Positions 1-64,000 of a DNA stretch of 64,000 nt are shown here, piece after piece (positions within the stretch are counted from its first letter, which is position 1; each line of letters begins with the position of its first letter). The stretch lies in NCBI GenBank assembly GCA_005881275.1, contig VBEF01000036.1, positions 42,504 through 106,503 of the forward strand, given 5' to 3'. The notes under the pieces were generated by a model that ran no database searches, had not been told where the DNA came from, and was given only the letters and a program-made list of their open reading frames with translations. Both the position numbers and the translations under genes were made by a program. This DNA comes from Chloroflexota bacterium (GTDB lineage: Bacteria > Chloroflexota > Dormibacteria > Dormibacterales > Dormibacteraceae).

Positions 1-133
1 GCTCCGGGACCTTGTCGAGAACCTTGGTGACCACGTGGGCCGCCAGGTCGTCCGGCCGGACATCGACGAGGGAGCCCTTGCGCGCCCGTCCGATCGGGGA
101 GCGGCCGAACGCCACGATCACTGCTGCTGTCAT
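1..133 (-). CDS. Acetyl-CoA acetyltransferase (thiolase), N-terminal fragment cut by window edge
   Basis: Only the first 44 residues lie in the window, and the ORF track does not list them. They read MTAAVIVAFGRSPIGRARKG followed by SLVDVRPDDLAA, the typical thiolase N-terminus (a variant of AVIV-x-RTPIGRA). Thiolases condense or cleave acyl-CoAs with acetyl-CoA; the catalytic cysteine and histidine would lie outside the window. The start is the ATG at 133, six bases downstream of a TATAAC box, so the mRNA is probably leaderless. Two acyl-CoA dehydrogenases at 30-34.6 kb fit the same fatty-acid metabolism. The assignment rests on the N-terminus alone. Confidence 0.8.
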   Translation of the reverse strand, partial: MTAAVIVAFGRSPIGRARKGSLVDVRPDDLAAHVVTKVLDKVPE

Positions 134-139
134 GCGACG

Positions 140-145
140 GTTATA
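140..145 (-). promoter_or_regulatory. Candidate -10 box of the thiolase gene
   Basis: TATAAC on the minus strand lies 6 nt before the thiolase ATG, and no Shine-Dalgarno sequence separates them. This is the TANNNT-N6-9-start layout seen throughout the window and implies a leaderless transcript. Confidence 0.45.
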
Positions 146-149
146 CGCC

Positions 150-449
150 CTAGCGATACCTGGCCGAGATCGTGTAGATGAGAAAGCCCATGAACAGCGA
201 AGACATCACCACGAAGCCGAGCAGCGGGTTCACGTGCGCCGAACCCAACGCGATCATGGCCATGATCAGAGCCGGTAGGTAAAGGGCTCCGGTGACCTCC
301 AGGAAATGGATCTCGCACAGCCGCTGGCGCCACCCTTCGTGGATCAGCTCCCGCGGCAGCCGCTCTTCGACGTCCAGCGGATGGAAGATCCCGTACATGC
401 TTCTCCGCTCGAGGCTGCGAAGGTCTCTCTCCTCAAGGCGGCGGGTCAT
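150..449 (-). CDS. Small two-helix membrane protein of unknown function
   Basis: A 99-residue protein. The N-terminal half is charged (TRRLEERDLRSLERRSMYG) and is followed by two hydrophobic segments at about residues 50-70 and 75-95, ending in a short basic tail. I chose the ATG at 449 over the GTG at 452 because AGGAG sits just upstream. It lies 30 bases after the NatB-like permease and just before the thiolase, on the same strand, so it could be cotranscribed with the exporter. I do not recognise the family and no enzymatic motif is visible. Confidence 0.55.
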   Translation of the reverse strand: MTRRLEERDLRSLERRSMYGIFHPLDVEERLPRELIHEGWRQRLCEIHFLEVTGALYLPALIMAMIALGSAHVNPLLGFVVMSSLFMGFLIYTISARYR

Positions 450-479
450 CACTCCTAACAGTCTGCCACTCGGGGCCGG

Positions 480-1616
480 TTACGAGCGGACGAGAAGCGC
501 CTCTCGCGTGAAGATCCTCAACGCCGCGTAAAAACAGAGCACGCCGGTCAGCAGGAGGCTCGCCGAGGTCACGATCAAGGGTCCCCAGGAAACGCTGTTG
601 TGGATGATCGCGTCGCGCAGGACGAGAACGGCGTTCAGGATCGGGATCAGGTAATAGGCCAGGCTCGGGTTGAAGTCCGGGATGAACAAAATGATCGAGG
701 CGGGAAAGATCGTGATGAAGTACAGCGGGGTGGCGTACGCCTGCCCCTGGCGGAAGTTGCGCGCCAGCGTGCCGAGGGCCACGGTCAGTGAGCTGAACGA
801 AGCCGCCAGCAGCACCGCGAGCCAGACCATGACGGTTGCCGCCAGAGGCGTCAGGCTGACTCGTGCATCCTCGCCGCCGTTGATGCCGAACGATATCTGG
901 CTCAGGGCGATGAGCATCGAAGCGATGGCTGCGATCGCCGCGACAAGGCTGAGCAGGCTCACGGCGAGGATCTTTCCGATCAGCACCTGACCTCTCGGCG
1001 CCGGCGTGAGAAGAAGGCTCTCGAGCGTCTTCCGCTCGCGCTCGCCCGCGGACGTGTCGAGCGCCGCCGACAGCCCTCCGGTGAGGCTCATCGTGATCAG
1101 GATGTAAGGCAGGAAAAAGCTCAGGAACGAGTTGCCGGCCGCCTTGACCGGCGAGCTGAGCGGGTGGAGGTTGACCGGCAGCGGGTTGAGGACCGAAGGA
1201 TCGACTCCCTTCTGCTGGAGCGAAGCCGCGATTTTCGCGGCGTCGTACCTGCTCAGGATCGTCTGCAACCGGATGTCGGCGATCTGCGCGCTCTGCCGCG
1301 ACGGGTCGTAGTACTCCTCGATTCCGGCCGCTGTGAATACGATGCCGATGTCCACCTGCTTTTTCGCGGCGGAGGCTGGGTCGTCGACCCGCTCCAGCTT
1401 CAGGCCGGTTGCGCCGAACAGTGTGTCGAGTCCGGTTGGGATGTCGCCGGAATAGCCGACCGTGTAGGTCTGCGTCGCAGTCCGAGTCGCAACCTGGGAG
1501 ATCACGAACAGAACGGTGGGCGTCGCCAGCACCGCCAGCGCGATCGCGATCAACGTCCGGCGATCGCGGAGGATCTCGTGGATCTCTTTTCTGAAGACGA
1601 TTCCCAGCGAGCCCAC
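480..1616 (-). CDS. ABC-2 type permease, NatB-like
   Basis: A 378-residue membrane subunit of an ABC exporter. The N-terminus (GSLGIVFRKEIHEILRDRR) is the usual cytoplasmic stretch before TM1 in NatB/ABC-2 permeases. A roughly 150-residue extracytoplasmic domain follows TM1, then about five membrane segments containing the RERKTLESLLLTP motif of this family. The ORF track starts at 1784, but that extension is antisense shadow. The GTG at 1616 overlaps the TAG stop of the ATPase gene by one base (TAGTG), indicating translational coupling. The likely role is export of a cation or small molecule; the substrate cannot be read from sequence. Confidence 0.85.
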   Translation of the reverse strand: MGSLGIVFRKEIHEILRDRRTLIAIALAVLATPTVLFVISQVATRTATQTYTVGYSGDIPTGLDTLFGATGLKLERVDDPASAAKKQVDIGIVFTAAGIEEYYDPSRQSAQIADIRLQTILSRYDAAKIAASLQQKGVDPSVLNPLPVNLHPLSSPVKAAGNSFLSFFLPYILITMSLTGGLSAALDTSAGERERKTLESLLLTPAPRGQVLIGKILAVSLLSLVAAIAAIASMLIALSQISFGINGGEDARVSLTPLAATVMVWLAVLLAASFSSLTVALGTLARNFRQGQAYATPLYFITIFPASIILFIPDFNPSLAYYLIPILNAVLVLRDAIIHNSVSWGPLIVTSASLLLTGVLCFYAALRIFTREALLVRS

Positions 1617-2344
1617 TATTTCACGGCCTCGACCAGGGATAGAAACGAGTCCTCGAGGTCTTGAAATCCGCCTCGCACATCCGCTGTCGGGCCACTCGCG
1701 ACCACGCGTCCCTGGTGGATGATCGTCACCCGGTCGCAGAGGCGCTCGGCGTCGTGCAGCACGTGCGTCGAAAAGATGACGCACTTCCCGCGACTCTTCG
1801 ACTCAACCATGAACTGACGGATCTCTCGCGATGCCAGCACGTCGAGATTGGAGGTGGGCTCGTCGAACATGAGCACCGGCGGGTCATGGACGATCGCTCG
1901 CGCGATGGCCACTTTCTGCTTCTGTCCCGAGGACAGAGTCTCCGCGCGCTGCTTTGCAAACGCGCCCATGTCGAGGCGCTCGATGACCGAGTCGACCCTG
2001 CGACCGACCTCACCGTCAAGCACACCGCTAAGCTCCGCGAAGTAAGCGATGTTCTCGCGCGCCGTCAATCGCGGGTAGACGCCGAACTCTGCCGTGACGA
2101 CACCAACGCGACGGCGAACCTCTTGCGGCACGCTGCGTGTATCGAACCCGAGGACCTCCACCGCGCCGGCGTCGGGGGTGAGCAGGGTGCAGATCACGCG
2201 AAGGGTCGTCGTCTTACCCGCCCCGTTGGGCCCGAGCAGACCGAAGATCTCGCCAGAGTGAGCCTCGAACGAGATGCCGCGCAGCACCTTGTTCGGCCCC
2301 AAGGACTTTTCGAGGCGATCGACCTTGACCGCCACAGGGCTCAC
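1616..2344 (-). CDS. ABC transporter ATP-binding protein, NatA-like
   Basis: A 242-residue nucleotide-binding subunit. It has Walker A GPNGAGKTT near residue 40, the signature LSSGQKQKVAIARA, Walker B VLMFDEPTSNLD and a switch histidine in STHVLHDAERL. Length and motifs match the CcmA/NatA class that pairs with ABC-2 permeases. It starts at a GTG whose GTGA overlaps the TGA of the upstream zinc-finger gene, and its own stop overlaps the permease start, so the three genes form a tight operon. Confidence 0.93.
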   Translation of the reverse strand: MSPVAVKVDRLEKSLGPNKVLRGISFEAHSGEIFGLLGPNGAGKTTTLRVICTLLTPDAGAVEVLGFDTRSVPQEVRRRVGVVTAEFGVYPRLTARENIAYFAELSGVLDGEVGRRVDSVIERLDMGAFAKQRAETLSSGQKQKVAIARAIVHDPPVLMFDEPTSNLDVLASREIRQFMVESKSRGKCVIFSTHVLHDAERLCDRVTIIHQGRVVASGPTADVRGGFQDLEDSFLSLVEAVK

Positions 2345-2688
2345 TTCTTTCGCGTTGCTGCTCTCGCGGCGGTTTTGGGTTTGGCCGCAGCGGCCGGTTT
2401 CTTAGCCGCCGTAGCGCGCTTTGCCGGCGCACGTTTCGGTGTTGCCGTGGGCGGCGCTTCGTCCTTGACTGCCGTGACGACCTCGGCCGGCGCCGCTTCT
2501 GTCTCGGATTCGGCTGAGGCGACGCCCATCGAGCTCGACAGCGTCCGATGACACGTTTCGCAGGTCACGATCGTGCGCACCAGCGTGCCGAGCTGGTGGT
2601 CTTCGCGGCGCAGGTTGCGGGGCCGGCCGCAGAACGAGCAGACGCCCACCTCAGTCGTGACCGTCACATGCCCGGGTCGCTTGTTCAT
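2341..2688 (-). CDS. Zinc-finger protein with alanine/lysine-rich tail
   Basis: A 115-residue protein. Residues 17-46 contain CSFCGRP and CETC, a four-cysteine knuckle reminiscent of the ClpX N-terminal zinc domain. The C-terminal half is a low-complexity Ala/Lys/Pro tail (KRAPAKRATAAKKPAAAAK) like histone-H1-type bacterial tails, suggesting nucleic-acid binding (inference). It heads the NatAB-like operon and overlaps natA by 4 bases. It is divergent from pyrB; TACCTT lies 9 nt before its ATG. The exact family is not recognised. Confidence 0.7.
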   Translation of the reverse strand: MNKRPGHVTVTTEVGVCSFCGRPRNLRREDHQLGTLVRTIVTCETCHRTLSSSMGVASAESETEAAPAEVVTAVKDEAPPTATPKRAPAKRATAAKKPAAAAKPKTAARAATRKK

Positions 2689-2714
2689 CGCCCGCCTAAG
2701 GTACCGGTTGTTGC

Positions 2715-2720
2715 TAGACT
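2715..2720 (+). promoter_or_regulatory. Candidate -10 box of the pyr operon
   Basis: TAGACT lies 13 bases before the PyrR-type RNA element, so transcription starting about 7 nt downstream would include the whole element. No clear -35 was found. This is one of the few transcripts in the window expected to carry a leader. Confidence 0.35.
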
Positions 2721-2732
2721 TTCGCCCGAGGT

Positions 2733-2768
2733 TCCTTTAAGTCCGGGCCGGTGAGCCTGGGAAGGAGG
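2733..2768 (+). promoter_or_regulatory. PyrR-binding RNA element overlapping the pyrB ribosome binding site
   Basis: The leader can fold with CCTT pairing AAGG, TCC pairing GG(G/A) and GGC pairing GCC around a loop reading CCGGTGAG, close to the CCAGAGAG loop recognised by Bacillus and mycobacterial PyrR. The 3' strand of the hairpin contains the Shine-Dalgarno AAGGAGG, followed by TTTTTT and the GTG start. PyrR bound with UMP would therefore hide the ribosome binding site. pyrR is the next gene but one in the same operon. Confidence 0.6.
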
Positions 2769-2775
2769 TTTTTTC

Positions 2776-8588
<5,813 letters not shown>

Positions 8589-8595
8589 CGCGCCG

Positions 8596-9333
8596 GTGAC
8601 CGGCAAGCGCCAGGTCGCCCGCGGGACTTTCGTCGTCGGCATGCGAGCGCCGGAGATCGCGGCGGGAGTGCGTGCGGGCCAGTTCGTCAACCTGGGCTGG
8701 CCCGGAGGGCCGCTTCTTCGCCGGCCGTTCTCCGTCTACCGCGCAGAAGGCGAACACATCGAGATCGTCTTGAAGGTAGTCGGCGCCGGTACCGCCCAGC
8801 TGCTCGCGATGGAGCCTGGGGATCGCCTCAGCTGCCTGGGTCCTCTGGGTCGAGGATTTGACTTTGGGAATGGAGGCAGGCAAGCCGTCCTGGTCAGCGG
8901 CGGGCTCGGCGTCGCGCCGATGCTTCTGGCGGCCAGGGACGCAAGGGCGGCAGGCATGAACATCACCTGGGTGCACGGTGCCCGAACCGCCGCCGAGCTG
9001 TGCGCCGAGAGCGACGGCGACACTGTGATCTGGGCGACGGACGACGGCTCACAAGGGATTCAAGGCACGGCGGTTGCGGCCGCGCCCGACGCAGACGTGA
9101 TCGTCGCCTGCGGGCCTAACCGGATGCTTGCCGCGGTCGCCGGGCGCTGGCCTGGCGCGCAGGTGGCGGTGGAGACCTACATGGGCTGTGGGACCGGCGT
9201 CTGCCTGGGCTGCGCGATCCCGCTCCAACGCGGCGGCTATGACCGTGCGTGCAAGGAAGGTCCCGTCTACCGCGCCGCGGATGTCGATTGGCCCGCGCTC
9301 CCGTCGCACCTTCCGTACGCGGTGACGATATGA
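8596..9333 (+). CDS. pyrK: Dihydroorotate dehydrogenase B, electron-transfer subunit
   Basis: A 245-residue flavoprotein with FAD- and NAD-binding halves. It carries the PFSVYR flavin motif, GGLGVAPM and a C-terminal [2Fe-2S] cluster CGTGVCLGC...C. It passes electrons from PyrD to NAD+. The ORF track starts at 8329 inside carB; the GTG at 8596, eight bases after the carAB stop, gives a normal N-terminus (TGKRQVARGTFVV). It overlaps pyrD by 4 bases (ATGA). Confidence 0.93.
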   Translation: MTGKRQVARGTFVVGMRAPEIAAGVRAGQFVNLGWPGGPLLRRPFSVYRAEGEHIEIVLKVVGAGTAQLLAMEPGDRLSCLGPLGRGFDFGNGGRQAVLVSGGLGVAPMLLAARDARAAGMNITWVHGARTAAELCAESDGDTVIWATDDGSQGIQGTAVAAAPDADVIVACGPNRMLAAVAGRWPGAQVAVETYMGCGTGVCLGCAIPLQRGGYDRACKEGPVYRAADVDWPALPSHLPYAVTI

Positions 9334-10244
9334 CCGTGGACATGTCGGTTGCCCTGGGGGCGATGAAGCTCCGCGGTCCCGTGCTGGCCGCGTCGGGCAC
9401 GTTTGGCTACGGCACCGAGGTTCCCCTGCTGGACCGGAGCGCGTTGGGCGCGATGGTGTCGAAGGGCATCTTTCTTCGTGCGCGGGAGGGAACCGCGCCT
9501 CCGCGCATCGCCGAGACGCCGAGCGGGATGCTCAATGCGATCGGTTTGCAAGGGCCCGGCGCCGAAGCGCTGGTCCGCGATTATGCGCCGCGCTGGGCGG
9601 AATGGGATTTCCCGGTCCTGGTCAACATCAACGGCGAGTCGGCCTCGGAATACGGCGAGCTCACCGCGCGGCTCGATGGCGTGGCCGGCATCGCCGGTTT
9701 CGAGATCAACATCTCGTGTCCGAACGTCGAGCAGGGGGGACTCTACTTCGGCAACGATCCGCACGCCGCAGCGGCTGTAACCGAGGCGGTGCGCAAGCGC
9801 ACGAAGCTGCCGGTCTGGGTGAAGCTCACGCCGATGGTCGGCGACATCGGCGTCATCGCGCGCGCTGTCGAGTCGGCCGGCGCCGATGCCCTGTGCGCGA
9901 TAAACACCTTCGTCGGGATGTCTATCGACATCAACTCGTACGGACCGCGCCTCAGCTTTCGCACCGGCGGCCTGTCCGGGCCGGCGATCCGCCCGCTGGC
10001 AGTGCACCTCGCGCACCAGGCCGCGCGGGCAGTACGCATCCCGGTCATCGGGATCGGCGGGATCATGCGAGCCGACGATGCGCTCGAGTTCCTCGTCGCG
10101 GGCTGCAGCGCGGTCCAGGTCGGCACCGCGACGTTCGTCAACCCGAATGCGATCGCCGAGGTGCACGACGGCATTGGCGCCTTCCTTACGGCTAAGGGCT
10201 TCGGATCGCTCGATGAGCTGCCCCGGTATCTTCCTCGGGACTAG
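9330..10244 (+). CDS. pyrD: Dihydroorotate dehydrogenase, class 1B catalytic subunit
   Basis: A 304-residue FMN TIM-barrel enzyme oxidising dihydroorotate to orotate. ASGTFGYG, the active-site cysteine in EINISCPNV, VKLTPMVGDI and GIGGIMRADDALEFL are all present. Class 1B requires PyrK, encoded immediately upstream. The ATG overlaps the pyrK TGA (ATGA). The track's 9249 start adds shadow residues. No pyrC, pyrE or pyrF follows, so the rest of the pathway lies elsewhere. Confidence 0.96.
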   Translation: MTVDMSVALGAMKLRGPVLAASGTFGYGTEVPLLDRSALGAMVSKGIFLRAREGTAPPRIAETPSGMLNAIGLQGPGAEALVRDYAPRWAEWDFPVLVNINGESASEYGELTARLDGVAGIAGFEINISCPNVEQGGLYFGNDPHAAAAVTEAVRKRTKLPVWVKLTPMVGDIGVIARAVESAGADALCAINTFVGMSIDINSYGPRLSFRTGGLSGPAIRPLAVHLAHQAARAVRIPVIGIGGIMRADDALEFLVAGCSAVQVGTATFVNPNAIAEVHDGIGAFLTAKGFGSLDELPRYLPRD

Positions 10245-10934
10245 ATGTCAACTGAGGTCCCTCCTTTGCGGCCGCAGTCGGAAGCGCTCCAGATCCTGGC
10301 CACCGAGCACTGGAGCCTCCTCGCGACGCGCTCCCTGACCTACCAGGAGTCGCTCGGCCGCGTGAGCATGTTCCTCACCGTCCTCTCCGGCGCGGTGATC
10401 TCCCTCGCCCTGGTCGCGCAGGCGGATCGCTTCGGCCCGACATTCATATCGGTGGCGATATTCATGCTCACGATCGTCTTCTTCGTGGGCGTGGCCACCG
10501 TCCGGCGCCTGTTGATGCTCAACCAAGACGACTACATATGGGTGATCGGGATGAACAGGATCCGCCATGCCTACCTCGAGATGCACCCAGAGCTCGCGCC
10601 GAACTTCATCACCAGCCCGTATGACGACCTGCCCGGAGCGCTCCAAACACTGGGACTCGAAGCGGCAAGTGCCCCAGGCCTGGGGACTGTATTTCACGGC
10701 TTCGTGACCTTGCCAGGCATGCTGTCTGTGATCGTGGCCTCAGTCGGCGCCGCCATCGCAGGCCTGGCCGCCCTGGGGTTTGGTGCTCCGCCATTTGGAG
10801 TGCTGCTCACCGGCCTCGCGGCTTTCGCGATCGTCCTCGCGACGATGTTCTGGAGGGGCATCCGATCCTTTCGCAGGTACGGCCCCGGCGCGGAGGTCAG
10901 CTTCCCAACGCCGCCTAAACCGCCAACTTCCTAG
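10245..10934 (+). CDS. Four-helix membrane protein of unknown function
   Basis: A 229-residue protein with two hydrophobic pairs: about residues 43-62 and 65-87, then 145-170 and 175-200. A soluble loop between them contains YIWVIGMNRIRHAYLEMHPEL. The N-terminus (EALQILATEHWSLLATRSLTYQES) is polar and helical. Its ATG directly follows the pyrD TAG with no gap, so it is probably cotranscribed with the pyr operon, though no functional link is obvious. I do not recognise a named family. Confidence 0.75.
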   Translation: MSTEVPPLRPQSEALQILATEHWSLLATRSLTYQESLGRVSMFLTVLSGAVISLALVAQADRFGPTFISVAIFMLTIVFFVGVATVRRLLMLNQDDYIWVIGMNRIRHAYLEMHPELAPNFITSPYDDLPGALQTLGLEAASAPGLGTVFHGFVTLPGMLSVIVASVGAAIAGLAALGFGAPPFGVLLTGLAAFAIVLATMFWRGIRSFRRYGPGAEVSFPTPPKPPTS

Positions 10935-10960
10935 CTGCCGACCGTCACAATCCACTAGCC

Positions 10961-11746
10961 GTGCTGGAAGTCCGCAACCTGGCCAAGCGCTATGGCGATG
11001 TGCCCGCGCTCCAAGAGCTCACCGTGCGCGTCGAGGCGGGCCAATGCCTGATCCTGCTCGGCCGCAACGGAGCGGGCAAGACGACCGCGCTGCGATGCAT
11101 GGCCGGTGTGCTGGTGCCAAGCGCGGGCGAGGTCAGGGTCGACGGCATCGATGCGTCCGACGATCCCGCCGGCGTCCGGGCGCGCGTCGGACTCATGCCT
11201 GAGGTCCCCGGTCTCTATGAGCGCATGTCGGCCAGGGCTTACCTGGACTACTTCGGCGCGATCTACGACATCGAGCCGTCGGTCCGCAGACGCCGCATCG
11301 GTGAGCTCCTCGAGCTGTTCGAGCTCAGTGGCGCAGGCGACCGGTGGCTCGGCACCTTTTCCAAAGGCATGAGGCAGAAGGTCGCGCTCATCCGTGCCAC
11401 CCTCCACCGGCCGAAGCTCGTTCTCGCCGACGAGCCGACGTCGGCGTTGGATCCGGACAGTGCCCGACGAGCATGGAGCTACCTCCAGGATCTGCAGAAG
11501 GACGGCTGCGCGCTCGTCATCTGCACCCACAGCATGGAAGAGGCCGAACACCTCGCCGGCGACATCGGAATCATGTCCGCCGGCCGCGCTCTGGCGGTCG
11601 GCAACATGGTCGAGCTACGTCGCGAGTCAGGTCTCAAGGTCCGCCAGGAGGTCCGCGAGCTGCCGACGCTGCAGGACATCTATCTCGCGATCGTCGGCAA
11701 CCATGGAGGCGATCGCCGTGAGCTGGCCGAAACTCGAACAGCGTAA
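10961..11746 (+). CDS. ABC transporter ATP-binding protein
   Basis: A 261-residue nucleotide-binding subunit. Walker A GRNGAGKTT, signature FSKGMRQKVALIRA, Walker B LVLADEPTSALD and switch STHSM-type CTHSMEEAE are visible. It starts at GTG 10961 (LEVRNLAKRYGDVPAL). Its 3' end overlaps the permease gene by 44 bases, indicating one transporter. It resembles the ATPase of exporters paired with ABC-2 permeases; the substrate is unknown. Confidence 0.92.
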   Translation: MLEVRNLAKRYGDVPALQELTVRVEAGQCLILLGRNGAGKTTALRCMAGVLVPSAGEVRVDGIDASDDPAGVRARVGLMPEVPGLYERMSARAYLDYFGAIYDIEPSVRRRRIGELLELFELSGAGDRWLGTFSKGMRQKVALIRATLHRPKLVLADEPTSALDPDSARRAWSYLQDLQKDGCALVICTHSMEEAEHLAGDIGIMSAGRALAVGNMVELRRESGLKVRQEVRELPTLQDIYLAIVGNHGGDRRELAETRTA

Positions 11747-13049
11747 GGTCGCCCTGGTCGCGCGTCGCGACCTGCGCGATGCGGTGAGCGAGCTGCGGCT
11801 GATCATCGCGATGGTCGGGCTGACGCTGGCGATTCCGATCGGCGTCGGATCGGGTGTGCGTGCCATGGCGCTGTTCGGCGGCGGCACCGCCGTCGTGAAC
11901 CGGCTGTCCCTGGTCGGCGCATTTTTTGTGGTCTTCATCCCCGCCAGCTTCTCGCTGGTGCTTGCGCTCGAGTCATTCGTGGGTGAACGGGAACGCACGA
12001 CGCTCGAAGTCTTGCTTTCGACTCCTCTTCGCGAGGCAGAGATCTACGCCGGCAAGATCGCGGCGGTGCTGTGCGTCTCGCTGACGCTGTGTTACGGGGG
12101 CCTGATCGTCTACTGCCTGATCACGTTCGCTGGGCTGGGCTACTTCCCGGTGGACATCCTCCTGGCGCTGGGGTTATCAACGATCTGCCAGGTCGCCGCG
12201 ATGGTGGCAGGCGCGGTGATCATCAGTCTCAACGCACGCACGATGCGCGCGGCCAACGTGATGGCGTCTTTCATCATCCTGCCGATGTCCGTCGTCCTCC
12301 AGGTCGAGGCCGCGCTCATCCTGCTCGGGCGGGCCGAGTTTCTGTGGTGCTTCGCGCTTCTGATGACAGTGCTCGCGATCGTCCTGCTGCGTATGGGCTT
12401 CAACGGTTTCTCGCGAGAGGCGCTGCTGGCCAGGGACGTCGGGCTCCGGCATCCGCTGCGACGCGCGATCGGTGCCGTGCGAGCAGGGTTCGCTCAGCGT
12501 CCGGGATTCCTCCGTCTCCTCTGGATGCGCCGAATCCCGATGCTTATCGCCGCGGCTGGTTTTCCCATCGGCGCCCTGGCTGGTTTCCTGGCCGGTTCGA
12601 CCAGCGCCGTCCCGCCGTCTGTGGTGCGCCCTGTGCTGTCGAGCCTCGTGCGGGCGGCCGGAGACGGCGGCGCGTTGGAAACAGCGCTGGCGATCTTTGC
12701 CCATAACCTCCTCGCATTCCTCCTCGTGGCGGTGCTCGCGATCCTCACCCTGGGCCTGAGCGGATTCCTGCTCACCTTTGTGCCAGGGTTCTTGCTGGGT
12801 TTCGCCGCCGCGCTTTCCTCATGGACGATCGCGCTGACGGGGATCGTGCCGAACGGCCTGGTGGAGATTCCCGCCGCGATCATCGCCGGTGGCCTCCTCA
12901 TCCAGGTCGGCGCGACAGCCATGCATATGGACGAGCGTGGCGGTTGGAGCGCGCGAGTCCTGGCCGCGTTGGCCGACTACATCCGGGCGCTGCGCTGGCT
13001 CGTGCCCGCGCTCGCCGTCGCGGCGGTGCTCGAAGTCTGGCTCGGATGA
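11703..13049 (+). CDS. ABC-2 permease fused to a SpoIIM-like membrane domain
   Basis: A 448-residue membrane protein. Residues 1-240 form an ABC-2 permease: KVALVARRDLRDAVSELR before TM1, then GERERTTLEVLLSTPLREAEIY. From about residue 275 a second membrane unit begins (MLIAAAGFPIGALAGFLAG), ending with IVPNGLVEIPAAIIAGGLL. That pattern matches the lPHG-x-hElpA-x-IIAGA segment of SpoIIM/DUF95 proteins. The ORF track start at 11394 is a shadow; the ATG at 11703 fits the conserved N-terminus. The last 73 bases overlap the convergent MFS gene. The role is likely export; what the SpoIIM part adds is not known to me. Confidence 0.82.
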   Translation: MEAIAVSWPKLEQRKVALVARRDLRDAVSELRLIIAMVGLTLAIPIGVGSGVRAMALFGGGTAVVNRLSLVGAFFVVFIPASFSLVLALESFVGERERTTLEVLLSTPLREAEIYAGKIAAVLCVSLTLCYGGLIVYCLITFAGLGYFPVDILLALGLSTICQVAAMVAGAVIISLNARTMRAANVMASFIILPMSVVLQVEAALILLGRAEFLWCFALLMTVLAIVLLRMGFNGFSREALLARDVGLRHPLRRAIGAVRAGFAQRPGFLRLLWMRRIPMLIAAAGFPIGALAGFLAGSTSAVPPSVVRPVLSSLVRAAGDGGALETALAIFAHNLLAFLLVAVLAILTLGLSGFLLTFVPGFLLGFAAALSSWTIALTGIVPNGLVEIPAAIIAGGLLIQVGATAMHMDERGGWSARVLAALADYIRALRWLVPALAVAAVLEVWLG

Positions 13050-14290
13050 CCAAAAACCTGCGGGGCCAGTAAGCGAATCGCCAGCACGACCAGGCCCGCG
13101 ATGGTCGCACCGATTGCCATCGCCCACGGCGCGCCGAACAGCGTGGCCAGAGCGCCGGCCTGTGTGGCACCGAGGGGGCCGACACCGATCAACGCCTCCG
13201 CGTAGAGGGCCATCACGCGCCCGCGCAGGTGATCCGGCGTGATCGTCTGGATGCGGCTGTTGGCCGCCGCGACGAAGGAGATCTGGCAGTAACCGGCCAC
13301 GAAGAGCGTGACCAGCGAAATCACGAAGACACGCGAAAGCGAAAACTCGAGCAGCGCCGCGACCCAGATGGCCGCCATCCAGAGCTGGCGTCCCGGATCG
13401 ACCCCGAACCGTGGAAAGAACGCCAGGGTCAGCGCCCCGGAAAGCGCGCCCAAACCCATTGAAGCGAGCAGAAATCCGAACCCTCGCGCCCCGACGTGAA
13501 GCACGTCGTCGGCGAACAGCGGCAGCAAGGTCGTGCGGTTCATCGCGAACAACGAGAAAACCGCCACCGCGATCAGCAGCATCCCGACCACCGGCTCGGC
13601 ACGGGCGTAGGCCAAGCCCTGAGCGAGCCGGATCAGGAGCGGCTGCTCCTCAGGCCGCCGCGCCGTCGGGGGGAGGTCCCGCATCGAGAGCAAGGCCGCG
13701 ATCGCGGCCAGGTAGCTGATCGAGTTGAGCAGGAAGCAGACCGGTACGCCTGCGGCGGCGATGATCAGGCCGGCGATCGATGGTCCGATGACCGCGGACG
13801 CATTGAAGACCGAGGAGTTGAGCGCGATTGCGTTCATCAGGTCTTGCTTGCCCACCATCTCGACCTGAAAGGCCTGGCGGGTCGGGACATCGAGGGCGTT
13901 GATCGTCCCGGTCCCCAGTGCCGCGATGATCACCATCCAGTACTCGGCGTGGCCGGTCGCGCTCAACGCAAAGAGGGCGAATGGAGGTGCGACGAACGCT
14001 GACTGAGTCAGGAGCAGCACACTCCGCTTTCGGTAGCGGTCAGCGATCACGCCCGCGAACGGGCTGCCGATCAATACCGGGAGAAACTGAGCCGCCAGAA
14101 CGAGTCCGACGAGGAACCCGTTGTGGGTGAGCTGCAGGGCGAGCCACGGAAGCGCCACGGTCTGCATCCACGTGCCGACTGTCGAGACGATCTGTCCGAA
14201 CAAAAAGAGCCGGTAATTGCGATGACGAAGCGCACCGAGCATGCGGGCAGGCGCCCCGGTTTCGATTGACACCAGATGCGATGATCGCAT
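12977..14290 (-). CDS. MFS transporter (EntS-like multidrug/siderophore exporter type)
   Basis: A 437-residue, twelve-helix permease. LRHRNYRLFLFGQIVSTVGT and WMQTVALPWLALQLT, plus GVIADRYRKRSVLL (the loop 2-3 motif), are typical of the EntS/MFS_3 group. The ORF track extends to 14434, but the homologous region begins near residue 1 of the 14290 start. An ATG at 14242, just before the conserved region, is equally possible and would leave room for a promoter against the divergent SRPBCC gene. The C-terminal tail is Ser/Thr/Ala-rich. It overlaps the ABC permease gene tail-to-tail by 73 bases. Confidence 0.85.
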   Translation of the reverse strand: MRSSHLVSIETGAPARMLGALRHRNYRLFLFGQIVSTVGTWMQTVALPWLALQLTHNGFLVGLVLAAQFLPVLIGSPFAGVIADRYRKRSVLLLTQSAFVAPPFALFALSATGHAEYWMVIIAALGTGTINALDVPTRQAFQVEMVGKQDLMNAIALNSSVFNASAVIGPSIAGLIIAAAGVPVCFLLNSISYLAAIAALLSMRDLPPTARRPEEQPLLIRLAQGLAYARAEPVVGMLLIAVAVFSLFAMNRTTLLPLFADDVLHVGARGFGFLLASMGLGALSGALTLAFFPRFGVDPGRQLWMAAIWVAALLEFSLSRVFVISLVTLFVAGYCQISFVAAANSRIQTITPDHLRGRVMALYAEALIGVGPLGATQAGALATLFGAPWAMAIGATIAGLVVLAIRLLAPQVFGHPSQTSSTAATASAGTSQRSARM

Positions 14291-14291
14291 C
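14275..14291. promoter_or_regulatory. 17-bp inverted repeat between divergent starts (candidate operator)
   Basis: GATGCGAT-g-ATCGCATC is a perfect 8-bp inverted repeat with one central base. It lies exactly between the start of the SRPBCC gene (14292) and the upstream start option of the MFS gene (14290). This is where a dimeric repressor controlling both directions would bind; no regulator gene is adjacent. Confidence 0.4.
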
Positions 14292-14753
14292 GTGGCCAAG
14301 CTCACAGAAGCCGTCGAGATCGCCGCGCGACCGGATCGCGTGTGGTCGGTTGTGGCCGACGATGTGATCAACGCAAGGAAGTGGACGTCGTACCTCGAGA
14401 AGGTCGAGAAGCTCGACGACGGTCCGCCGGGCAAAGGGACGCGATATCGCTACCACCTCGAGATCGCCCGCCACCGGGAGAAGGTCGAGGTCGAGCAGAC
14501 CGTCTACAACAAACCGAGAAAGTGCGCCGGCAAATTCGTCAAGGGCCCTCTCAAGGGAACATGGTCATATACGTACAAGCCGCTCGACGATGGATCGACC
14601 CGCCTGGTCTACGAGATGGATTACGAGCTCACGGGCTTGCTGCGTTTCGCGGGCGGCTTGCTTGGACCCCAGTACGCGGATGGGATCCGCAAGAACATGC
14701 AGTCATTGAAGAGATACATCGAGTCAGGTAAGGGCCCGAAACCTAAGAAGTAA
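14292..14753 (+). CDS. SRPBCC (START/Bet v1-like) family protein
   Basis: A 153-residue protein. The opening KLTEAVEIAARPDRVWSVV is the polyketide-cyclase/SRPBCC signature, followed by WTSYLEKVEKLDDGPPGKGT and a C-terminal helix ending in GKGPKPKK. This fold binds hydrophobic ligands in a cavity; the ligand here is unknown. I prefer GTG 14292 to the ORF-track start at 14241 because homology begins there. The MFS exporter is divergent and may share control through the inverted repeat between them. Confidence 0.8.
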   Translation: MAKLTEAVEIAARPDRVWSVVADDVINARKWTSYLEKVEKLDDGPPGKGTRYRYHLEIARHREKVEVEQTVYNKPRKCAGKFVKGPLKGTWSYTYKPLDDGSTRLVYEMDYELTGLLRFAGGLLGPQYADGIRKNMQSLKRYIESGKGPKPKK

Positions 14754-14778
14754 CCGCCTCCGCTTCGATCTCGACCTT

Positions 14779-15197
14779 CTAGGACCTTCGGAAGGGAAGC
14801 AGTTCGAGCTGCTCGAATCTGTCCTGGACAGCGGTCCGGAGCTCGCCGACGAGCGCCTGGAGGCGTTCCTGCGCGGCGCTGTCCGAGATGTTGACGATCC
14901 GGATCCGGCGCAGGGTCGTCTGCAGCGCGTAGAGGCCGGCGGGCTCGTTGCCGGCCATACGTGCCGCTGCGTTGCGAATCTCTCGCGATACATCCTCGTG
15001 GCCGTGGGCGCGCATCCAGGTCGCCAGGCGAGCCGCCGCGAGGAGCAGTTGCGCGGCCCGAGCATGACAAGCACGCCAGTCGCCAGGAGTAGGACGACGA
15101 TCGCGGCAACCACCCCGTCCAGCATTTTCCCTAGGTTACGCTTGGACGGAGCCGGTTTGGCATCGGTTTGACATCGGGGGCAAGAACCTGACTCCAA
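14779..15197 (-). pseudogene. Zinc-knuckle membrane-anchored protein with an apparent frameshift
   Basis: The N-terminal part in one frame starts at a TTG (ESGSCPRCQTDAKPAPSKRN) and contains a hydrophobic segment VVAAIVVLLLATGVLVML. After it the frame turns to Arg/Ser-rich nonsense. A -1 shift gives a continuous helical sequence (ARAAQLLLAAARLATWMRA, then DVSREIRNAAARMAGNEPAG) ending at 14779 with FEQLELLPFRRS. The two halves join near 15060-15070. This could be a real indel, a sequencing error or programmed frameshifting. The ORF track lists the halves as separate ORFs of 157 and 78 aa. The family is not recognised. The 5' end overlaps the divergent SDR gene by about 10 bases. Confidence 0.5.
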
Positions 15198-15943
15198 TCG
15201 CCGTCATCACGGGGGCTTCTTCAGGAATCGGTGCCGCGACCGCGATCGCGTTGGGTCGGCAGGGCTACAAGGTCGTCGTAGGAGCGCGCCGTGTGGAACG
15301 CCTCACGCGAGTCGCGGGCGAGGAGGGAGTGGCCCTGCGACTCGACGTCACAGACGAGGACAGCGTCCGGGATTTCGTGCGCGAGGTGTCGAAGCGCTTC
15401 GGTCGGATCGACGTGCTCGTCAACAATGCCGGGGGGGCGCTCGGCCTCAACCCCGTGGAAAAGGCGCTCGACGACGAGTGGATCACGATGTGGAAGACGA
15501 ACGTTCTGGGGTTGATGTGGATGACACGCGCCTGTCTGCCGCTACTCCGGAAGGCGAAGCACGGCCACATCGTCAACATAGGCTCGATCGCAGGGTTCGA
15601 GACATACAAGGGCGGCGCCGGCTACACCGCAGTGAAGCACGCCGTGCGTGCCATCACCAAGACGCTCCGCCTGGAGCTGAACGGAGAACCTATTCGCATC
15701 ACAGAGATCGCGCCCGGGCTGGTCGAGACGGAGTTCAGCGTCGTCCGCTTCCACGGCGACCGCAAGGCCGCCAGGGCTGTCTACGAGGGACTCAAGCCGC
15801 TCACGGCGGAGGACGTCGCGGATTGCGTGCTGTTCGCGGTGACGCGACCCGCGCATGTGGACATAGACGAGATTGTCGTCCGGCCGGTCGCTCAGGCTAC
15901 AGCGTCAGTTGTCGCTCGCAAACCGAGGCGAGCCGGGCACTAG
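15188..15943 (+). CDS. Short-chain dehydrogenase/reductase
   Basis: A 251-residue Rossmann oxidoreductase. The cofactor loop TGASSGIG lies at residues 8-15, NNAGG at about 80, and the catalytic Ser-Tyr-Lys in NIGSIAGF...YTAVKHA. It resembles the YdfG-type NADP-dependent group, but the substrate is unknown. The ORF track begins at 15251, which would remove the nucleotide-binding loop. No in-frame ATG, GTG or TTG exists upstream, and CTG 15188, preceded by GGGGG, is the natural start. Its TAG overlaps the convergent quinone-reductase stop in a CTAG. Confidence 0.85.
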   Translation: MTPIAVITGASSGIGAATAIALGRQGYKVVVGARRVERLTRVAGEEGVALRLDVTDEDSVRDFVREVSKRFGRIDVLVNNAGGALGLNPVEKALDDEWITMWKTNVLGLMWMTRACLPLLRKAKHGHIVNIGSIAGFETYKGGAGYTAVKHAVRAITKTLRLELNGEPIRITEIAPGLVETEFSVVRFHGDRKAARAVYEGLKPLTAEDVADCVLFAVTRPAHVDIDEIVVRPVAQATASVVARKPRRAGH

Positions 15944-16878
15944 GGAATCAGCAGGATTTTCCCGGTCGTCTTGCGAGCCTCCAGGTCGGTGTGCGCCTGG
16001 CGCCCCTGCGCGAGTGGATAGCGGGTGCCTATCCGTACCTCGAGCTTGCCCTGCCGGATGAGGTCGAACACCTGCCCCGCGCGTTCGCGGAGCATATCCG
16101 GCGTGCGCGTATAGGTCTGGATCGTGGGCCGCTGCACGTACAGCGAGCCGTGCTTGGCCAGCAGCATGACTGGGAGAGGGTCGGGCTGGCCGCTCGCCGC
16201 GCCGTACACGATGATCTTGCCGAAAGGCTTGATCGCTTTCAGACCCTCATAAAACGTGGTCTGGCCTACGCCGTCGTAAACAGCCGCGATCCCTTCGCCG
16301 CCGGCGATCTGGCGGGCGCGATCGGCAAATCCTTCGTAACGAAGCACTTCTTCGGCGCCCGCCTGGCGAGCCAGATTTGCCTTTTCGTCTGTCGAGGTCG
16401 TGCCTATCACGTGCCCGCCGCGCAGCTTCGCGATCTGGGTCAGCAGCAACCCGACGCCGCCGGCGGCCGCGTGCACGATGACCCAATCGCCTTCCCGGAT
16501 CGGATATGAGTCGAAGGCGAGGTAGTGGGCCGTGATCCCCTGGAGCAGGGCGGCGGCCGCAAGCTCGAACGAAACACCGTCCGGGATCGGAACGAGGTTG
16601 TCGCGATTCGCGGCCACGCGCTCGGCGTAGCTGTGGGGAACGTTCATCCAGGCCACGCGTTCATCGGTCCCGACGACCTTGCCCGCGCCTTCGACGCCGA
16701 CGATCGCAGGAGGCTTCTGGCCGTAGTCGCGGCCCTCGCGCTCATACACGTCTCGGAAGTTGACGCCGACCGCCTCGACGTCGACCACGACCTCGCCGGC
16801 GCGCGGGGAGGGATCCGGCACCTCTTTGTACTCGAGCACCTCGGGCCCCCCGTTCCGCTCGAAAACTACTGCGCGCAT
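15940..16878 (-). CDS. Zinc-independent quinone oxidoreductase (MDR family)
   Basis: A 312-residue NADPH:quinone reductase-like protein. GVNFRDVYEREG, the cofactor loop VIVHAAAGGVGLLLTQIAK and VYDGVGQTTF are characteristic of the QOR branch, and the structural-zinc cysteines are absent. I chose ATG 16878 because AGGAGG lies 9 nt upstream; the ORF track uses a TTG three bases earlier. A perfect 9-bp inverted repeat surrounds this ribosome binding site. Likely role: reduction of quinones or enones in the cytoplasm. Confidence 0.9.
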   Translation of the reverse strand: MRAVVFERNGGPEVLEYKEVPDPSPRAGEVVVDVEAVGVNFRDVYEREGRDYGQKPPAIVGVEGAGKVVGTDERVAWMNVPHSYAERVAANRDNLVPIPDGVSFELAAAALLQGITAHYLAFDSYPIREGDWVIVHAAAGGVGLLLTQIAKLRGGHVIGTTSTDEKANLARQAGAEEVLRYEGFADRARQIAGGEGIAAVYDGVGQTTFYEGLKAIKPFGKIIVYGAASGQPDPLPVMLLAKHGSLYVQRPTIQTYTRTPDMLRERAGQVFDLIRQGKLEVRIGTRYPLAQGRQAHTDLEARKTTGKILLIP

Positions 16879-16900
16879 CAAGTAGATCCTCCTACTTGAT
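16877..16900 (-). promoter_or_regulatory. Inverted repeat enclosing the ribosome binding site of the quinone reductase
   Basis: On the coding strand, ATCAAGTAG-GAGGAT-CTACTTGAT is a perfect 9-bp repeat. The Shine-Dalgarno GGAGGA fills the loop and the AU of the start codon is in the 3' arm. It could be an RNA hairpin gating translation or a DNA operator for a dimeric redox/enone-sensing repressor. Confidence 0.5.
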
Positions 16901-16922
16901 CAAACCGTCAACTTCGGCGATT

Positions 16923-17318
16923 TCATTCGTAATAGGAGTCGTTGTACTCGATCCAGCCGGGATCGGGACAGCCGCTCGAAGTGTGCACATGAGTGCAGTG
17001 AACGCCGTAGCGCGGCCCAGGATCGATGTAGAGCCGGCCGTGGATCACGACACCGTCTCCTTTGTGCACCGGGACGCCTTGTGCGAGGTTGGTGTTGTGA
17101 TCCACCTCGAGGATCTCGCCGGTCGTGGTCTTGACCTGAAATCGCTCGTGATCGCCGTTCTGCACCGGGTCGCTCACGACGGTTGCGTCGAACGTGACCT
17201 CGGCGCCACTCGTGTTGTTCTGAATGTCCTGGTGCAGGCTCTGGTCGTCGGCCGACTCGCGGCCGCCGCACGCGAACAGGAGCAGCGCGGCGCTGGCGAC
17301 AGCCGCGGCCCGATTCAT
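16923..17318 (-). CDS. DUF3465-family lipoprotein
   Basis: A 131-residue secreted lipoprotein. A short signal peptide ends in a lipobox (ALLLFAC-GG), so Cys17 is probably lipidated. The mature part ERFQVKTTTGEILEVDHNTN...HWxH-type VHCTHVHTSSG...GWIEYNDSYYE matches the DUF3465 pattern, an OB-like domain of unknown function. The ORF track's 17609 start runs antisense through hisA; the ATG at 17318 gives the signal peptide and overlaps the hisA stop (ATGA). A functional link to histidine synthesis is unlikely despite the overlap. Confidence 0.75.
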   Translation of the reverse strand: MNRAAAVASAALLLFACGGRESADDQSLHQDIQNNTSGAEVTFDATVVSDPVQNGDHERFQVKTTTGEILEVDHNTNLAQGVPVHKGDGVVIHGRLYIDPGPRYGVHCTHVHTSSGCPDPGWIEYNDSYYE

Positions 17319-18031
17319 GTCGTCGCCAGCGCCTCCCGGAGGGAGATCCGCCCTTCGTAGATCGCCTTGCCAAGGATGACCGCCTGGGCACCGGCTTCCG
17401 CGGCGTGGGCGATGTCGTCGATCGAAGCGATTCCGCCCGAGTATCCGAGCTCGTGGCCTGTCATCTTGCGCACCTTGGTCAGCGTCGCCAGATCGGGTCC
17501 TGACATGGTCCCGTCGCGGTCGATGCAGGTCAGGATGATCCCGGCCAGCGGCAACTTGTCCCACCGGCCGACCAACGAGCCGACCACCACCGGCGCGGTG
17601 TCCATCCAACCGCCGACCGCCGCCTTGTTGTCACGGATGTCGAGCGCCGCGAGGATGCGGCCCGGATGCCGTCTGGCGCAGCTCTCGAAGAGCCGTGAAT
17701 CCTTGACCGCGGCTGTGCCCATGATGACCCAATGGGCGCCGTGGTCGATGAGCGAATCGACCGCCTCCACGCTGCGCACCCCTCCGGCCACCTGCAGGCC
17801 CAGGTCTCCAACCTCCAGGAGCCGCCTGATCACGCTCCTGTTGTGACCGCTTCCCCGCGCCGCATCCAGGTCCACGACGTGCAGCCGCTGGGCGCCGGCT
17901 GCGATGAACTTCGCGGCCATCTCGACCGGATCATCCGAATAAACGGTCGGGTGTTTGTAGTCGCCCTGCGTCAGCCGCACGCAGCGACCGGCGAGGATGT
18001 CGATGGCGGGAATCACGACCACGCCGCTCAT
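17315..18031 (-). CDS. hisA: Phosphoribosylformimino-5-aminoimidazole carboxamide ribotide isomerase
   Basis: A 238-residue TIM barrel catalysing the Amadori rearrangement in histidine synthesis. Catalytic Asp8 in VIPAIDILAGRCVRL and the second Asp in ILTCIDRDGTMSGPDL are present, as are phosphate loops GGVRSVEAV and SGGIASIDDI. It stands alone, away from other his genes apart from the damaged hisC at 43 kb. An actinobacterial PriA-type dual HisA/TrpF role cannot be excluded from sequence alone. Confidence 0.93.
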   Translation of the reverse strand: MSGVVVIPAIDILAGRCVRLTQGDYKHPTVYSDDPVEMAAKFIAAGAQRLHVVDLDAARGSGHNRSVIRRLLEVGDLGLQVAGGVRSVEAVDSLIDHGAHWVIMGTAAVKDSRLFESCARRHPGRILAALDIRDNKAAVGGWMDTAPVVVGSLVGRWDKLPLAGIILTCIDRDGTMSGPDLATLTKVRKMTGHELGYSGGIASIDDIAHAAEAGAQAVILGKAIYEGRISLREALATT

Positions 18032-18054
18032 GGTGCTCCGGTCAGGCTGGAAAG

Positions 18055-18546
18055 CTAGCGGTAATTCGTGAACTGGAGCGGGACGGGGATGTCCTCCGCC
18101 TCGCGCAGCGCCTTGATCACGAGCTGCAGCGTGTCCTTGTCCTTGGACGTGACACGCAGCTGGTCGCCCTGAATGCGTACCTGCAACTTTGGCGAAACGT
18201 TTTGAATCCGTTTCCGCAGGTCGCGAGCGAGGTCGTCCGTGATCCCGGCGTTCAGGTTGACCTCGATCTGGCCGCGGCCCCTGCCGATCGTCTTCGGGTC
18301 GCCGGCCTTGAAGAGCTTCGGTGAAAGCTGGCGGCGAGCCGCCTTTTCGCGCAGCACCTGGAGCGCGGCCCTCGCGCGATCCTCGCTGGCCGACTCGATG
18401 ACGATCACATCACCCCGATTGTCGTAGGCGGTCGCCGTGTCTTTGAAGTCGAAGCGCGTGCTGACCTCGCGGCGAGCCTGGTCCACGGCGTTGGTCAGCT
18501 CCGCCGGGTCGAACTCGGACACGACGTCGAACGAGTACTCAGCCAC
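18055..18546 (-). CDS. YajQ family nucleotide/c-di-GMP-binding protein
   Basis: A 163-residue protein matching YajQ from end to end: EYSFDVVSEFDPAELTNAVDQ, STRFDFKDT and the C-terminal IPVPLQFTNYR. The family has two ferredoxin-like domains and has been reported to bind c-di-GMP or RNA in proteobacteria. A diguanylate cyclase is encoded at 48.8 kb. It starts at GTG 18546, overlapping the previous gene by 8 bases. Confidence 0.92.
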   Translation of the reverse strand: MAEYSFDVVSEFDPAELTNAVDQARREVSTRFDFKDTATAYDNRGDVIVIESASEDRARAALQVLREKAARRQLSPKLFKAGDPKTIGRGRGQIEVNLNAGITDDLARDLRKRIQNVSPKLQVRIQGDQLRVTSKDKDTLQLVIKALREAEDIPVPLQFTNYR

Positions 18547-18931
18547 TGCCCGAGCTGAAGATGGCGTTGAGGCCCACGATCACCGCGACGATCGCGAGGG
18601 CGATGCCGGCGACGGATGAGATCGCCAGGAGGGCTCCGATACCGGCGGTGCCTTCGTCCAGTGCCTCGGGGGGAGGCTTGTCGTAAGGGTCGGGACCGTA
18701 ATCGAGGTCGTAGACACCTTCCTGACGTGCGCGCTGAACGAGCTCCTCGAGCACCGGCTTGCCCCCAGGCGGGAGCGGCCTGCCCTCGAGGTTGGCGACC
18801 GCCTCCTTGAGGTTGTCCCGCGTCTTGCCAAGCTCTGCGACAACCGCGTCGAGCGTCTGCATCGCGGCGGGGGTCGGGTGCTCACGGCGGAGGTCGGCGA
18901 TGATGCCGTAGAGGCTCACGTCGCGATTCAT
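18539..18931 (-). CDS. C-terminally membrane-anchored protein of unknown function
   Basis: A 130-residue protein from ATG 18931 (NRDVSLYGIIADLRREHPTP). A helical N-terminal part contains TLDAVVAELGKTRDNLKEAV, an acidic Pro-rich middle follows, and a single hydrophobic anchor lies at the C-terminus (AIGSVAGIALAIV-like). A GTG at 18964 would add 11 residues and sits 9 nt after a TATTAG box. It precedes yajQ with an 8-base overlap. No known family. Confidence 0.65.
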   Translation of the reverse strand: MNRDVSLYGIIADLRREHPTPAAMQTLDAVVAELGKTRDNLKEAVANLEGRPLPPGGKPVLEELVQRARQEGVYDLDYGPDPYDKPPPEALDEGTAGIGALLAISSVAGIALAIVAVIVGLNAIFSSGSG

Positions 18932-18973
18932 ATCAGATGAAGCCTGGGCCGTGCAGGTGAGCACCGGGTCGCC

Positions 18974-18980
18974 CTAATAC
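18974..18980. promoter_or_regulatory. Candidate bidirectional -10 box upstream of ilvE
   Basis: TAATAC on the plus strand ends 5 nt before the ilvE ATG at 18986. The complementary TATTAG lies 9 nt before the GTG option of the divergent gene. The layout suggests leaderless transcription in both directions from one A/T-rich box. Confidence 0.4.
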
Positions 18981-18985
18981 ACTTA

Positions 18986-19957
18986 ATGCCAATGGGTGTG
19001 GACACCAAAGCCAAGGCCGCGGTGAAGAAACCGGCCGCTCACCCGAACACTTGGGTCTTCTTCGAGGGAGATTTCGCGCGCTACAACGATGTGAAGCTCG
19101 GCCTCATGACCCACGCGCTCCACTACGGAACCGCTGTGTTCGAGGGGATCCGAGCGTACTGGAACGCGCCAAAAAACCAGCTCTTTCTCTTGGAGCCGGC
19201 CGCGCATTACGACCGGATGAAGCGCTCCGCCAATGTCATGCGGATGACGCTGCCTTACTCGACCGAAGAGCTCGTGAACTTCACGCTTGATCTCCTGCGG
19301 CGCAACGAGTTCAAGTCGGACGTGTACGTCCGGCCGCTGCTCTACACGTCAAGTGAGGAGATCGGCGTCCGCCTGCACAACCTGAACCGCGGGTTTTTCA
19401 TCTACGCGATTCCCTTTGGCAACTACGTGGAGATCGAGGCCGGCATCAGATGCATGGTCAGCTCCTGGCGGCGGGTTCCCGACCAGGCCCTGCCCGCCCG
19501 GGCCAAGATCACGGGTTCCTACGCGCAGGCCGCACTCGCCAAATCGGAGGCGGTCGAGGGAGGGTTCGACGAAGCGATCGTGCTGTCGATCGACGGTCAC
19601 GTTTCCGAGGGCTCGGCGGAAAACGTGTTCATGCTCAAGGACGGCGCCTTTATCACGCCGCCGGTGACCGACGACATCCTCGAGGGCGTGACCCGGCAGC
19701 TGCTCATCAAGGTGATCGGCGAGGAGCTGAACCTCCCGGTGCTCGAGCGAAGCATCGATCGCACCGAGCTATACACATGTGATGAGCTCCTGCTGTGCGG
19801 CACCGGCGCGCAGATCTCACCCGTGATCGAGGTCGACCGCCGGCCGGTCGGCAACGGCAAAGTCGGCGAGTTCACCCAGGAGCTTCAGAACATCTACTTC
19901 AGCGCAGTGCGCGGCGACACCCCGAAGTACAAGGACTGGACGATCCCGGTCTACTGA
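18986..19957 (+). CDS. ilvE: Branched-chain amino acid aminotransferase
   Basis: A 323-residue class IV PLP enzyme that interconverts branched-chain amino acids and 2-oxo acids with glutamate. HALHYGTAVFEGIRAY, the PLP lysine in ARAKITGSYAQAALAK, SEGSAENVFMLKDG and GTGAQISPVIEVD are all present. The length is normal. The ATG at 18986 follows TAATAC by only 5 nt and no Shine-Dalgarno is present, so the mRNA is probably leaderless; ATG 18992 is an alternative. Confidence 0.96.
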   Translation: MPMGVDTKAKAAVKKPAAHPNTWVFFEGDFARYNDVKLGLMTHALHYGTAVFEGIRAYWNAPKNQLFLLEPAAHYDRMKRSANVMRMTLPYSTEELVNFTLDLLRRNEFKSDVYVRPLLYTSSEEIGVRLHNLNRGFFIYAIPFGNYVEIEAGIRCMVSSWRRVPDQALPARAKITGSYAQAALAKSEAVEGGFDEAIVLSIDGHVSEGSAENVFMLKDGAFITPPVTDDILEGVTRQLLIKVIGEELNLPVLERSIDRTELYTCDELLLCGTGAQISPVIEVDRRPVGNGKVGEFTQELQNIYFSAVRGDTPKYKDWTIPVY

Positions 19958-19973
19958 GAGCGCCGCCCCCCTC

Positions 19974-19995
19974 CCGGATAGTCCGGACTATCCGG
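19974..19995. repeat. Perfect 22-bp palindrome after ilvE
   Basis: CCGGATAGTCCGGACTATCCGG is fully self-complementary and lies 17 bases after the ilvE stop; in RNA it would form a stable hairpin followed by GGTTT. It could act as a terminator or protein site. A diverged partial copy occurs at 20023-20038. Confidence 0.6.
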
Positions 19996-20022
19996 GGTTT
20001 GCGTCGGAGTCCGTGTCGCTTC

Positions 20023-20038
20023 GTCCGGACTAACCGGG
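20023..20038. repeat. Partial copy of the palindrome, just upstream of glycerate kinase
   Basis: GTCCGGACTAACCGGG repeats the right part of the 19974 palindrome (GTCCGGACTATCCGGG) with one change. It lies 15 bases before the glycerate-kinase GTG and overlaps the region where its promoter (TAAGGT, 9 nt before GTG) would be. Confidence 0.5.
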
Positions 20039-20053
20039 TAAGGTGCGTGCGCC

Positions 20054-21190
20054 GTGCACAAAGTGGTGGTTGCGCCGAATGCTTTCAAGGGGACGCTGAC
20101 CGCCACCGAAGCTGCCGCGGCGATCGCGCGCGGCGTGCGCGAGGTCTTTCCGGACGCCGAAGTCGTCGAGGTCCCGGTCGCCGACGGTGGCGACGGCACG
20201 GTCGAGGCGCTCGTCTCGGCGAGCCATGGTGAGTACCTGATCGCGGGCGTGGAAGGACCGCTCGGCGATCCGGTCTCGGCGAAGTACGGCGTGATCGAAT
20301 CCGGGCGGACCGCGGTGGTCGAGCTCGCCGCGGCCAGCGGCCTGACGCTCCTTTCGCCCTCTCGACGGGATCCGCGGAAAACATCCACCTATGGATTCGG
20401 TCAGCTCCTCGAAGCGGCGCGGCGAAGCGGCGCAGTCACGATCATCGCGGGCATAGGGGGTTCCGCCACCAACGACGGCGGAGCGGGTATGGCCCAGGCC
20501 ATCGGTTACCGCCTGCTGGACGGAACAGGCCGTGACCTGCCGCGCGGCGGCGCCGCCTTGTCGCGCCTGGAGCGCATCGACGCCACCGGCTTTGACCGGC
20601 AGTGGGAGGCGGTCCGGGTGAAGGTGGCCTGCGACGTGACAAACCCCCTGACGGGGCCGCTCGGAGCAAGCGCCGTTTACGGGCCGCAAAAAGGAGCCGA
20701 CGCGACAGCCGTTCGGGAGCTGGACGCCGCGCTGGCCCGGCTGGCCGAAGTCATCGAGCGGGATCTAGGCAAGCGGGTGGCTGACATTCCCGGCGCCGGC
20801 GCGGCAGGGGGGGCGGGGGCCGGCATGGTCGCCTTCCTGGACGCGGTCCTCCTTCCCGGCGCGCCGCTCGTGGTCGAGGCGGCCGGGCTCGACGCCAAGC
20901 TCCGGGGGGCCAACCTTGTGATCACCGGCGAGGGCCGCGTCGACGAGCAGACGGCTTACGGGAAGGCGCCTGGCGAGGTGGCGCGCCGCGCGCAGGCCGT
21001 GGGCGTCCCAGTCTTGCTGTTGGCGGGCGGCAAGGGGCCGGGATGGGAAGCGTTGAGCAAGTTGGGCGTGACCTCCGTGGTCACGCTGACGGATGAAGGG
21101 GTGAACCTGGGCCAGGCCATAAATGGGCCATCGCGGATGCTTACGCGGGCCGCCGTAGTAGCCTGCCGCAGGCATTCATGGACGAGGTAA
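20054..21190 (+). CDS. glxK: Glycerate kinase (GlxK/GarK type)
   Basis: A 378-residue class I glycerate kinase phosphorylating D-glycerate. VVVAPNAFKGTLTATEAA, PVADGGDGTVEAL, GIGGSATNDGGAGMAQAIGY and VITGEGRVDEQTAYGKAPG are family signatures. It starts at GTG 20054. A D-2-hydroxyacid dehydrogenase (glyoxylate/hydroxypyruvate reductase type) at 44.4 kb could supply glycerate. The 3' end overlaps the sigma-factor gene by 13 bases. Confidence 0.93.
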   Translation: MHKVVVAPNAFKGTLTATEAAAAIARGVREVFPDAEVVEVPVADGGDGTVEALVSASHGEYLIAGVEGPLGDPVSAKYGVIESGRTAVVELAAASGLTLLSPSRRDPRKTSTYGFGQLLEAARRSGAVTIIAGIGGSATNDGGAGMAQAIGYRLLDGTGRDLPRGGAALSRLERIDATGFDRQWEAVRVKVACDVTNPLTGPLGASAVYGPQKGADATAVRELDAALARLAEVIERDLGKRVADIPGAGAAGGAGAGMVAFLDAVLLPGAPLVVEAAGLDAKLRGANLVITGEGRVDEQTAYGKAPGEVARRAQAVGVPVLLLAGGKGPGWEALSKLGVTSVVTLTDEGVNLGQAINGPSRMLTRAAVVACRRHSWTR

Positions 21191-21960
21191 AGCCAAAGCC
21201 GGCCGGCAAGGAAGGGAGCGAGCCGTCGGACGTCGAGCTCGTCAGGGCCTACCGGAAGGGAGATGCCCACGCGTTCGAAGAGCTCCACCGGCGGTATGTC
21301 GCGTCGATCTTCCGGCTCGTCCGCCGCAAGCTGGGCGACGCGCTGCTGGCTGAGGACATCGCCCAGGAGACCTTCATGAAGGCCCTCCGGATGATGGAGA
21401 GGGTCGACGAGTCGTTCAACTTCGGTGGCTGGGTCCATACCGTGGCCAGGAACCTCTGCTACGACGAGCTGCGCCGGCGGCAGCGTGACTTGCGCGTCGA
21501 CGGGACGACGGAAGAGGAAGAAACCGAGCTCATGACCAACCTTCCGTCGACGGCCCACTCCTTTGACCCGGTGCTCGTCCAGGAGTCGAATGAGACCCGC
21601 CGCCAGGTCTGGCAGGTGGCGCAGCGCCTGCCCGAGAAGTACCGCCTGGTGCTCACCCTTCGCGAGCTCCAGGATATGAGCTACCGGCAGATCGCCCGCA
21701 CGCTGAAAATGTCGGAAAGCGCGGTCGAGACTCTGCTGTATCGGGCGCGCCTTCGGTTCAAGGAGGAGTACCTGGCCTCGCAGCGCGAGGGTGAGCTCAC
21801 GCACGAGGAGGCCCTGCCACTATTGGCCCCGTACCTCGCCGGCAAGCTGCGCCGGCCGCAGGCGGAAGCCGTGCGCAGCCACATAGCGACATGTACCAAA
21901 TGTGCCCGCCGGATCGGGCGGCGACGGCTCAAAGACCAGCGCAGGAGTGAAGCTAAATGA
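21178..21960 (+). CDS. ECF-type sigma factor with C-terminal zinc anti-sigma-like motif
   Basis: A 260-residue protein. Sigma region 2 lies at about residues 25-95 (AFEELHRRYVASIFRLVRRK, DIAQETFMKALRMM, WVHTVARNLCYDELRR). Region 4 lies at about 135-195 (LPEKYRLVLTLRELQDMSYRQIARTL). After it, residues 205-245 contain HEEALPLLAPYLAGKLRRPQ and HIATCTKC, the H-x3-C-x2-C zinc motif of ZAS anti-sigma factors and zf-HC2 domains. This looks like a sigma factor carrying its own redox or metal-sensing brake in the same chain. It directs RNA polymerase to specific promoters; its targets are unknown. Confidence 0.88.
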   Translation: MDEVKPKPAGKEGSEPSDVELVRAYRKGDAHAFEELHRRYVASIFRLVRRKLGDALLAEDIAQETFMKALRMMERVDESFNFGGWVHTVARNLCYDELRRRQRDLRVDGTTEEEETELMTNLPSTAHSFDPVLVQESNETRRQVWQVAQRLPEKYRLVLTLRELQDMSYRQIARTLKMSESAVETLLYRARLRFKEEYLASQREGELTHEEALPLLAPYLAGKLRRPQAEAVRSHIATCTKCARRIGRRRLKDQRRSEAK

Positions 21961-21982
21961 CGGTTAGTACAGTAGGTGTGAA

Positions 21983-22540
21983 ATGGCTCGGATAGTCGTC
22001 CGGTTCTTCGACGACGAGACCGTGGAGGGCGTAGCCCGCGATCTCGATTTCGACGAGCCTGACTTCCTGGTCGAGGTCGATGACGCCGGCGGCCTGGAGA
22101 ACAACGAGACGGCCTGGATCCCGCTCACGGCCGTGAAATGGGTGGAGCTTCAGCGCGACAAGGAGCTGGCCGACACGCCGACCCGCAAGGTGGCGATCCG
22201 CTTCCTGGACGGGGAGGTGCTTCGGGGCCATCTCGACGGCACCCTGGAGCGGCACCGCTACGGCGTGGTGCTCCACCTCCACGCGGAGCAGAGCGATAGC
22301 CCGATCCGCAAGCTCGGGATCCCGTTTTCAGCCGTCAAAGCGCTCTTTTTCGTCCGCGAGTTCGACGCGCGTGGCGAGGAGGCCGGCACTGCCTCCGACG
22401 CGTACCTGGCCCGGCGGACGATGGCCCCGCTGCTCGACGTGCTCGAGGAGATGGACATGCTGACCCGGCTCCACCGGGACGGACTGCTCTCGGACCACGA
22501 GTACGCAAGCAAGCGCACACTCGTTCTGGAGCGCCTCTAG
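21983..22540 (+). CDS. Protein with duplicated beta domain and SHOCT-like C-terminus
   Basis: A 185-residue protein. Two similar units can be aligned: MARIVVRFFDDETVEGVARD...PLTAVKWVEL at residues 1-55 and RKVAIRFLDGEVLRGHLDG...PFSAVKALFFV at about 70-125. The last 35 residues (LEEMDMLTRLHRDGLLSDHEYASKR) resemble a SHOCT oligomerisation motif. It lies 22 bases after the sigma-factor stop, so it may be the sigma factor's partner (inference). The repeat unit resembles a small DUF I cannot name with certainty. Confidence 0.75.
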   Translation: MARIVVRFFDDETVEGVARDLDFDEPDFLVEVDDAGGLENNETAWIPLTAVKWVELQRDKELADTPTRKVAIRFLDGEVLRGHLDGTLERHRYGVVLHLHAEQSDSPIRKLGIPFSAVKALFFVREFDARGEEAGTASDAYLARRTMAPLLDVLEEMDMLTRLHRDGLLSDHEYASKRTLVLERL

Positions 22541-22590
22541 TCCAGAGCCCTCTCCTTCATGGGGGTGGCCCGAAGGGCCGGAGGGGCCCG

Positions 22591-22596
22591 TAGAAT
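22591..22596 (+). promoter_or_regulatory. -10 box of pdxS
   Basis: TAGAAT lies 7 nt before the pdxS GTG (22604) with no Shine-Dalgarno between, so the transcript is probably leaderless. It supports GTG 22604 over the ORF-track start at 22559. Confidence 0.55.
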
Positions 22597-22603
22597 TCCG
22601 AAC

Positions 22604-23521
22604 GTGGCCGAACGCAACGGTTCGGGTAATGGAGACGGCTCTGTGAAGGGTTCCTTCAAGGTGAAGGCCGGGCTGGCCCAGATGCTGAAGGGCGGCGTCA
22701 TCATGGACGTCGTCACCGCCGAGCACGCCCGCATCGCGCAGGAGGCGGGCGCATGCGCGGTCATGGCCCTGGAGCGGGTCCCCGCCGATATCCGCAAGGA
22801 AGGCGGTGTGGCGCGCATGTCTGACCCGGATCTGATCAAGTCGATCATGGCCGCGGTCACGATCCCGGTCATGGCCAAGTGCAGGATCGGCCACTTCGTC
22901 GAGGCCCAGATCCTCGAAGAGCTTGGCATCGACTACATCGACGAGTCGGAGGTCCTGACCCCCGCTGACGAAGAGAACCACATCGACAAACACCCTTTCA
23001 AGGTTCCTTTCGTGTGCGGTTGCCGCGACCTGGGCGAAGCGACTCGTCGCATCGCTGAAGGCGCGGCCATGATCCGGACCAAAGGCGAGGCCGGCACCGG
23101 CAATGTCGTCGAGGCCGTACGCCACGCGCGGGCCGTCAACGCCGGGATCCGCAACCTGCAAGGCATGAACCACGCGGAGCTTGTGCACGAGGCGAAGCAG
23201 ATCGGCGCCCCCGTTGAGGTTCTCGCCGAGTGTCAGAAGCTCGGCCGCCTTCCAGTCGTCAACTTCGCCGCCGGCGGCATCGCGACGCCGGCCGACGCGG
23301 CCCTGATGATGCAGCTGGGAGTCGACGGGGTGTTCGTCGGGTCAGGCATCTTCAAGTCGGAGGACCCCTTGAAGCGTGCCAAGGCGATCGTCGCGGCGAC
23401 CACGTACTTCGACAAGCCGGAGGTCCTGGCCGAGGTTTCCGCCGGTCTCGGCAAGGCCATGCACGGCCTCGAGATCCCGACCATTCCGAAGGACGAGCTT
23501 CTCGCTGCCCGAGGCTGGTAG
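22604..23521 (+). CDS. pdxS: Pyridoxal 5'-phosphate synthase subunit PdxS
   Basis: A 305-residue TIM barrel that makes PLP from ribose 5-phosphate, glyceraldehyde 3-phosphate and ammonia. [62 protein letters not shown] and [15 protein letters not shown] are hallmark segments. Ammonia comes from PdxT, encoded 14 bases downstream. The start is GTG 22604, set by the TAGAAT box. PLP serves ilvE and hisC in this window. Confidence 0.97.
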
Positions 23522-23534
23522 ATCTCCCCGGTCG

Positions 23535-24128
23535 GTGAAGCTCCGGGCGCCGCTCATCGGGGTCCTCGCGATGCAGGGTGCCTTCGCTGAGCACATGCGC
23601 GCTCTGGAATCCGCCGGCGCGCGCACGCGATTGGTGCGCGAGCGTGAAGACCTCGACGGACTCGACGGGATCGTGCTTCCCGGAGGCGAGAGCACGACCA
23701 TGGCGATGCTGATGGAGCGGACCGGCCTGCTCGAACCGGTCCGTGACGCAATTCAAGGTGGGCTTGCGACGCTTGCCACCTGTGCGGGGATGATCCTGCT
23801 CGCGCGGGACATCACCGACGGAATGCCCGACCAGCGCAGCCTCGGCCTGCTCGACATCGGTGTGCGCCGCAACGGATACGGCCGGCAGGTCGAAAGCTTC
23901 GAGGCGCCCCTTCACATAGAAGGGCTCAACGGCAAAACATTTCCCGGCGTCTTCATCCGCGCGCCGCTGGTCGAACGCGTTGGCGACGTGCATGTGATGG
24001 CGATGCACGATGGCCACCCGGTGGCGGTACGGCAAGGGCGAATCGTTGCGCTTGGCTTTCATCCAGAATTGAGCGGCGACCTCCGGCTGCACCGAGAGTT
24101 CGTGCGCCTTGCAAGCGGTTCCAGCTGA
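23535..24128 (+). CDS. pdxT: Pyridoxal 5'-phosphate synthase glutaminase subunit PdxT
   Basis: A 197-residue class I glutaminase. The oxyanion loop PGGESTTM, nucleophile Cys in TCAGMILLA and the His-Glu pair in LGFHPELSGD are all present. It delivers ammonia to PdxS. The ORF track begins at 23376 inside pdxS; GTG 23535 gives the normal N-terminus (KLRAPLIGVLAMQGAFAEH). The stop overlaps the next start (TGATG). Confidence 0.96.
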   Translation: MKLRAPLIGVLAMQGAFAEHMRALESAGARTRLVREREDLDGLDGIVLPGGESTTMAMLMERTGLLEPVRDAIQGGLATLATCAGMILLARDITDGMPDQRSLGLLDIGVRRNGYGRQVESFEAPLHIEGLNGKTFPGVFIRAPLVERVGDVHVMAMHDGHPVAVRQGRIVALGFHPELSGDLRLHREFVRLASGSS

Positions 24129-25075
24129 TGAAGGTGCGCACCGCCGGCCTGCTCGACCTCGCGCGGATCGAAGAGATGCACCGCTCTTCGGACATTCGGT
24201 TAAGCGAAGCGGCCCCGCCCGCCGCGCGGCTGTGGACGCTGTTGAGCTCGACCCTGTCTGCTCTGCTGCCTCTATCCCAGGAGACGTTGATGTACGTGGC
24301 GGAGGAGAACGGCAAGGTGGTTGGTTTCATCCAGGCCTCCGGCCAACCGATCGGTCTCGACCTTCGGCGGGCCCGAGTGCTGCAAGTCCTCAACCTCCAG
24401 GTCGCTGACGAAGCGGATCCCGACGATGTCGCGCCCGCCCTGGTGCAGCACCTGTGCAACCAGGCCCTCGAGCGCGGATCGCTGCGCTTGTTCGTTCGCC
24501 TTCCCGACCGCGACCCACTGCTGCCCGCATTCCGCACGCAGGGTTTCCGCCAGTACGCGACCGAGCAGGTCGTCTACGCGGAAAAGCCGTCGCAGCGTTC
24601 GAACCAATATCCGGACGGACTGCGGGCGGTGAAGCGCGGCGACGACCGCAAGCTCTACCAGCTGTATCGCAAGGTCACCCCCCAGGGCGTGTCCCAGCTG
24701 GAGGCTCCCACGTACCGCGAGTGGAGGGCGCTGCACTCAGGCGAATTGGCCGGAGGGCACGTGGTGGATCGGATCGAGATCGTCGGCTGGGTCAGGATGC
24801 AGCGTGGGAGCGGCGCCCGCCCTGACACTTTGCAGTTCATGGCCCTGCCCGAAAATACGCTGCCCGCCGAGCTCGCGGATTTCGGCATCTCACTCCTCCG
24901 CGAGTCAGAATCGCCCGCCTGGTCGAGCCTCCGTCACTATGATTCGCACATGATCGACGCCCTTCGCGGGCGTGGGTTCACCGTCTTGCTGACGCAGCTG
25001 TTGCTCGTCAAAGAGCTCGCGGTGAGGGTGCCTAAGCCGGTGCGAGAGAAAGGACTGGTGCCTTCTTTCGGGTGA
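24128..25075 (+). CDS. GNAT-like N-acetyltransferase, two-domain
   Basis: A 315-residue protein. The N-terminal half reads like a GNAT fold: VRTAGLLDLARIEEMHRSS, then MYVAEENGKVVGFIQASGQ and LNLQVADEADPDDVAPALVQ, with LLPAFRTQGFRQYATEQVV. A second, weaker half starts near residue 165 (GLRAVKRGDDRKLYQLYRKV) and ends with HMIDALRGRGFTVLLTQLLL. The substrate is unknown. It is coupled to pdxT by TGATG and to the AAA ATPase downstream. Confidence 0.7.
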   Translation: MKVRTAGLLDLARIEEMHRSSDIRLSEAAPPAARLWTLLSSTLSALLPLSQETLMYVAEENGKVVGFIQASGQPIGLDLRRARVLQVLNLQVADEADPDDVAPALVQHLCNQALERGSLRLFVRLPDRDPLLPAFRTQGFRQYATEQVVYAEKPSQRSNQYPDGLRAVKRGDDRKLYQLYRKVTPQGVSQLEAPTYREWRALHSGELAGGHVVDRIEIVGWVRMQRGSGARPDTLQFMALPENTLPAELADFGISLLRESESPAWSSLRHYDSHMIDALRGRGFTVLLTQLLLVKELAVRVPKPVREKGLVPSFG

Positions 25076-26619
25076 TGGCTGAGGCAAGGCAACAGTCTCG
25101 CGCCGCGAACTGGGATGAGGAGGTCGAGCTGCTCGCGCGTGCCCTGCCGCCCGAGCTTGCGCGCGCGCTGCACGAACGGATCGACCCGAGCGAACTGCTG
25201 GAGATCGTGCTCGACCTCGGTCGCGAGCCGGCGGCGCGGGTACCCGGTCGCGAGATTCTGCTCGCGGATCATCCGGTTTCCGCGTCCGATCTCGAGCACG
25301 TGGCCAACAATGTCGGCCAGTTCGGAGACGACAACCGCGCCGGCATCGAGCGCACCCTGCATCGCGTATCGGCGATACGCAACAGGTCGGGACGAATCGT
25401 CGGCCTGACCATGCGCGTCGGCCGGGCGGTGACAGGAACGGGCGAGATCATCCGCGACATCGTCGTCAGCGGCCAGAGCATCTTGCTGCTCGGCCGTCCC
25501 GGTATTGGCAAAACGACAATGCTGCGGGAGTGCGCGCGGCTGCTTGCCGATGAGCTGCGCAAGCGGGTCGTGATCGTCGATACGTCAAATGAGATCGGCG
25601 GCGACGGCGATATCCCGCATCCCGGCATTGGGCGCGCCAGGCGCATGCAGGTGAAGACGCCGCTGCTGCAGCATGCCGTGATGATCGAGGCGGTCGAGAA
25701 CCACATGCCCGAGGTCATCGTCATCGATGAGATCGGGACAGAGCTCGAGGCGGCGGCGGCGCGGACCATTGCGGAGCGCGGCGTGCAGCTCATCGCGACC
25801 GCGCACGGTCAGACGCTCGAGAACCTGCTCGTGAACCCGACGCTCAACGACCTCCTGGGCGGCATCCAGAGCGTGACCCTCTCCGACGAGGAGGCGCGGC
25901 GGCGCGGCACCCAGAAGTCTGTGCTCGAGCGGAAGGCGCCGCCCACATTTGACGTGCTGGTCGAGATTCAGGACCGCGATCGGGTCGCGATTCACATGCC
26001 GCTCGCCGACGTCGTCGACACCGCGCTTCGCGGGCCGATGCAGACACCCAAGATCCGCGTCCGCACGCGTGAGGGTCGCGTGATCTCGAACGTGGACGCT
26101 CCGGTCGTGGTGGCCTCCGAGCCGGCGCCTGCCGCGGGCTCACCCGCCAAGCCGCTCGGCATCTTTCCGTACGGCGTCAGCCGGCATCACGTCGAGCAGT
26201 CGATCAAGGAGCTCGATCTGCCGGTGCGGGTGCTCGGCAACCTCGACGGCGCGGGCGCCGTGCTGACCCTGAAGAACCACTACCGCCGGCGCCCCGACAG
26301 CCTGCGCCAGGCTGAGAGCCGAGGGCTGCCGATTCACATCCTCAAAAGCAACTCGGCGAGCCAGGTGCGGGACGCGCTCTCACGCATCTACGGCGTCGAC
26401 AAGCAGGACGAGGCGACGACCCGCGCCCTGGCAGAGGCCGCCGCCGCCATCCGCCAGGTCAAAACGACCCTGAGACCGGTCGAGATCTCGCCCCAGAATG
26501 CGTACTTGCGCCGCCTGCAGCACCAGCTCGTGGCTGAAAACGAGCTCTCGGCCCGCAGCACCGGCAAGGAGCCGCAGCGCCGGCTTCGCATAACTCCGTC
26601 GCCCGAGGAACCCGCTTAG
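25075..26619 (+). CDS. AAA ATPase, Ycf45/SpoIIIAA-like nucleic-acid-binding protein
   Basis: A 514-residue protein. The N-terminal RHRNGRIVGLTMRVGRAVTG-type segment precedes a SpoIIIAA/RecA-like ATPase: Walker A GRPGIGKTT near residue 143, DTSNEIGGDGDIPHPGIGRARR, Walker B PEVIVIDEIGTELEA and TAHGQTLENLL. The C-terminal third (IFPYGVSRHHVEQSIKEL, then RVLGNLDGAGAVLTLK) resembles the R3H-linked part of the cyanobacterial/plastid Ycf45 family. The role is uncertain; nucleic-acid binding is inferred from family. I use ATG 25075; a GTG overlaps 3 bases upstream. Confidence 0.8.
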   Translation: MAEARQQSRAANWDEEVELLARALPPELARALHERIDPSELLEIVLDLGREPAARVPGREILLADHPVSASDLEHVANNVGQFGDDNRAGIERTLHRVSAIRNRSGRIVGLTMRVGRAVTGTGEIIRDIVVSGQSILLLGRPGIGKTTMLRECARLLADELRKRVVIVDTSNEIGGDGDIPHPGIGRARRMQVKTPLLQHAVMIEAVENHMPEVIVIDEIGTELEAAAARTIAERGVQLIATAHGQTLENLLVNPTLNDLLGGIQSVTLSDEEARRRGTQKSVLERKAPPTFDVLVEIQDRDRVAIHMPLADVVDTALRGPMQTPKIRVRTREGRVISNVDAPVVVASEPAPAAGSPAKPLGIFPYGVSRHHVEQSIKELDLPVRVLGNLDGAGAVLTLKNHYRRRPDSLRQAESRGLPIHILKSNSASQVRDALSRIYGVDKQDEATTRALAEAAAAIRQVKTTLRPVEISPQNAYLRRLQHQLVAENELSARSTGKEPQRRLRITPSPEEPA

Positions 26620-26620
26620 T

Positions 26621-26626
26621 TAGAGT
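26621..26626 (+). promoter_or_regulatory. -10 box of tmk
   Basis: TAGAGT lies 8 nt before the tmk GTG and no ribosome binding site is visible, suggesting a leaderless tmk-darA transcript. Confidence 0.45.
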
Positions 26627-26634
26627 TCCGCCTG

Positions 26635-27243
26635 GTGGCTAAGCGGGGGCTGTTCATCACCTTTGAGGGCACGGAGGGCTCGGGCAAGACCACGCAGGCC
26701 GAGCTGCTGGGCGAATGGCTCTCCAGGCACGACCCGGTCGCGGTTCGCGAGCCGGGAGGCACCGAGCTGGGCGAGCAGATTCGCGACGTTCTCCTGTACA
26801 AGGGCCTGGAGATAGACCCCGAGGCGGAGATGTACCTGTTCATGGCGTCACGCCGCCAGCTCATTGCCGAGGTCATCGTGCCGGCGCTCGCGGCGGGCCA
26901 GATCGTCATCGCCGACCGCTACCACGACTCAACTCTCGCCTACCAGGGTGGGGCAAGAGGTCTGCCGACCGTCTGGCCCCCAACCTTCCCGCGACCTGAC
27001 ATCACGTTCTGGTTGGACGGACCGGTCGAGGCCGGACTCAGCCGCCACGAGGAGGCTGGGAAGCGCAAGGACCGCATGGAGAGCGAATCGATCGAGTTCC
27101 ACCGCAAGGTCGCCGAGGCTTACGAAAAGCTCGCGGCGGCGGAGCCAAAGCGCTTCGTGCGTCTCGACGCGACCGGCACGCGGGACAAGATCCACTACGA
27201 GGTTCGCGACCATCTCAAGCCGCTCGTCGGGGGCATGGATTGA
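26635..27243 (+). CDS. tmk: Thymidylate kinase
   Basis: A 202-residue kinase that converts dTMP to dTDP. P-loop FEGTEGSGKTTQ, the dTMP-binding REPGGT and the DRYHDSTLAYQGGARGL segment are present. The length is normal. The start is GTG 26635. The last bases overlap darA, as in Bacillus where tmk and yaaQ are neighbours; holB, which follows in Bacillus, lies 15 kb away here. Confidence 0.95.
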   Translation: MAKRGLFITFEGTEGSGKTTQAELLGEWLSRHDPVAVREPGGTELGEQIRDVLLYKGLEIDPEAEMYLFMASRRQLIAEVIVPALAAGQIVIADRYHDSTLAYQGGARGLPTVWPPTFPRPDITFWLDGPVEAGLSRHEEAGKRKDRMESESIEFHRKVAEAYEKLAAAEPKRFVRLDATGTRDKIHYEVRDHLKPLVGGMD

Positions 27244-27569
27244 AGCTGATCATCGCCGTCGTACAGGGAGAGGACGCGCAGCGCGCAGTGGCCGCGTTGA
27301 CCGACAAGGGCGTCAGCTCCACGCGAATCTCGTCGACGGGCGGTTTCCTGCAGCAGGGCAACGTCACGTTGATGATCGGAGTTGACGACGGGCAGGTGAC
27401 GGAGGCGCTGAAGGTCATCCACGACAACTGCCATGAGCGCAGCCGCTATCTGTCGCCGGTGCCACCGCTCGCTGAACCCGGCGAGTTCTTCATGGCCTTC
27501 CCGGTCGAGGTTGAGGTCGGCGGCGCGACAGTTTTCGTGATGTCGGTGGACTCGTTCGAAAAGATCTGA
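27240..27569 (+). CDS. darA: Cyclic-di-AMP receptor, PstA/DarA family (DUF970)
   Basis: A 109-residue PII-like signalling protein. KLIIAVVQGEDAQRAVAALTDKG, RISSTGGFLQQGNVTLMIGVDD and the C-terminal GGATVFVMSVDSFEKI match the family, which forms trimers binding c-di-AMP. It starts at TTG 27240, overlapping the tmk TGA (TTGA). No diadenylate cyclase is in the window. Downstream effects of this receptor are poorly known. Confidence 0.92.
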   Translation: MKLIIAVVQGEDAQRAVAALTDKGVSSTRISSTGGFLQQGNVTLMIGVDDGQVTEALKVIHDNCHERSRYLSPVPPLAEPGEFFMAFPVEVEVGGATVFVMSVDSFEKI

Positions 27570-27591
27570 TCTTCTGGAATCCAGGGTTCCC

Positions 27592-29973
27592 ATGATCCGC
27601 GTCGAGGGCCTGCGCAAAAGCTTTGGCGAGGTCAGGGCAGTCGCCGGGGTGGACCTGCACGTCGAGCAGGGTGAGATTCTTGTGCTTCTCGGACAGAACG
27701 GCGCCGGCAAGTCCACGACGCTCAGATGCCTCGGCGGCATCCTCCGTCCAGATAGCGGCCTGGTCGAGCTGGACGGGCTGCGGCTGCCAGAGCACCTTGA
27801 TTCGATTCGGGCTCGGCTTGGCGTGGTGCCTGACCAGTCGCGGCTCTATGGTCGCAACACGGCGCCGGAGTACCTCGACCACTTCGGATTCCTGTACGCC
27901 GTCCCCAGGGAACTTCGCGGCAAACGCATCGCAGCATTGCTCGAACGATTTGAGCTCGCGGACCGCAAGACCACGGTCCTCGCCGCGTACTCCCGCGGCA
28001 TGGCGCAGAAGGTGGCGCTGATCAGGGCCACGCTTCACGATCCCGACTGGATCTTCTGCGATGAGCCGACCGCCGGGCTCGACCCGGTGGCGGCGGCGGA
28101 CATGCGCAGGTATCTCGACGAGCAGAAGCAACGCGGTGCGGCCCTGATCGTGACAACGCACGTTCTCAGCGAAGCGGAGCTGATGGCTGACCGCATCGCC
28201 ATCATGCGGCGCGGGGTCGTGGTGACCCATGGAAGTCCGGAAGAGCTGCGCCAGCAGGTCGGGAAAGGCAGGCAATTCATCGCTCGTCTCGCCCGTCCTC
28301 TCGCCAAGGCAGAGCCGGTGGCGCGCTGGCTGAGCGAGCAAGCACTCGATCACAGCTTTGACGGCGATCGCCTGCACTACACACTGCCCTGGCCGACGCC
28401 CGCCGCGGAACGGGCGGATTTCGCGGCTCGGCTTCAGGGCCTGCTCGCGGAGCACGGTGCGCCGTTCCACGAGCTCGAGGAGGACGAGACGACGCTGGAG
28501 TCGGTGTACCTGAAAGCGATGGCTGCGCCGGCCGCCGAGGCGCATTCCGAGCCAACGCGTTCTGCTCTGGTCACCTCAGGCATCCGCGCGCCACGAATGT
28601 TCGCGTCGCTTTCGAACCAGGGCAGGCTCCTGCGCCACGCGCTTCCTTTCTATGTGAGCTCCTGGTGGCGTCGCGGGGATCTCAGCTGGGTCGGCTACCT
28701 CAACGCGTTTGTGCTGCTCCTGGTCGTCGCGACATCGCTTTTCGGTCAGCTGCCCGGCGTCGCCGGTCAGGTGGCCCAGCACTTAGCGGGCGGCAATGCC
28801 TTGCAGGCAGGCTTGCTGCTGCCTCTATTTTTTCTGTCGTTCGCACTTCTCGAATCGATCAAGAGCTCGATCGGCATCTGGTGGGAGAAAGCCCAGGGCT
28901 CGCTCGAGGTGTTGCTTTACACGCCGGTCGACGATCCTTCCATCATCTGGCTCGAGGTGCTGCCGGGCGCGATCGTCAGCACCGTATGGGTGACCTTGTG
29001 GACCGCGGCCGGGCTGGCGCTTCTCAGCCTGTTCGGCGAAGCCGCGCCGTGGGATCTGCTCCCCGTCTTCGGCTTTGTCGCGGCGGTCACCTCCTACTGG
29101 GCCGCGATGGGCCGGATGCTCGGCTTCATGCTGTTCCCGCGCGAGGGTGCGGCCGGCGGCGCCTGGTCGTTCTTGCTCTCGCCCGTTTCGGCGGCGGTGG
29201 CCGATCTGCCTCTGGCCCTGTTCGTCTTCCGGTCGCCGCTGGCGCTCGTCTCGTTGCTGCTTCCCATCACAGCCTGCGTCGCCCTCACGATCCTGTGCGG
29301 CGGGACCTTCGATCGCGAAAGGCTCATGGAGACCGGACTGGCACGGACCCGGCGCAAACGATCGTGGCTGCCGGTCGGGGTGATTCGCCGGAACGCCGCC
29401 GCGGTCGTCGCGGGCGTCGTCCTGGCCGTGGCGGCGGCCGGCATCTCGGGCGCCATCAGCGCGAATGAGCACTGGCACTCCTGGGCGGACGTGCGAGCGG
29501 CTGCGAGCGGGGTGGCGATCGATCCAACGCCAGTAGCCGTGGTCAGCCACGACGCGCCTGCCCAGGCGAATGGGGTGACTGTCGCTGCTGCGGGGCTGTC
29601 CGGGATCGTCGCGACGCTCGCCCTGATGCTGATTCTGGTCATCCTCAGCTTCGCTGCGTTCTTTCTGCTCGGCTTTCCGGCGTTGGCCGCCCTGCTGGTC
29701 GGCGCCGCGGTTTGGGGAGTGCAGCTTGGCTTCGGATCCGCGGGCCCGCTGCAGCTCTGGCTGGCCGGTGCCGGCGGTATCGCCCTGCTTGCGCTGGCCC
29801 TCAACACGGGCGCCGCGCTGCCGATTTACTGGTCACTCGTGTTCGGATCTGGCCGCCGCCTTGATCGGCTGCGAGAAGCGTGGTCGAACTATTGGGCCCT
29901 GTTCCGCGGCCTGGTCATCCCGATCTGTGCCCTCTTTGGGTTGGTGGTCTTCCGCCTTCTTGTGGAGGGCTAG
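27592..29973 (+). CDS. ABC transporter with ATPase and permease fused in one chain
   Basis: A 793-residue protein. Residues 1-230 form an ATPase: Walker A GQNGAGKST, signature YSRGMAQKVALIRA, Walker B WIFCDEPTAGLD, switch TTHVLSEAE. Residues 230-365 form a soluble linker. From about 365 about ten membrane segments follow in two blocks (LNAFVLLLVVATSLFG... and later AAVVAGVVLAVAAAGISG...). NatA/NatB-type subunits are normally separate, so this is a covalent half-transporter. The substrate is unknown. The ATG is 22 bases after darA with no clear Shine-Dalgarno. Confidence 0.87.
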   Translation: MIRVEGLRKSFGEVRAVAGVDLHVEQGEILVLLGQNGAGKSTTLRCLGGILRPDSGLVELDGLRLPEHLDSIRARLGVVPDQSRLYGRNTAPEYLDHFGFLYAVPRELRGKRIAALLERFELADRKTTVLAAYSRGMAQKVALIRATLHDPDWIFCDEPTAGLDPVAAADMRRYLDEQKQRGAALIVTTHVLSEAELMADRIAIMRRGVVVTHGSPEELRQQVGKGRQFIARLARPLAKAEPVARWLSEQALDHSFDGDRLHYTLPWPTPAAERADFAARLQGLLAEHGAPFHELEEDETTLESVYLKAMAAPAAEAHSEPTRSALVTSGIRAPRMFASLSNQGRLLRHALPFYVSSWWRRGDLSWVGYLNAFVLLLVVATSLFGQLPGVAGQVAQHLAGGNALQAGLLLPLFFLSFALLESIKSSIGIWWEKAQGSLEVLLYTPVDDPSIIWLEVLPGAIVSTVWVTLWTAAGLALLSLFGEAAPWDLLPVFGFVAAVTSYWAAMGRMLGFMLFPREGAAGGAWSFLLSPVSAAVADLPLALFVFRSPLALVSLLLPITACVALTILCGGTFDRERLMETGLARTRRKRSWLPVGVIRRNAAAVVAGVVLAVAAAGISGAISANEHWHSWADVRAAASGVAIDPTPVAVVSHDAPAQANGVTVAAAGLSGIVATLALMLILVILSFAAFFLLGFPALAALLVGAAVWGVQLGFGSAGPLQLWLAGAGGIALLALALNTGAALPIYWSLVFGSGRRLDRLREAWSNYWALFRGLVIPICALFGLVVFRLLVEG

Positions 29974-29987
29974 CTGTGAGTGAGCGC

Positions 29988-31118
29988 TTAGAGATCGAGG
30001 GCTTGGGCGACGAGCTCGCGGTGGTAAGTGGCGTCGCCGAGCGTCACCTCTGACGACTTGGCGCGCTTGAAGTAGAGGTGCATATCGTGCTCCCAGGTAA
30101 AGCCGATCCCGCCGTGCACCTGGATCCCATCGCCGGCGACCTTGCGGTACGCGTCCGAAACGTAAGCCTTGGCCATGGACGACGCAAGCGACCGGTCAGG
30201 CGCGTCGGCGTCGACCGCCCACGCCGCATAGTAAGTCGCCGATCTGCCACTTTCGGAGAGCACGAGCATGTCCGCGAGCTTGTGCGACACGGCTTGGTAG
30301 ATGCCGATCGGTTTTCCGAACTGATGACGGGTCTTCGCATAATCGGTGGACGTCTCGAGGACTTTCTGGATGCCCCCGACCATCTCCGCGCACAGCGCGG
30401 CGGTCGCCCATTCGAGACCGCGCTTCAGCTGCGGCCAAGCCTTGTCCGCCGTGCCCATGACCGCGTCTCCGTCGAGCTCCACGCCGTCGAACCGGACTTC
30501 GCTCCAACGCCGCGTCATGTCGAGGGTCTCGAGCGGCTTGACGGTCATGCCTTTCGGCTTGCCCCTGACCAGGAAGAGCGTGATCCCTTCCTCGCCAGTT
30601 CCGCGGCTGCGCGCCACCACGACCGTGTAATCGGCCACATCGGCTTCTGGCACGAAGAGCTTCACGCCGTCCAGCTGCCAGCCGCCGCCCTTCTTGTGCG
30701 CGCCCAGTGCGATGCTGTCCGCGTCCCACCGGCCTGACGGCTCGGTGAAGGCAAGAGTGGCCTTCGCGGATCCGGATGCGATGGCGCCCAGCGCATCCTT
30801 TTTCTGGGCCTCGGTACCGGCTTCGATGAGGACGGGGACGGCGAGTCCCATGGTCGAGAAGAAGGGTCCGGGCAGCAGGGCGCGCCCGGCTTCTTCGAGC
30901 ACGACGATGAGATCGAGGAAGGTGCCGACGCCGCCGTACTCCTCAGGGATGCCCAGCGCCGTCCAGCCCAGGTCAGAGATTTTCTTCCAGAGTGCGGCGT
31001 CGTAGCCGTCGGCGCTCTCCATCACCCTGCGCACGACCTTTGGACCGCATTCCTTGGCCAGGAACCCGCGCGCCGAGCGGCGCAGCATTTCCTGCTCTTC
31101 CGAAAACGCGAAATCCAC
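29988..31118 (-). CDS. Acyl-CoA dehydrogenase
   Basis: A 376-residue FAD enzyme. MDFAFSEEQEMLRRSARGFL, the flavin/substrate region TLAFTEPSGRWDADS, MTRRWSEVRFDGVELDGD and RHQFGKPIGIYQAVSHKLADM are typical. The C-terminus IHGG-type VHGGIGFTWEHDMHLYFKRAK fits the group similar to medium-chain or cholesterol side-chain (FadE) dehydrogenases; the catalytic base is not certain. It starts at GTG 31118, 6 nt after TAGACT. Confidence 0.93.
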   Translation of the reverse strand: MDFAFSEEQEMLRRSARGFLAKECGPKVVRRVMESADGYDAALWKKISDLGWTALGIPEEYGGVGTFLDLIVVLEEAGRALLPGPFFSTMGLAVPVLIEAGTEAQKKDALGAIASGSAKATLAFTEPSGRWDADSIALGAHKKGGGWQLDGVKLFVPEADVADYTVVVARSRGTGEEGITLFLVRGKPKGMTVKPLETLDMTRRWSEVRFDGVELDGDAVMGTADKAWPQLKRGLEWATAALCAEMVGGIQKVLETSTDYAKTRHQFGKPIGIYQAVSHKLADMLVLSESGRSATYYAAWAVDADAPDRSLASSMAKAYVSDAYRKVAGDGIQVHGGIGFTWEHDMHLYFKRAKSSEVTLGDATYHRELVAQALDL

Positions 31119-31124
31119 GGACCG

Positions 31125-31130
31125 AGTCTA
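31125..31130 (-). promoter_or_regulatory. -10 box of the first acyl-CoA dehydrogenase
   Basis: TAGACT lies 6 nt before GTG 31118 with no Shine-Dalgarno, implying a leaderless mRNA. The box overlaps the stop codon of the preceding gene. Confidence 0.5.
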
Positions 31131-31796
31131 AGTTGTGGGTGGAGTCGACTCGTGCGGCGGAAGCTCCGGCCTCTCGTCTTCCTGATGCGCCGGCAGCTCA
31201 GGCTCGTCTTCCGGCGCTGACCCATTTTCGGCGGCGGAGCTGTTGGGCGTCGGGGTCACCGCGACGGGCTGCACGGCTGACGGCGGCGGCGCGATCGCGG
31301 GGATCTTGCGCTCCGGCGGGGCGGATGGCGGCAGGACGGCCCGGCGATAAAAGACCAGCAGACCGAAGAATCCGACCAGGAGGGAAGCGATCGCAAACCC
31401 GGCGCCAAACCCCATGCCCGTGTTCTCAGCGACCGTCAGTGGCCGCTGCAGGCCGGGGGCGCAGGGCTGAGGCGGCACCGGGCAGGTGCCGCCGATGGCC
31501 TGCTGCAGGGGCAGCGAGAACATCGACAGAAGCCCGTAGACGATTGCGAGTCCGGCGACGAAGTACAGGCCTGAGGTGATCGTGCGTCCCGCGTCGCGCA
31601 GCAGGGCGCAGGCGCCCAGCGCCAGGGCCGCGACCCCGAAAGGGATGGCCACCACCGCAACGCGGCTCGTCGTGCCGCCGAAAGCAAACGGAAGGACGCC
31701 CGCGCTTGCTGCCAAGGCAGCGGCCAGCCAAAAGGCCCAGATCATCTGCCGGTCTCGCCGAGGGGCTTCGTTCACGTGCGGAATTCTGTCCTGCAT
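31128..31796 (-). CDS. Four-helix membrane protein with Pro/Glu-rich tail
   Basis: A 222-residue protein. Four hydrophobic segments lie at about residues 18-40, 46-66, 73-92 and 128-150, with a short loop GGTCPVPPQPCAPGLQ holding two cysteines between the third and fourth. The C-terminal 70 residues are Pro/Glu-rich and probably disordered (EDEPELPAHQEDERPELPP). No family recognised. It lies between the DHA2 pump and the acyl-CoA dehydrogenase on the same strand. Confidence 0.65.
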   Translation of the reverse strand: MQDRIPHVNEAPRRDRQMIWAFWLAAALAASAGVLPFAFGGTTSRVAVVAIPFGVAALALGACALLRDAGRTITSGLYFVAGLAIVYGLLSMFSLPLQQAIGGTCPVPPQPCAPGLQRPLTVAENTGMGFGAGFAIASLLVGFFGLLVFYRRAVLPPSAPPERKIPAIAPPPSAVQPVAVTPTPNSSAAENGSAPEDEPELPAHQEDERPELPPHESTPPTT

Positions 31797-31819
31797 GGCC
31801 CCCGCAAGACAAGCAAATA

Positions 31820-33430
31820 TCAGATCAGAGCGCTTTCTTCAGGCTCCACCAATGCATTTTGACCGCGCCGTCCGGCCGTCACGTGCGCGGTTTGGCGAAG
31901 CGGCACCTCCCGAATGAACAGCGTCGCGACGAAGCTGATCGCGATGATCGGCAAGCCCGCGAGGAAGACGGGATGGAGCGCGTCGGCCAGACCGTGCCTG
32001 ATTCCCGCCGCGATCGCGGGTGGCAGCTTGGCGAGCAGCGACGGATCGAAGATCGCGGTCGCAGCCGCGCCGCTGTCCGATGAATGAAGTCTTTGCAGGG
32101 CCGAAGCCGGCAGGTATTTCGCCATCGAGCTCTGCATCCCCTGGGTCAGGATCGTGCCGAGGATCGCGAGCCCGATCGCTGCCCCCATCGACCGGGAAAG
32201 CTGCGTCGCCGAAGTCGCCACCGCCAGGTCTTCCCGGCTGACGGAGTTCTGCACGACGAGCGTGTACGTCTGCATCGTGACGCCAAGACCGAGGCCGATG
32301 AGGATCATCGCCACGATGACGGATTGATTGGTCGTCTCGATGGTGAAGTTGGCGAGCATGTAGTAACCCGCGCCCATCGACAAGAGACCGCCGAGAAGTG
32401 GGACCTTGTATCGCCCGGTGCGAGAGATGAACCAGCCACTCGCAACGCTGGTCACGATCATCGACACCAGCATCGGGACGAGGATCGCGCCCGAGTTCGT
32501 GACGCTGTTGCCGATCACGCCCTGGACGAAGACCGGAAGAAAGAAGATGGCCCCGAACATCGACATCGCGACGCCGACGCTGGCGATGTTTGAGAACGTG
32601 AAGATGCTGCTCTTGAACAGGTGCAGCGGAAGGACTGGCTCAGGCGCGTGCGTCTCGACCCACGCGAAAGCGCCGAGCAGCAACGCGGCAGCGCCGTAGA
32701 GGCCGACGATCTGCCATGACATCCAGGGGTACTGCACGCCGCCCCAGACCGTCGCCAGCAGCGCACAGGTGATTCCCGCCGATAGCGTCACGCTTCCCCA
32801 GACGTCGATCGCGTGCTTGCGCCGCGGATTGGGTACGTGCATGAACAGACCGACGACGACCAGCGTCACAAGAGCCACCGGAAGGTTGACGAAGAACAGC
32901 CATCGCCATGAGAAGTGCTCGGTGATGAATCCGCCCGCTGCGGGACCGACGATCGACGCGAGCCCGAAAGAGGCGCCGAGCATGCCCTGGTACTTGCCGC
33001 GTTCGCGCGGCGAGATGATGTCGCCGATGATCGCCTGCGAGAGGGGCATGATGAAGCCCATTCCGGCGCCCTGCACGAAGCGCGCGAAGACGAGGAACCA
33101 GAAGTTCGGCGCCATTCCGGACAGGGCAGAGCCCACGGCGAAAACGACGATGCCTGTCATGTAGAGCGGCTTGCGCCCATAGATGTCGGAGAGCTTGCCC
33201 GCGACCGGCACGACGATTGTGGACGCGAGCATCGCCGAGATGGGGATCCAGCTGTAGTCCGCAAGCCCGCCCAGCTCCGCGACGATGGTCGGCAGCGCCG
33301 GCGCGACCAGGGTCATGTTGAGAGATGCAACCAGCGAGCCGAGCATCAAGCCGGCGAAGACCGCCATGACTCCGCGGTCGAGGCCCGTCTTCGCGCCTGC
33401 GCCGGCCGCCTTCGAGGCGACAGCGGTCAC
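31820..33430 (-). CDS. MFS drug exporter, DHA2 (EmrB/QacA) family
   Basis: A 536-residue, probably fourteen-helix proton antiporter. It contains LVASLNMTLVAPALPTIVAEL (motif D1), GKLSDIYGRKPLYMTGIV (motif A), FVQGAGMGFIMPLSQAIIGD and GASFGLASIVGPAAGGFIT (motif C). The ORF track's 33565 start includes shadow sequence; GTG 33430 lies 7 nt after TAGATT. The gene probably exports hydrophobic drugs or lipids. Confidence 0.92.
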   Translation of the reverse strand: MTAVASKAAGAGAKTGLDRGVMAVFAGLMLGSLVASLNMTLVAPALPTIVAELGGLADYSWIPISAMLASTIVVPVAGKLSDIYGRKPLYMTGIVVFAVGSALSGMAPNFWFLVFARFVQGAGMGFIMPLSQAIIGDIISPRERGKYQGMLGASFGLASIVGPAAGGFITEHFSWRWLFFVNLPVALVTLVVVGLFMHVPNPRRKHAIDVWGSVTLSAGITCALLATVWGGVQYPWMSWQIVGLYGAAALLLGAFAWVETHAPEPVLPLHLFKSSIFTFSNIASVGVAMSMFGAIFFLPVFVQGVIGNSVTNSGAILVPMLVSMIVTSVASGWFISRTGRYKVPLLGGLLSMGAGYYMLANFTIETTNQSVIVAMILIGLGLGVTMQTYTLVVQNSVSREDLAVATSATQLSRSMGAAIGLAILGTILTQGMQSSMAKYLPASALQRLHSSDSGAAATAIFDPSLLAKLPPAIAAGIRHGLADALHPVFLAGLPIIAISFVATLFIREVPLRQTAHVTAGRRGQNALVEPEESALI

Positions 33431-33437
33431 CGGACCT

Positions 33438-33443
33438 AATCTA
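33438..33443 (-). promoter_or_regulatory. -10 box of the DHA2 exporter
   Basis: TAGATT lies 7 nt before GTG 33430, a textbook leaderless spacing; the box overlaps the stop codon of the upstream acyl-CoA dehydrogenase gene. Confidence 0.55.
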
Positions 33444-34583
33444 CCGAGATCGCGGGAGACCGAGGACCCTTTCGGCCAGGATGTTGCGTAAAACTTCCGA
33501 GGTCCCGGCCTCGATCGTGTTGGCCCGCGAGCGCAAGAACTGGTACTTCCAACCGTCCCCGTCACCGACCTGCGATCCCGGCCCGCCGATGTCCATCGCC
33601 GTCTCCGTCATCCGCTGGTTCAGCTCGGACCACATGAGCTTGAGGATGGAACCCTCGGGGCCGGGAATGCCGCTGCGTTTGGCCGCCGTCACCGCGCGGT
33701 AGCCGTTGAGCTGCAGGGCGCGCGCTTCGATCGTGTGCTGGGCGATCTTCTGCCTGACGAGCCGGTCCGAGCCGCGTCCGAGCTTGCGCGCACGCTCCGC
33801 GAGCTCGGAAGCCGTGATCTGAGCGCGCGTCGCGAGCGCGAGACCAAGGGTGCCGCGCTCGTGGAGCAGCGTGGTCATCGCGACGGCCCATCCGCCCCCA
33901 GCCTCGCCCAGGATCTGCGATTTGGGCACCATCACGTCCTTGAAGAAGATCTCGTTGAACTCGGCGTCGCCCGTGATCTGGACCAGGGGCCGGACCTCTA
34001 TGCCGGGGCTCTCCATGTCGACCAGGAGATAGGTCAGGCCTTCCCGCGGGTTGGCTTCCTTGCGTTCGCGGACGAGGAGCATGCACCACTTCGCGACATG
34101 GGCAAGCGTCGTCCAGACCTTCTGTCCGTTGACGACGTAGTGGTCGCCCTTGTCCTCTGCCCGGGTCTGCAGCCCTGAAAGGTCGCTTCCGGCGTTGGGT
34201 TCGCTGAAGCCCTGACACCAGATCTCTGCCGCCGACAGCAACGGAGCCAGATATCGCTTCTTTTGCTCGTCGGTGCCATGCGCGATAACCACCGGCCCGC
34301 CCATGCCGAGGCCGATGACGTTTATCGGGTCTGGAGCATGGGCCGTGATCATCTCGTCGTTGAAGATCAGCTGGTCCATGAAGCCGCCGCCGCGCCCGCC
34401 GTACTCCTTCGGCCAGGTGATCCCGACGTAGCCCGCTTCATAGAGCTTTTTCTGCCAGGCGCGCCGCGTGTCGATGAATTCCTTCATGTCGGTCGAGCCG
34501 TCTTCAAGCGGCGCGTTTGCCTTCAGCCAGGCCCGCACCTCGTCACGAAACGCCTTCTCCGACTCGCTCAGATCGAAATCCAC
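33441..34583 (-). CDS. Acyl-CoA dehydrogenase
   Basis: A 380-residue FAD enzyme of the FadE type. DFDLSESEKAFRDEVRAWL, WCQGFSEPNAGSDLSGLQT (flavin-binding), VNGQKVWTTLAHVAKWC and TIEAGTSEVLRNILAERVLGLPR are intact. It is distinct from the paralogue at 30 kb, the two having different N-termini and C-termini. It starts at GTG 34583, 6 nt after TAAGGT. It probably oxidises fatty acyl-CoAs or a branched substrate. Confidence 0.95.
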   Translation of the reverse strand: MDFDLSESEKAFRDEVRAWLKANAPLEDGSTDMKEFIDTRRAWQKKLYEAGYVGITWPKEYGGRGGGFMDQLIFNDEMITAHAPDPINVIGLGMGGPVVIAHGTDEQKKRYLAPLLSAAEIWCQGFSEPNAGSDLSGLQTRAEDKGDHYVVNGQKVWTTLAHVAKWCMLLVRERKEANPREGLTYLLVDMESPGIEVRPLVQITGDAEFNEIFFKDVMVPKSQILGEAGGGWAVAMTTLLHERGTLGLALATRAQITASELAERARKLGRGSDRLVRQKIAQHTIEARALQLNGYRAVTAAKRSGIPGPEGSILKLMWSELNQRMTETAMDIGGPGSQVGDGDGWKYQFLRSRANTIEAGTSEVLRNILAERVLGLPRSR

Positions 34584-34589
34584 GCTGAT

Positions 34590-34595
34590 ACCTTA
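34590..34595 (-). promoter_or_regulatory. -10 box of the second acyl-CoA dehydrogenase
   Basis: TAAGGT lies 6 nt before GTG 34583 with no ribosome binding site between, consistent with a leaderless transcript. Confidence 0.5.
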
Positions 34596-34643
34596 CCCTC
34601 GGAAGAACGCCGGACCGCCACGTAAAGCTCGTGTAAGGCGCCG

Positions 34644-35552
34644 TCAGGCGACGGCCGGCATCAACTCTTTCGCCACCAGCTCCAGCGCGTCCCCGTCGTC
34701 GAGTAGGAAGTGCTGGAGCATGAACAGGTCGATCCCCAGCCGGGCGAACTCTCGCATGCGCTCCGCGATCTGCTCGGGCGTACCCACCAGCCATGCATCC
34801 TTTCGGTTTTCGAGCACTTCCTCGGGGGTCATCCCGTTCAGGTCGTCGATCACCTCGCTGACCTGGGCTGCCCGTTCGAGCAACTCTTTCCTGTTGCGGC
34901 CGATGAGGAAGCTGGTCATCACGGAGTGGCGAATGCTGGTCGGGTCACGTCCCGCGTCACGGCAGAGCTGCTCGAGCAAATCGCGTCGCTGCCGGTAACC
35001 GTCGGCGTCGAGCTTGGAGTAATTCCATTCCGAAGCTTCACGCGCTACGAGGGGAAGCGTTCGCTTCAAGCCTTTGCCGCCGAGCAGAATAGGGATCGGG
35101 TTGCGTACGGGCTTGGGGTTCGACTTGCTCCAGGTCTCGCGAATCACCTTGATGCCGGCCTCCAGCATGTCGAAGCGCTGTCTTTCCGTATAAAAGGGAA
35201 TCCCAAATTCTCGGTGCTCATGTTCGTTCCATCCGGCGCCGACCCCGAGGATGAGTCGCCCGGTCGCGACGATGTCGACCGCCGCCGCCATGCGGGCGAG
35301 CAGAGCGGGTGGGCGAAACGTCATCGGGCTGACCATCGGGCCGATTTCGATGTTCTTCGTCCACTCGGCCGCGAGCGCGAGCGAGATCCAGCACTCGATG
35401 CAGTCCAGGTCGGGGCGCCCATTCAGCGATACGAAATGGTCGCTGCGCCGAAGCGAGGCGAACCCCAGGCGGTCGGTGTCCTGGCAGATCCTGCGCCAGC
35501 GGTCCCAGCTCAGACCCTCCTGGCCCTCGATCATGATCCCGACCCGCGCCAT
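34644..35552 (-). CDS. Luciferase-like (LLM) flavin/F420-dependent oxidoreductase
   Basis: A 302-residue TIM-barrel protein. RVGIMIEGQEGLSWDRWRRI, RSDHFVSLNGRPDLDCIECW, IGPMVSPMTFRPPALLARMAA and LILGVGAGWNEHEHREFGIPF are typical of the LLM class, in which many actinobacterial members use F420. The substrate is unknown. The ATG overlaps the stop of the PHP gene (TGATG). The F420 genes at 55-58 kb support F420 use. Confidence 0.88.
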   Translation of the reverse strand: MARVGIMIEGQEGLSWDRWRRICQDTDRLGFASLRRSDHFVSLNGRPDLDCIECWISLALAAEWTKNIEIGPMVSPMTFRPPALLARMAAAVDIVATGRLILGVGAGWNEHEHREFGIPFYTERQRFDMLEAGIKVIRETWSKSNPKPVRNPIPILLGGKGLKRTLPLVAREASEWNYSKLDADGYRQRRDLLEQLCRDAGRDPTSIRHSVMTSFLIGRNRKELLERAAQVSEVIDDLNGMTPEEVLENRKDAWLVGTPEQIAERMREFARLGIDLFMLQHFLLDDGDALELVAKELMPAVA

Positions 35553-36583
35553 CAGCGAGTCATCGTAAGTTCATCGGGCGATCGGAAGTTGAGGATGCGG
35601 TCTCGCGCGATTCCCGCCCGCCGCGCCATCCACAGCGCCATCGGCACGTAAGCAAACTCCGCGGGCGCGTGCGCGTCGGCGTCGATCGCAAAGTTGCATC
35701 CGTACTCGTAGGCAAGACGCGCCATCTCTGGCGAAAGGTCCATACGCGCCGGGTCGCAGTCGATCTCCAGAGCAACGCCGCGCTTGGCGGCTTCCCGGAA
35801 CACCAGCTCGAAGTCGTACGACGCACCCTCCCGCGAGCCTGGCCGGCGGCCAGTCGGATGGCCGATCACATCGACGTGCGGATGGGAGACCGCGCGCATC
35901 ATGCGTTCGGTCATGGCGGCGGGCTCCTGACGCAGCTTCACGTGCGGCGAGGCGATAACGACGTCAAGGATCTCCAGCACAGCGTCCGGGAGGTCGAGTG
36001 AGCCGTCCTCCAGGATGTCGACCTCGATGCCCTGCAGCAGGGTCATCCCATCGACCTGGCTTTGCACATCGGCCATCTCCCTCGACTGCGCGACCAGCCG
36101 TTCCGCGTTGAGGCCATGCACCACCGTGATGCGGGGCGAGTGGTCGGTGATGCCCAGGTAGCTATAGCCAAGCGCCTGCGCGCCTCGCGCCATCTCGAGC
36201 ATGGTCGCCCGGCCGTCGCTCCAGTTCGTGTGGGAATGGATATCGCCCCGGTAGTCGTCGAAGTCGAGGTCGGACTCGTCCCCTCGCTCAGGCTGCTTCG
36301 ACAGCTCGCGCAGGCGGTTCAGATAACGGCTCGCCCCGGTCTGGATCACATCGGACAGCACCCTGGCGATGCCTTCGCCGACGCCTTCGATCGAGGTCAG
36401 CTTCTCGGCGCGATGGAGCTCGGCCAGGTCGGGCCGCTGAAGCGCGAGCGACCAGGCGGCCGCGGAGAACGCCTTGGCACGAAACCGCTCCTTGGGGTCC
36501 TGGCTGCGCCGAAGCCGAAGCTGGCTGACCCGATCGCCGAGCTGGTCGACTCTCTGCTCGTCGAGCTGGGCGAGGACCCCCAT
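35552..36583 (-). CDS. HhH plus PHP-domain protein (PolX-like without polymerase core)
   Basis: A 343-residue protein. The first 110 residues resemble the N-terminal 8-kDa/HhH region of PolX (FRAKAFSAAAWSLALQRPDL, LTSIEGVGEGIARVL). The rest is a PHP phosphoesterase with metal ligands in DIHSHTNWSDG, GITDHS, GIEVDIL, SPHVKL, GHPTGRR and DADAHAP. The polymerase palm between these parts in PolX is missing. The only plausible start is ATG 36583, which puts its first 63 bases antisense to folE. The likely function is a nucleotide or DNA-end phosphoesterase. Confidence 0.78.
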   Translation of the reverse strand: MGVLAQLDEQRVDQLGDRVSQLRLRRSQDPKERFRAKAFSAAAWSLALQRPDLAELHRAEKLTSIEGVGEGIARVLSDVIQTGASRYLNRLRELSKQPERGDESDLDFDDYRGDIHSHTNWSDGRATMLEMARGAQALGYSYLGITDHSPRITVVHGLNAERLVAQSREMADVQSQVDGMTLLQGIEVDILEDGSLDLPDAVLEILDVVIASPHVKLRQEPAAMTERMMRAVSHPHVDVIGHPTGRRPGSREGASYDFELVFREAAKRGVALEIDCDPARMDLSPEMARLAYEYGCNFAIDADAHAPAEFAYVPMALWMARRAGIARDRILNFRSPDELTMTR

Positions 36584-37078
36584 CGCCAGGGTCTGAAGGC
36601 GACGCCGGAACGCGTCTCGCGCGCTTTGCGAGAGCTGACCGACGGCTATGGCGTCAACCCGGAAGATGTCGTCGCAGACGCAACCTTCGACCAGGACTAC
36701 GACGAGATGGTCGTCGTCAAGGACATCGCGTTCTACAGCCTGTGCGAGCATCACATGCTGCCCTTCTTCGGGCATGTTCATGTCGGCTACCTGCCGAAAG
36801 GCAAGGTGGTCGGGCTGAGCAAGATCCCCCGACTGGTCGAGGTCTTCTCGCACCGCCTTCAGATCCAGGAGAAGCTCACCAAGGAGATCGCGGAGGCGTT
36901 GAGCGCGGTGCTCGCCCCGAAAGGTGTCGGGGTGGTCGTCGAGGCGCGCCACCTGTGCATGGAGATGCGCGGAGTCGAGAGGCCGGGCGGACAGATGATC
37001 ACGTCTTGCATGCTCGGCACATTCCGGCGCGACCCGCGCACCCGAGCCGAGTTTCTCGACCTCGTCAAAGGGAAGTAA
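36521..37078 (+). CDS. folE: GTP cyclohydrolase I
   Basis: A 185-residue enzyme opening GTP to dihydroneopterin triphosphate. The zinc site is CEHH in SLCEHHMLPFFGHVHVGYLP with the third ligand in ARHLCMEMRG; GLSKIPRLVEVFSHRLQIQE and GEDPHRQGLKATPERV are present. The ORF track begins at 36062, but the sequence before residue LADPIAELVDSLL is shadow. No ATG/GTG/TTG lies near the true N-terminus: CTG 36521 (or CTG 36500) fits; the next ATG at 36413 would add 36 unlikely residues. The 5' end overlaps the PHP gene head-to-head. Confidence 0.93.
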   Translation: MADPIAELVDSLLVELGEDPHRQGLKATPERVSRALRELTDGYGVNPEDVVADATFDQDYDEMVVVKDIAFYSLCEHHMLPFFGHVHVGYLPKGKVVGLSKIPRLVEVFSHRLQIQEKLTKEIAEALSAVLAPKGVGVVVEARHLCMEMRGVERPGGQMITSCMLGTFRRDPRTRAEFLDLVKGK

Positions 37079-37179
37079 GCTCCGAGAGGGCAATTGGAGG
37101 GGCCCACAGGTCGCGGGCGGGATGCCACGGACCGGGTCGCTCTGGCATGGGTCGTAGCTGTGCACATCGCGCCCAACAC

Positions 37180-37195
37180 ATAAACCAGCCTTTAT
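37180..37195. promoter_or_regulatory. Upstream operator half of a tandem pair before the ArsR gene
   Basis: ATAAACCAGCCTTTAT is an imperfect copy of the 16-bp repeat at 37211 (ATAAAGGAACCTTTAT), with centres 31 bp apart, about three helical turns. Two such sites on one DNA face suit cooperative binding of dimeric repressors. Confidence 0.5.
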
Positions 37196-37210
37196 GCTTT
37201 AGACTGGCTT

Positions 37211-37226
37211 ATAAAGGAACCTTTAT
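37211..37226. promoter_or_regulatory. Operator overlapping the ArsR-gene start
   Basis: ATAAAGG-AA-CCTTTAT is a perfect 7-bp inverted repeat. It covers a possible -10 (TATAAA) and the first bases of the ATG at 37225, so binding would block transcription; autoregulation by the ArsR-like product is likely. Confidence 0.6.
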
Positions 37227-37548
37227 GTTTCTCCAGAACCCGCGCAATGAGCTGCCCGACCATTTCCTGGGCTTCGCCAACCCCACCCGCCTGCGCATCC
37301 TCGAGCGCCTGGCCAAGCTCGGCGAGGTCAACGTCAACGACCTGGCTCTCCACCTGCACATGAGCCAGCCGCGCATCTCCTGGCACCTAAGGATGCTCCG
37401 CCTGGGCGGGGTGATCCGAACCAGACGCGAAGGCCGGCAGGTCTATTGCTCGCTCGACGTGGAGAACATCAGGCGCTATCGGGAGCGCCTGGACCAGATG
37501 CTCGGCATGGCACAGAAGATGAAAGTCGGTGAGGAGGTGGGCGCATGA
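37225..37548 (+). CDS. ArsR-family winged-helix repressor
   Basis: A 107-residue regulator. [24 protein letters not shown], the recognition helix [19 protein letters not shown] and wing [13 protein letters not shown] are typical of ArsR. The metal-binding ELCVCDL-type motif is absent, so it probably senses something other than arsenic or metals via that site. It overlaps ino1 by 4 bases (ATGA), suggesting control of inositol-lipid synthesis. The ORF track's 36742 start runs through folE; ATG 37225 sits under the operator and lacks a Shine-Dalgarno. Confidence 0.88.
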
Positions 37549-38711
37549 GCGCCAATCACAGAAACGGTCAGCGCAACAAGAAGGTCCGGGTGGCCATCGT
37601 GGGCGTCGGCAACTGCGCTTCCTCGCTGGTCCAGGGCGTGCACTACTACCGTGACGCGTCGCCCAAAGACTCAGTCCCTGGGCTGATGCACGTGGACCTC
37701 GGCGGCTATCACATCCGCGACATCGAGTTCGTCGCCGCGTTCGACATCGACAAGAACAAGGTCGGGCTCGACCTGTCCGAGGCCATCGACGCCAAGCCCA
37801 ACAACACGGTTAAGTTCGCGGACGTGCCGCGCACCGGCGTCAGGGTCCAGCGCGGCATGACACATGACGGCATCGGCAAGTACCTCTCCGAGGTCGTGCA
37901 AAAGGCCCCCGGTGAGACATCGGATGTCGTCGGCATCCTCAAGAAGACGAAGGCGGACGTGCTCGTGAGCTATCTGCCCGTCGGCTCGGAAGAGGCGACC
38001 AAGTGGTACGTGGAGCAGGCGTTGACCGCAGGCGTCGGTTTTGTCAACTGTATCCCCGTCTTCATCGCGCGTGAGCCCTACTGGCAGAAGCGTTTCCTCG
38101 ACAAGACCCTCCCTATCATCGGCGACGACATCAAGTCCCAGGTCGGTGCGACCATCATCCACCGCGTCTTGACCCGCCTCTTCCGTGACCGCGGCGTGAA
38201 GCTCGAACGGACCTACCAGCTGAACTTCGGCGGGAACACAGACTTCCTGAACATGCTCGAGCGGGAGCGGCTGATGTCGAAGAAGATCTCCAAGACGCGG
38301 TCGGTCACGTCGCAGCTCGACTATGACATCGGTAAGGACAATGTCCACATCGGCCCGTCCGACTATGTGCCCTGGCTGAACGATCGCAAGTGGGCGTACA
38401 TCCGGCTCGAGGGCCGCTCGTTCGGCGACGTACCTCTCAATGTCGAGCTCAAGCTCGAGGTCGTGGATTCGCCCAACTCGGCGGGCATCGTCATCGACGC
38501 GGTGCGGTGCGCCAAGCTGGCGATCGACAGGGGCATCGGTGGCGCGCTCGAAGGTCCGAGCTCGTACTTCATGAAGTCGCCGCCCGTCCAGTACAGCGAC
38601 AACGAGGCCAGGCAGTTGGTGGAGGAGTTCATCGAAGGTGATAAGGCGGGAGTCAATGGGCGCGACCGCCGCGTCGCCCGCACCAAGCCGGCCGCAGCTG
38701 CTAAGCGCTAG
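37545..38711 (+). CDS. ino1: Inositol-3-phosphate synthase
   Basis: A 388-residue NAD-dependent enzyme turning glucose 6-phosphate into inositol 3-phosphate. [19 protein letters not shown] (NAD loop), [24 protein letters not shown]-type [21 protein letters not shown] and [14 protein letters not shown] are hallmarks of the actinobacterial form. It feeds phosphatidylinositol and possibly mycothiol-type thiols. It overlaps the regulator at the start and the acyltransferase (56 bases) at the end, marking a polycistronic inositol-lipid operon. Confidence 0.95.
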
Positions 38712-39540
38712 CTACCAAGCGAGCGCGCGGGTGCTGCGCGCGTTTCCGGCTGGGCTGCGACATGCCGCGGCCGCGCCGGGCGGCACGGCATGGTTCTGGC
38801 TCAGCCGCGCCCAGCGGAACGCTGCGCTCGACAACTACGCCGCCGCGCTAGGTCGCGAGCGGTCGGACCCGGAGGTCGCGCGCGTGGCCAGGAGTGCTTT
38901 CCAGAACTATGGCCGCGTGCTCATGGACTTCCTGCTCCTGGGGAGTCTCACGCCGCAGGAGCTGATGGCGCGGATGTCGGTCGATGGGCTCGAGCATCTC
39001 GACGCGGGGTTGGCACGTGGCAAGGGCGTGATCATGGCCACGCCGCACATGGGCTCATGGGATATGGCGGGCTCATACGCGGGCGCCTTGGGCTACCGAA
39101 TCTCAGCGGTAGCCGAGCGCTTCCCTGGGTCTCTCAACGAGGCGGTGGTGGCGACCCGTCAGCGTTTCGGCTTGAACGTGATCATGCTGGGGCGCTCGGC
39201 GGTGAGGGGCATCACCGAAGCCCTGCAGGCGAACGGAGGTGTCGCCCTCCTTTGCGACCTGGAACAGGGGCCGGGGCTCACGGTGAGCTTTTTCGGGCGG
39301 CGCGCCACCGTCCCGGGCGGACCCGCGGCCTTTGCCCTCAAGACAGGCGCTTCGCTGGTGCCGGCATGCCAGTACGCGTCGGCCCCTGGCCGATACCACG
39401 TGCATCTCGACCCTCCGCTTGCCGTGCGAGAAGGCGACACAAAGGAAAGCCTCATGCAGGCTGTGATCAACCGATTCGAGGATTTCATAAAGGAGCGTCC
39501 CGACCAGTGGTACGCGTTTCGGCCGATGTTCGGCCGCTGA
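38656..39540 (+). CDS. patA: Lysophospholipid/PIM acyltransferase (PatA/HtrB-like)
   Basis: A 294-residue LpxL-superfamily acyltransferase. The catalytic HX4D is in [12 protein letters not shown], followed by [35 protein letters not shown]. Its position between ino1 and pimA matches PatA, the mycobacterial acyltransferase acting on phosphatidylinositol mannosides. I chose ATG 38656, preceded by GGGAG; the ORF track's 38638 is also in frame. A second, damaged copy follows. Confidence 0.85.
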
Positions 39541-39543
39541 GGA

Positions 39544-40312
39544 ATGGGCGAATGGACATGGCGAGGGTTCAAAGCCGTGCAGTCGCTGGTCGAACGCTTG
39601 CCCCGGTCGTGGGCATACGCGCTGGCCGTGCTGGCGGCGCGCGTGGCCTGGTTGTTTTCCCCGCTCGCGCGTCCGCGTCTCGAGAGAAACCTCAAGATCG
39701 CCTGCCCGGAGCTGGAGAACGACACGGCCGCGCTGCGCCGACTGTCCTGGCTGAACTTTCAGAATCACGCCAAGGCTTACGCGGACCTGATGCAGCTTCC
39801 GCGGGCGAGGGTCGAGTCGTTGCAGCCCAGGCTGAGGGTGAAAGGCCTGGACTATCTCGAGGAGGCACGCGCCGTCGGCAAGGGCGTGCTGGTCGTCTCC
39901 TGCCACATGGGCTCGTACGAGGTTGTGTCCGCGATCTGGGCCGCGACGCTGTCGCCCGTGAGCTTCTTCGCCGAAGAGCTCGAGCCTCGAGCGTTGTTCG
40001 AGTGGTACCGCGACACGCGGGCGAGGCTCGGGATCAGCGCCCTTCTTCGGCAAGCCGGCGCCGATCCCCTTGGGCCCGGCGGCGATCGCGCTGCGGCTCG
40101 GCACGCCGCTCTTCCCCGTATGCGTTTACCGATTGCCGGACGATACGTACGTGGCCGAAGGAGCACCGCTCGTCTACGCCAGGTCGACCGGCGACGCACG
40201 CGCCGACCAGGTTCGCACAACCCAGGAGCTGCTCCGGCACATCGAGCGCTTTGTCCAGCAGCACCCGGAGCAGTGGCATGTCCCGCACCGGATCTGGGCG
40301 GACACGGAATGA
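39544..40312 (+). pseudogene. Second LpxL-type acyltransferase, internally deleted and frameshifted
   Basis: The first 170 residues are sound (SCHMGSYEVVSAIWAATLSP holds the HX4E motif; EWYRDTRARLGISALLRQAG). Near 40060 the frame breaks and continues +1 as GPAAIALRLGTPLFPVCVYR to a stop at 40312. Compared with the intact copy upstream, about 35-40 residues (the L-x-D-x-D/FFG region) are missing at the break. A shadow frame reads on to 40323. It is either a decaying duplicate of patA or the product of an assembly deletion. It sits 4 bases after patA. Confidence 0.75.
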
Positions 40313-40319
40313 CCGCGCA

Positions 40320-41489
40320 ATGAAGGTCGGGCTTGTTTCGCCGTACGATTTCGCCTCGCCTGGCGGAGTGAATGACCACGTCCGCCACCTCGCCGTCCAG
40401 CTCCAGCAGCTCGGCCACGAAACCCGCATCTTCGCGCCTTCCAGCCGCGCGGACGTCGACTTCGACAGCGCCCGCTTCTACCGGATCGGGACGCCGATCG
40501 CGATTCCGGTCAACGATTCGGTCGCGCGCATCACGCTGAGCTTTCACCTCGCCAACCAGGTGGCGGCGATCGTCGCGGACGAAGGCTTCGATGTCCTTCA
40601 TTTCCATGAGCCGCTGATGCCGGCGCTTCCGATCACGATGCTCCGGATGTCGAACACTGCCAACGTCGGGACTTTTCATGCGTTCGCGCGATCCAATGTC
40701 GGCTATTTCTACGGCCGGCCTCTGCTCCAGCCTTACCTCGAGCACCTGCACCGGGCGATCGCTGTAAGCGAGCCGGCGCGCGCATTTGTGCAGCGCTACT
40801 TCCCTGCCTTCCCGATGCGTGTGATTCCCAACGGCGTAGACGTCAGCGTCTACCGGCCGGGTCTCGCGCCGATCCGCCATCTGCGCGACGAATGCCTGAA
40901 CGTGCTCTTCGTCGGCAGGCTCGAGAAGCGCAAGGGCCTGGGCGACCTTTTGAGGGCTTATCGCGCGATGAGCATGCGGATTCCGCAAACGCGCCTGATC
41001 ATCGTCGGCGATGGGCCGCTCCGGGGCAGGGTCGAGTCGTACGTGGCCAGGCATCGACTCCCGAACGTCGTCGTGGCGGGTTACGTGCCCGACAGCGTGA
41101 AGCCGCGCTACTACAACAGCGCCGACATCTTCTGCGCTCCCGCCACGGGAGCCGAAAGCTTTGGCATCGTGCTGCTTGAAGCCCTGGCGTCCGGTCTCCC
41201 GGTTGTCGCAACCGAGGTGCCGGGCTACATGTCCGTGCTCGAGTCCGGCCGCGACAGCGTCACGGTGCAGCCGAAAAACTGGCGCGAGCTGGCTGCGTCG
41301 CTGGTCATCCTCGCGCGCGACGCCGAGCTGCGGCGAAGGCTTTCCGACTATGCGATTCAGAAGGCCAGACGCTACTCGTGGGAGCTTGTGGCATCTGAGG
41401 TCATCGAGGTCTACCAGGAGGCGCGTAAGGCACTCGCCGCACGACCGGCGGCAACACTGGAGGTGACGGGTGTTCACCACGCGGTTTGA
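40320..41489 (+). CDS. pimA: Phosphatidylinositol mannosyltransferase-like GT4 glycosyltransferase
   Basis: A 389-residue GT-B enzyme. VGLVSPYDFASPGGVNDHVRHL (acceptor loop), IPNGVDVSVYRPG, FVGRLEKRKGLGDLLRA, VGDGPLRGRVE and the donor-binding ESFGIVLLEALASGLPVVATEV are all visible. The closest family is PimA, transferring mannose from GDP-mannose to phosphatidylinositol on the inner membrane face. The context (ino1, patA, CDP-alcohol transferase) supports this. The ORF track's 38790 start is a long shadow across patA; ATG 40320 is the family start. Confidence 0.88.
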   Translation: MKVGLVSPYDFASPGGVNDHVRHLAVQLQQLGHETRIFAPSSRADVDFDSARFYRIGTPIAIPVNDSVARITLSFHLANQVAAIVADEGFDVLHFHEPLMPALPITMLRMSNTANVGTFHAFARSNVGYFYGRPLLQPYLEHLHRAIAVSEPARAFVQRYFPAFPMRVIPNGVDVSVYRPGLAPIRHLRDECLNVLFVGRLEKRKGLGDLLRAYRAMSMRIPQTRLIIVGDGPLRGRVESYVARHRLPNVVVAGYVPDSVKPRYYNSADIFCAPATGAESFGIVLLEALASGLPVVATEVPGYMSVLESGRDSVTVQPKNWRELAASLVILARDAELRRRLSDYAIQKARRYSWELVASEVIEVYQEARKALAARPAATLEVTGVHHAV

Positions 41490-42018
41490 GGCCTGGGTCC
41501 GGCGCCAGGCGGAGGCGCTGGTGTCTGCGCTCGGTCGCAGCCCCATCACTCCCAACCAGGTCACGGTGGTTGGCCTCGGACTTACCTTCCTCGCCGCCGG
41601 CCTTGTGGCTTTTGGCCACCTGCGATGGGCCGGGGTCGTGCTGATCTTCGCCGGCACGTGCGACATCCTCGACGGCGCACTGGCGCGCTCGACCCACGCA
41701 AGCTATTGGCTCGTCCTGGCTACGCTGGCTGCGCTCGCCGGCTCGTTCCTGGTGAGCTACGTGCGCGCCCGCGCGCAGAGCCTCGGTTTTGTTTGCAAAA
41801 CGGGTCTGTTCCAGCGGCCAGAACGTGTTGTCGTGACGGTCGTCGGACTGCTGGTTGGCGGGTACGTGCTTTACGGCGTCGTGTTCCTGCTGGCGATCGT
41901 CACCAACATCACCGCTCTGCAGCGCATCCGAGAGGTGTGGCTCCAGGGCCGAGCCCAGCGCCTCGAGCGTGAGCGCGAGACAAAGGCGCGGCGGGCCGCC
42001 ACCAACCAGGCGCCATGA
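41470..42018 (+). CDS. CDP-alcohol phosphatidyltransferase (PI-phosphate synthase type) lacking part of its active site
   Basis: A 182-residue membrane protein. The first half of the CDP-alcohol motif is present (DILDGALAR), but the following G-x3-D-x3-D that completes the metal site is absent: ARSTHAS runs straight into YWLVLATLAALAG and SYVRARAQSLGF. Relatives of the actinobacterial PgsA1/PIP synthase have about 35 more residues here. The C-terminal half (TGLFQRPERVVVTVVGLLVGG) is normal. The in-frame deletion should inactivate the enzyme, which would otherwise join CDP-diacylglycerol and inositol phosphate. GTG 41470 overlaps the pimA end. Confidence 0.8.
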   Translation: MFTTRFEAWVRRQAEALVSALGRSPITPNQVTVVGLGLTFLAAGLVAFGHLRWAGVVLIFAGTCDILDGALARSTHASYWLVLATLAALAGSFLVSYVRARAQSLGFVCKTGLFQRPERVVVTVVGLLVGGYVLYGVVFLLAIVTNITALQRIREVWLQGRAQRLERERETKARRAATNQAP

Positions 42019-42965
42019 CCGATCCGTTCGAAGCCGTAGCCGGCCACACGCAGGCCCTCGACCAGCTGCGCTCGCAGGTCAGGACCGACCGGCTGGCCCA
42101 CGCGTACCTTTTCGTTGGCGAGTCTGGGCTCGGCAAGGCAATGACCGCGCGTGCGCTGGCGTCCGCACTTCTGCCCGAGGCGCCGCTGACCCGGCACCCC
42201 GACTACTGGGAGGACGACCGGATCAAGCCACTCTCCATCAACGAGATTCGCCTTCTGCCCGACAAGCCGCCTGAGTTTCACGAGCTTTCGCTGCAGGCGT
42301 TCTTGAACCTCAAGCCGGCGATTGGGGGGCGCCGCGTCGTGGTGGTGACGAATGTCGGGCGGGTCCGCGACCAGGACCAGGGCGTACTGCTCAAAACCCT
42401 CGAGGAGCCGCACCCTCATCGCGTCATCGTGTTGACGACGCCGAGCCTCAATCCCTTCGTCGTGCTGCCCACCGTGGTCTCGCGCTGCCAGCGCCTCTTC
42501 TTCCATCCTGTTCCGGCACTCGATATCGAAAAGCTTCTCGTCTCGAACGGCGTCGAGGCCAAGCGATCGAAATTGCTGTCCGAGCTTTCGGGCGGACGTC
42601 CGGGTTGGGCGATGCGGCGCGCGAGGGACGAGGGCGTGATCGAGCTGCACCACGTATGGACCCGCCGCCTGGAAGAGACTTTTGGGTCGCCTGCCGACGT
42701 CCCCTTGCAGCTGGCGGCGCAGCTCGACTCGGAGCAGATGGCCTGGCGGCGCAGCGAAGGGGATGAGGAAGACCCGGCTTTGTTTGCCATCGCGAGCTGG
42801 CAGATCGAGCTTCGTCGTCGCATGCTCGCCACTCGCGGCCGCGAGCAGGGAAGGTGGGCGCGGCTGGTCGAGCTCTCCTATGACACGCTCGGCTACCTCG
42901 AGCAAAACGTGAGCCCGCGACTTGCCCTGGAAACGTTCTTGCTCGAATGCCGAAAAGCGTCGTAA
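42015..42965 (+). CDS. holB: DNA polymerase III delta' subunit
   Basis: A 316-residue clamp-loader AAA+ protein. GHTQALDQLRSQVRTDRLAHAYLFVGESGLGK, GVLLKTLEEP and LPTVVSRCQRLFF (arginine-finger SRC) are diagnostic. The four-cysteine zinc module of many delta' proteins is absent. It overlaps the preceding gene (ATGA) and hisC. In Bacillus it follows tmk and yaaQ; here it is separated from them. Confidence 0.88.
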   Translation: MTDPFEAVAGHTQALDQLRSQVRTDRLAHAYLFVGESGLGKAMTARALASALLPEAPLTRHPDYWEDDRIKPLSINEIRLLPDKPPEFHELSLQAFLNLKPAIGGRRVVVVTNVGRVRDQDQGVLLKTLEEPHPHRVIVLTTPSLNPFVVLPTVVSRCQRLFFHPVPALDIEKLLVSNGVEAKRSKLLSELSGGRPGWAMRRARDEGVIELHHVWTRRLEETFGSPADVPLQLAAQLDSEQMAWRRSEGDEEDPALFAIASWQIELRRRMLATRGREQGRWARLVELSYDTLGYLEQNVSPRLALETFLLECRKAS

Positions 42966-43874
42966 GGAAAGCCCTCGAGGGCTTCCAGCCATACACCCCG
43001 GGTGAACAGCCGCCCGACGGCGAGGGTTGGGTCAAGCTCAACACCAACGAGTCGCCTCTGCCGCCATCGCCGAAAGTCCTGCAGGCGATCAAGGCGGCCA
43101 CCGATGAATCGCTCCGGCTCTATCCGAGCCCGACGGCCGCCCCAGCGCGCCGAGCTATCGCGCGGCATTTTGGCATGGATCCAACCCACGTCACGGTTGG
43201 AAACGGCGGCGACGAGATGATCGAGCTTTGCTTCCGGGCGTTTGCCGGGGCCGGCGACACGGTGGCCTATCCCACCCCGACGTATCCGCTCTTCGACCCC
43301 CTGTGCCGAATCCACGAGGTCAGCCCGTCCCGCCATCCCACCGAGCTGCACTGGGAGCTTCCACCCAGCCTGGGCCCGGATCCCTCGCCGCTCAAGTTCG
43401 TGGTCAATCCGAACTCGCCGACCGGAGCGCTGTTTGACAAGGGTGCCCTTCTCCAAGTCGTATGCGCTGGCCGGACTGCGCGTCGGCTTTGCCTTGGGAG
43501 CACCGGAGCTGATCGAGTCGCTCGACGCGGTCAAAGACTCTTACAACCTCGACCGATTGGCCATCGTGGGCGCGGTCGCGGCGATTGAAGACGAGGCCCA
43601 CCACCGAAAGCTTGTTGAGGCGGTGGTGGAGAATCGCGAGGATCTCACCCGCGACCTGGGGCGGCTCGGGTTCGACGTCGTTCCCTCGGCGACTAACTTC
43701 GTCTTTGCCAAACCGCCCAAGCCGGCGGCCGGCGTAGTTGCGGCGCTGCGTGAGCGCAAGATCCTGGTCCGCCATTACGATCGTGAGCCGATCGCGGGTT
43801 GGATTCGGACCACGATTGGCACACGCGACCAACACGACAAGCTGCTGGCCGCCTTGAAGGAGATTCTCATTTGA
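42947..43874 (+). pseudogene. hisC: Histidinol-phosphate aminotransferase, internally deleted and frameshifted
   Basis: The N-terminal part (VKLNTNESPLPPSPKVLQAI, VGNGGDEMIELCFRAFAGAG, YPTPTYPLFDPLC, VNPNSPTGALFDKG) is typical HisC. At about 43440-43450 the frame changes and resumes as FSKSYALAGLRVGFALG, with the PLP lysine, ending RTTIGTRDQHDKLLAALKE at 43874. About 50-55 residues between the blocks are missing, including the DEAY segment whose Asp binds the PLP ring nitrogen. The gene as given cannot encode an active enzyme. It overlaps holB and the HD gene, so the surrounding operon is otherwise compact. Confidence 0.85.
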
Positions 43875-44437
43875 CCGCACCGACACGCGACGAAGCATGG
43901 GAGCTCGTCACCTCTATGACCAAGTCGGAACAGCTGCGCCGCCACATGCGCAGCGTCGAGGCCGCCATGCGCGCCTACGCCCGCCGTTTCGGCGAGGACG
44001 AAGAGCGCTGGGCTGTGCTCGGCCTCATCCACGACTGGGACTACGAGTCGGGGCCGACCGCTGAGCTGCATCCCATGCGCGGCATCCAGATGCTGCGCGA
44101 CAAGGGTTGGCCCGAGGACATCCTGGACGATATCGCCTCGCACGCCGACTACCTCGACGTTCCTCGGAACACGAATGCACGCAAGGCGCTCAACGCGGTG
44201 GACGAGATGTGCGGATTCATCATCGCGTGCGCGCTTGTCAAGCCCGACAGATCGCTGAGCTCGGTCGAGGCGAGCACCGTGCGCAAGAAGATGAAAGACA
44301 AGGCCTTTGCGCGGGGCGTGCATCGAGAGGAGCTCGTGGCGGGCGCCGAGGCCCTCGGTATACCCTTCGACGAGCACGTGGAGTTCGTCCGCGATGCCCT
44401 GAAGCCGATTGCACAGGAGCTTGGACTGAACCCATGA
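43871..44437 (+). CDS. HD-domain phosphohydrolase
   Basis: A 188-residue HD-superfamily protein. The metal ligands are H in LRRHMRSVEAAMRAYARRFG, HD in VLGLIHDWDYE and H in ASHADYL. A helical C-terminus ends with FVRDALKPIAQELGL. The fold hydrolyses phosphoesters, often nucleotides; the substrate is unknown. TTG 43871 overlaps the hisC stop (TTGA); the ORF track's 43799 start is not supported. It overlaps gyaR by 4 bases. Confidence 0.82.
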   Translation: MTAPTRDEAWELVTSMTKSEQLRRHMRSVEAAMRAYARRFGEDEERWAVLGLIHDWDYESGPTAELHPMRGIQMLRDKGWPEDILDDIASHADYLDVPRNTNARKALNAVDEMCGFIIACALVKPDRSLSSVEASTVRKKMKDKAFARGVHREELVAGAEALGIPFDEHVEFVRDALKPIAQELGLNP

Positions 44438-45417
44438 GCACAGGCGCTCGGCCGCGAGTTCTGCTGATGCATCCGATTCTCGACCCAGGTCCGGCGATCC
44501 TGGCCGAGGCGGCTGAGGTCCTGCCCTATCCGCCCGACCGAACGCTCGACGAGGCCAACATCCGCCAGGCGGCCGAGGGATGTGTGGGCATCGTCAGCCA
44601 GCTGATGGACCCGATTCGCGAAGCGGTGCTTTCGACGCCCGGGCTGAGGTGCGTCAGCAATGTGGCGGTTGGCTTTGACAACATCGACGTCGCGGCGGCC
44701 ACGGCGCACAAGGTCATGATCACCAACACGCCGGGCGTGCTCGACGACGCGACCGCCGACTTTGCCTTCACCCTGCTCATGTCCACTGCTCGACGCATCG
44801 TCGAGGCCGACAGCTTCACCCGTTCGGGGCGTTTCCGCGGCTGGGCGATCGATATGATGCTCGGCCAGGACATTTTTGGCGCGACGCTTGGCGTCGTCGG
44901 CGTCGGACGCATCGGTCGGGGCGTGGCGCACCGGGCCAAAGGCTTCAACATGCGCATCCTCTACTACGACCCGCAGCCTTTGCCCCGGGAGGCCGAGGAA
45001 CAGCTCGGCGCGACGCGCGTCGACCTCAACCGTCTCATCGCGGAGTCCGACTTCATCTCCGTCCATGTGCCGCTGACCAACGAGACCCACCACCTCTTCA
45101 GCACCGCTCAGTTCAACGCGATGAAGCGGAACGCGATCCTCGTCAACACCTCGCGGGGACCAGTGGTGGACGAGGCCGCGCTGGTCGGGGCGCTGACCGC
45201 AAAGAAGCTTGCGGGCGCAGGGCTCGACGTATACGAGCGCGAACCGGCGGTCCACCCGGGCCTGATCTCAATGCCCAACGTCGTCCTCGCGCCACACATC
45301 GCGAGCGCCACCGTGCGGACTCGATCGGAGATGTCGGCGATGGCCGCACGCAACATGGCCACGGCGGTGCGGGGCGGACGGCCGCCGAACCTCGTGAACC
45401 CAGAGGTCAAGAAATAG
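44434..45417 (+). CDS. gyaR: D-2-hydroxyacid dehydrogenase (glyoxylate/hydroxypyruvate reductase type)
   Basis: A 327-residue NAD(P)-dependent reductase. GVVGVGRIGRGVAHRAKGF is the nucleotide loop, the catalytic Arg is in VNTSRGPVVDEAAL, Glu in GLDVYEREP and His in LAPHIASAT. VSNVAVGFDNIDVAAAT and NTPGVLDDATADF place it near glyoxylate reductases. Products such as glycerate could be phosphorylated by the glycerate kinase at 20 kb. ATG 44434 overlaps the HD gene (ATGA). Confidence 0.9.
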   Translation: MSTGARPRVLLMHPILDPGPAILAEAAEVLPYPPDRTLDEANIRQAAEGCVGIVSQLMDPIREAVLSTPGLRCVSNVAVGFDNIDVAAATAHKVMITNTPGVLDDATADFAFTLLMSTARRIVEADSFTRSGRFRGWAIDMMLGQDIFGATLGVVGVGRIGRGVAHRAKGFNMRILYYDPQPLPREAEEQLGATRVDLNRLIAESDFISVHVPLTNETHHLFSTAQFNAMKRNAILVNTSRGPVVDEAALVGALTAKKLAGAGLDVYEREPAVHPGLISMPNVVLAPHIASATVRTRSEMSAMAARNMATAVRGGRPPNLVNPEVKK

Positions 45418-45419
45418 CG

Positions 45420-46217
45420 ATAACGACTCGCTATCGCCTTCTGGCGCTGGACCTGGACGGGACGATTCTCGACCTGCAGCTGCGGCTCGACCCGCGCGAC
45501 CTCGAAGCCCTCCGCCGCATCCTCGCCGCGGGCGTCGCCGTGGTGGCCTGCACCGGCCGCCCGTTCCCTGGCGCGCTCCCATGGGTGAAGCGACTCGGGC
45601 TGGCGGGGCCGATCGTCTGCTATCAGGGCGCGGAGGTGAGGACCCTCGACGGGGGCGTTCTGCTTGACCACGGGGTGCCGCATGACATCGCGATGGAGGT
45701 CATCCGCTTTGCGCGGGAGCGTGATCTGCATGTGCAGGCTTATCGCGACGACCGGCTCATCGTCGAGCGCGACCGGCCCGAAGCGCATCGGTATGCGGAA
45801 CATGCGGGGATGGAGATCTACGTCGTCGGCGATCTCGACCAGGCCATGGGTCCGACCACGCCCAAGCTTGTGATCGTCTCCGAGCCTGCGATGCTCGAGG
45901 AGCTTCTGCCGGACGTCAGGCGCCGGTGGGCCGGAAGGCTCAACGCCGCGACTTCGACGCCCGACTACCTCGAGTTCACGAGCGTGGAAAGCGACAAGGC
46001 ATCTGCGCTCGGTTTCGTTTCGGAACGTCTGGGGATCTCGCAGATGGAAGTGGTCGCGGTGGGCGATGGACGCAACGACGCCACGATGATCGCCTGGGCT
46101 GGGCTGGGTGTCGCTGTGGAAGGGTCGCCGTCGGAGGTGATCGCCGCCGCCGACCGCACGATCCCCCGTCCAGGTCACGGTGGAATCCAGCAGCTCGCCG
46201 ACCTATTCCTTTATTAG
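45420..46217 (+). CDS. Cof-type HAD hydrolase without a standard start codon
   Basis: A protein of about 265 residues. Motif I is LALDLDGTILD just downstream of 45420; motif II is in VVACTGRPFPG; motif IV is VVAVGDGRNDATMIAWAGLGVAV. The ORF track begins at GTG 45540, which would delete the catalytic DLDGT. Between that GTG and the previous in-frame stop there is no ATG, GTG or TTG. ATA 45420 (before TTRYRLLALD), ATA 45414 or CTG 45441 are the options. Cof-type HADs dephosphorylate sugar phosphates or flavin/PLP-like phosphates. Confidence 0.8.
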   Translation: MTTRYRLLALDLDGTILDLQLRLDPRDLEALRRILAAGVAVVACTGRPFPGALPWVKRLGLAGPIVCYQGAEVRTLDGGVLLDHGVPHDIAMEVIRFARERDLHVQAYRDDRLIVERDRPEAHRYAEHAGMEIYVVGDLDQAMGPTTPKLVIVSEPAMLEELLPDVRRRWAGRLNAATSTPDYLEFTSVESDKASALGFVSERLGISQMEVVAVGDGRNDATMIAWAGLGVAVEGSPSEVIAAADRTIPRPGHGGIQQLADLFLY

Positions 46218-47024
46218 ATGGCAACCCTGCTGCTCGTGCACGCGCATCCGGACGACGAGGCAATCTCGACGGGCGGGGTGATGTTGAAAGCGAAGGCGCA
46301 CGGCCATCGCGTCGTCCTCATCACGGCCACCCGCGGCGAGGTGGGCGAGATCTACAACATGGACGAGGCGTCGTCCCGGCCGCGCCTGGGCGAGATCCGG
46401 ACCCAGGAGCTGAAAGCCGCGGCGGAAATCCTCGAAGTCGACAGGCTGGAGTTCCTCGGCTATCGAGACTCTGGAATGGTCGACACCGCGGACAACAAGG
46501 ACCCACGCTCGTTCCATCAGGCCAAGCTCGAGGACGCGGCGGCGAAGCTCGCGGTATTCATCCGCGAGGAGCGCCCGGACGTCGTCGTCACGTATGCGGA
46601 GGACGGCGTTTACGGACACCCCGATCACATCAAGGCTAACTTCGTGACGAATGCCGCGCTCGATATCGTCGAGCGTGACGGATCGCCGGTGAGAAAGCTG
46701 TACTACACCGCGATTCCGCGCACGATGATGGAGTCCTTCGTGCAGCAGATGCCGGAGGACGCCCAGCGCGCGATGGGCGGCAACATGCGGATCGCGGGGA
46801 CGCCCGATGAGCTCGTCACCACCCACGTCGACGTGCACGAGTATGTCGACCGCAAGCGTGACGCGTTCCGCGCCCACGTGAGCCAGAACGACCCGAACTC
46901 TTGGTTCACGACGATGGCGAGTCAGGTCTACGAGCTCGCGTTCGGCACCGAGCACTACCAGCTGGCCAGGGGCAAGCCGGGCGCTTCGCTCCCTGAAGAC
47001 GATCTGTTCGCGGGGATCAGCTAG
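46218..47024 (+). CDS. PIG-L family deacetylase (MshB/Mca-like)
   Basis: A 268-residue zinc-dependent LmbE/PIG-L protein. The zinc motif AHPDDEAISTGG and the distal HPDH in VYGHPDHIKAN are intact. The family includes MshB (GlcNAc-inositol deacetylase of mycothiol synthesis) and Mca (mycothiol S-conjugate amidase); the ino1 operon upstream makes either plausible but unproven. The ATG directly follows the HAD TAG. Confidence 0.88.
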   Translation: MATLLLVHAHPDDEAISTGGVMLKAKAHGHRVVLITATRGEVGEIYNMDEASSRPRLGEIRTQELKAAAEILEVDRLEFLGYRDSGMVDTADNKDPRSFHQAKLEDAAAKLAVFIREERPDVVVTYAEDGVYGHPDHIKANFVTNAALDIVERDGSPVRKLYYTAIPRTMMESFVQQMPEDAQRAMGGNMRIAGTPDELVTTHVDVHEYVDRKRDAFRAHVSQNDPNSWFTTMASQVYELAFGTEHYQLARGKPGASLPEDDLFAGIS

Positions 47025-47070
47025 GCAAACAGACCGTCGCAACGGCCATGGCGGTGCAGACCATCTCACG

Positions 47071-47076
47071 TAGACT
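47071..47076 (+). promoter_or_regulatory. Candidate -10 box of ispH
   Basis: TAGACT lies 9 nt before the ispH ATG without a Shine-Dalgarno; transcription would start within three bases of the start codon. Confidence 0.35.
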
Positions 47077-47085
47077 CGAAGCGCG

Positions 47086-47955
47086 ATGCAGGTTCTCAAG
47101 ATCACACCGCGCGGCTACTGCCACGGCGTGGTGGACGCGTTCCGCATCGCCAAGCGGGTGCGCGAAGAGACCCAGGGACCCGTCCATATGCTCGGCATGC
47201 TGGTCCACAACACCCACGCCACGGACGACCTGCAGCGTCAAGGCGTCGCGCTCATCGACCAACCGAACAGGCTGGAAGGACTCGAACACATCAAAGAAGG
47301 CACTGTGATCTTCACCGCGCATGGCGTCTCGCCTCAGGTCAAGCAGCGCGCGGTGGAGCTCGGGCTGACGCCCGTGGACGCGACGTGCTCCGACGTGGTG
47401 CGCACCCACGAGCTGGTTGCGGACCTCGCGCGTAAGGGCTACGAGGTCGTGTACATCGGGCGAAAGGGACACCCTGAGCCGGAGGGGGTGATGGGCGAAG
47501 CGCCCGAGAACGTGCACCTTGTCCAGGAACCCGACGACATCGACGCGCTGGAGCTCGACGGCGACCGCATCGCCGTCACGTGCCAGACGACGCTGTCGGT
47601 CTGGGACACCGAAGACCTGATCGGCCGCGTGAAGGCGCGCTACCCGCAGGCCGAGGTCTACAACGAGATCTGCCGGGCGACCCAGGAGCGCCAGGAGGCG
47701 GCGGTCGAGGCGGCGAAGGAAGTCGACCTCGTCATCGTGGTGGGCAGCACCCGCTCGTCCAACTCGCTGCGTCTGGTCGAGGTGGTCAAGAAGCTGGGCC
47801 ACAAACCGGCCTACCTGGTCGACGACCTCAAAGAACTCGACCTGGCGTGGTTCAACGGGGCGAAGAAGGTCGGCGTCACCAGCGGCGCCTCCACCCCGAC
47901 CCAGCTCACGCGAAGGGTCATCGAGTACCTGGAGGCGCTGGAGCCCCCGGCCTAG
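47086..47955 (+). CDS. ispH: 4-hydroxy-3-methylbut-2-enyl diphosphate reductase
   Basis: A 289-residue iron-sulfur enzyme, last step of the MEP isoprenoid pathway, giving IPP and DMAPP. The three cluster cysteines are in RGYCHGVV, DATCSDVV and EICRATQER; FTAHGVSPQVKQRA, HPEPEGVMG and the SGASTPTQL end are conserved. The stop overlaps that of the convergent MaoC-like gene in CTAG. Confidence 0.95.
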   Translation: MQVLKITPRGYCHGVVDAFRIAKRVREETQGPVHMLGMLVHNTHATDDLQRQGVALIDQPNRLEGLEHIKEGTVIFTAHGVSPQVKQRAVELGLTPVDATCSDVVRTHELVADLARKGYEVVYIGRKGHPEPEGVMGEAPENVHLVQEPDDIDALELDGDRIAVTCQTTLSVWDTEDLIGRVKARYPQAEVYNEICRATQERQEAAVEAAKEVDLVIVVGSTRSSNSLRLVEVVKKLGHKPAYLVDDLKELDLAWFNGAKKVGVTSGASTPTQLTRRVIEYLEALEPPA

Positions 47956-48734
47956 GTGCCTCGCAGGCGGCGCAGGACGCCGCCGATCCCTCTCCTGCCG
48001 GCGGTGCGCGAAGGCGTGGCGGGCTCGGATGTGCCCGACGCCGCCTCAGGAGGGGCATCGGTTTCGGGGGTGTGAGCGGCTCTCGGCTCGTGCTCCTCCT
48101 CTCGCGCCCCCGACCCTGACGACCGGCGCCGCCGTCTTCGCCGCGAGGGCCCGGCCGCGCGCTCCGGCTTGGCCTCGCCGGCTGGAGGTGCGGCCACCGC
48201 CGGCGGCTCCGGCAGCACCCCGTTGGTGGGACGGGACCTCCGACGCCGGCGTCTCGGCCCGGCCGCCGGCGTGGGCGCAACCTCCGGCGCACGCTCGCGG
48301 GCGCGAGCCGCGGCCCGCCTCACCTTGGCGCCGATCTCGCCCTCGGCGCAGAGCGTCCCGTCGCTGGTGTGGACGTCGACCCTCCACACCACGATCGAGG
48401 AGGGCGCACCGCCAACCGGCGGCCGCTTCTGGGTCAGCATCCAGTGGGTGTAGATCGTGTCGCCCGCGTGCACCGCGCGCGGGAACTTCCAGTTCAACCA
48501 CTCCCATTCGGCCACGGCCGGGACCGGCATGTCGACCGAGCCCAAGCCGACGGCCATGGCGACGACAAGCGCGGGGGGCGCCTCCCGGCGGCCGTCACCC
48601 GACGACTCGATCGTCAGTGGCGACAGGTCGCCGGCCACGCCTGCAAACAGCGTTATCTCGGCTTCGGAGATGGTCCGGCGGCGCGTCGTCCATTCGCCGC
48701 CGAGGGGAAGCTCATCGTAAGAAAGCGGCTCCAG
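47952..48734 (-). CDS. MaoC-like hot-dog protein with Arg/Pro-rich tail
   Basis: About 260 residues. The N-terminal 120 residues resemble a MaoC dehydratase or hot-dog domain (TISEAEITLFAGVAGDLSPL, AGDTIYTHWMLTQKR, VWRVDVHTSDGTLCAEGEI). The rest is a low-complexity tail with RRRRRRS runs and Pro/Ala stretches, suggesting nucleic-acid or acidic-polymer contact. The ORF track starts at GTG 48638, which removes about 32 conserved residues (PLSYDELPLGGEWTTRR). CTG 48734, 9 nt after TATACT, is the likely start; no ATG/GTG/TTG is available upstream. Confidence 0.7.
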   Translation of the reverse strand: MEPLSYDELPLGGEWTTRRRTISEAEITLFAGVAGDLSPLTIESSGDGRREAPPALVVAMAVGLGSVDMPVPAVAEWEWLNWKFPRAVHAGDTIYTHWMLTQKRPPVGGAPSSIVVWRVDVHTSDGTLCAEGEIGAKVRRAAARARERAPEVAPTPAAGPRRRRRRSRPTNGVLPEPPAVAAPPAGEAKPERAAGPSRRRRRRRSSGSGAREEEHEPRAAHTPETDAPPEAASGTSEPATPSRTAGRRGIGGVLRRLRGT

Positions 48735-48743
48735 ATCGGGCCG

Positions 48744-48749
48744 AGTATA
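48744..48749 (-). promoter_or_regulatory. -10 box of the MaoC-like gene
   Basis: TATACT on the minus strand lies 9 nt before CTG 48734. It supports an upstream, non-ATG start for this gene. Confidence 0.45.
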
Positions 48750-48832
48750 GCCCGCGGGCCAACTTCAAATTCAGGCGCGGTCGCCTGCACCGCCCCGTTA
48801 GGGAACCAACTCCAAGGTACCCGCGTTAACCT

Positions 48833-50020
48833 ATGGCAACTTCAGAACCAGGAGGCCCCTCGGTGGAGCTCGCCGGCGTACTGCTCGTCGTTTCGGTCTT
48901 GCTGGTTCTCGCCTTCATCCTGCTGACCGTCTCCTTGATGCGCCTGCGCGGGACGACGCGCGAGCTCGAGGCCACGCTGGCCGACGAGAGCGGCGCCCGC
49001 GACCGGGCGGCCCTGCTCCTGGCGATAGCCTCCGCCGTCAACTCGTCGCTTGCCCTCGAAGAGGTGCTCAACGTCGCCCTGACCCACGCCGGCCGGATCA
49101 TGGGCGCGGTCGCCGGCGCGATGTACCTGGTCAGATCCGGCAAGGCCGAGATGTACCGCGAGGCGTCTTACAACCTCACCAACCGGGCCCGGGGCGGCGT
49201 GCGGAAGATCGACGAGGAACCGCTGCAAACCGTCCTGTCGGTGATGCGGCCGCTGGTCGTCAACCTCGACGAGCACACGGCCCCAGGCCTGGAGGCGGGG
49301 GGTCATCCGCAGCACGCGCTGGTCGTCCCCATCCAGCGCTCTGGGCAACTGATGGGTGCCATGGAGCTCTACCTCAACGCCTGGCGCGAGCTCAGCGACG
49401 ACCAGGCGGACCTTTTGAACGGAGTCGCTTCGCAAGCCGCAATCGCGATTCGCCACGCCCAGCTGTTCCAGGCCCAGGAGGAGAACGCGCTCACAGATGA
49501 GCTCACCAAGCTGCCCAACCGCCGCCACCTGGCCCAGCGGTTCCTGCAGGAGATGCAGCGCGCCCGGCGTCACCACAACGCGATCGCCTTCCTGATGATC
49601 GACCTCGACCATTTCAAGCAGGTCAACGACACATACGGACACCTGAACGGCGACGCGGTGCTCGCGGAGCTGGCCCAGATCCTGGTCACCGGTGCGCGTG
49701 AGTCAGATGTTTGCGCCCGCTACGGTGGCGAGGAATTTGCCCTGATCCTTCACGAGACGACCGAGCCGGGTGCGCGCACGCTCGCCGAGCGCATTCGCGC
49801 GAAAGTCGCCGCGGCCACCTTCCCCGGCGGCCTGAAGCTGACGATCAGCGTCGGCGTGGCCGCGACTGACGAACCTGCGCTCTTCACACAGCTCATCGAC
49901 CGCGCCGACCAGGCGCTCTACGCCGCCAAGCAGGGCGGCCGGAACCAGGTCCGTGTCGCCGACATGAAGGCGCCCGCGCCCAAACCGCATTCCGCCAAGC
50001 CGGAGGCCGAACCCGTCTAA
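48833..50020 (+). CDS. Membrane-anchored GAF-GGDEF diguanylate cyclase
   Basis: A 395-residue protein. A single N-terminal membrane segment (LAGVLLVVSVLLVLAFILL) is followed by a GAF-like sensor (residues 60-210; LLLAIASAVNSSLALEEVLN) and a GGDEF domain (LTDELTKLPNRRHLAQRF, DLDHFKQVNDTYGH). The active-site motif is GGEEF, and the inhibitory I-site RESD lies five residues before it, so feedback-inhibited c-di-GMP synthesis is expected. The C-terminus is Pro/Ala-rich. A YajQ protein at 18 kb is a possible effector. Confidence 0.93.
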   Translation: MATSEPGGPSVELAGVLLVVSVLLVLAFILLTVSLMRLRGTTRELEATLADESGARDRAALLLAIASAVNSSLALEEVLNVALTHAGRIMGAVAGAMYLVRSGKAEMYREASYNLTNRARGGVRKIDEEPLQTVLSVMRPLVVNLDEHTAPGLEAGGHPQHALVVPIQRSGQLMGAMELYLNAWRELSDDQADLLNGVASQAAIAIRHAQLFQAQEENALTDELTKLPNRRHLAQRFLQEMQRARRHHNAIAFLMIDLDHFKQVNDTYGHLNGDAVLAELAQILVTGARESDVCARYGGEEFALILHETTEPGARTLAERIRAKVAAATFPGGLKLTISVGVAATDEPALFTQLIDRADQALYAAKQGGRNQVRVADMKAPAPKPHSAKPEAEPV

Positions 50021-50023
50021 TCT
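50018..50023 (+). promoter_or_regulatory. -10 box of the NUDIX gene
   Basis: TAATCT lies 8 nt before GTG 50032. The box overlaps the stop codon of the diguanylate cyclase gene, so the NUDIX gene could have its own leaderless transcript. Confidence 0.45.
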
Positions 50024-50031
50024 CAGGCTGG

Positions 50032-50625
50032 GTGAGCCACTTCTGCGTGAACTGCGGCGCGCCGCTCGCGCCGCGAACCATCGAAGGCCGCGAGCTCGAA
50101 GCTTGTCCCAACGATGACTACGTACTGTGGCGTGACCCGAAGGTCGCCACGGCGGTGGTCGTCGAGGCAGGAGGCGGAATCGTGCTCGGCCGGCGCAGCA
50201 TCGAACCGGGTTACGGCCTATGGTGCCTGCCCGGGGGGTTCGTCAACCATGACGAGGATCCCGCTGGGGCCGCGGTGCGCGAGTGCATGGAGGAGATCAA
50301 CGCGCGCGTCGATCTCACCGGACTGATCGGCGTCTATCACGTCGCCAAGACCACCACGTCGAGCATGGTTGGGATCGCATACCGCGGCCGCTTGAGCGAA
50401 GGTGCCGCGATCACCGCCGGTCCGGAGATGCTCGAGGTGCGCGTCTTTCCACTTGACGGGCTACCGCCGATCGCCTTTCCAAGTCACCAGGCTGTGCTGG
50501 CCGCTTATCTCAGGTCCCCGGAGCTGGTGGTGGGACCGGAACCTCTGACCGCCGCCGCAGGGGCTCGACCTGCATCGCCGCCATCACCAGGGCCAGCGCC
50601 ACGGCGACAGCGGCGCAAAGGGTGA
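50032..50625 (+). CDS. NUDIX hydrolase with N-terminal zinc ribbon
   Basis: A 197-residue protein. An N-terminal ribbon FCVNCGAPL...CPNDDYVLW precedes a NUDIX domain whose box is GGFVNHDEDPAGAAVRECMEEIN. This layout resembles NADH pyrophosphatase/ADP-ribose-type members, which hydrolyse nucleoside diphosphate derivatives. The last 20 residues are Pro/Arg-rich and overlap the convergent MFS gene by 116 bases. It starts at GTG 50032. Confidence 0.88.
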   Translation: MSHFCVNCGAPLAPRTIEGRELEACPNDDYVLWRDPKVATAVVVEAGGGIVLGRRSIEPGYGLWCLPGGFVNHDEDPAGAAVRECMEEINARVDLTGLIGVYHVAKTTTSSMVGIAYRGRLSEGAAITAGPEMLEVRVFPLDGLPPIAFPSHQAVLAAYLRSPELVVGPEPLTAAAGARPASPPSPGPAPRRQRRKG

Positions 50626-51721
50626 ACCCCGCCGCGTAGCCGTAACCCTGGACGATCGGGCCGAAGATCAGCGGCCCGGCCGAAAGCCCCAGGAACAGGA
50701 CGGTGCCGTACATGCCCATCGTCACCCCGCGCGTGGACGCGCCTGATAGATCCCCGAACACGACTCCGATAGCGACGAACGCTGCCGCCATGAAGGGCGT
50801 GCCGATAGCGATCACGATCGCCGGCAGCAAGAAACCGCTGAGGTGACCGAGCACGATCGTCGCGGCGGACCACACCACCACTCCTGTCAGCACGATCGGC
50901 CAGCGGCGCCGGGCGCGGTCGACGATTCGCCCGGCCACCGGTCGCGAGCCTGCGTTGAAAATGGCTTGCAACCCGAGAAGCAGGCCAACCTGGAAGCTGG
51001 GAAGCCCGAGGCTCTCTCTGGCAAAGATCGGGACGAAGGCGCCGAACGTTCCCCAGACGAGGGTCATGCTGATGAGCCCGATCGTGACGGGCACAAAAGC
51101 CGCCTGCCTTGCCAACGCCCGAAGCGGTTCGCGCAACGCGAGCCCCTGGCCCGTGTGCTGGCGCGTCTGGCTCGCCGCCAGGGCGCCGGGGATGGTGAAG
51201 ATCAGAAGCGCCGTCGTCACGGCGATGTCAGTCCTCAGGTCGATCCACTTGAGAGCGAGACCGGCGATAGCCGGCCCAAGCGTGAAGCCGACCTGCATCG
51301 ATAGCGTCAGCCAGCCCATCGCGCGGCCGAGCCGCCCCCTGGACACCGATTCCGTGACGGCGCTGAACAGGGCCGATTGCTGAGCACCCGCGGCGAGCCC
51401 GCCCACGATCTGCCACAGGAACAGGGGAGCGACGCTGTCCGTGAAGGCGGTGGCGAGCTGCGAGGCGGCGGTGGCCGCGAGCGACAGGCCCAGCAGGGTG
51501 CGGGCGCCGAAGCGATCGACCAGCAGGCCTGACGGAAGCGAGAGCAGCGCCGCGGCTATGGTCGCGACCGAGAAGAGAGCGCCGACCTGGAATCGACTTG
51601 CGCCAAGGTCGTGGGCGTACAGCGGTACGGTGACTCCGCGGGCCGCGATCGTGGCGAAAACCGCTCCGGCCGCCACGTACAGGAAGACCATGCGACGCGA
51701 TTCGGGGACGGCCCGGGCCAC
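50510..51721 (-). CDS. MFS transporter
   Basis: A 403-residue, twelve-helix permease. FLYVAAGAVFATIAARGVTVPLY, PSGLLVDRFGARTLLGLSL (motif A) and GRIVDRARRRWPIVLTGVVV (its repeat in the second half) mark the MFS fold. The substrate is not predictable. The ORF track begins at 52060 across the cyclase gene; GTG 51721 lies 7 nt after TATGGT, and an ATG at 51733 overlaps that box. The 3' end overlaps the NUDIX gene. Confidence 0.85.
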   Translation of the reverse strand: MARAVPESRRMVFLYVAAGAVFATIAARGVTVPLYAHDLGASRFQVGALFSVATIAAALLSLPSGLLVDRFGARTLLGLSLAATAASQLATAFTDSVAPLFLWQIVGGLAAGAQQSALFSAVTESVSRGRLGRAMGWLTLSMQVGFTLGPAIAGLALKWIDLRTDIAVTTALLIFTIPGALAASQTRQHTGQGLALREPLRALARQAAFVPVTIGLISMTLVWGTFGAFVPIFARESLGLPSFQVGLLLGLQAIFNAGSRPVAGRIVDRARRRWPIVLTGVVVWSAATIVLGHLSGFLLPAIVIAIGTPFMAAAFVAIGVVFGDLSGASTRGVTMGMYGTVLFLGLSAGPLIFGPIVQGYGYAAGFTLCAAVAVALALVMAAMQVEPLRRRSEVPVPPPAPGT

Positions 51722-51727
51722 CGCCCC

Positions 51728-51734
51728 TACCATA
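51728..51734. promoter_or_regulatory. Shared bidirectional -10 box (MFS gene / adenylate cyclase)
   Basis: TACCATA on the plus strand reads TATGGTA on the minus strand. Minus TATGGT is 7 nt before GTG 51721; plus TACCAT is 9 nt before ATG 51743. Only 21 bases separate the two start codons, so both promoters must use this box. Confidence 0.55.
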
Positions 51735-51742
51735 CCGGCGAC

Positions 51743-53638
51743 ATGGTCCGCGAGCGGGTCGGCGACTGGCGCCTCGCCTGGCGGTTCGCGCTCGTGGGCG
51801 CGCTTGCCGGTCTGCTTGTGCTCACTCTTGCTCAAACCGGTCTCACGAACGGAACATTCGACGTCGGTCAGGATCAGTTCTTTCCCGCGCCGGCACCTGA
51901 TTCGCAGATCTCCTTCGTCGAGATCGATTCCAGGAGCCAGAAGGACATTGGGGCTTATCCGTTCAACAACGCATATCACGCCAAGGTGATCGACTACCTC
52001 GCGCGCCTGCACCCAAAGGTGATCCTGTTCGACATCGTCCTCGACCACCTGACGTTCCACGACGTCGAGACCGGCGAGGACACCGACGCGCTGTTGACGA
52101 AGTCGATCACGAACGCGGGAAACGTCGTTCTCGCGTGCACCCTGGACGATGCACCAAAAGGTGAGTTTTCAACCGTTGCTGCGGGGGTCGGTGAGCGGGG
52201 CTTGGGATATCCAGACCATGCCAATGCGATTCGCGGGGTCGTGCTGCGGCCGGACCCCAAATCGACCTGCCCGCAAAACGAGAGCGACGAGCCGGCCTTC
52301 CTGCTCGCGCTGCGCATAGCCGGCGGGATAGACAGTCCGCTGCAGGTCCGCGGGTCCGAAGCGAGCTTCGGTAAGCATCGAATCCCGCTGGTCGGCAATC
52401 AGATGCTGATCAACTTCACACGCGGGTCAGGCACGAGCTGCGCGTACGTCGACGCCTACAACGAGAGCTGCGCACGCCCTGATCTGATCACCGATCACAT
52501 CGTGGTCGTGGGCACCAAGCTGATCGACGCGGGCGACGTCAGGCCGAACTGCATGCTGGACAGCCAGAACTACGGCTACCGAATCCAGGCCGACGCGATG
52601 AGCACGATCCTCAACGACCGATACGTTCACGTTCAGCCGCCGATCTCGATGCGGCTTGCGGTCTTGCTGCTGGCGGCGATCGTCGGCTTGATCGTGTATC
52701 TGCTGTCCTTTCGCGCGGCCATGCTTCTGACCGGGGTGGTGCTCGGCGCCTACTACGGAGGCATCTATCTCCTCGGCCGGCAGGGCTACCTCGCCGACCC
52801 GCTTTACGCGCCCATTGCGATTGTCGTCGCGGCGACCTTCTCGCTCGGCGCCCGTTACGTGCTCGAAGAACGGGAGCGTCGTAAGGTCGAGCGCATCTTC
52901 GGCCAGTACATCGATCCACGCGTCGCGCGGCAGCTAGCGGCGACGCGCTCGGTGGACGAGCTCATTTCAAGAGGTGAACGGCGCGATCTCACGGTCTTGT
53001 TCATGGACATCCGCGGCTTCACGTCCATGTCGGAATCGATGCGCGCCGACGACGTGCTGGCCGTGATCCAGGATTACCTTGACGAGATGAGCAAGCTCAT
53101 CCTGAAATGGGACGGGCTGATCGACAAGTATGTCGGCGACGAGGTCATGGCGCTCTGGAATGTGCCACTGGCGCAGGCCGACCACCCGCTGCTCGCGATT
53201 CGCTGCGCGTACGAGCTCATCCGCAACGCACCAGCGGTGGAAGCGAAGCTCGCCGCGCGCGGACTGCCTCCGATCGCGTGGGGCGTGGGCATCAACAGCG
53301 GTCCCGCCGTCGTCGGCAACATCGGCAGCCAGGATCGCCTGCAGTACACGGCGCTGGGCGACACCGTGAACACCGCGGCGCGCTTCTGCGGCGCGGCCCG
53401 CGCGTTCGATGTCTTGATCGGGTACGCGACCTATCAGGCATGCGCCGACTACATCGCGGTGGACGAGCTGCCCGGCATGCAGCTCAAGGGCAAATCGGCG
53501 GAGACCTTCCGCGTTTTCAAGGTGACCGCAATCCGGGAACAGAAGGGATCGCCCTGGGTGCCTGTGCCTACCGACGCGGCGTCGCACGCTTACGAAGCCA
53601 ACAAGCAGCTCTACGCGACGCAGTCCGTCTTCGCATGA
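51743..53638 (+). CDS. CHASE2-domain class III adenylate/guanylate cyclase
   Basis: A 631-residue membrane receptor. An N-terminal membrane segment (WRFALVGALAGLLVLTLAQ) leads to an extracytoplasmic CHASE2 domain (SFVEIDSRSQKDIGAYPF, PKVILFDIVLDH). Three membrane segments follow at about residues 297-375, then a cyclase domain. Metal-binding Asp residues lie in LTVLFMDIRGFTS and IDKYVGDEVMALW; the transition-state Asn-Arg is in ALGDTVNTAARF. The KYVGD lysine favours ATP. Its TGA overlaps the sirtuin start (ATGA). The ORF track's 51611 start is a shadow. Confidence 0.92.
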   Translation: MVRERVGDWRLAWRFALVGALAGLLVLTLAQTGLTNGTFDVGQDQFFPAPAPDSQISFVEIDSRSQKDIGAYPFNNAYHAKVIDYLARLHPKVILFDIVLDHLTFHDVETGEDTDALLTKSITNAGNVVLACTLDDAPKGEFSTVAAGVGERGLGYPDHANAIRGVVLRPDPKSTCPQNESDEPAFLLALRIAGGIDSPLQVRGSEASFGKHRIPLVGNQMLINFTRGSGTSCAYVDAYNESCARPDLITDHIVVVGTKLIDAGDVRPNCMLDSQNYGYRIQADAMSTILNDRYVHVQPPISMRLAVLLLAAIVGLIVYLLSFRAAMLLTGVVLGAYYGGIYLLGRQGYLADPLYAPIAIVVAATFSLGARYVLEERERRKVERIFGQYIDPRVARQLAATRSVDELISRGERRDLTVLFMDIRGFTSMSESMRADDVLAVIQDYLDEMSKLILKWDGLIDKYVGDEVMALWNVPLAQADHPLLAIRCAYELIRNAPAVEAKLAARGLPPIAWGVGINSGPAVVGNIGSQDRLQYTALGDTVNTAARFCGAARAFDVLIGYATYQACADYIAVDELPGMQLKGKSAETFRVFKVTAIREQKGSPWVPVPTDAASHAYEANKQLYATQSVFA

Positions 53639-54378
53639 CAGTCGAACGGGCGGCGGAGATGCTTGCGACCGCACGTCATGGTGTGGCGCTCACCGGCGCG
53701 GGCGTCTCGGCGGAGAGCGGGATTCCGACGTTTCGCGGCGAGGGCGGCCTGTGGACGAAGTACGACCCCGTGAAGGTCTCCTCGATCGACAGCTTCATGG
53801 CGGATCCCACCTCGTACTGGAGGGTGTCGAAGGAGCGCGGCTCGGTGGCGCTGGCCGCTCGGCCCAACCCCGGTCACCTCGCGCTTGCCAGGATGGAGGC
53901 CGCGGGCCATCTGGTGGCGGTCGTGACCCAAAACACCGACGGGCTGCACCAGGATTCGGGCAGCAGGCGCGTCATCGAGCTGCACGGTTCGGGGCGCACG
54001 GTGCAGTGCCTCGAATGCGGGACTCGCGAGGCGAGGGCGAAGGTGCAGGCGCGACTCGAAGTTGAGATGCCGCCCCGCTGCCCGATCTGCGGAAGCATCT
54101 TCCTGAAACCGACGGTGGTCCTTTTCGGCGAACCGATGCCCGTGGCTGCTATCAACGAGGCGTACGAGCTTGCCCGCCAGGCCGACGTGATGCTCGTGGT
54201 CGGTTCGTCGCTGGTTGTTTACCCGGCGGCGGAGGTTCCGCTGGTCGCGGTGCGATCGGGCGCGCGGATGATTGTCGTCAACGCCGAACCGACTCCTTTC
54301 GACAGCTTCGCGGAGGTCGTCATCCTGGGCCGGTCAGGAGAAGTCCTGCCGGAGATCGCATCGCTCATAAATGGATGA
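53635..54378 (+). CDS. cobB: SIR2-family NAD-dependent protein deacylase
   Basis: A 247-residue sirtuin. ALTGAGVSAESGIPTFRG, the catalytic TQNTDGLHQDSGSRRVIELHG, the zinc ribbon CLECG...CPICG and VGSSLVVYPAAEVPL are intact. It removes acyl groups from lysines. Its translational coupling to a cyclase recalls the cAMP-regulated protein acetylation of mycobacteria (analogy only). The 3' end overlaps birA by 14 bases. Confidence 0.94.
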   Translation: MTVERAAEMLATARHGVALTGAGVSAESGIPTFRGEGGLWTKYDPVKVSSIDSFMADPTSYWRVSKERGSVALAARPNPGHLALARMEAAGHLVAVVTQNTDGLHQDSGSRRVIELHGSGRTVQCLECGTREARAKVQARLEVEMPPRCPICGSIFLKPTVVLFGEPMPVAAINEAYELARQADVMLVVGSSLVVYPAAEVPLVAVRSGARMIVVNAEPTPFDSFAEVVILGRSGEVLPEIASLING

Positions 54379-54976
54379 CGCTGCCCGCAACGAACGGCAC
54401 GCCGTCGACGATGAGCTCTCCGCCCGACCCGATGTCGTCGGCGATGCCCTCTGTGATCTGGCCTGAAACCTCGACTCGCACCTTCCGTCCGAGCGTGGCC
54501 GAAAGCTGACGCCAGCGGGCGAGCACCTGGTCCGCCGACGACGCGATCCGCACCCCGATTCGTTCGCTCAAGCGCTCGAACAGGACGTCGCGAGGCTGGT
54601 CGAGCTCTGCGGCGCCGGCGGGCGCCCAGGTCAGGTTGATGCCGACGCCGCAGATCGCTTTTCGAGGCGTCGTCTCGACCAGAATGCCTCCCACCTTGCG
54701 GCCGTCAAGCAGCATGTCGTTGGGCCACTTCAGCCGCACTTCAGACCCGCAAGCCTCCGCGGCGGCGACACCAGCCGCCAGGCTGAGCAGCGGATTCGGC
54801 CGCAGGACGAACGAGACGAGCAGCGCAGTGCCGAATGGCGACTCCCATCGTCGCTCGGAGCGGCCGCGACCGGCGATCTGGTGATCTGCGACAACGATGG
54901 TCCCGATCGCAAGATCCCGAGCGACGTCTTGTGTCGATGTCACTGTGCCCAGACGCAAAACCGGCCCTTGTCCCAC
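54365..54976 (-). CDS. birA: Biotin-[acetyl-CoA-carboxylase] ligase
   Basis: A 203-residue class I ligase without the DNA-binding domain. It attaches biotin to carboxylase BCCP. TVTSTQDVAR, the biotinyl-AMP loop AGRGRSERRWESPFG, LKWPNDMLLDGRKVGGIL and the C-terminal domain (GELIVDGVPFVAGSV) are present. The ORF track begins at 55069; GTG 54976 lies 7 nt after TAGCTT, whereas ATG 55000 would overlap the divergent gene's ATG. Confidence 0.9.
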   Translation of the reverse strand: MGQGPVLRLGTVTSTQDVARDLAIGTIVVADHQIAGRGRSERRWESPFGTALLVSFVLRPNPLLSLAAGVAAAEACGSEVRLKWPNDMLLDGRKVGGILVETTPRKAICGVGINLTWAPAGAAELDQPRDVLFERLSERIGVRIASSADQVLARWRQLSATLGRKVRVEVSGQITEGIADDIGSGGELIVDGVPFVAGSVIHL

Positions 54977-54983
54977 GGCCGGT
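54957..54983 (-). promoter_or_regulatory. Terminator-like hairpin at the 5' end of birA mRNA
   Basis: On the coding strand, ACCGGCC and GGCCGGT form a perfect 7-bp stem with a 10-base loop that begins with the GTG start codon; TTT follows the stem. Formed at the transcript start, it could limit birA expression. The U-run is short, so this is tentative. Confidence 0.3.
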
Positions 54984-54989
54984 AAGCTA
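54983..54989. promoter_or_regulatory. Shared bidirectional -10 box (birA / small membrane protein)
   Basis: TAAGCTA on the plus strand reads TAGCTTA on the minus strand. Minus TAGCTT is 7 nt before birA GTG 54976; plus TAAGCT is 10 nt before ATG 54999. This is the same layout as at 51728. Confidence 0.5.
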
Positions 54990-54998
54990 CGCGAGACC

Positions 54999-55187
54999 AT
55001 GAAGATCCATCGAGCGATCGTGCTCGTGGTGATGATGCTGGTCGCCGTGGGCGCGTTCGTGCTGCTCACCGCGGCTGGTATCGCGAGCTTCGACAGCCAC
55101 AGCCTGATCGCGCTGGTGGTGGTGATCGTGGCCGCCGCGATCGGCGGCGTCGCCTTCAGCTGGAAGCGCTACGGCAGGCGAAGCTGA
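54999..55187 (+). CDS. Small two-helix membrane protein
   Basis: A 62-residue protein consisting of two hydrophobic helices (AIVLVVMMLVAVGAFVLLTAAG and LIALVVVIVAAAIGGVAF) with a basic C-terminus (KRYGRRS). The ATG at 54999 directly follows the promoter box; the ORF track starts at 54897. It ends one base before fgd, so it heads the F420 operon. No family recognised. Confidence 0.65.
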   Translation: MKIHRAIVLVVMMLVAVGAFVLLTAAGIASFDSHSLIALVVVIVAAAIGGVAFSWKRYGRRS

Positions 55188-56192
55188 TTGCCCAAGCTGC
55201 GACTCGGATATAAGGCCTCGGCCGAACAGTTCGGTCCGCGCGAGCTCCTCGACTTCGCCGTGGCCGCCGAGGCGAACGGGTTTGACTCGGTGTTCGTGAG
55301 CGACCATTTTCAACCCTGGCGTCACTCCGACGGGCACGCGCCGTTTGCCTTCGCCTGGCTGGCAGCAGTAGGCGAGCGCACCAGCAAGGTCGCGCTCGGC
55401 ACGTCCGTGGTCACGCCGACCTTTCGTTATCACCCGGCCATCGTCGCGCAGGCCTTTGGCACGCTGGGTTCGCTCCATCCCGAGCGCATGATCCTCGGTG
55501 TCGGCACGGGCGAGCACCTCAACGAAGGCGCCCTCGGCATCCAGTGGCCCGACAACAAGGAGCGTTTCGCCAGGCTGCGCGAGGCGGTGCGGCTGATCCG
55601 CATGCTGTGGACCGACCAGTCTGTGACGTTCGACGGCGATTACTACCACACGCGCAACGCGACGATCTACGACCGCCCTGAGAAGCCCATTCCGATCTAC
55701 ATCGGAGCCGGAGGTCCCCAGGTCGCGAAGTACGCGGGCCGGTCCGGTGACGGCCTCATCTGCACATCGGGCAAAGGAATGGAGCTCTACTCCGAGCAGT
55801 TGCTTCCGTCGTTCAGCGATGGCGCGAAGGAATCAGGGCGAGACGCAACTGAGCTCGACAAGATGATCGAGGTCAAGGTCTCGTACGACACCGATCGCAA
55901 GCGGGCTTTGGAAGACACCAAGATCTGGGCCGCCCTTGCCCTGCCTGCCGACGCGAAGGCGGGCATCGACGATCCACGTGAGATGGAGCGCCTCGCCAAG
56001 TCGGTTGAGGATGTGGCCCATCAACGGTGGCTCGTGTCCAGCGACCCCGACGAGCATGTCGAGCAGCTCCGGCCGTACCTCGAGCTCGGTTTCAACCACC
56101 TGGTGTTTCACGCGCCGGGCGATGGCCAGGCGCGCTTCCTCGACCTCTACGGCAAGCAGATCCTGCCGCGGCTGCGCAAGGAGCGGGCGTGA
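55188..56192 (+). CDS. fgd: F420-dependent glucose-6-phosphate dehydrogenase
   Basis: A 334-residue LLM-fold enzyme that oxidises glucose 6-phosphate and reduces F420. It aligns along its length with mycobacterial [76 protein letters not shown] and [16 protein letters not shown]. It starts at TTG 55188, immediately after the small membrane gene, and overlaps cofC by 4 bases. It provides reduced F420 for enzymes such as the LLM protein at 34.6 kb. Confidence 0.93.
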
Positions 56193-56782
56193 AAACCTGG
56201 GTCGTCGTCCTGATCAAGGACTTCGATTCAGCCAAAGAGCGGCTTCGCCCCGCCTTGGGGAACAAATCTCGGCGCGCCCTGGCGCGACGCAACGCATTGC
56301 TCGCTGTTCGGGCTGCGACCGCGGGCGATCACGTGCTGGTTGTGGCGGGCGGCGAAGAAGTGTCCGAGGTGGCGGCGGCCTGGGGGGCCCAGGTGCTTCT
56401 CGAGCCGGTCGAGGAAGGGCAGAACGTGGCCGCGAAACGCGGCCTCAAACGTGCGGTGGAGTCGGGCGCAGACGCTGTGCTGCTGCTTTCAAGCGACCTG
56501 CCGCTAATCACCCACGATGCTGTTCGCGATCTCCTGCGGATGGCCGGAAAGCAGTTGCCGCCCGTCGTCGTCGCCGTACCGGCCATCGGCCGGGGCGGTA
56601 CAAACGCGCTTTATCTCCGCCCGCCTGATGCAATCGGTCTGCACTTCGGCGACGACTCGCTGGTGAAATTCCGCGAGGACGCCGAGGCAAAGGGAGTCGA
56701 GTTCGTCATCCATCACTCAGACGCCATGGCGCTGGACCTCGACGAGCCTTCCGACCTGGAACGACTCAGCCGCGCGGTGTGA
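56189..56782 (+). CDS. cofC: 2-phospho-L-lactate (phosphoenolpyruvate) guanylyltransferase
   Basis: A 197-residue nucleotidyltransferase activating the C3 moiety of F420 with [23 protein letters not shown] (nucleotide loop), [19 protein letters not shown] and [16 protein letters not shown] plus [10 protein letters not shown] match CofC/FbiD. The ORF track starts at 56027; GTG 56189 overlaps the fgd TGA (GTGA). It overlaps cofE by 4 bases. Confidence 0.93.
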
Positions 56783-57516
56783 GGCGGCTCGAGCTGATCG
56801 GTGTCGAGGGCCTGCCCGAGGTTAGGCCCGGCGACGACCTGGGCCAGTTGATAGCCGCGCGCGCCGAGCTCGAAACAGGCGATGTCCTGGTCGTTGCGCA
56901 GAAGGTCGTTTCGAAGGCCGAAGGCAGGCTCATCGATCTCAACGATGTGACTGCGGGCACGGAGGCGGTGCGAATCGCCGGCCGCCTCATCGCCAAACCG
57001 GATCCCCGGATGGTGCAGGTCGTGCTCAACGAGAGCGTCCGGGTGCTTCGCTCGGAACGGGTGCTGATCACCGAGACGCGACACGGTTACGTCTGCGCCA
57101 ACGCCGGGGTCGACCACTCGAACGCCGGCGGCCGGGATACCCTCACCCTGCTGCCTGTCGACCCTGACGCCAGCGCCGAGCGCCTGAGGGCTCGGCTGGG
57201 TCAACTGACGGGCGCGGAGGTCGGCATCATCATCTCGGACACCTTTGGCAGACCCTGGAGGCTCGGCATCGTAAACGTGGCCCTCGGCGTGGCGGGTCTT
57301 CCGGCGATGCTCGATCTTCGCGGCACCCTCGATGACGACGGCAGTCCGCTCCACGCGACGGTGCTCGCGGTCGCGGACGAGCTCGCCGCGGGCGCCGGCC
57401 TTGCGATGGGGAAGACTGACCGCACGCCGGTCGTGCTGGCTCGCGGCCTACGGCTCGAGGGACACGGCACCGGACGCGAGCTGATCCGCCCCCCGGCGGA
57501 GGATCTGTTCCGCTGA
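56779..57516 (+). CDS. cofE: Coenzyme F420-0:L-glutamate ligase
   Basis: A 245-residue enzyme adding glutamates to F420-0. GVEGLPEVRPGDDLGQLIAAR, VLVVAQKVVSKAEGR, CANAGVDHSNAGG and IISDTFGRPWRLGIVNVALGVAG are family motifs. It corresponds to the N-terminal domain of mycobacterial FbiB; the FMN-dependent dehydro-F420 reductase domain is absent, so that activity would need another gene. It starts at GTG 56779 and overlaps cofD by 4 bases. Confidence 0.95.
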   Translation: MRRLELIGVEGLPEVRPGDDLGQLIAARAELETGDVLVVAQKVVSKAEGRLIDLNDVTAGTEAVRIAGRLIAKPDPRMVQVVLNESVRVLRSERVLITETRHGYVCANAGVDHSNAGGRDTLTLLPVDPDASAERLRARLGQLTGAEVGIIISDTFGRPWRLGIVNVALGVAGLPAMLDLRGTLDDDGSPLHATVLAVADELAAGAGLAMGKTDRTPVVLARGLRLEGHGTGRELIRPPAEDLFR

Positions 57517-58424
57517 AGATCGTCGTCCTGGCGGGAGGCACAGGCGGCGCTGCGCTCGCCGCTGGCATCCAGGCCGTCGCGCCAGAACACGAGCTCACCG
57601 TCATCGCGAACACCGCTGACGACGATGAGTTCTGGGGCTTGCTCGTCTGTCCCGATGTGGACGCCGTCATCTACCGGCTCGCGGGGATCTTCAACGACAA
57701 GGCGGGCTATGGGATCAAGGAGGACACCTTCGCGGTTCTCGAAAGCCTCGCGAAAGCAGGCGAGGACACCTGGTTTCGGATCGGTGACCGGGACTTTGCA
57801 ACGCACTTGCTGCGCAGCGATCTGTTACGCACAGGGGCGACCCTGACCGAAGCGTCGCTTCAGCTGCGCCGGCGGTTCGGCGTCAATGCGTTAGTCCTTC
57901 CCATGACTGATGACTCCGTGCGGACGCGCTTCGTGACAGACCGAGGTGAGCTTTCGTTCCAGGAGTACTTCGTGCGTGAGCGCTTGCAGCCGAAACTTAG
58001 CGGCATCGTTTTCGCGGGCGGCAAGTCGGCGAGGCCGACAGTCGAAGTTGTGTCCGCGCTGAGAAGCGCCGATCTCGTGATCATCGGGCCCTCCAACCCG
58101 CTGATTTCGATTGCTCCGGTCCTCCAGCTCGTCGGCGATCTGCTGCGGCGCGAGCGCACGGTCGCGGTCACGCCGATCATCGGCGGGCTCGCTTTGAAGG
58201 GACCGACCGTTGAGATGATGCGGGCGCTAGGCCATCGACCGGATGCCGTCGAGGTGGCGCGTATGTACAAGGACGTGGCCGCCACCTTCGTGCTGGACGA
58301 ACGCGACAGCAACCTTTCCGGTCCGATAGAAGAGCTGGGGTATCGCACCATCGTCTGCGACACCGTCATGCGCGATGGCGGCCGCGAGTTAGCCGATTCT
58401 GTGCTGCGGCTAAGTCACGTGTGA
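57513..58424 (+). CDS. cofD: 2-phospho-L-lactate transferase, CTG start
   Basis: A 303-residue enzyme joining the activated C3 unit to the deazaflavin Fo. KIVVLAGGTGGAALAAGIQ, TVIANTADDDEFWGLLVCPD, AGIFNDKAGYGI and IGPSNPLISIAPVL are CofD/FbiA signatures. The ORF track begins at 57639 and lacks the nucleotide loop. The only start that restores the family N-terminus is CTG 57513, which overlaps the cofE TGA as CTGA, like the ATGA/GTGA junctions of neighbouring genes. It overlaps the next convergent gene by 15 bases. Confidence 0.93.
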   Translation: MKIVVLAGGTGGAALAAGIQAVAPEHELTVIANTADDDEFWGLLVCPDVDAVIYRLAGIFNDKAGYGIKEDTFAVLESLAKAGEDTWFRIGDRDFATHLLRSDLLRTGATLTEASLQLRRRFGVNALVLPMTDDSVRTRFVTDRGELSFQEYFVRERLQPKLSGIVFAGGKSARPTVEVVSALRSADLVIIGPSNPLISIAPVLQLVGDLLRRERTVAVTPIIGGLALKGPTVEMMRALGHRPDAVEVARMYKDVAATFVLDERDSNLSGPIEELGYRTIVCDTVMRDGGRELADSVLRLSHV

Positions 58425-59222
58425 GTTCGCGACCATGACGAGGACCCCGATGAGCACCATCACCAGGCCCACAACGAGGATGGCATATTGAGCGACCGCC
58501 ATCAACGTTCCGCTTGATCGCTTGGCCGTAGGCTCTTCGGCGTCCAGCACGGGCGAATCGCCAGAGGCGAGCTGCCACGACGAGGCTGGCGCGCTCCTGT
58601 CTTTCTTCTTCGACTCAGGCTCCGCGGCTGCCGAATCCTTGCTTGTGCTGACGACTGACCAGGCGCCGGCCGATGTGGCAGACGCGACGGGTGCGACAGG
58701 CTCCATGGGCATAGGTTCAGCCGGTCGCGGCGCCGGCGTCCACGCCGGCTCGCTCGGGGACGGCATGGGCGTGGGCTCAGGCGCGGGACGGAAGGGTTCG
58801 GCCGGCGCGGGGGTGTACGGCTCAGGCGCGGCGGCGGGCGGAAAGTCGAAGCTGCTCGGCGCCGGGGCGGGAATGCTCGGCTGCTCCCACGGCGGCGCGA
58901 CTGGAGCCTCCGGCGGTTTCATCGACGGAGGCGGAGCCGGTCGGGCCGGCGACGGCTCGTAGGCCGGGGCCTGGTAGGTGGCGGCCTGCTGGACCTGTGT
59001 CGGCGCGAACTGGGATTCGGCCGCAGGAGCCGGCTCGGCAGGCTTCTCGGCGTGGCCGTGCGGCGCCATCGTGCGCTGCCTCGCGGCTCGAACCTTGTGC
59101 TCGATCTGAGAACGCCTCGCCGAATACATGGAGCGCTTGTCGACAGACTTGCGCCGCAGCACAAAAAAGACGGCCACGATCCCGATGACTGCCACCAGCG
59201 GACCGGCCAGGAGGTAGGCCAT
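58410..59222 (-). CDS. Membrane protein with long Pro/Ala-rich linker
   Basis: A 270-residue protein. One hydrophobic helix lies at each end (YLLAGPLVAVIGIVAVFFVL and VAQYAILVVGLVMVLIGVLV). About 190 residues between them are Pro/Ala/Glu-rich and probably disordered, after a basic stretch (RRKSVDKRSMYSARRSQIEH). The ATG at 59222 is about 8 nt after GATAAT. No family recognised; a scaffold or envelope role is only a guess. Confidence 0.7.
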   Translation of the reverse strand: MAYLLAGPLVAVIGIVAVFFVLRRKSVDKRSMYSARRSQIEHKVRAARQRTMAPHGHAEKPAEPAPAAESQFAPTQVQQAATYQAPAYEPSPARPAPPPSMKPPEAPVAPPWEQPSIPAPAPSSFDFPPAAAPEPYTPAPAEPFRPAPEPTPMPSPSEPAWTPAPRPAEPMPMEPVAPVASATSAGAWSVVSTSKDSAAAEPESKKKDRSAPASSWQLASGDSPVLDAEEPTAKRSSGTLMAVAQYAILVVGLVMVLIGVLVMVANSHVT

Positions 59223-59311
59223 AGGCGCCGATTATCGGGGATCGGCACCGTGTCTGATCCCCCGAGAGCGATGCAGATGGGAGGGCTCGGAAGCGGACGC
59301 TGATCATGTGT

Positions 59312-59317
59312 GACAAT
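59312..59317 (+). promoter_or_regulatory. Candidate -10 box of the YqeY gene
   Basis: GACAAT lies 7 nt before GTG 59325. It is a weaker match to TANNNT but has the standard leaderless spacing and favours GTG 59325 over the ORF-track start at 59310. Confidence 0.35.
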
Positions 59318-59324
59318 CGCGACA

Positions 59325-59777
59325 GTGGCCCTTTACGACCGCGTTCAGTCGGAAATGGTGGACGCGCGCATGCGCCGTGACGACGTTGCGCTGGACACTC
59401 TGGCCCTCCTCAAGAGCGAGCTCGTACGCGCGAGCAAGGAAGGGGGCAGCGCCGGAAAAATCGACGACGACCTCGTGACCCGCGTCGCACGCAAAGAGGT
59501 CAAGCGACGCGAGGAGGCGATCGACGTCTACCGCAAGGCCGGCCGCGAAGAATCGGCCAGGCGCGAGGAAGCCGAGATGTCGGTGTTGCGAGGCTTCCTG
59601 CCGGCGGCCATGAGCGACCAGGAGCTCGAGGCCGAGGTCCGAGCCGCGATCGCCGAGGTCAAGCCTGATGGTCCGAAAGGATTCGGCCTCGTCATGAAGG
59701 CGGCGACCGCTCGCCTTGCCGGCCGCGCGGACGGAAATCAAGTCGCTGCCGTAGCGCGCAGGCTGCTTGGCTCCTAA
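59325..59777 (+). CDS. GatB/YqeY domain-containing protein
   Basis: A 150-residue YqeY-like helical protein, related to the tail domain of GatB. LYDRVQSEMVDARMRRDDVALDTLALLKSEL, KRREEAIDVYRKAGREESARREEAE, FLPAAMSDQELEAEV and the final GRADGNQVAAVARRLL match the family. A role linked to tRNA amidation or translation is presumed. The 3' end overlaps nth by 11 bases if nth starts at TTG. Confidence 0.93.
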   Translation: MALYDRVQSEMVDARMRRDDVALDTLALLKSELVRASKEGGSAGKIDDDLVTRVARKEVKRREEAIDVYRKAGREESARREEAEMSVLRGFLPAAMSDQELEAEVRAAIAEVKPDGPKGFGLVMKAATARLAGRADGNQVAAVARRLLGS

Positions 59778-60525
59778 ACCCAAGAAATCCTGGATGGTGC
59801 CGTCGCCCCCGCGCGGCGCCAGGACGCGAGCGCGGCTGACGGTGGAGAGGTTGCGCGATCTCTATCCTGCCGTCACGGAGCTGCGACATGAGAATCCGTT
59901 CGAGCTACTGATCGCAACGATCCTTTCGGCCCAGACGACGGATCGTTCGGTGAACCTGGTCACTCCCGAGCTGTTTCGCCGCTATCCGACCGCAGCGGAC
60001 CTTGCAGCGGCCGACCCGGCCGCCGTCGAAACGCTGATCAAGCCGACCGGATTCTTTCGCGCCAAGACCAAGCGCATCATCGCCGCCAGCCGGAAGCTGG
60101 TCGAAATGTTCGGCGGCGTGGTGCCGTCCAACATCGACGACCTGACCAAGATCCCCGGCATCGGCCGCAAGACGGCCAACGTCATTCTCGGGGCCGGTTT
60201 CGGGGTGCCGGGTTTTGCGGTTGACACGCACGTCATTAGGCTAAGCAACAGGCTCGGTCTGGTCCGGACCAAAGACCCGGTGAAAATCGAGTACCAGGTC
60301 TGTTCGATGGTGCCGCCGGAGGAATGGACCGGGTTGTCGTTGCGCCTGATCCTGCACGGGCGCCGTGTCTGCATCGCGCGCCGGCCGCGGTGCGAAGAGT
60401 GCGTGCTCAACGATTTCTGTCCCTCTTCGACTGTCCGGCCCAAGCCCCGCCGCACCCGGGCCACGGTTGCTGTCGCGGGCCCACCCTCCTCCCGGCCGGT
60501 GCCCACCCCCAACCGGCCAGCCTGA
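59767..60525 (+). CDS. nth: Endonuclease III
   Basis: A 252-residue DNA glycosylase/AP lyase for oxidised pyrimidines. The HhH motif is LTKIPGIGRKTANVIL, the catalytic Lys is in the preceding helix-hairpin region and the Asp in FAVDTHVIRLSNRLGL; the 4Fe-4S loop is C-x6-C-x2-C-x5-C in CIARRPRCEECVLNDFC. The start is uncertain: TTG 59767 (used here) or ATG 59794, both before the conserved region. A Pro/Arg-rich tail follows the cluster. The next gene has an SOS-box-like promoter. Confidence 0.94.
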   Translation: MAPKPKKSWMVPSPPRGARTRARLTVERLRDLYPAVTELRHENPFELLIATILSAQTTDRSVNLVTPELFRRYPTAADLAAADPAAVETLIKPTGFFRAKTKRIIAASRKLVEMFGGVVPSNIDDLTKIPGIGRKTANVILGAGFGVPGFAVDTHVIRLSNRLGLVRTKDPVKIEYQVCSMVPPEEWTGLSLRLILHGRRVCIARRPRCEECVLNDFCPSSTVRPKPRRTRATVAVAGPPSSRPVPTPNRPA

Positions 60526-60579
60526 CCGGCATCAAACCGCAAGACGACGCCGTCCGCAAGCCCGGCTGTTAAGGCCTCG

Positions 60580-60593
60580 CGAACATTTGTTCT
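60580..60593. promoter_or_regulatory. LexA (SOS) box-like palindrome
   Basis: CGAACATTTGTTCT contains GAAC-N4-GTTC, matching the CGAAC-N4-GTTCG core recognised by Gram-positive/actinobacterial LexA in 13 of 14 positions by core scoring (only the last base differs). It abuts the -10 box at 60593, so bound LexA would exclude RNA polymerase. Confidence 0.6.
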
Positions 60594-60598
60594 ATCAT
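60593..60598 (+). promoter_or_regulatory. -10 box of the radical SAM gene
   Basis: TATCAT lies 6 nt before GTG 60605, with no Shine-Dalgarno, and shares its first T with the LexA-like box, implying a repressible leaderless promoter. Confidence 0.55.
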
Positions 60599-60604
60599 GT
60601 TCAG

Positions 60605-61525
60605 GTGGCCGCGCCTGAGCCCAGGCTCGTCGACGTCGACTACCTCGAGGTCGAGTGCAAGTCAGCGCTCAACCCCGTAAAGAACATGGGCTTCGCCTGG
60701 TCGCTCAACCCGTATACCGGCTGCGAGCACCGCTGCGCCTTCTGTTACGTCCGGGCGTTTGAGCTTCGCGCTGATCGTCCATCTGACAGTCGCTACGGAC
60801 GGACGGTCCGGATCAAAACCAACATCGCGGCCGTCCTGCGGAGCGAGCTGTCGCGTCGCTCCTGGCGCAAAGAGACGGTGGTGATCGGCGCGGCGACAGA
60901 CCCCTACCAACCAGCCGAAGGCCGGTACCGGCTCACGCGCCAGTGCCTGGAGACTTTCCGCGATTTTTCGAACCCGGCGGCGATGATCACCCGCGGCCCG
61001 ATGATCGTGCGCGACATCGATGTCTTGGCGGGTCTCGCGCGGCGGGCGAAGCTCCACATCACCTTCAGCATCCCGACCATCGACGACGACGTCTGGCGCA
61101 AGACGGAGCCTGGCACAGCTCACCCGCGACAGCGATTGCGCGCGATAGAAAAACTCGTCGCGGCAGGGATCGACGTCGGAGTTGGGATGGCGCCCATCCT
61201 GCCCGGGCTCACCGACCGGCCGGAACAGCTCGAAGCAGTCGTCAAGGCCGCCCGGGCGGCCGGCGCCACGGGATTGTGGGCCGGAATGCTCCACCTGAAA
61301 GACGGGACGCGCCAACACTTCATGTCCGTCCTTGCCCACCACTGGCCCGAGCTCGTGCCGCGCTACGAACGGGCCTACCGGGACCGAGCCTACCTTCCGC
61401 CATCGTTTGGAGACACGACGATGCAGACCGTCTCGAAGCTGCGCTCGCAGCATGGGGTGTCAGATCGGCGTCGCGTCATCCTCAAACCGCCTCCAGAGCC
61501 CGAGCAGCTCACCCTCCTGAACTAG
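60605..61525 (+). CDS. Rv2578c/SPL-like radical SAM protein
   Basis: A 306-residue radical SAM enzyme. The cluster motif is CEHRCAFCYVRAF (C-x3-C-x2-C), with NPYTGCEHRC before it; GAATDPYQPAEGRYRLTRQCL and TFSIPTIDDDVWRKTEP are conserved. This group is close to spore-photoproduct-lyase-like proteins; I recall Rv2578c as part of the mycobacterial DNA-damage response. The ORF track starts at 60365; GTG 60605 is set by the -10. SOS-type control and adjacency to nth suggest a DNA-repair role (inference). Confidence 0.85.
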   Translation: MAAPEPRLVDVDYLEVECKSALNPVKNMGFAWSLNPYTGCEHRCAFCYVRAFELRADRPSDSRYGRTVRIKTNIAAVLRSELSRRSWRKETVVIGAATDPYQPAEGRYRLTRQCLETFRDFSNPAAMITRGPMIVRDIDVLAGLARRAKLHITFSIPTIDDDVWRKTEPGTAHPRQRLRAIEKLVAAGIDVGVGMAPILPGLTDRPEQLEAVVKAARAAGATGLWAGMLHLKDGTRQHFMSVLAHHWPELVPRYERAYRDRAYLPPSFGDTTMQTVSKLRSQHGVSDRRRVILKPPPEPEQLTLLN

Positions 61526-61528
61526 CAT
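61523..61528 (+). promoter_or_regulatory. -10 box of the 61536 gene
   Basis: TAGCAT lies 7 nt before ATG 61536 and overlaps the stop codon of the radical SAM gene; leaderless layout. Confidence 0.5.
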
Positions 61529-61535
61529 TCAACGA

Positions 61536-61832
61536 ATGCGCAGTCCAATCGATGTTCTGGCCGGCCGGATAGGCGGCTTCAAGACGATGGAGATCGCCCG
61601 CCGTACCGTGCCCTGCCTCAAGCATGTGATCGAGAAAGACGGTGAGCAGCTGAGCCTCTGCATCCTGGTCGACTCGGGCAAGCTCTACCGCTTTCCGTTT
61701 GAGACCGTGAAAGGAATGACGAGCCTGGAGATCAAGGCGCGCTTCCTCCGCGGCGAGATGGAGCATCTCCGGCTCCGCGAGTTTCAACCCGGTTTTTGCC
61801 GGTATGTCGAAAGAGCAGACCAAGCCGTCTGA
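61536..61832 (+). CDS. Small conserved-looking protein of unknown function
   Basis: A 98-residue soluble protein (RSPIDVLAGRIGGFKTMEIA, then LCILVDSGKLYRFPFETVKG and EIKARFLRGEMEHLRLREFQ). No membrane segment or recognised motif is visible; three cysteines (TVPCLKH, LSLCILV, PGFCRYV) are spaced too far apart for a zinc ribbon. It overlaps the coiled-coil gene by 29 bases. The leaderless promoter and codon pattern support it as real. Confidence 0.65.
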   Translation: MRSPIDVLAGRIGGFKTMEIARRTVPCLKHVIEKDGEQLSLCILVDSGKLYRFPFETVKGMTSLEIKARFLRGEMEHLRLREFQPGFCRYVERADQAV

Positions 61833-62088
61833 ATCGCTCGTCCAGGACCTGCTCGCCGAGCGGCGCGAGCTGAAAGTCGCCGTCGAGAGACTCAAGCTCG
61901 AGTTGGCTGACGCCGGAGCGAACGCGGGCGGGCCCGATCCACGGCTCCGGGAGCGGCAAGAAGAGATCGAACGCCTTCGCTACCAGCTGGCGTCGGCCCG
62001 CGCCGAGGTCACGCGACTGCAGGAAGAGCGTGATGAGCTCCGGGCGGGCATCCAGCGCGCCCTCGCGCAGCTCAGCTCGGAGGCGTAA
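61804..62088 (+). CDS. Small coiled-coil protein
   Basis: A 94-residue, highly charged helical protein with heptad-like leucines (LLAERRELKVAVERLKLEL and EIERLRYQLASARAEVTRLQ). It is predicted to be a coiled coil and probably oligomerises. It resembles division- or chaperone-associated coiled coils only in general character; function unknown. It overlaps the preceding small gene. Confidence 0.65.
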   Translation: MSKEQTKPSESLVQDLLAERRELKVAVERLKLELADAGANAGGPDPRLRERQEEIERLRYQLASARAEVTRLQEERDELRAGIQRALAQLSSEA

Positions 62089-62117
62089 AAAAGGGCCCCG
62101 CCGCGAGGGCGGGGCCG
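62087..62117 (-). terminator. Rho-independent terminator of the DUF4870 gene
   Basis: On the minus strand GGCCCCGCCC-tcgc-GGCGGGGCC forms a strong hairpin followed by TTTTTT. It lies just after the DUF4870 stop (62128) and is the clearest intrinsic terminator in the window. Confidence 0.8.
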
Positions 62118-62127
62118 CCGAGGTCAG

Positions 62128-62517
62128 TTACTTGACCGCGTTCGCGAGCTGGTCGGTCAGCTGGTCTGTGAACTGGCCGATTCCCGGTGCTTTGATGCGA
62201 CCGCCCTGGTAGTTGAAAGCTCCCACCAGGAAGATGACCCAGTAGACCATCCCGATCAACCAGACGAGCGCACCAAGCGGCCACAGGGTGACCGCGTAAA
62301 GGATCGCCGAGATCAACCAGAGGCCGCCGAGTATGACCACCGACTGCGCCGCGTTCCACTTCACGTCCGGATCGTTCTTTGCGACGAACAAGAAAATGAG
62401 TCCAGAAATCCACCAGAACAAGTAGCTCAGGATCACATTGTTCTTGGCGCTGCTCGATGTGCTCGGAGATCCGCCCATCGGCGCCGGCTGGCTGGGCGGC
62501 GGTGGCATCTGCGACAT
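62128..62517 (-). CDS. DUF4870/Tic20-like membrane protein
   Basis: A 129-residue protein. A Pro/Ser-rich N-terminus is followed by three membrane helices (VILSYLFWWISGLIFLFVAK, VVILGGLWLISAILYAV, ALVWLIGMVYWVIFLVGAF), with KNDPDVKWNAAQSVV between the first two, a typical DUF4870 feature. The function of the family is unknown. Unusually for this window it has a clear AGGAGG ribosome binding site and a leader of about 30 nt after TAATCT (62556-62561). Confidence 0.85.
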   Translation of the reverse strand: MSQMPPPPSQPAPMGGSPSTSSSAKNNVILSYLFWWISGLIFLFVAKNDPDVKWNAAQSVVILGGLWLISAILYAVTLWPLGALVWLIGMVYWVIFLVGAFNYQGGRIKAPGIGQFTDQLTDQLANAVK

Positions 62518-62555
62518 AGATCACACTCCTCCTGTTGGGGCTGTCTGCTGCGGGC

Positions 62556-62561
62556 AGATTA
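62556..62561 (-). promoter_or_regulatory. -10 box of the DUF4870 gene
   Basis: TAATCT lies about 38 nt before the ATG, which is preceded by AGGAGG. It is an example of a leadered transcript, unlike most in this window. Confidence 0.4.
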
Positions 62562-62590
62562 TCTCGACTGACGCCAAAACGCCACACCCG

Positions 62591-62604
62591 ATTCGAGTTC
62601 GAAT
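62591..62604. promoter_or_regulatory. Inverted repeat in the kinase promoter
   Basis: ATTCGA-gt-TCGAAT is a perfect 6-bp inverted repeat. It lies just upstream of TAGGCT (62613-62618), the candidate -10 of the Ser/Thr kinase gene, where an activator or repressor could bind. Confidence 0.35.
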
Positions 62605-62627
62605 GACTCTGGTAGGCTCCCCGAGAG

Positions 62628-63920
62628 ATGGCCGATCCCGGTCAACCGCCCAAGCCTGGGGCTCCGGTTCCCCCCTGGGCTCCGACCCCTGACCCGAATC
62701 AACCTACGCAACCTGGACAGCAGCCCACGGATGAAACGGCGGCCACCATGCGCCTCATCCCGGTCCCGCCGCCGACCACCCCGCCGCCGTCGATCGCCTC
62801 CATCACCACCCCGCCGCCGCTCCCTGGCGAGCGCTACATCGGCAAGTACAGGGTCAAGGGCGAGCTCGGCAGGGGCGGAATGGGCACCGTTTACCTGGCG
62901 GAGCAGCCGGGCCTCGGCCGAGAGGTGGCGATCAAGGAGCTCATCCAGTCGGCCGACCCAACTTCGCTTCGGCGTTTCCTGCAGGAGGCCCAGGTGATGG
63001 CGCGGACCAGTCATCCCAACCTGGTCCAGGTCCATGACATAGAGCTGCAGGGAAACGTGAATTACCTCGTCCTCGAGTTTGTCCGAGGCCGCTCGCTACG
63101 CAACTGGATGAGCCAGGCCCCGCTTCCGCCGCCTCAGGTCTTCGCGGTCATGCACGGAGTGCTCCAGGCGCTGGATTACGCCCACCGCCACGCCGTCGTG
63201 CATCGCGACATGAAGCCAGAAAACGTGCTCATCTCCGATGAAGGGATGGTTAAGGTCGCGGACTTCGGAATCGCGAGGCTGATGGACGACACCGGCGTCG
63301 GCGGGACGGCGACGAAGACCGGGACGACGGTCGGCACCCCGCAGTACATGTCGCCGGAGCAGGTCTCTTCGAGCAAGGTCGACGGGCGCAGCGACCTTTA
63401 CTCCGCCGGGATCATGTTCTACGAGCTGGTCGCGGGCCAACCCCCCTTCACCGCGTCGGACGCGGATGGACCCTTCACGCTGATGGCCAAGCACGTCCAG
63501 GCGCCGCCGAAACCGCCCTCGGTCTTCCAGCCAGGCCTCAACCTCGACCTCGAGCACGTCATCCTGACGTCGCTCTCCAAGCGCCCCGAGGATCGCTTTC
63601 AGACCGGTCAGGAGTTCGATGCTGCGATGTCACGCGTCGCTGACCAGATGTGCCCCGGCTGGCAGCGCAGCCTCGAGCCGGGCGCTGACCTTTCGCGCAT
63701 GGTGCCTGTCGCGACTCCGGCGACGCCAATCCCTGCGACCCCGATCGGCATGGCCATCGCCCAGCCCACGACCGCCATCCCGCCGCCGCACATCGCCTAC
63801 AACCCGACGCCGCCTGTCAAGCCGGTGACAAAGAGGTCGCTGAGCTGCCTCAGCGTGTTGGGCCTGGTGCTCGTGGCCTCAGCGAGTGTGTGGCTTTTGG
63901 CGGCGGCTCTGATCCGCTAG
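62628..63920 (+). CDS. Eukaryotic-like Ser/Thr protein kinase with C-terminal membrane anchor
   Basis: A 430-residue Hanks-type kinase. A Pro-rich 65-residue N-terminus precedes the kinase core: GELGRGGMGTVYLAEQ (Gly loop), VAIKEL (ATP lysine), VVHRDMKPENVLI (catalytic loop), VADFGIARL (DFG), TVGTPQYMSPEQV (activation/APE) and GRSDLYSAGIMFYEL. A Pro/Ala/Thr-rich linker leads to one membrane helix (LSVLGLVLVASASVWLLAAAL) at the very end, with no extracellular sensor such as PASTA. It resembles PknB-group kinases. The ATG is 9 nt after TAGGCT. Confidence 0.95.
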   Translation: MADPGQPPKPGAPVPPWAPTPDPNQPTQPGQQPTDETAATMRLIPVPPPTTPPPSIASITTPPPLPGERYIGKYRVKGELGRGGMGTVYLAEQPGLGREVAIKELIQSADPTSLRRFLQEAQVMARTSHPNLVQVHDIELQGNVNYLVLEFVRGRSLRNWMSQAPLPPPQVFAVMHGVLQALDYAHRHAVVHRDMKPENVLISDEGMVKVADFGIARLMDDTGVGGTATKTGTTVGTPQYMSPEQVSSSKVDGRSDLYSAGIMFYELVAGQPPFTASDADGPFTLMAKHVQAPPKPPSVFQPGLNLDLEHVILTSLSKRPEDRFQTGQEFDAAMSRVADQMCPGWQRSLEPGADLSRMVPVATPATPIPATPIGMAIAQPTTAIPPPHIAYNPTPPVKPVTKRSLSCLSVLGLVLVASASVWLLAAALIR

Positions 63921-64000
63921 TTCGGCGACCGAGCCTGGCGGGCGAGCGCTTCCCGCGCCGCGTCGCCGACGAGGATGTCGCTCGACCCTGACTCGCCGGC
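63917..64000 (-). CDS. C-terminal fragment of an unidentified protein, cut by window edge
   Basis: The minus strand is open from the window edge to a TAG at 63917-63919, giving a C-terminus SSDILVGDAAREALARQARS. Its stop overlaps the convergent kinase stop in CTAG, the same junction type as at 15940 and 47952. DILVGDAAREAL is reminiscent of the end of class III cyclase domains, but 27 residues are too few to assign. Confidence 0.35.
   Translation of the reverse strand, partial: AGESGSSDILVGDAAREALARQARSPN

Follow-up and report, generated by a model that had tools for sequence, protein, structure and literature searches.

Three short losses in neighbouring genes of a Chloroflexota draft genome as probable local assembly errors

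An operon of draft genome G000 (127 contigs, 86% complete) was studied within a 64-kb stretch of DNA, positions 42504-106503 of contig C86, which is referred to here as the window. On the plus strand, the operon contains an acyltransferase gene of the Lip_A_acyltrans type (39544..40312), a pimA-like glycosyltransferase gene (40320..41489), a CDP-alcohol phosphatidyltransferase gene (41470..42018), the start of which overlaps the 3' end of pimA, the holB gene for the delta' subunit of DNA polymerase III (42015..42965), and a hisC-type aminotransferase gene (42947..43874). According to the list of open reading frames and the Pfam matches, pimA and holB were intact and full length, as had been stated in the initial annotation of this DNA.

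The window was aligned with five congeners, the joins were refined by split alignment, and the operon search covered 40 relatives. Alignments of the operon were interrupted at the identical three places in most congeners, and at these places the relatives had approximately 105-133 extra bases. In the acyltransferase gene, 110 bp were missing at join F (40038/40039), as found by split alignment with the five congeners and with the two closest relatives, G009 and G001. The CDP-alcohol phosphatidyltransferase gene lacked 105 bp at join G (41706/41707), and the hisC-type gene lacked 122 bp at join H (43445/43446). The reading frame was shifted at F and H and was kept at G. G009 and G001 were checked at the operon sites where their sequence covers them, and the missing lengths at F, G and H were identical wherever the sites were covered. 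Clean internal losses in three neighbouring genes, as described in the initial annotation, were thus seen against all of these genomes; the sizes of 100-170 bp given there were wrong, since the measured losses were 105-122 bp.

The full-length congener proteins of the acyltransferase, CDP-alcohol transferase and hisC genes matched PF03279, PF01066 and PF00155. The segment lost at join G comprises 35 codons of a conserved region in the CDP-alcohol transferase, and the shortened protein matched part of the PF01066 profile with 29 bits, compared with 53-57 bits for the congeners. Because the draft has three further PF01066 genes, the loss in the CDP-alcohol transferase alone is not proof of an artefact.

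Further losses were found in the window and elsewhere in the draft. At join A (14779/14780), 344 bp were missing relative to all five congeners, and at join B (15047/15048), 112 bp were missing within a conserved minus-strand gene of 152 amino acids. Next to folE, a PHP-domain/PolX-like gene on the minus strand (35555-36502) lacked its start because of a loss of 76-83 bp at join E (36494..36507). Join C, at approximately 16912 (16907..16922), is less certain and represents a probable loss of approximately 167 bp relative to three congeners. All five congeners, like the closest relatives, carried the segments that are absent at A, B, E, F, G and H. Additionally, 120 kb from elsewhere in the draft were sampled as six stretches of 20 kb, four of which contained clean losses, five in all: 106 bp at C86:9980, 118 bp at C100:12794, 103 bp at C20:15607, 75-78 bp at C50:6717 and 83 bp at C50:11161. 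Comparison of the stretches L052 and L054 with the congeners revealed no clear loss. The measured sites numbered 11, on four contigs (join C was not among them), and the overall rate, based on 184 kb, was approximately one clean loss per 15 kb in the sampled stretches. An identical search gave nine candidate sites in the window and 0, 0, 2, 2 and 5 in the congeners; one candidate site of G004 was a blunt loss of similar general size, the length of which varied between relatives. Losses at the same places were found in none of the five congeners or the closest relatives.

Several other differences were considered and discarded. Site D, near 29975, which by sequence lies in an SMR-type transporter gene, was rejected as a private loss because G004 also lacks this segment, and a difference of approximately 780 bp near 47030 was rejected because the segment is also absent from G003. 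Both look like ordinary variation in gene content. The differences near positions 7429 and 11950 of the L065 stretch were classed as intergenic or repeat-related and were not counted.

Interspersed repeats were also observed. An intergenic element of approximately 135-180 bp at L065:6225-6404 (contig C100) has long, near-perfect inverted ends (GGAGGTCGACCCCGCC...GGCGGGGTCGACCTCC) and folds strongly; it had no Rfam match. Related copies are scattered through the genomes of the congeners, and a single copy is present in the sampled part of the draft. A repeat of approximately 65 bp with CCGGATAGTCCGG-type palindromes occurs in the draft (window positions 19974-20038 and L065:16-80) and in the congeners, and one end of contig C100 falls within it.

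The clustering of three losses within 3.4 kb had been considered unexpected in the initial annotation. With uniform placement, the probability of three events within 3.41 kb was 17% for 12 events in 184 kb and 21% for seven events in 64 kb; the three-gene cluster is within chance expectation, at approximately one in five. Given that losses occur throughout the draft and that a cluster of this kind is within chance expectation, no special cause is needed for the clustering.

The positions of the joins were ambiguous by a mean of 1.59 bases, compared with 1.25 bases for random blunt cuts in the same sequence. Long shared ends are excluded, and homology of a base or two may be present at the joins, the resolution of which is limited because the relatives used are approximately 80% identical. 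Microhomology or slippage deletion was rejected since the joins share no more bases than random blunt cuts. Ten of the 11 measured lengths fell within 75-122 bp, and the reading frame was ignored, with lengths divisible by three at two of the 11 sites. A search within the alignments for private losses visible as gaps of 10 bp or more gave none in the window, including none of approximately 10-75 bp; real deletions would be expected to include many short ones. The missing segments, as read from the relatives, were not GC-rich (mean Z -0.56) and were slightly less stable in folding energy than the background (mean Z +0.27). They consisted of unique conserved coding sequence that was unlike from site to site, with no repeat or mobile unit, and a side-by-side listing judged by eye revealed no common ends among the joins. 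The losses are thus private to the draft, genome-wide, blunt within the resolution, narrow in size and located in unrelated sequence.

The integrity of the conserved genes in the window was assessed with gene sets from G003 and G010. With the G003 set, 35 of 44 genes were intact. Five of the other nine were broken at the joins described above, two lay at or past the window end, one had a stop upstream of its evident start, and one was a short ORF covered over 81%. The extra genes flagged with the G010 set were of the same harmless kinds or reflected differences in gene content. With neither set did the window's conserved genes show a nonsense mutation or a small frameshift.

The 118-bp loss on contig C100 affects infB, which encodes translation initiation factor IF-2, and lies in the part for the GTPase domain. 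The two pieces of IF-2, corresponding to query residues 1-181 and 218-433, were 98% and 94% identical to a congener protein and lay in different frames. When the whole draft was searched at the protein level, IF-2 was recovered at the C100 site only, and the other matches were weaker GTPase relatives. In bacteria, infB is normally single-copy and essential. A second infB copy in the sequence missing from the draft is possible, given its completeness of 86%. Living cells cannot have such a loss in infB. The losses in the operon are of the same class, present in the sequence but almost certainly not in the biology.

Under ordinary gene decay, the deletions in this lineage would be real and independent, and their clustering would reflect an operon that has become dispensable. 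The private and frameshifting nature of the losses agrees with such decay, but it is very unlikely, since the losses are genome-wide, include the only infB copy found, occupy a narrow length range with no short losses and are not accompanied by nonsense mutations or small indels. Moreover, the remainders of the broken genes are approximately 77-82% identical to the congeners at the protein level and carry no other lesion. A still smaller probability may be assigned to a strain mixture, in which the assembler would have followed a minor sub-population with real deletions, or divergent strains would have broken the assembly. Mixed strains are known to break metagenome assemblies (PMC7111523), but true variation between strains would hardly yield clean losses of so narrow a size range at approximately one per 15 kb. 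Strain divergence that caused only gaps is itself a form of the assembly-error explanation. It is even less probable that the losses, or some of them, truly exist in a fraction of the population, which would survive with full-length essential genes carried on other chromosome copies or by other cells.

The general idea of an assembly artefact, which was among the causes proposed in the initial annotation, was supported, but not in the two forms suggested there, namely, systematic loss of GC-rich hairpins and removal of a short mobile or repeat unit by the assembler. Foldable repeats of approximately 135-180 bp are indeed interspersed in the genomes of the genus; however, the missing segments are average to low in both GC content and folding stability and are not hairpin-prone. 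What is missing is ordinary conserved coding sequence, different at each site, and the probability of selective hairpin or repeat loss in sequencing or assembly is negligible. Programmed removal or restoration at the DNA or RNA level, the remaining proposal, would reconcile the split infB with a living cell and is otherwise suggested only by the losses themselves. Since the joins follow no common rule of ends, length or frame, the losses spread over the genome and split the only copy of infB found, the congeners lack losses at these sites, and RNA processing is unable to supply sequence missing from DNA, this possibility is just as negligible.

The three losses in the operon are, on the evidence of sequence comparison, very probably errors of local assembly in a genome reconstructed from a metagenome. 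The assembly would have met a short stretch without usable sequence, of approximately 75-120 bp and occasionally more, and the flanking ends would then have been joined directly without Ns. Such a process would leave blunt losses throughout the draft regardless of reading frame, and three of them would have landed in one operon by chance. The living cells probably carry full-length genes.

The relatives retrieved with the pimA query were metagenome-assembled Chloroflexi/Dormibacterota, and almost all of the nearest ones were CF_ drafts whose sample names refer to grassland soil. In the project that produced the CF_ drafts, the source of most of the congeners, each soil sample was assembled with IDBA-UD, and scaffolding errors were corrected later (PMC6784897). 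Judging from these relatives, the draft studied here was probably made in the same way, in the same type of project and with the same assembler. IDBA-UD is suspected of being especially prone to local assembly errors (PMC7111523). Scaffold joining of the IDBA-UD kind is the likely responsible step. A run of 56 Ns at L051:16020-16075 (contig C86) counts against uniform direct joining: because the draft keeps this gap, gaps were not always joined directly, and stripping of all Ns from the scaffolds is not the whole story.

Another relative, G012, was suspected of sharing the deletion at site F because one alignment crossed this site without a gap. This was rejected, since G012 has a separate 103-bp blunt loss at a different place in the same acyltransferase gene (L004, contig C229, near base 994 on the gene-forward strand). 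The occurrence of such a loss in a second draft also favours the assembly-error explanation. The public name of this scaffold carries the suffix '_e:754'.

No new biology is indicated by these results, and their value lies in the caution that they suggest for drafts of this kind. Losses of this sort suffice to make hisC, the CDP-alcohol transferase gene and infB appear broken. When drafts of this type suggest that a gene is absent or a pseudogene, or that an organism is auxotrophic, the call should be backed by reads or by a comparison with congeners. A screen could be based on the features of the losses (blunt, 75-122 bp, frame-blind and free of small indels).

Among known systems, microhomology-mediated or slippage deletion resembles the present case in the precise loss of a short segment but leaves short direct repeats at the ends, and the joins of the draft show no such excess. 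Pseudogene formation by deletion is similar in its internal losses and frameshifts in recognisable genes; however, the accompanying nonsense mutations and small indels are absent from the conserved genes of the window, short losses are absent from the window, and the only infB copy found is affected. The local assembly errors described by Chen et al. 2020 (PMC7111523) differ in that the curated genomes of that work were corrected by read mapping, whereas the joins of the draft were judged here from sequence comparison, and the 75-122 bp size range has no counterpart in the available excerpt of that account. Common to that account and to the reading proposed for the draft are wrong local joins in otherwise correct scaffolds, by which genes are truncated or frameshifted.
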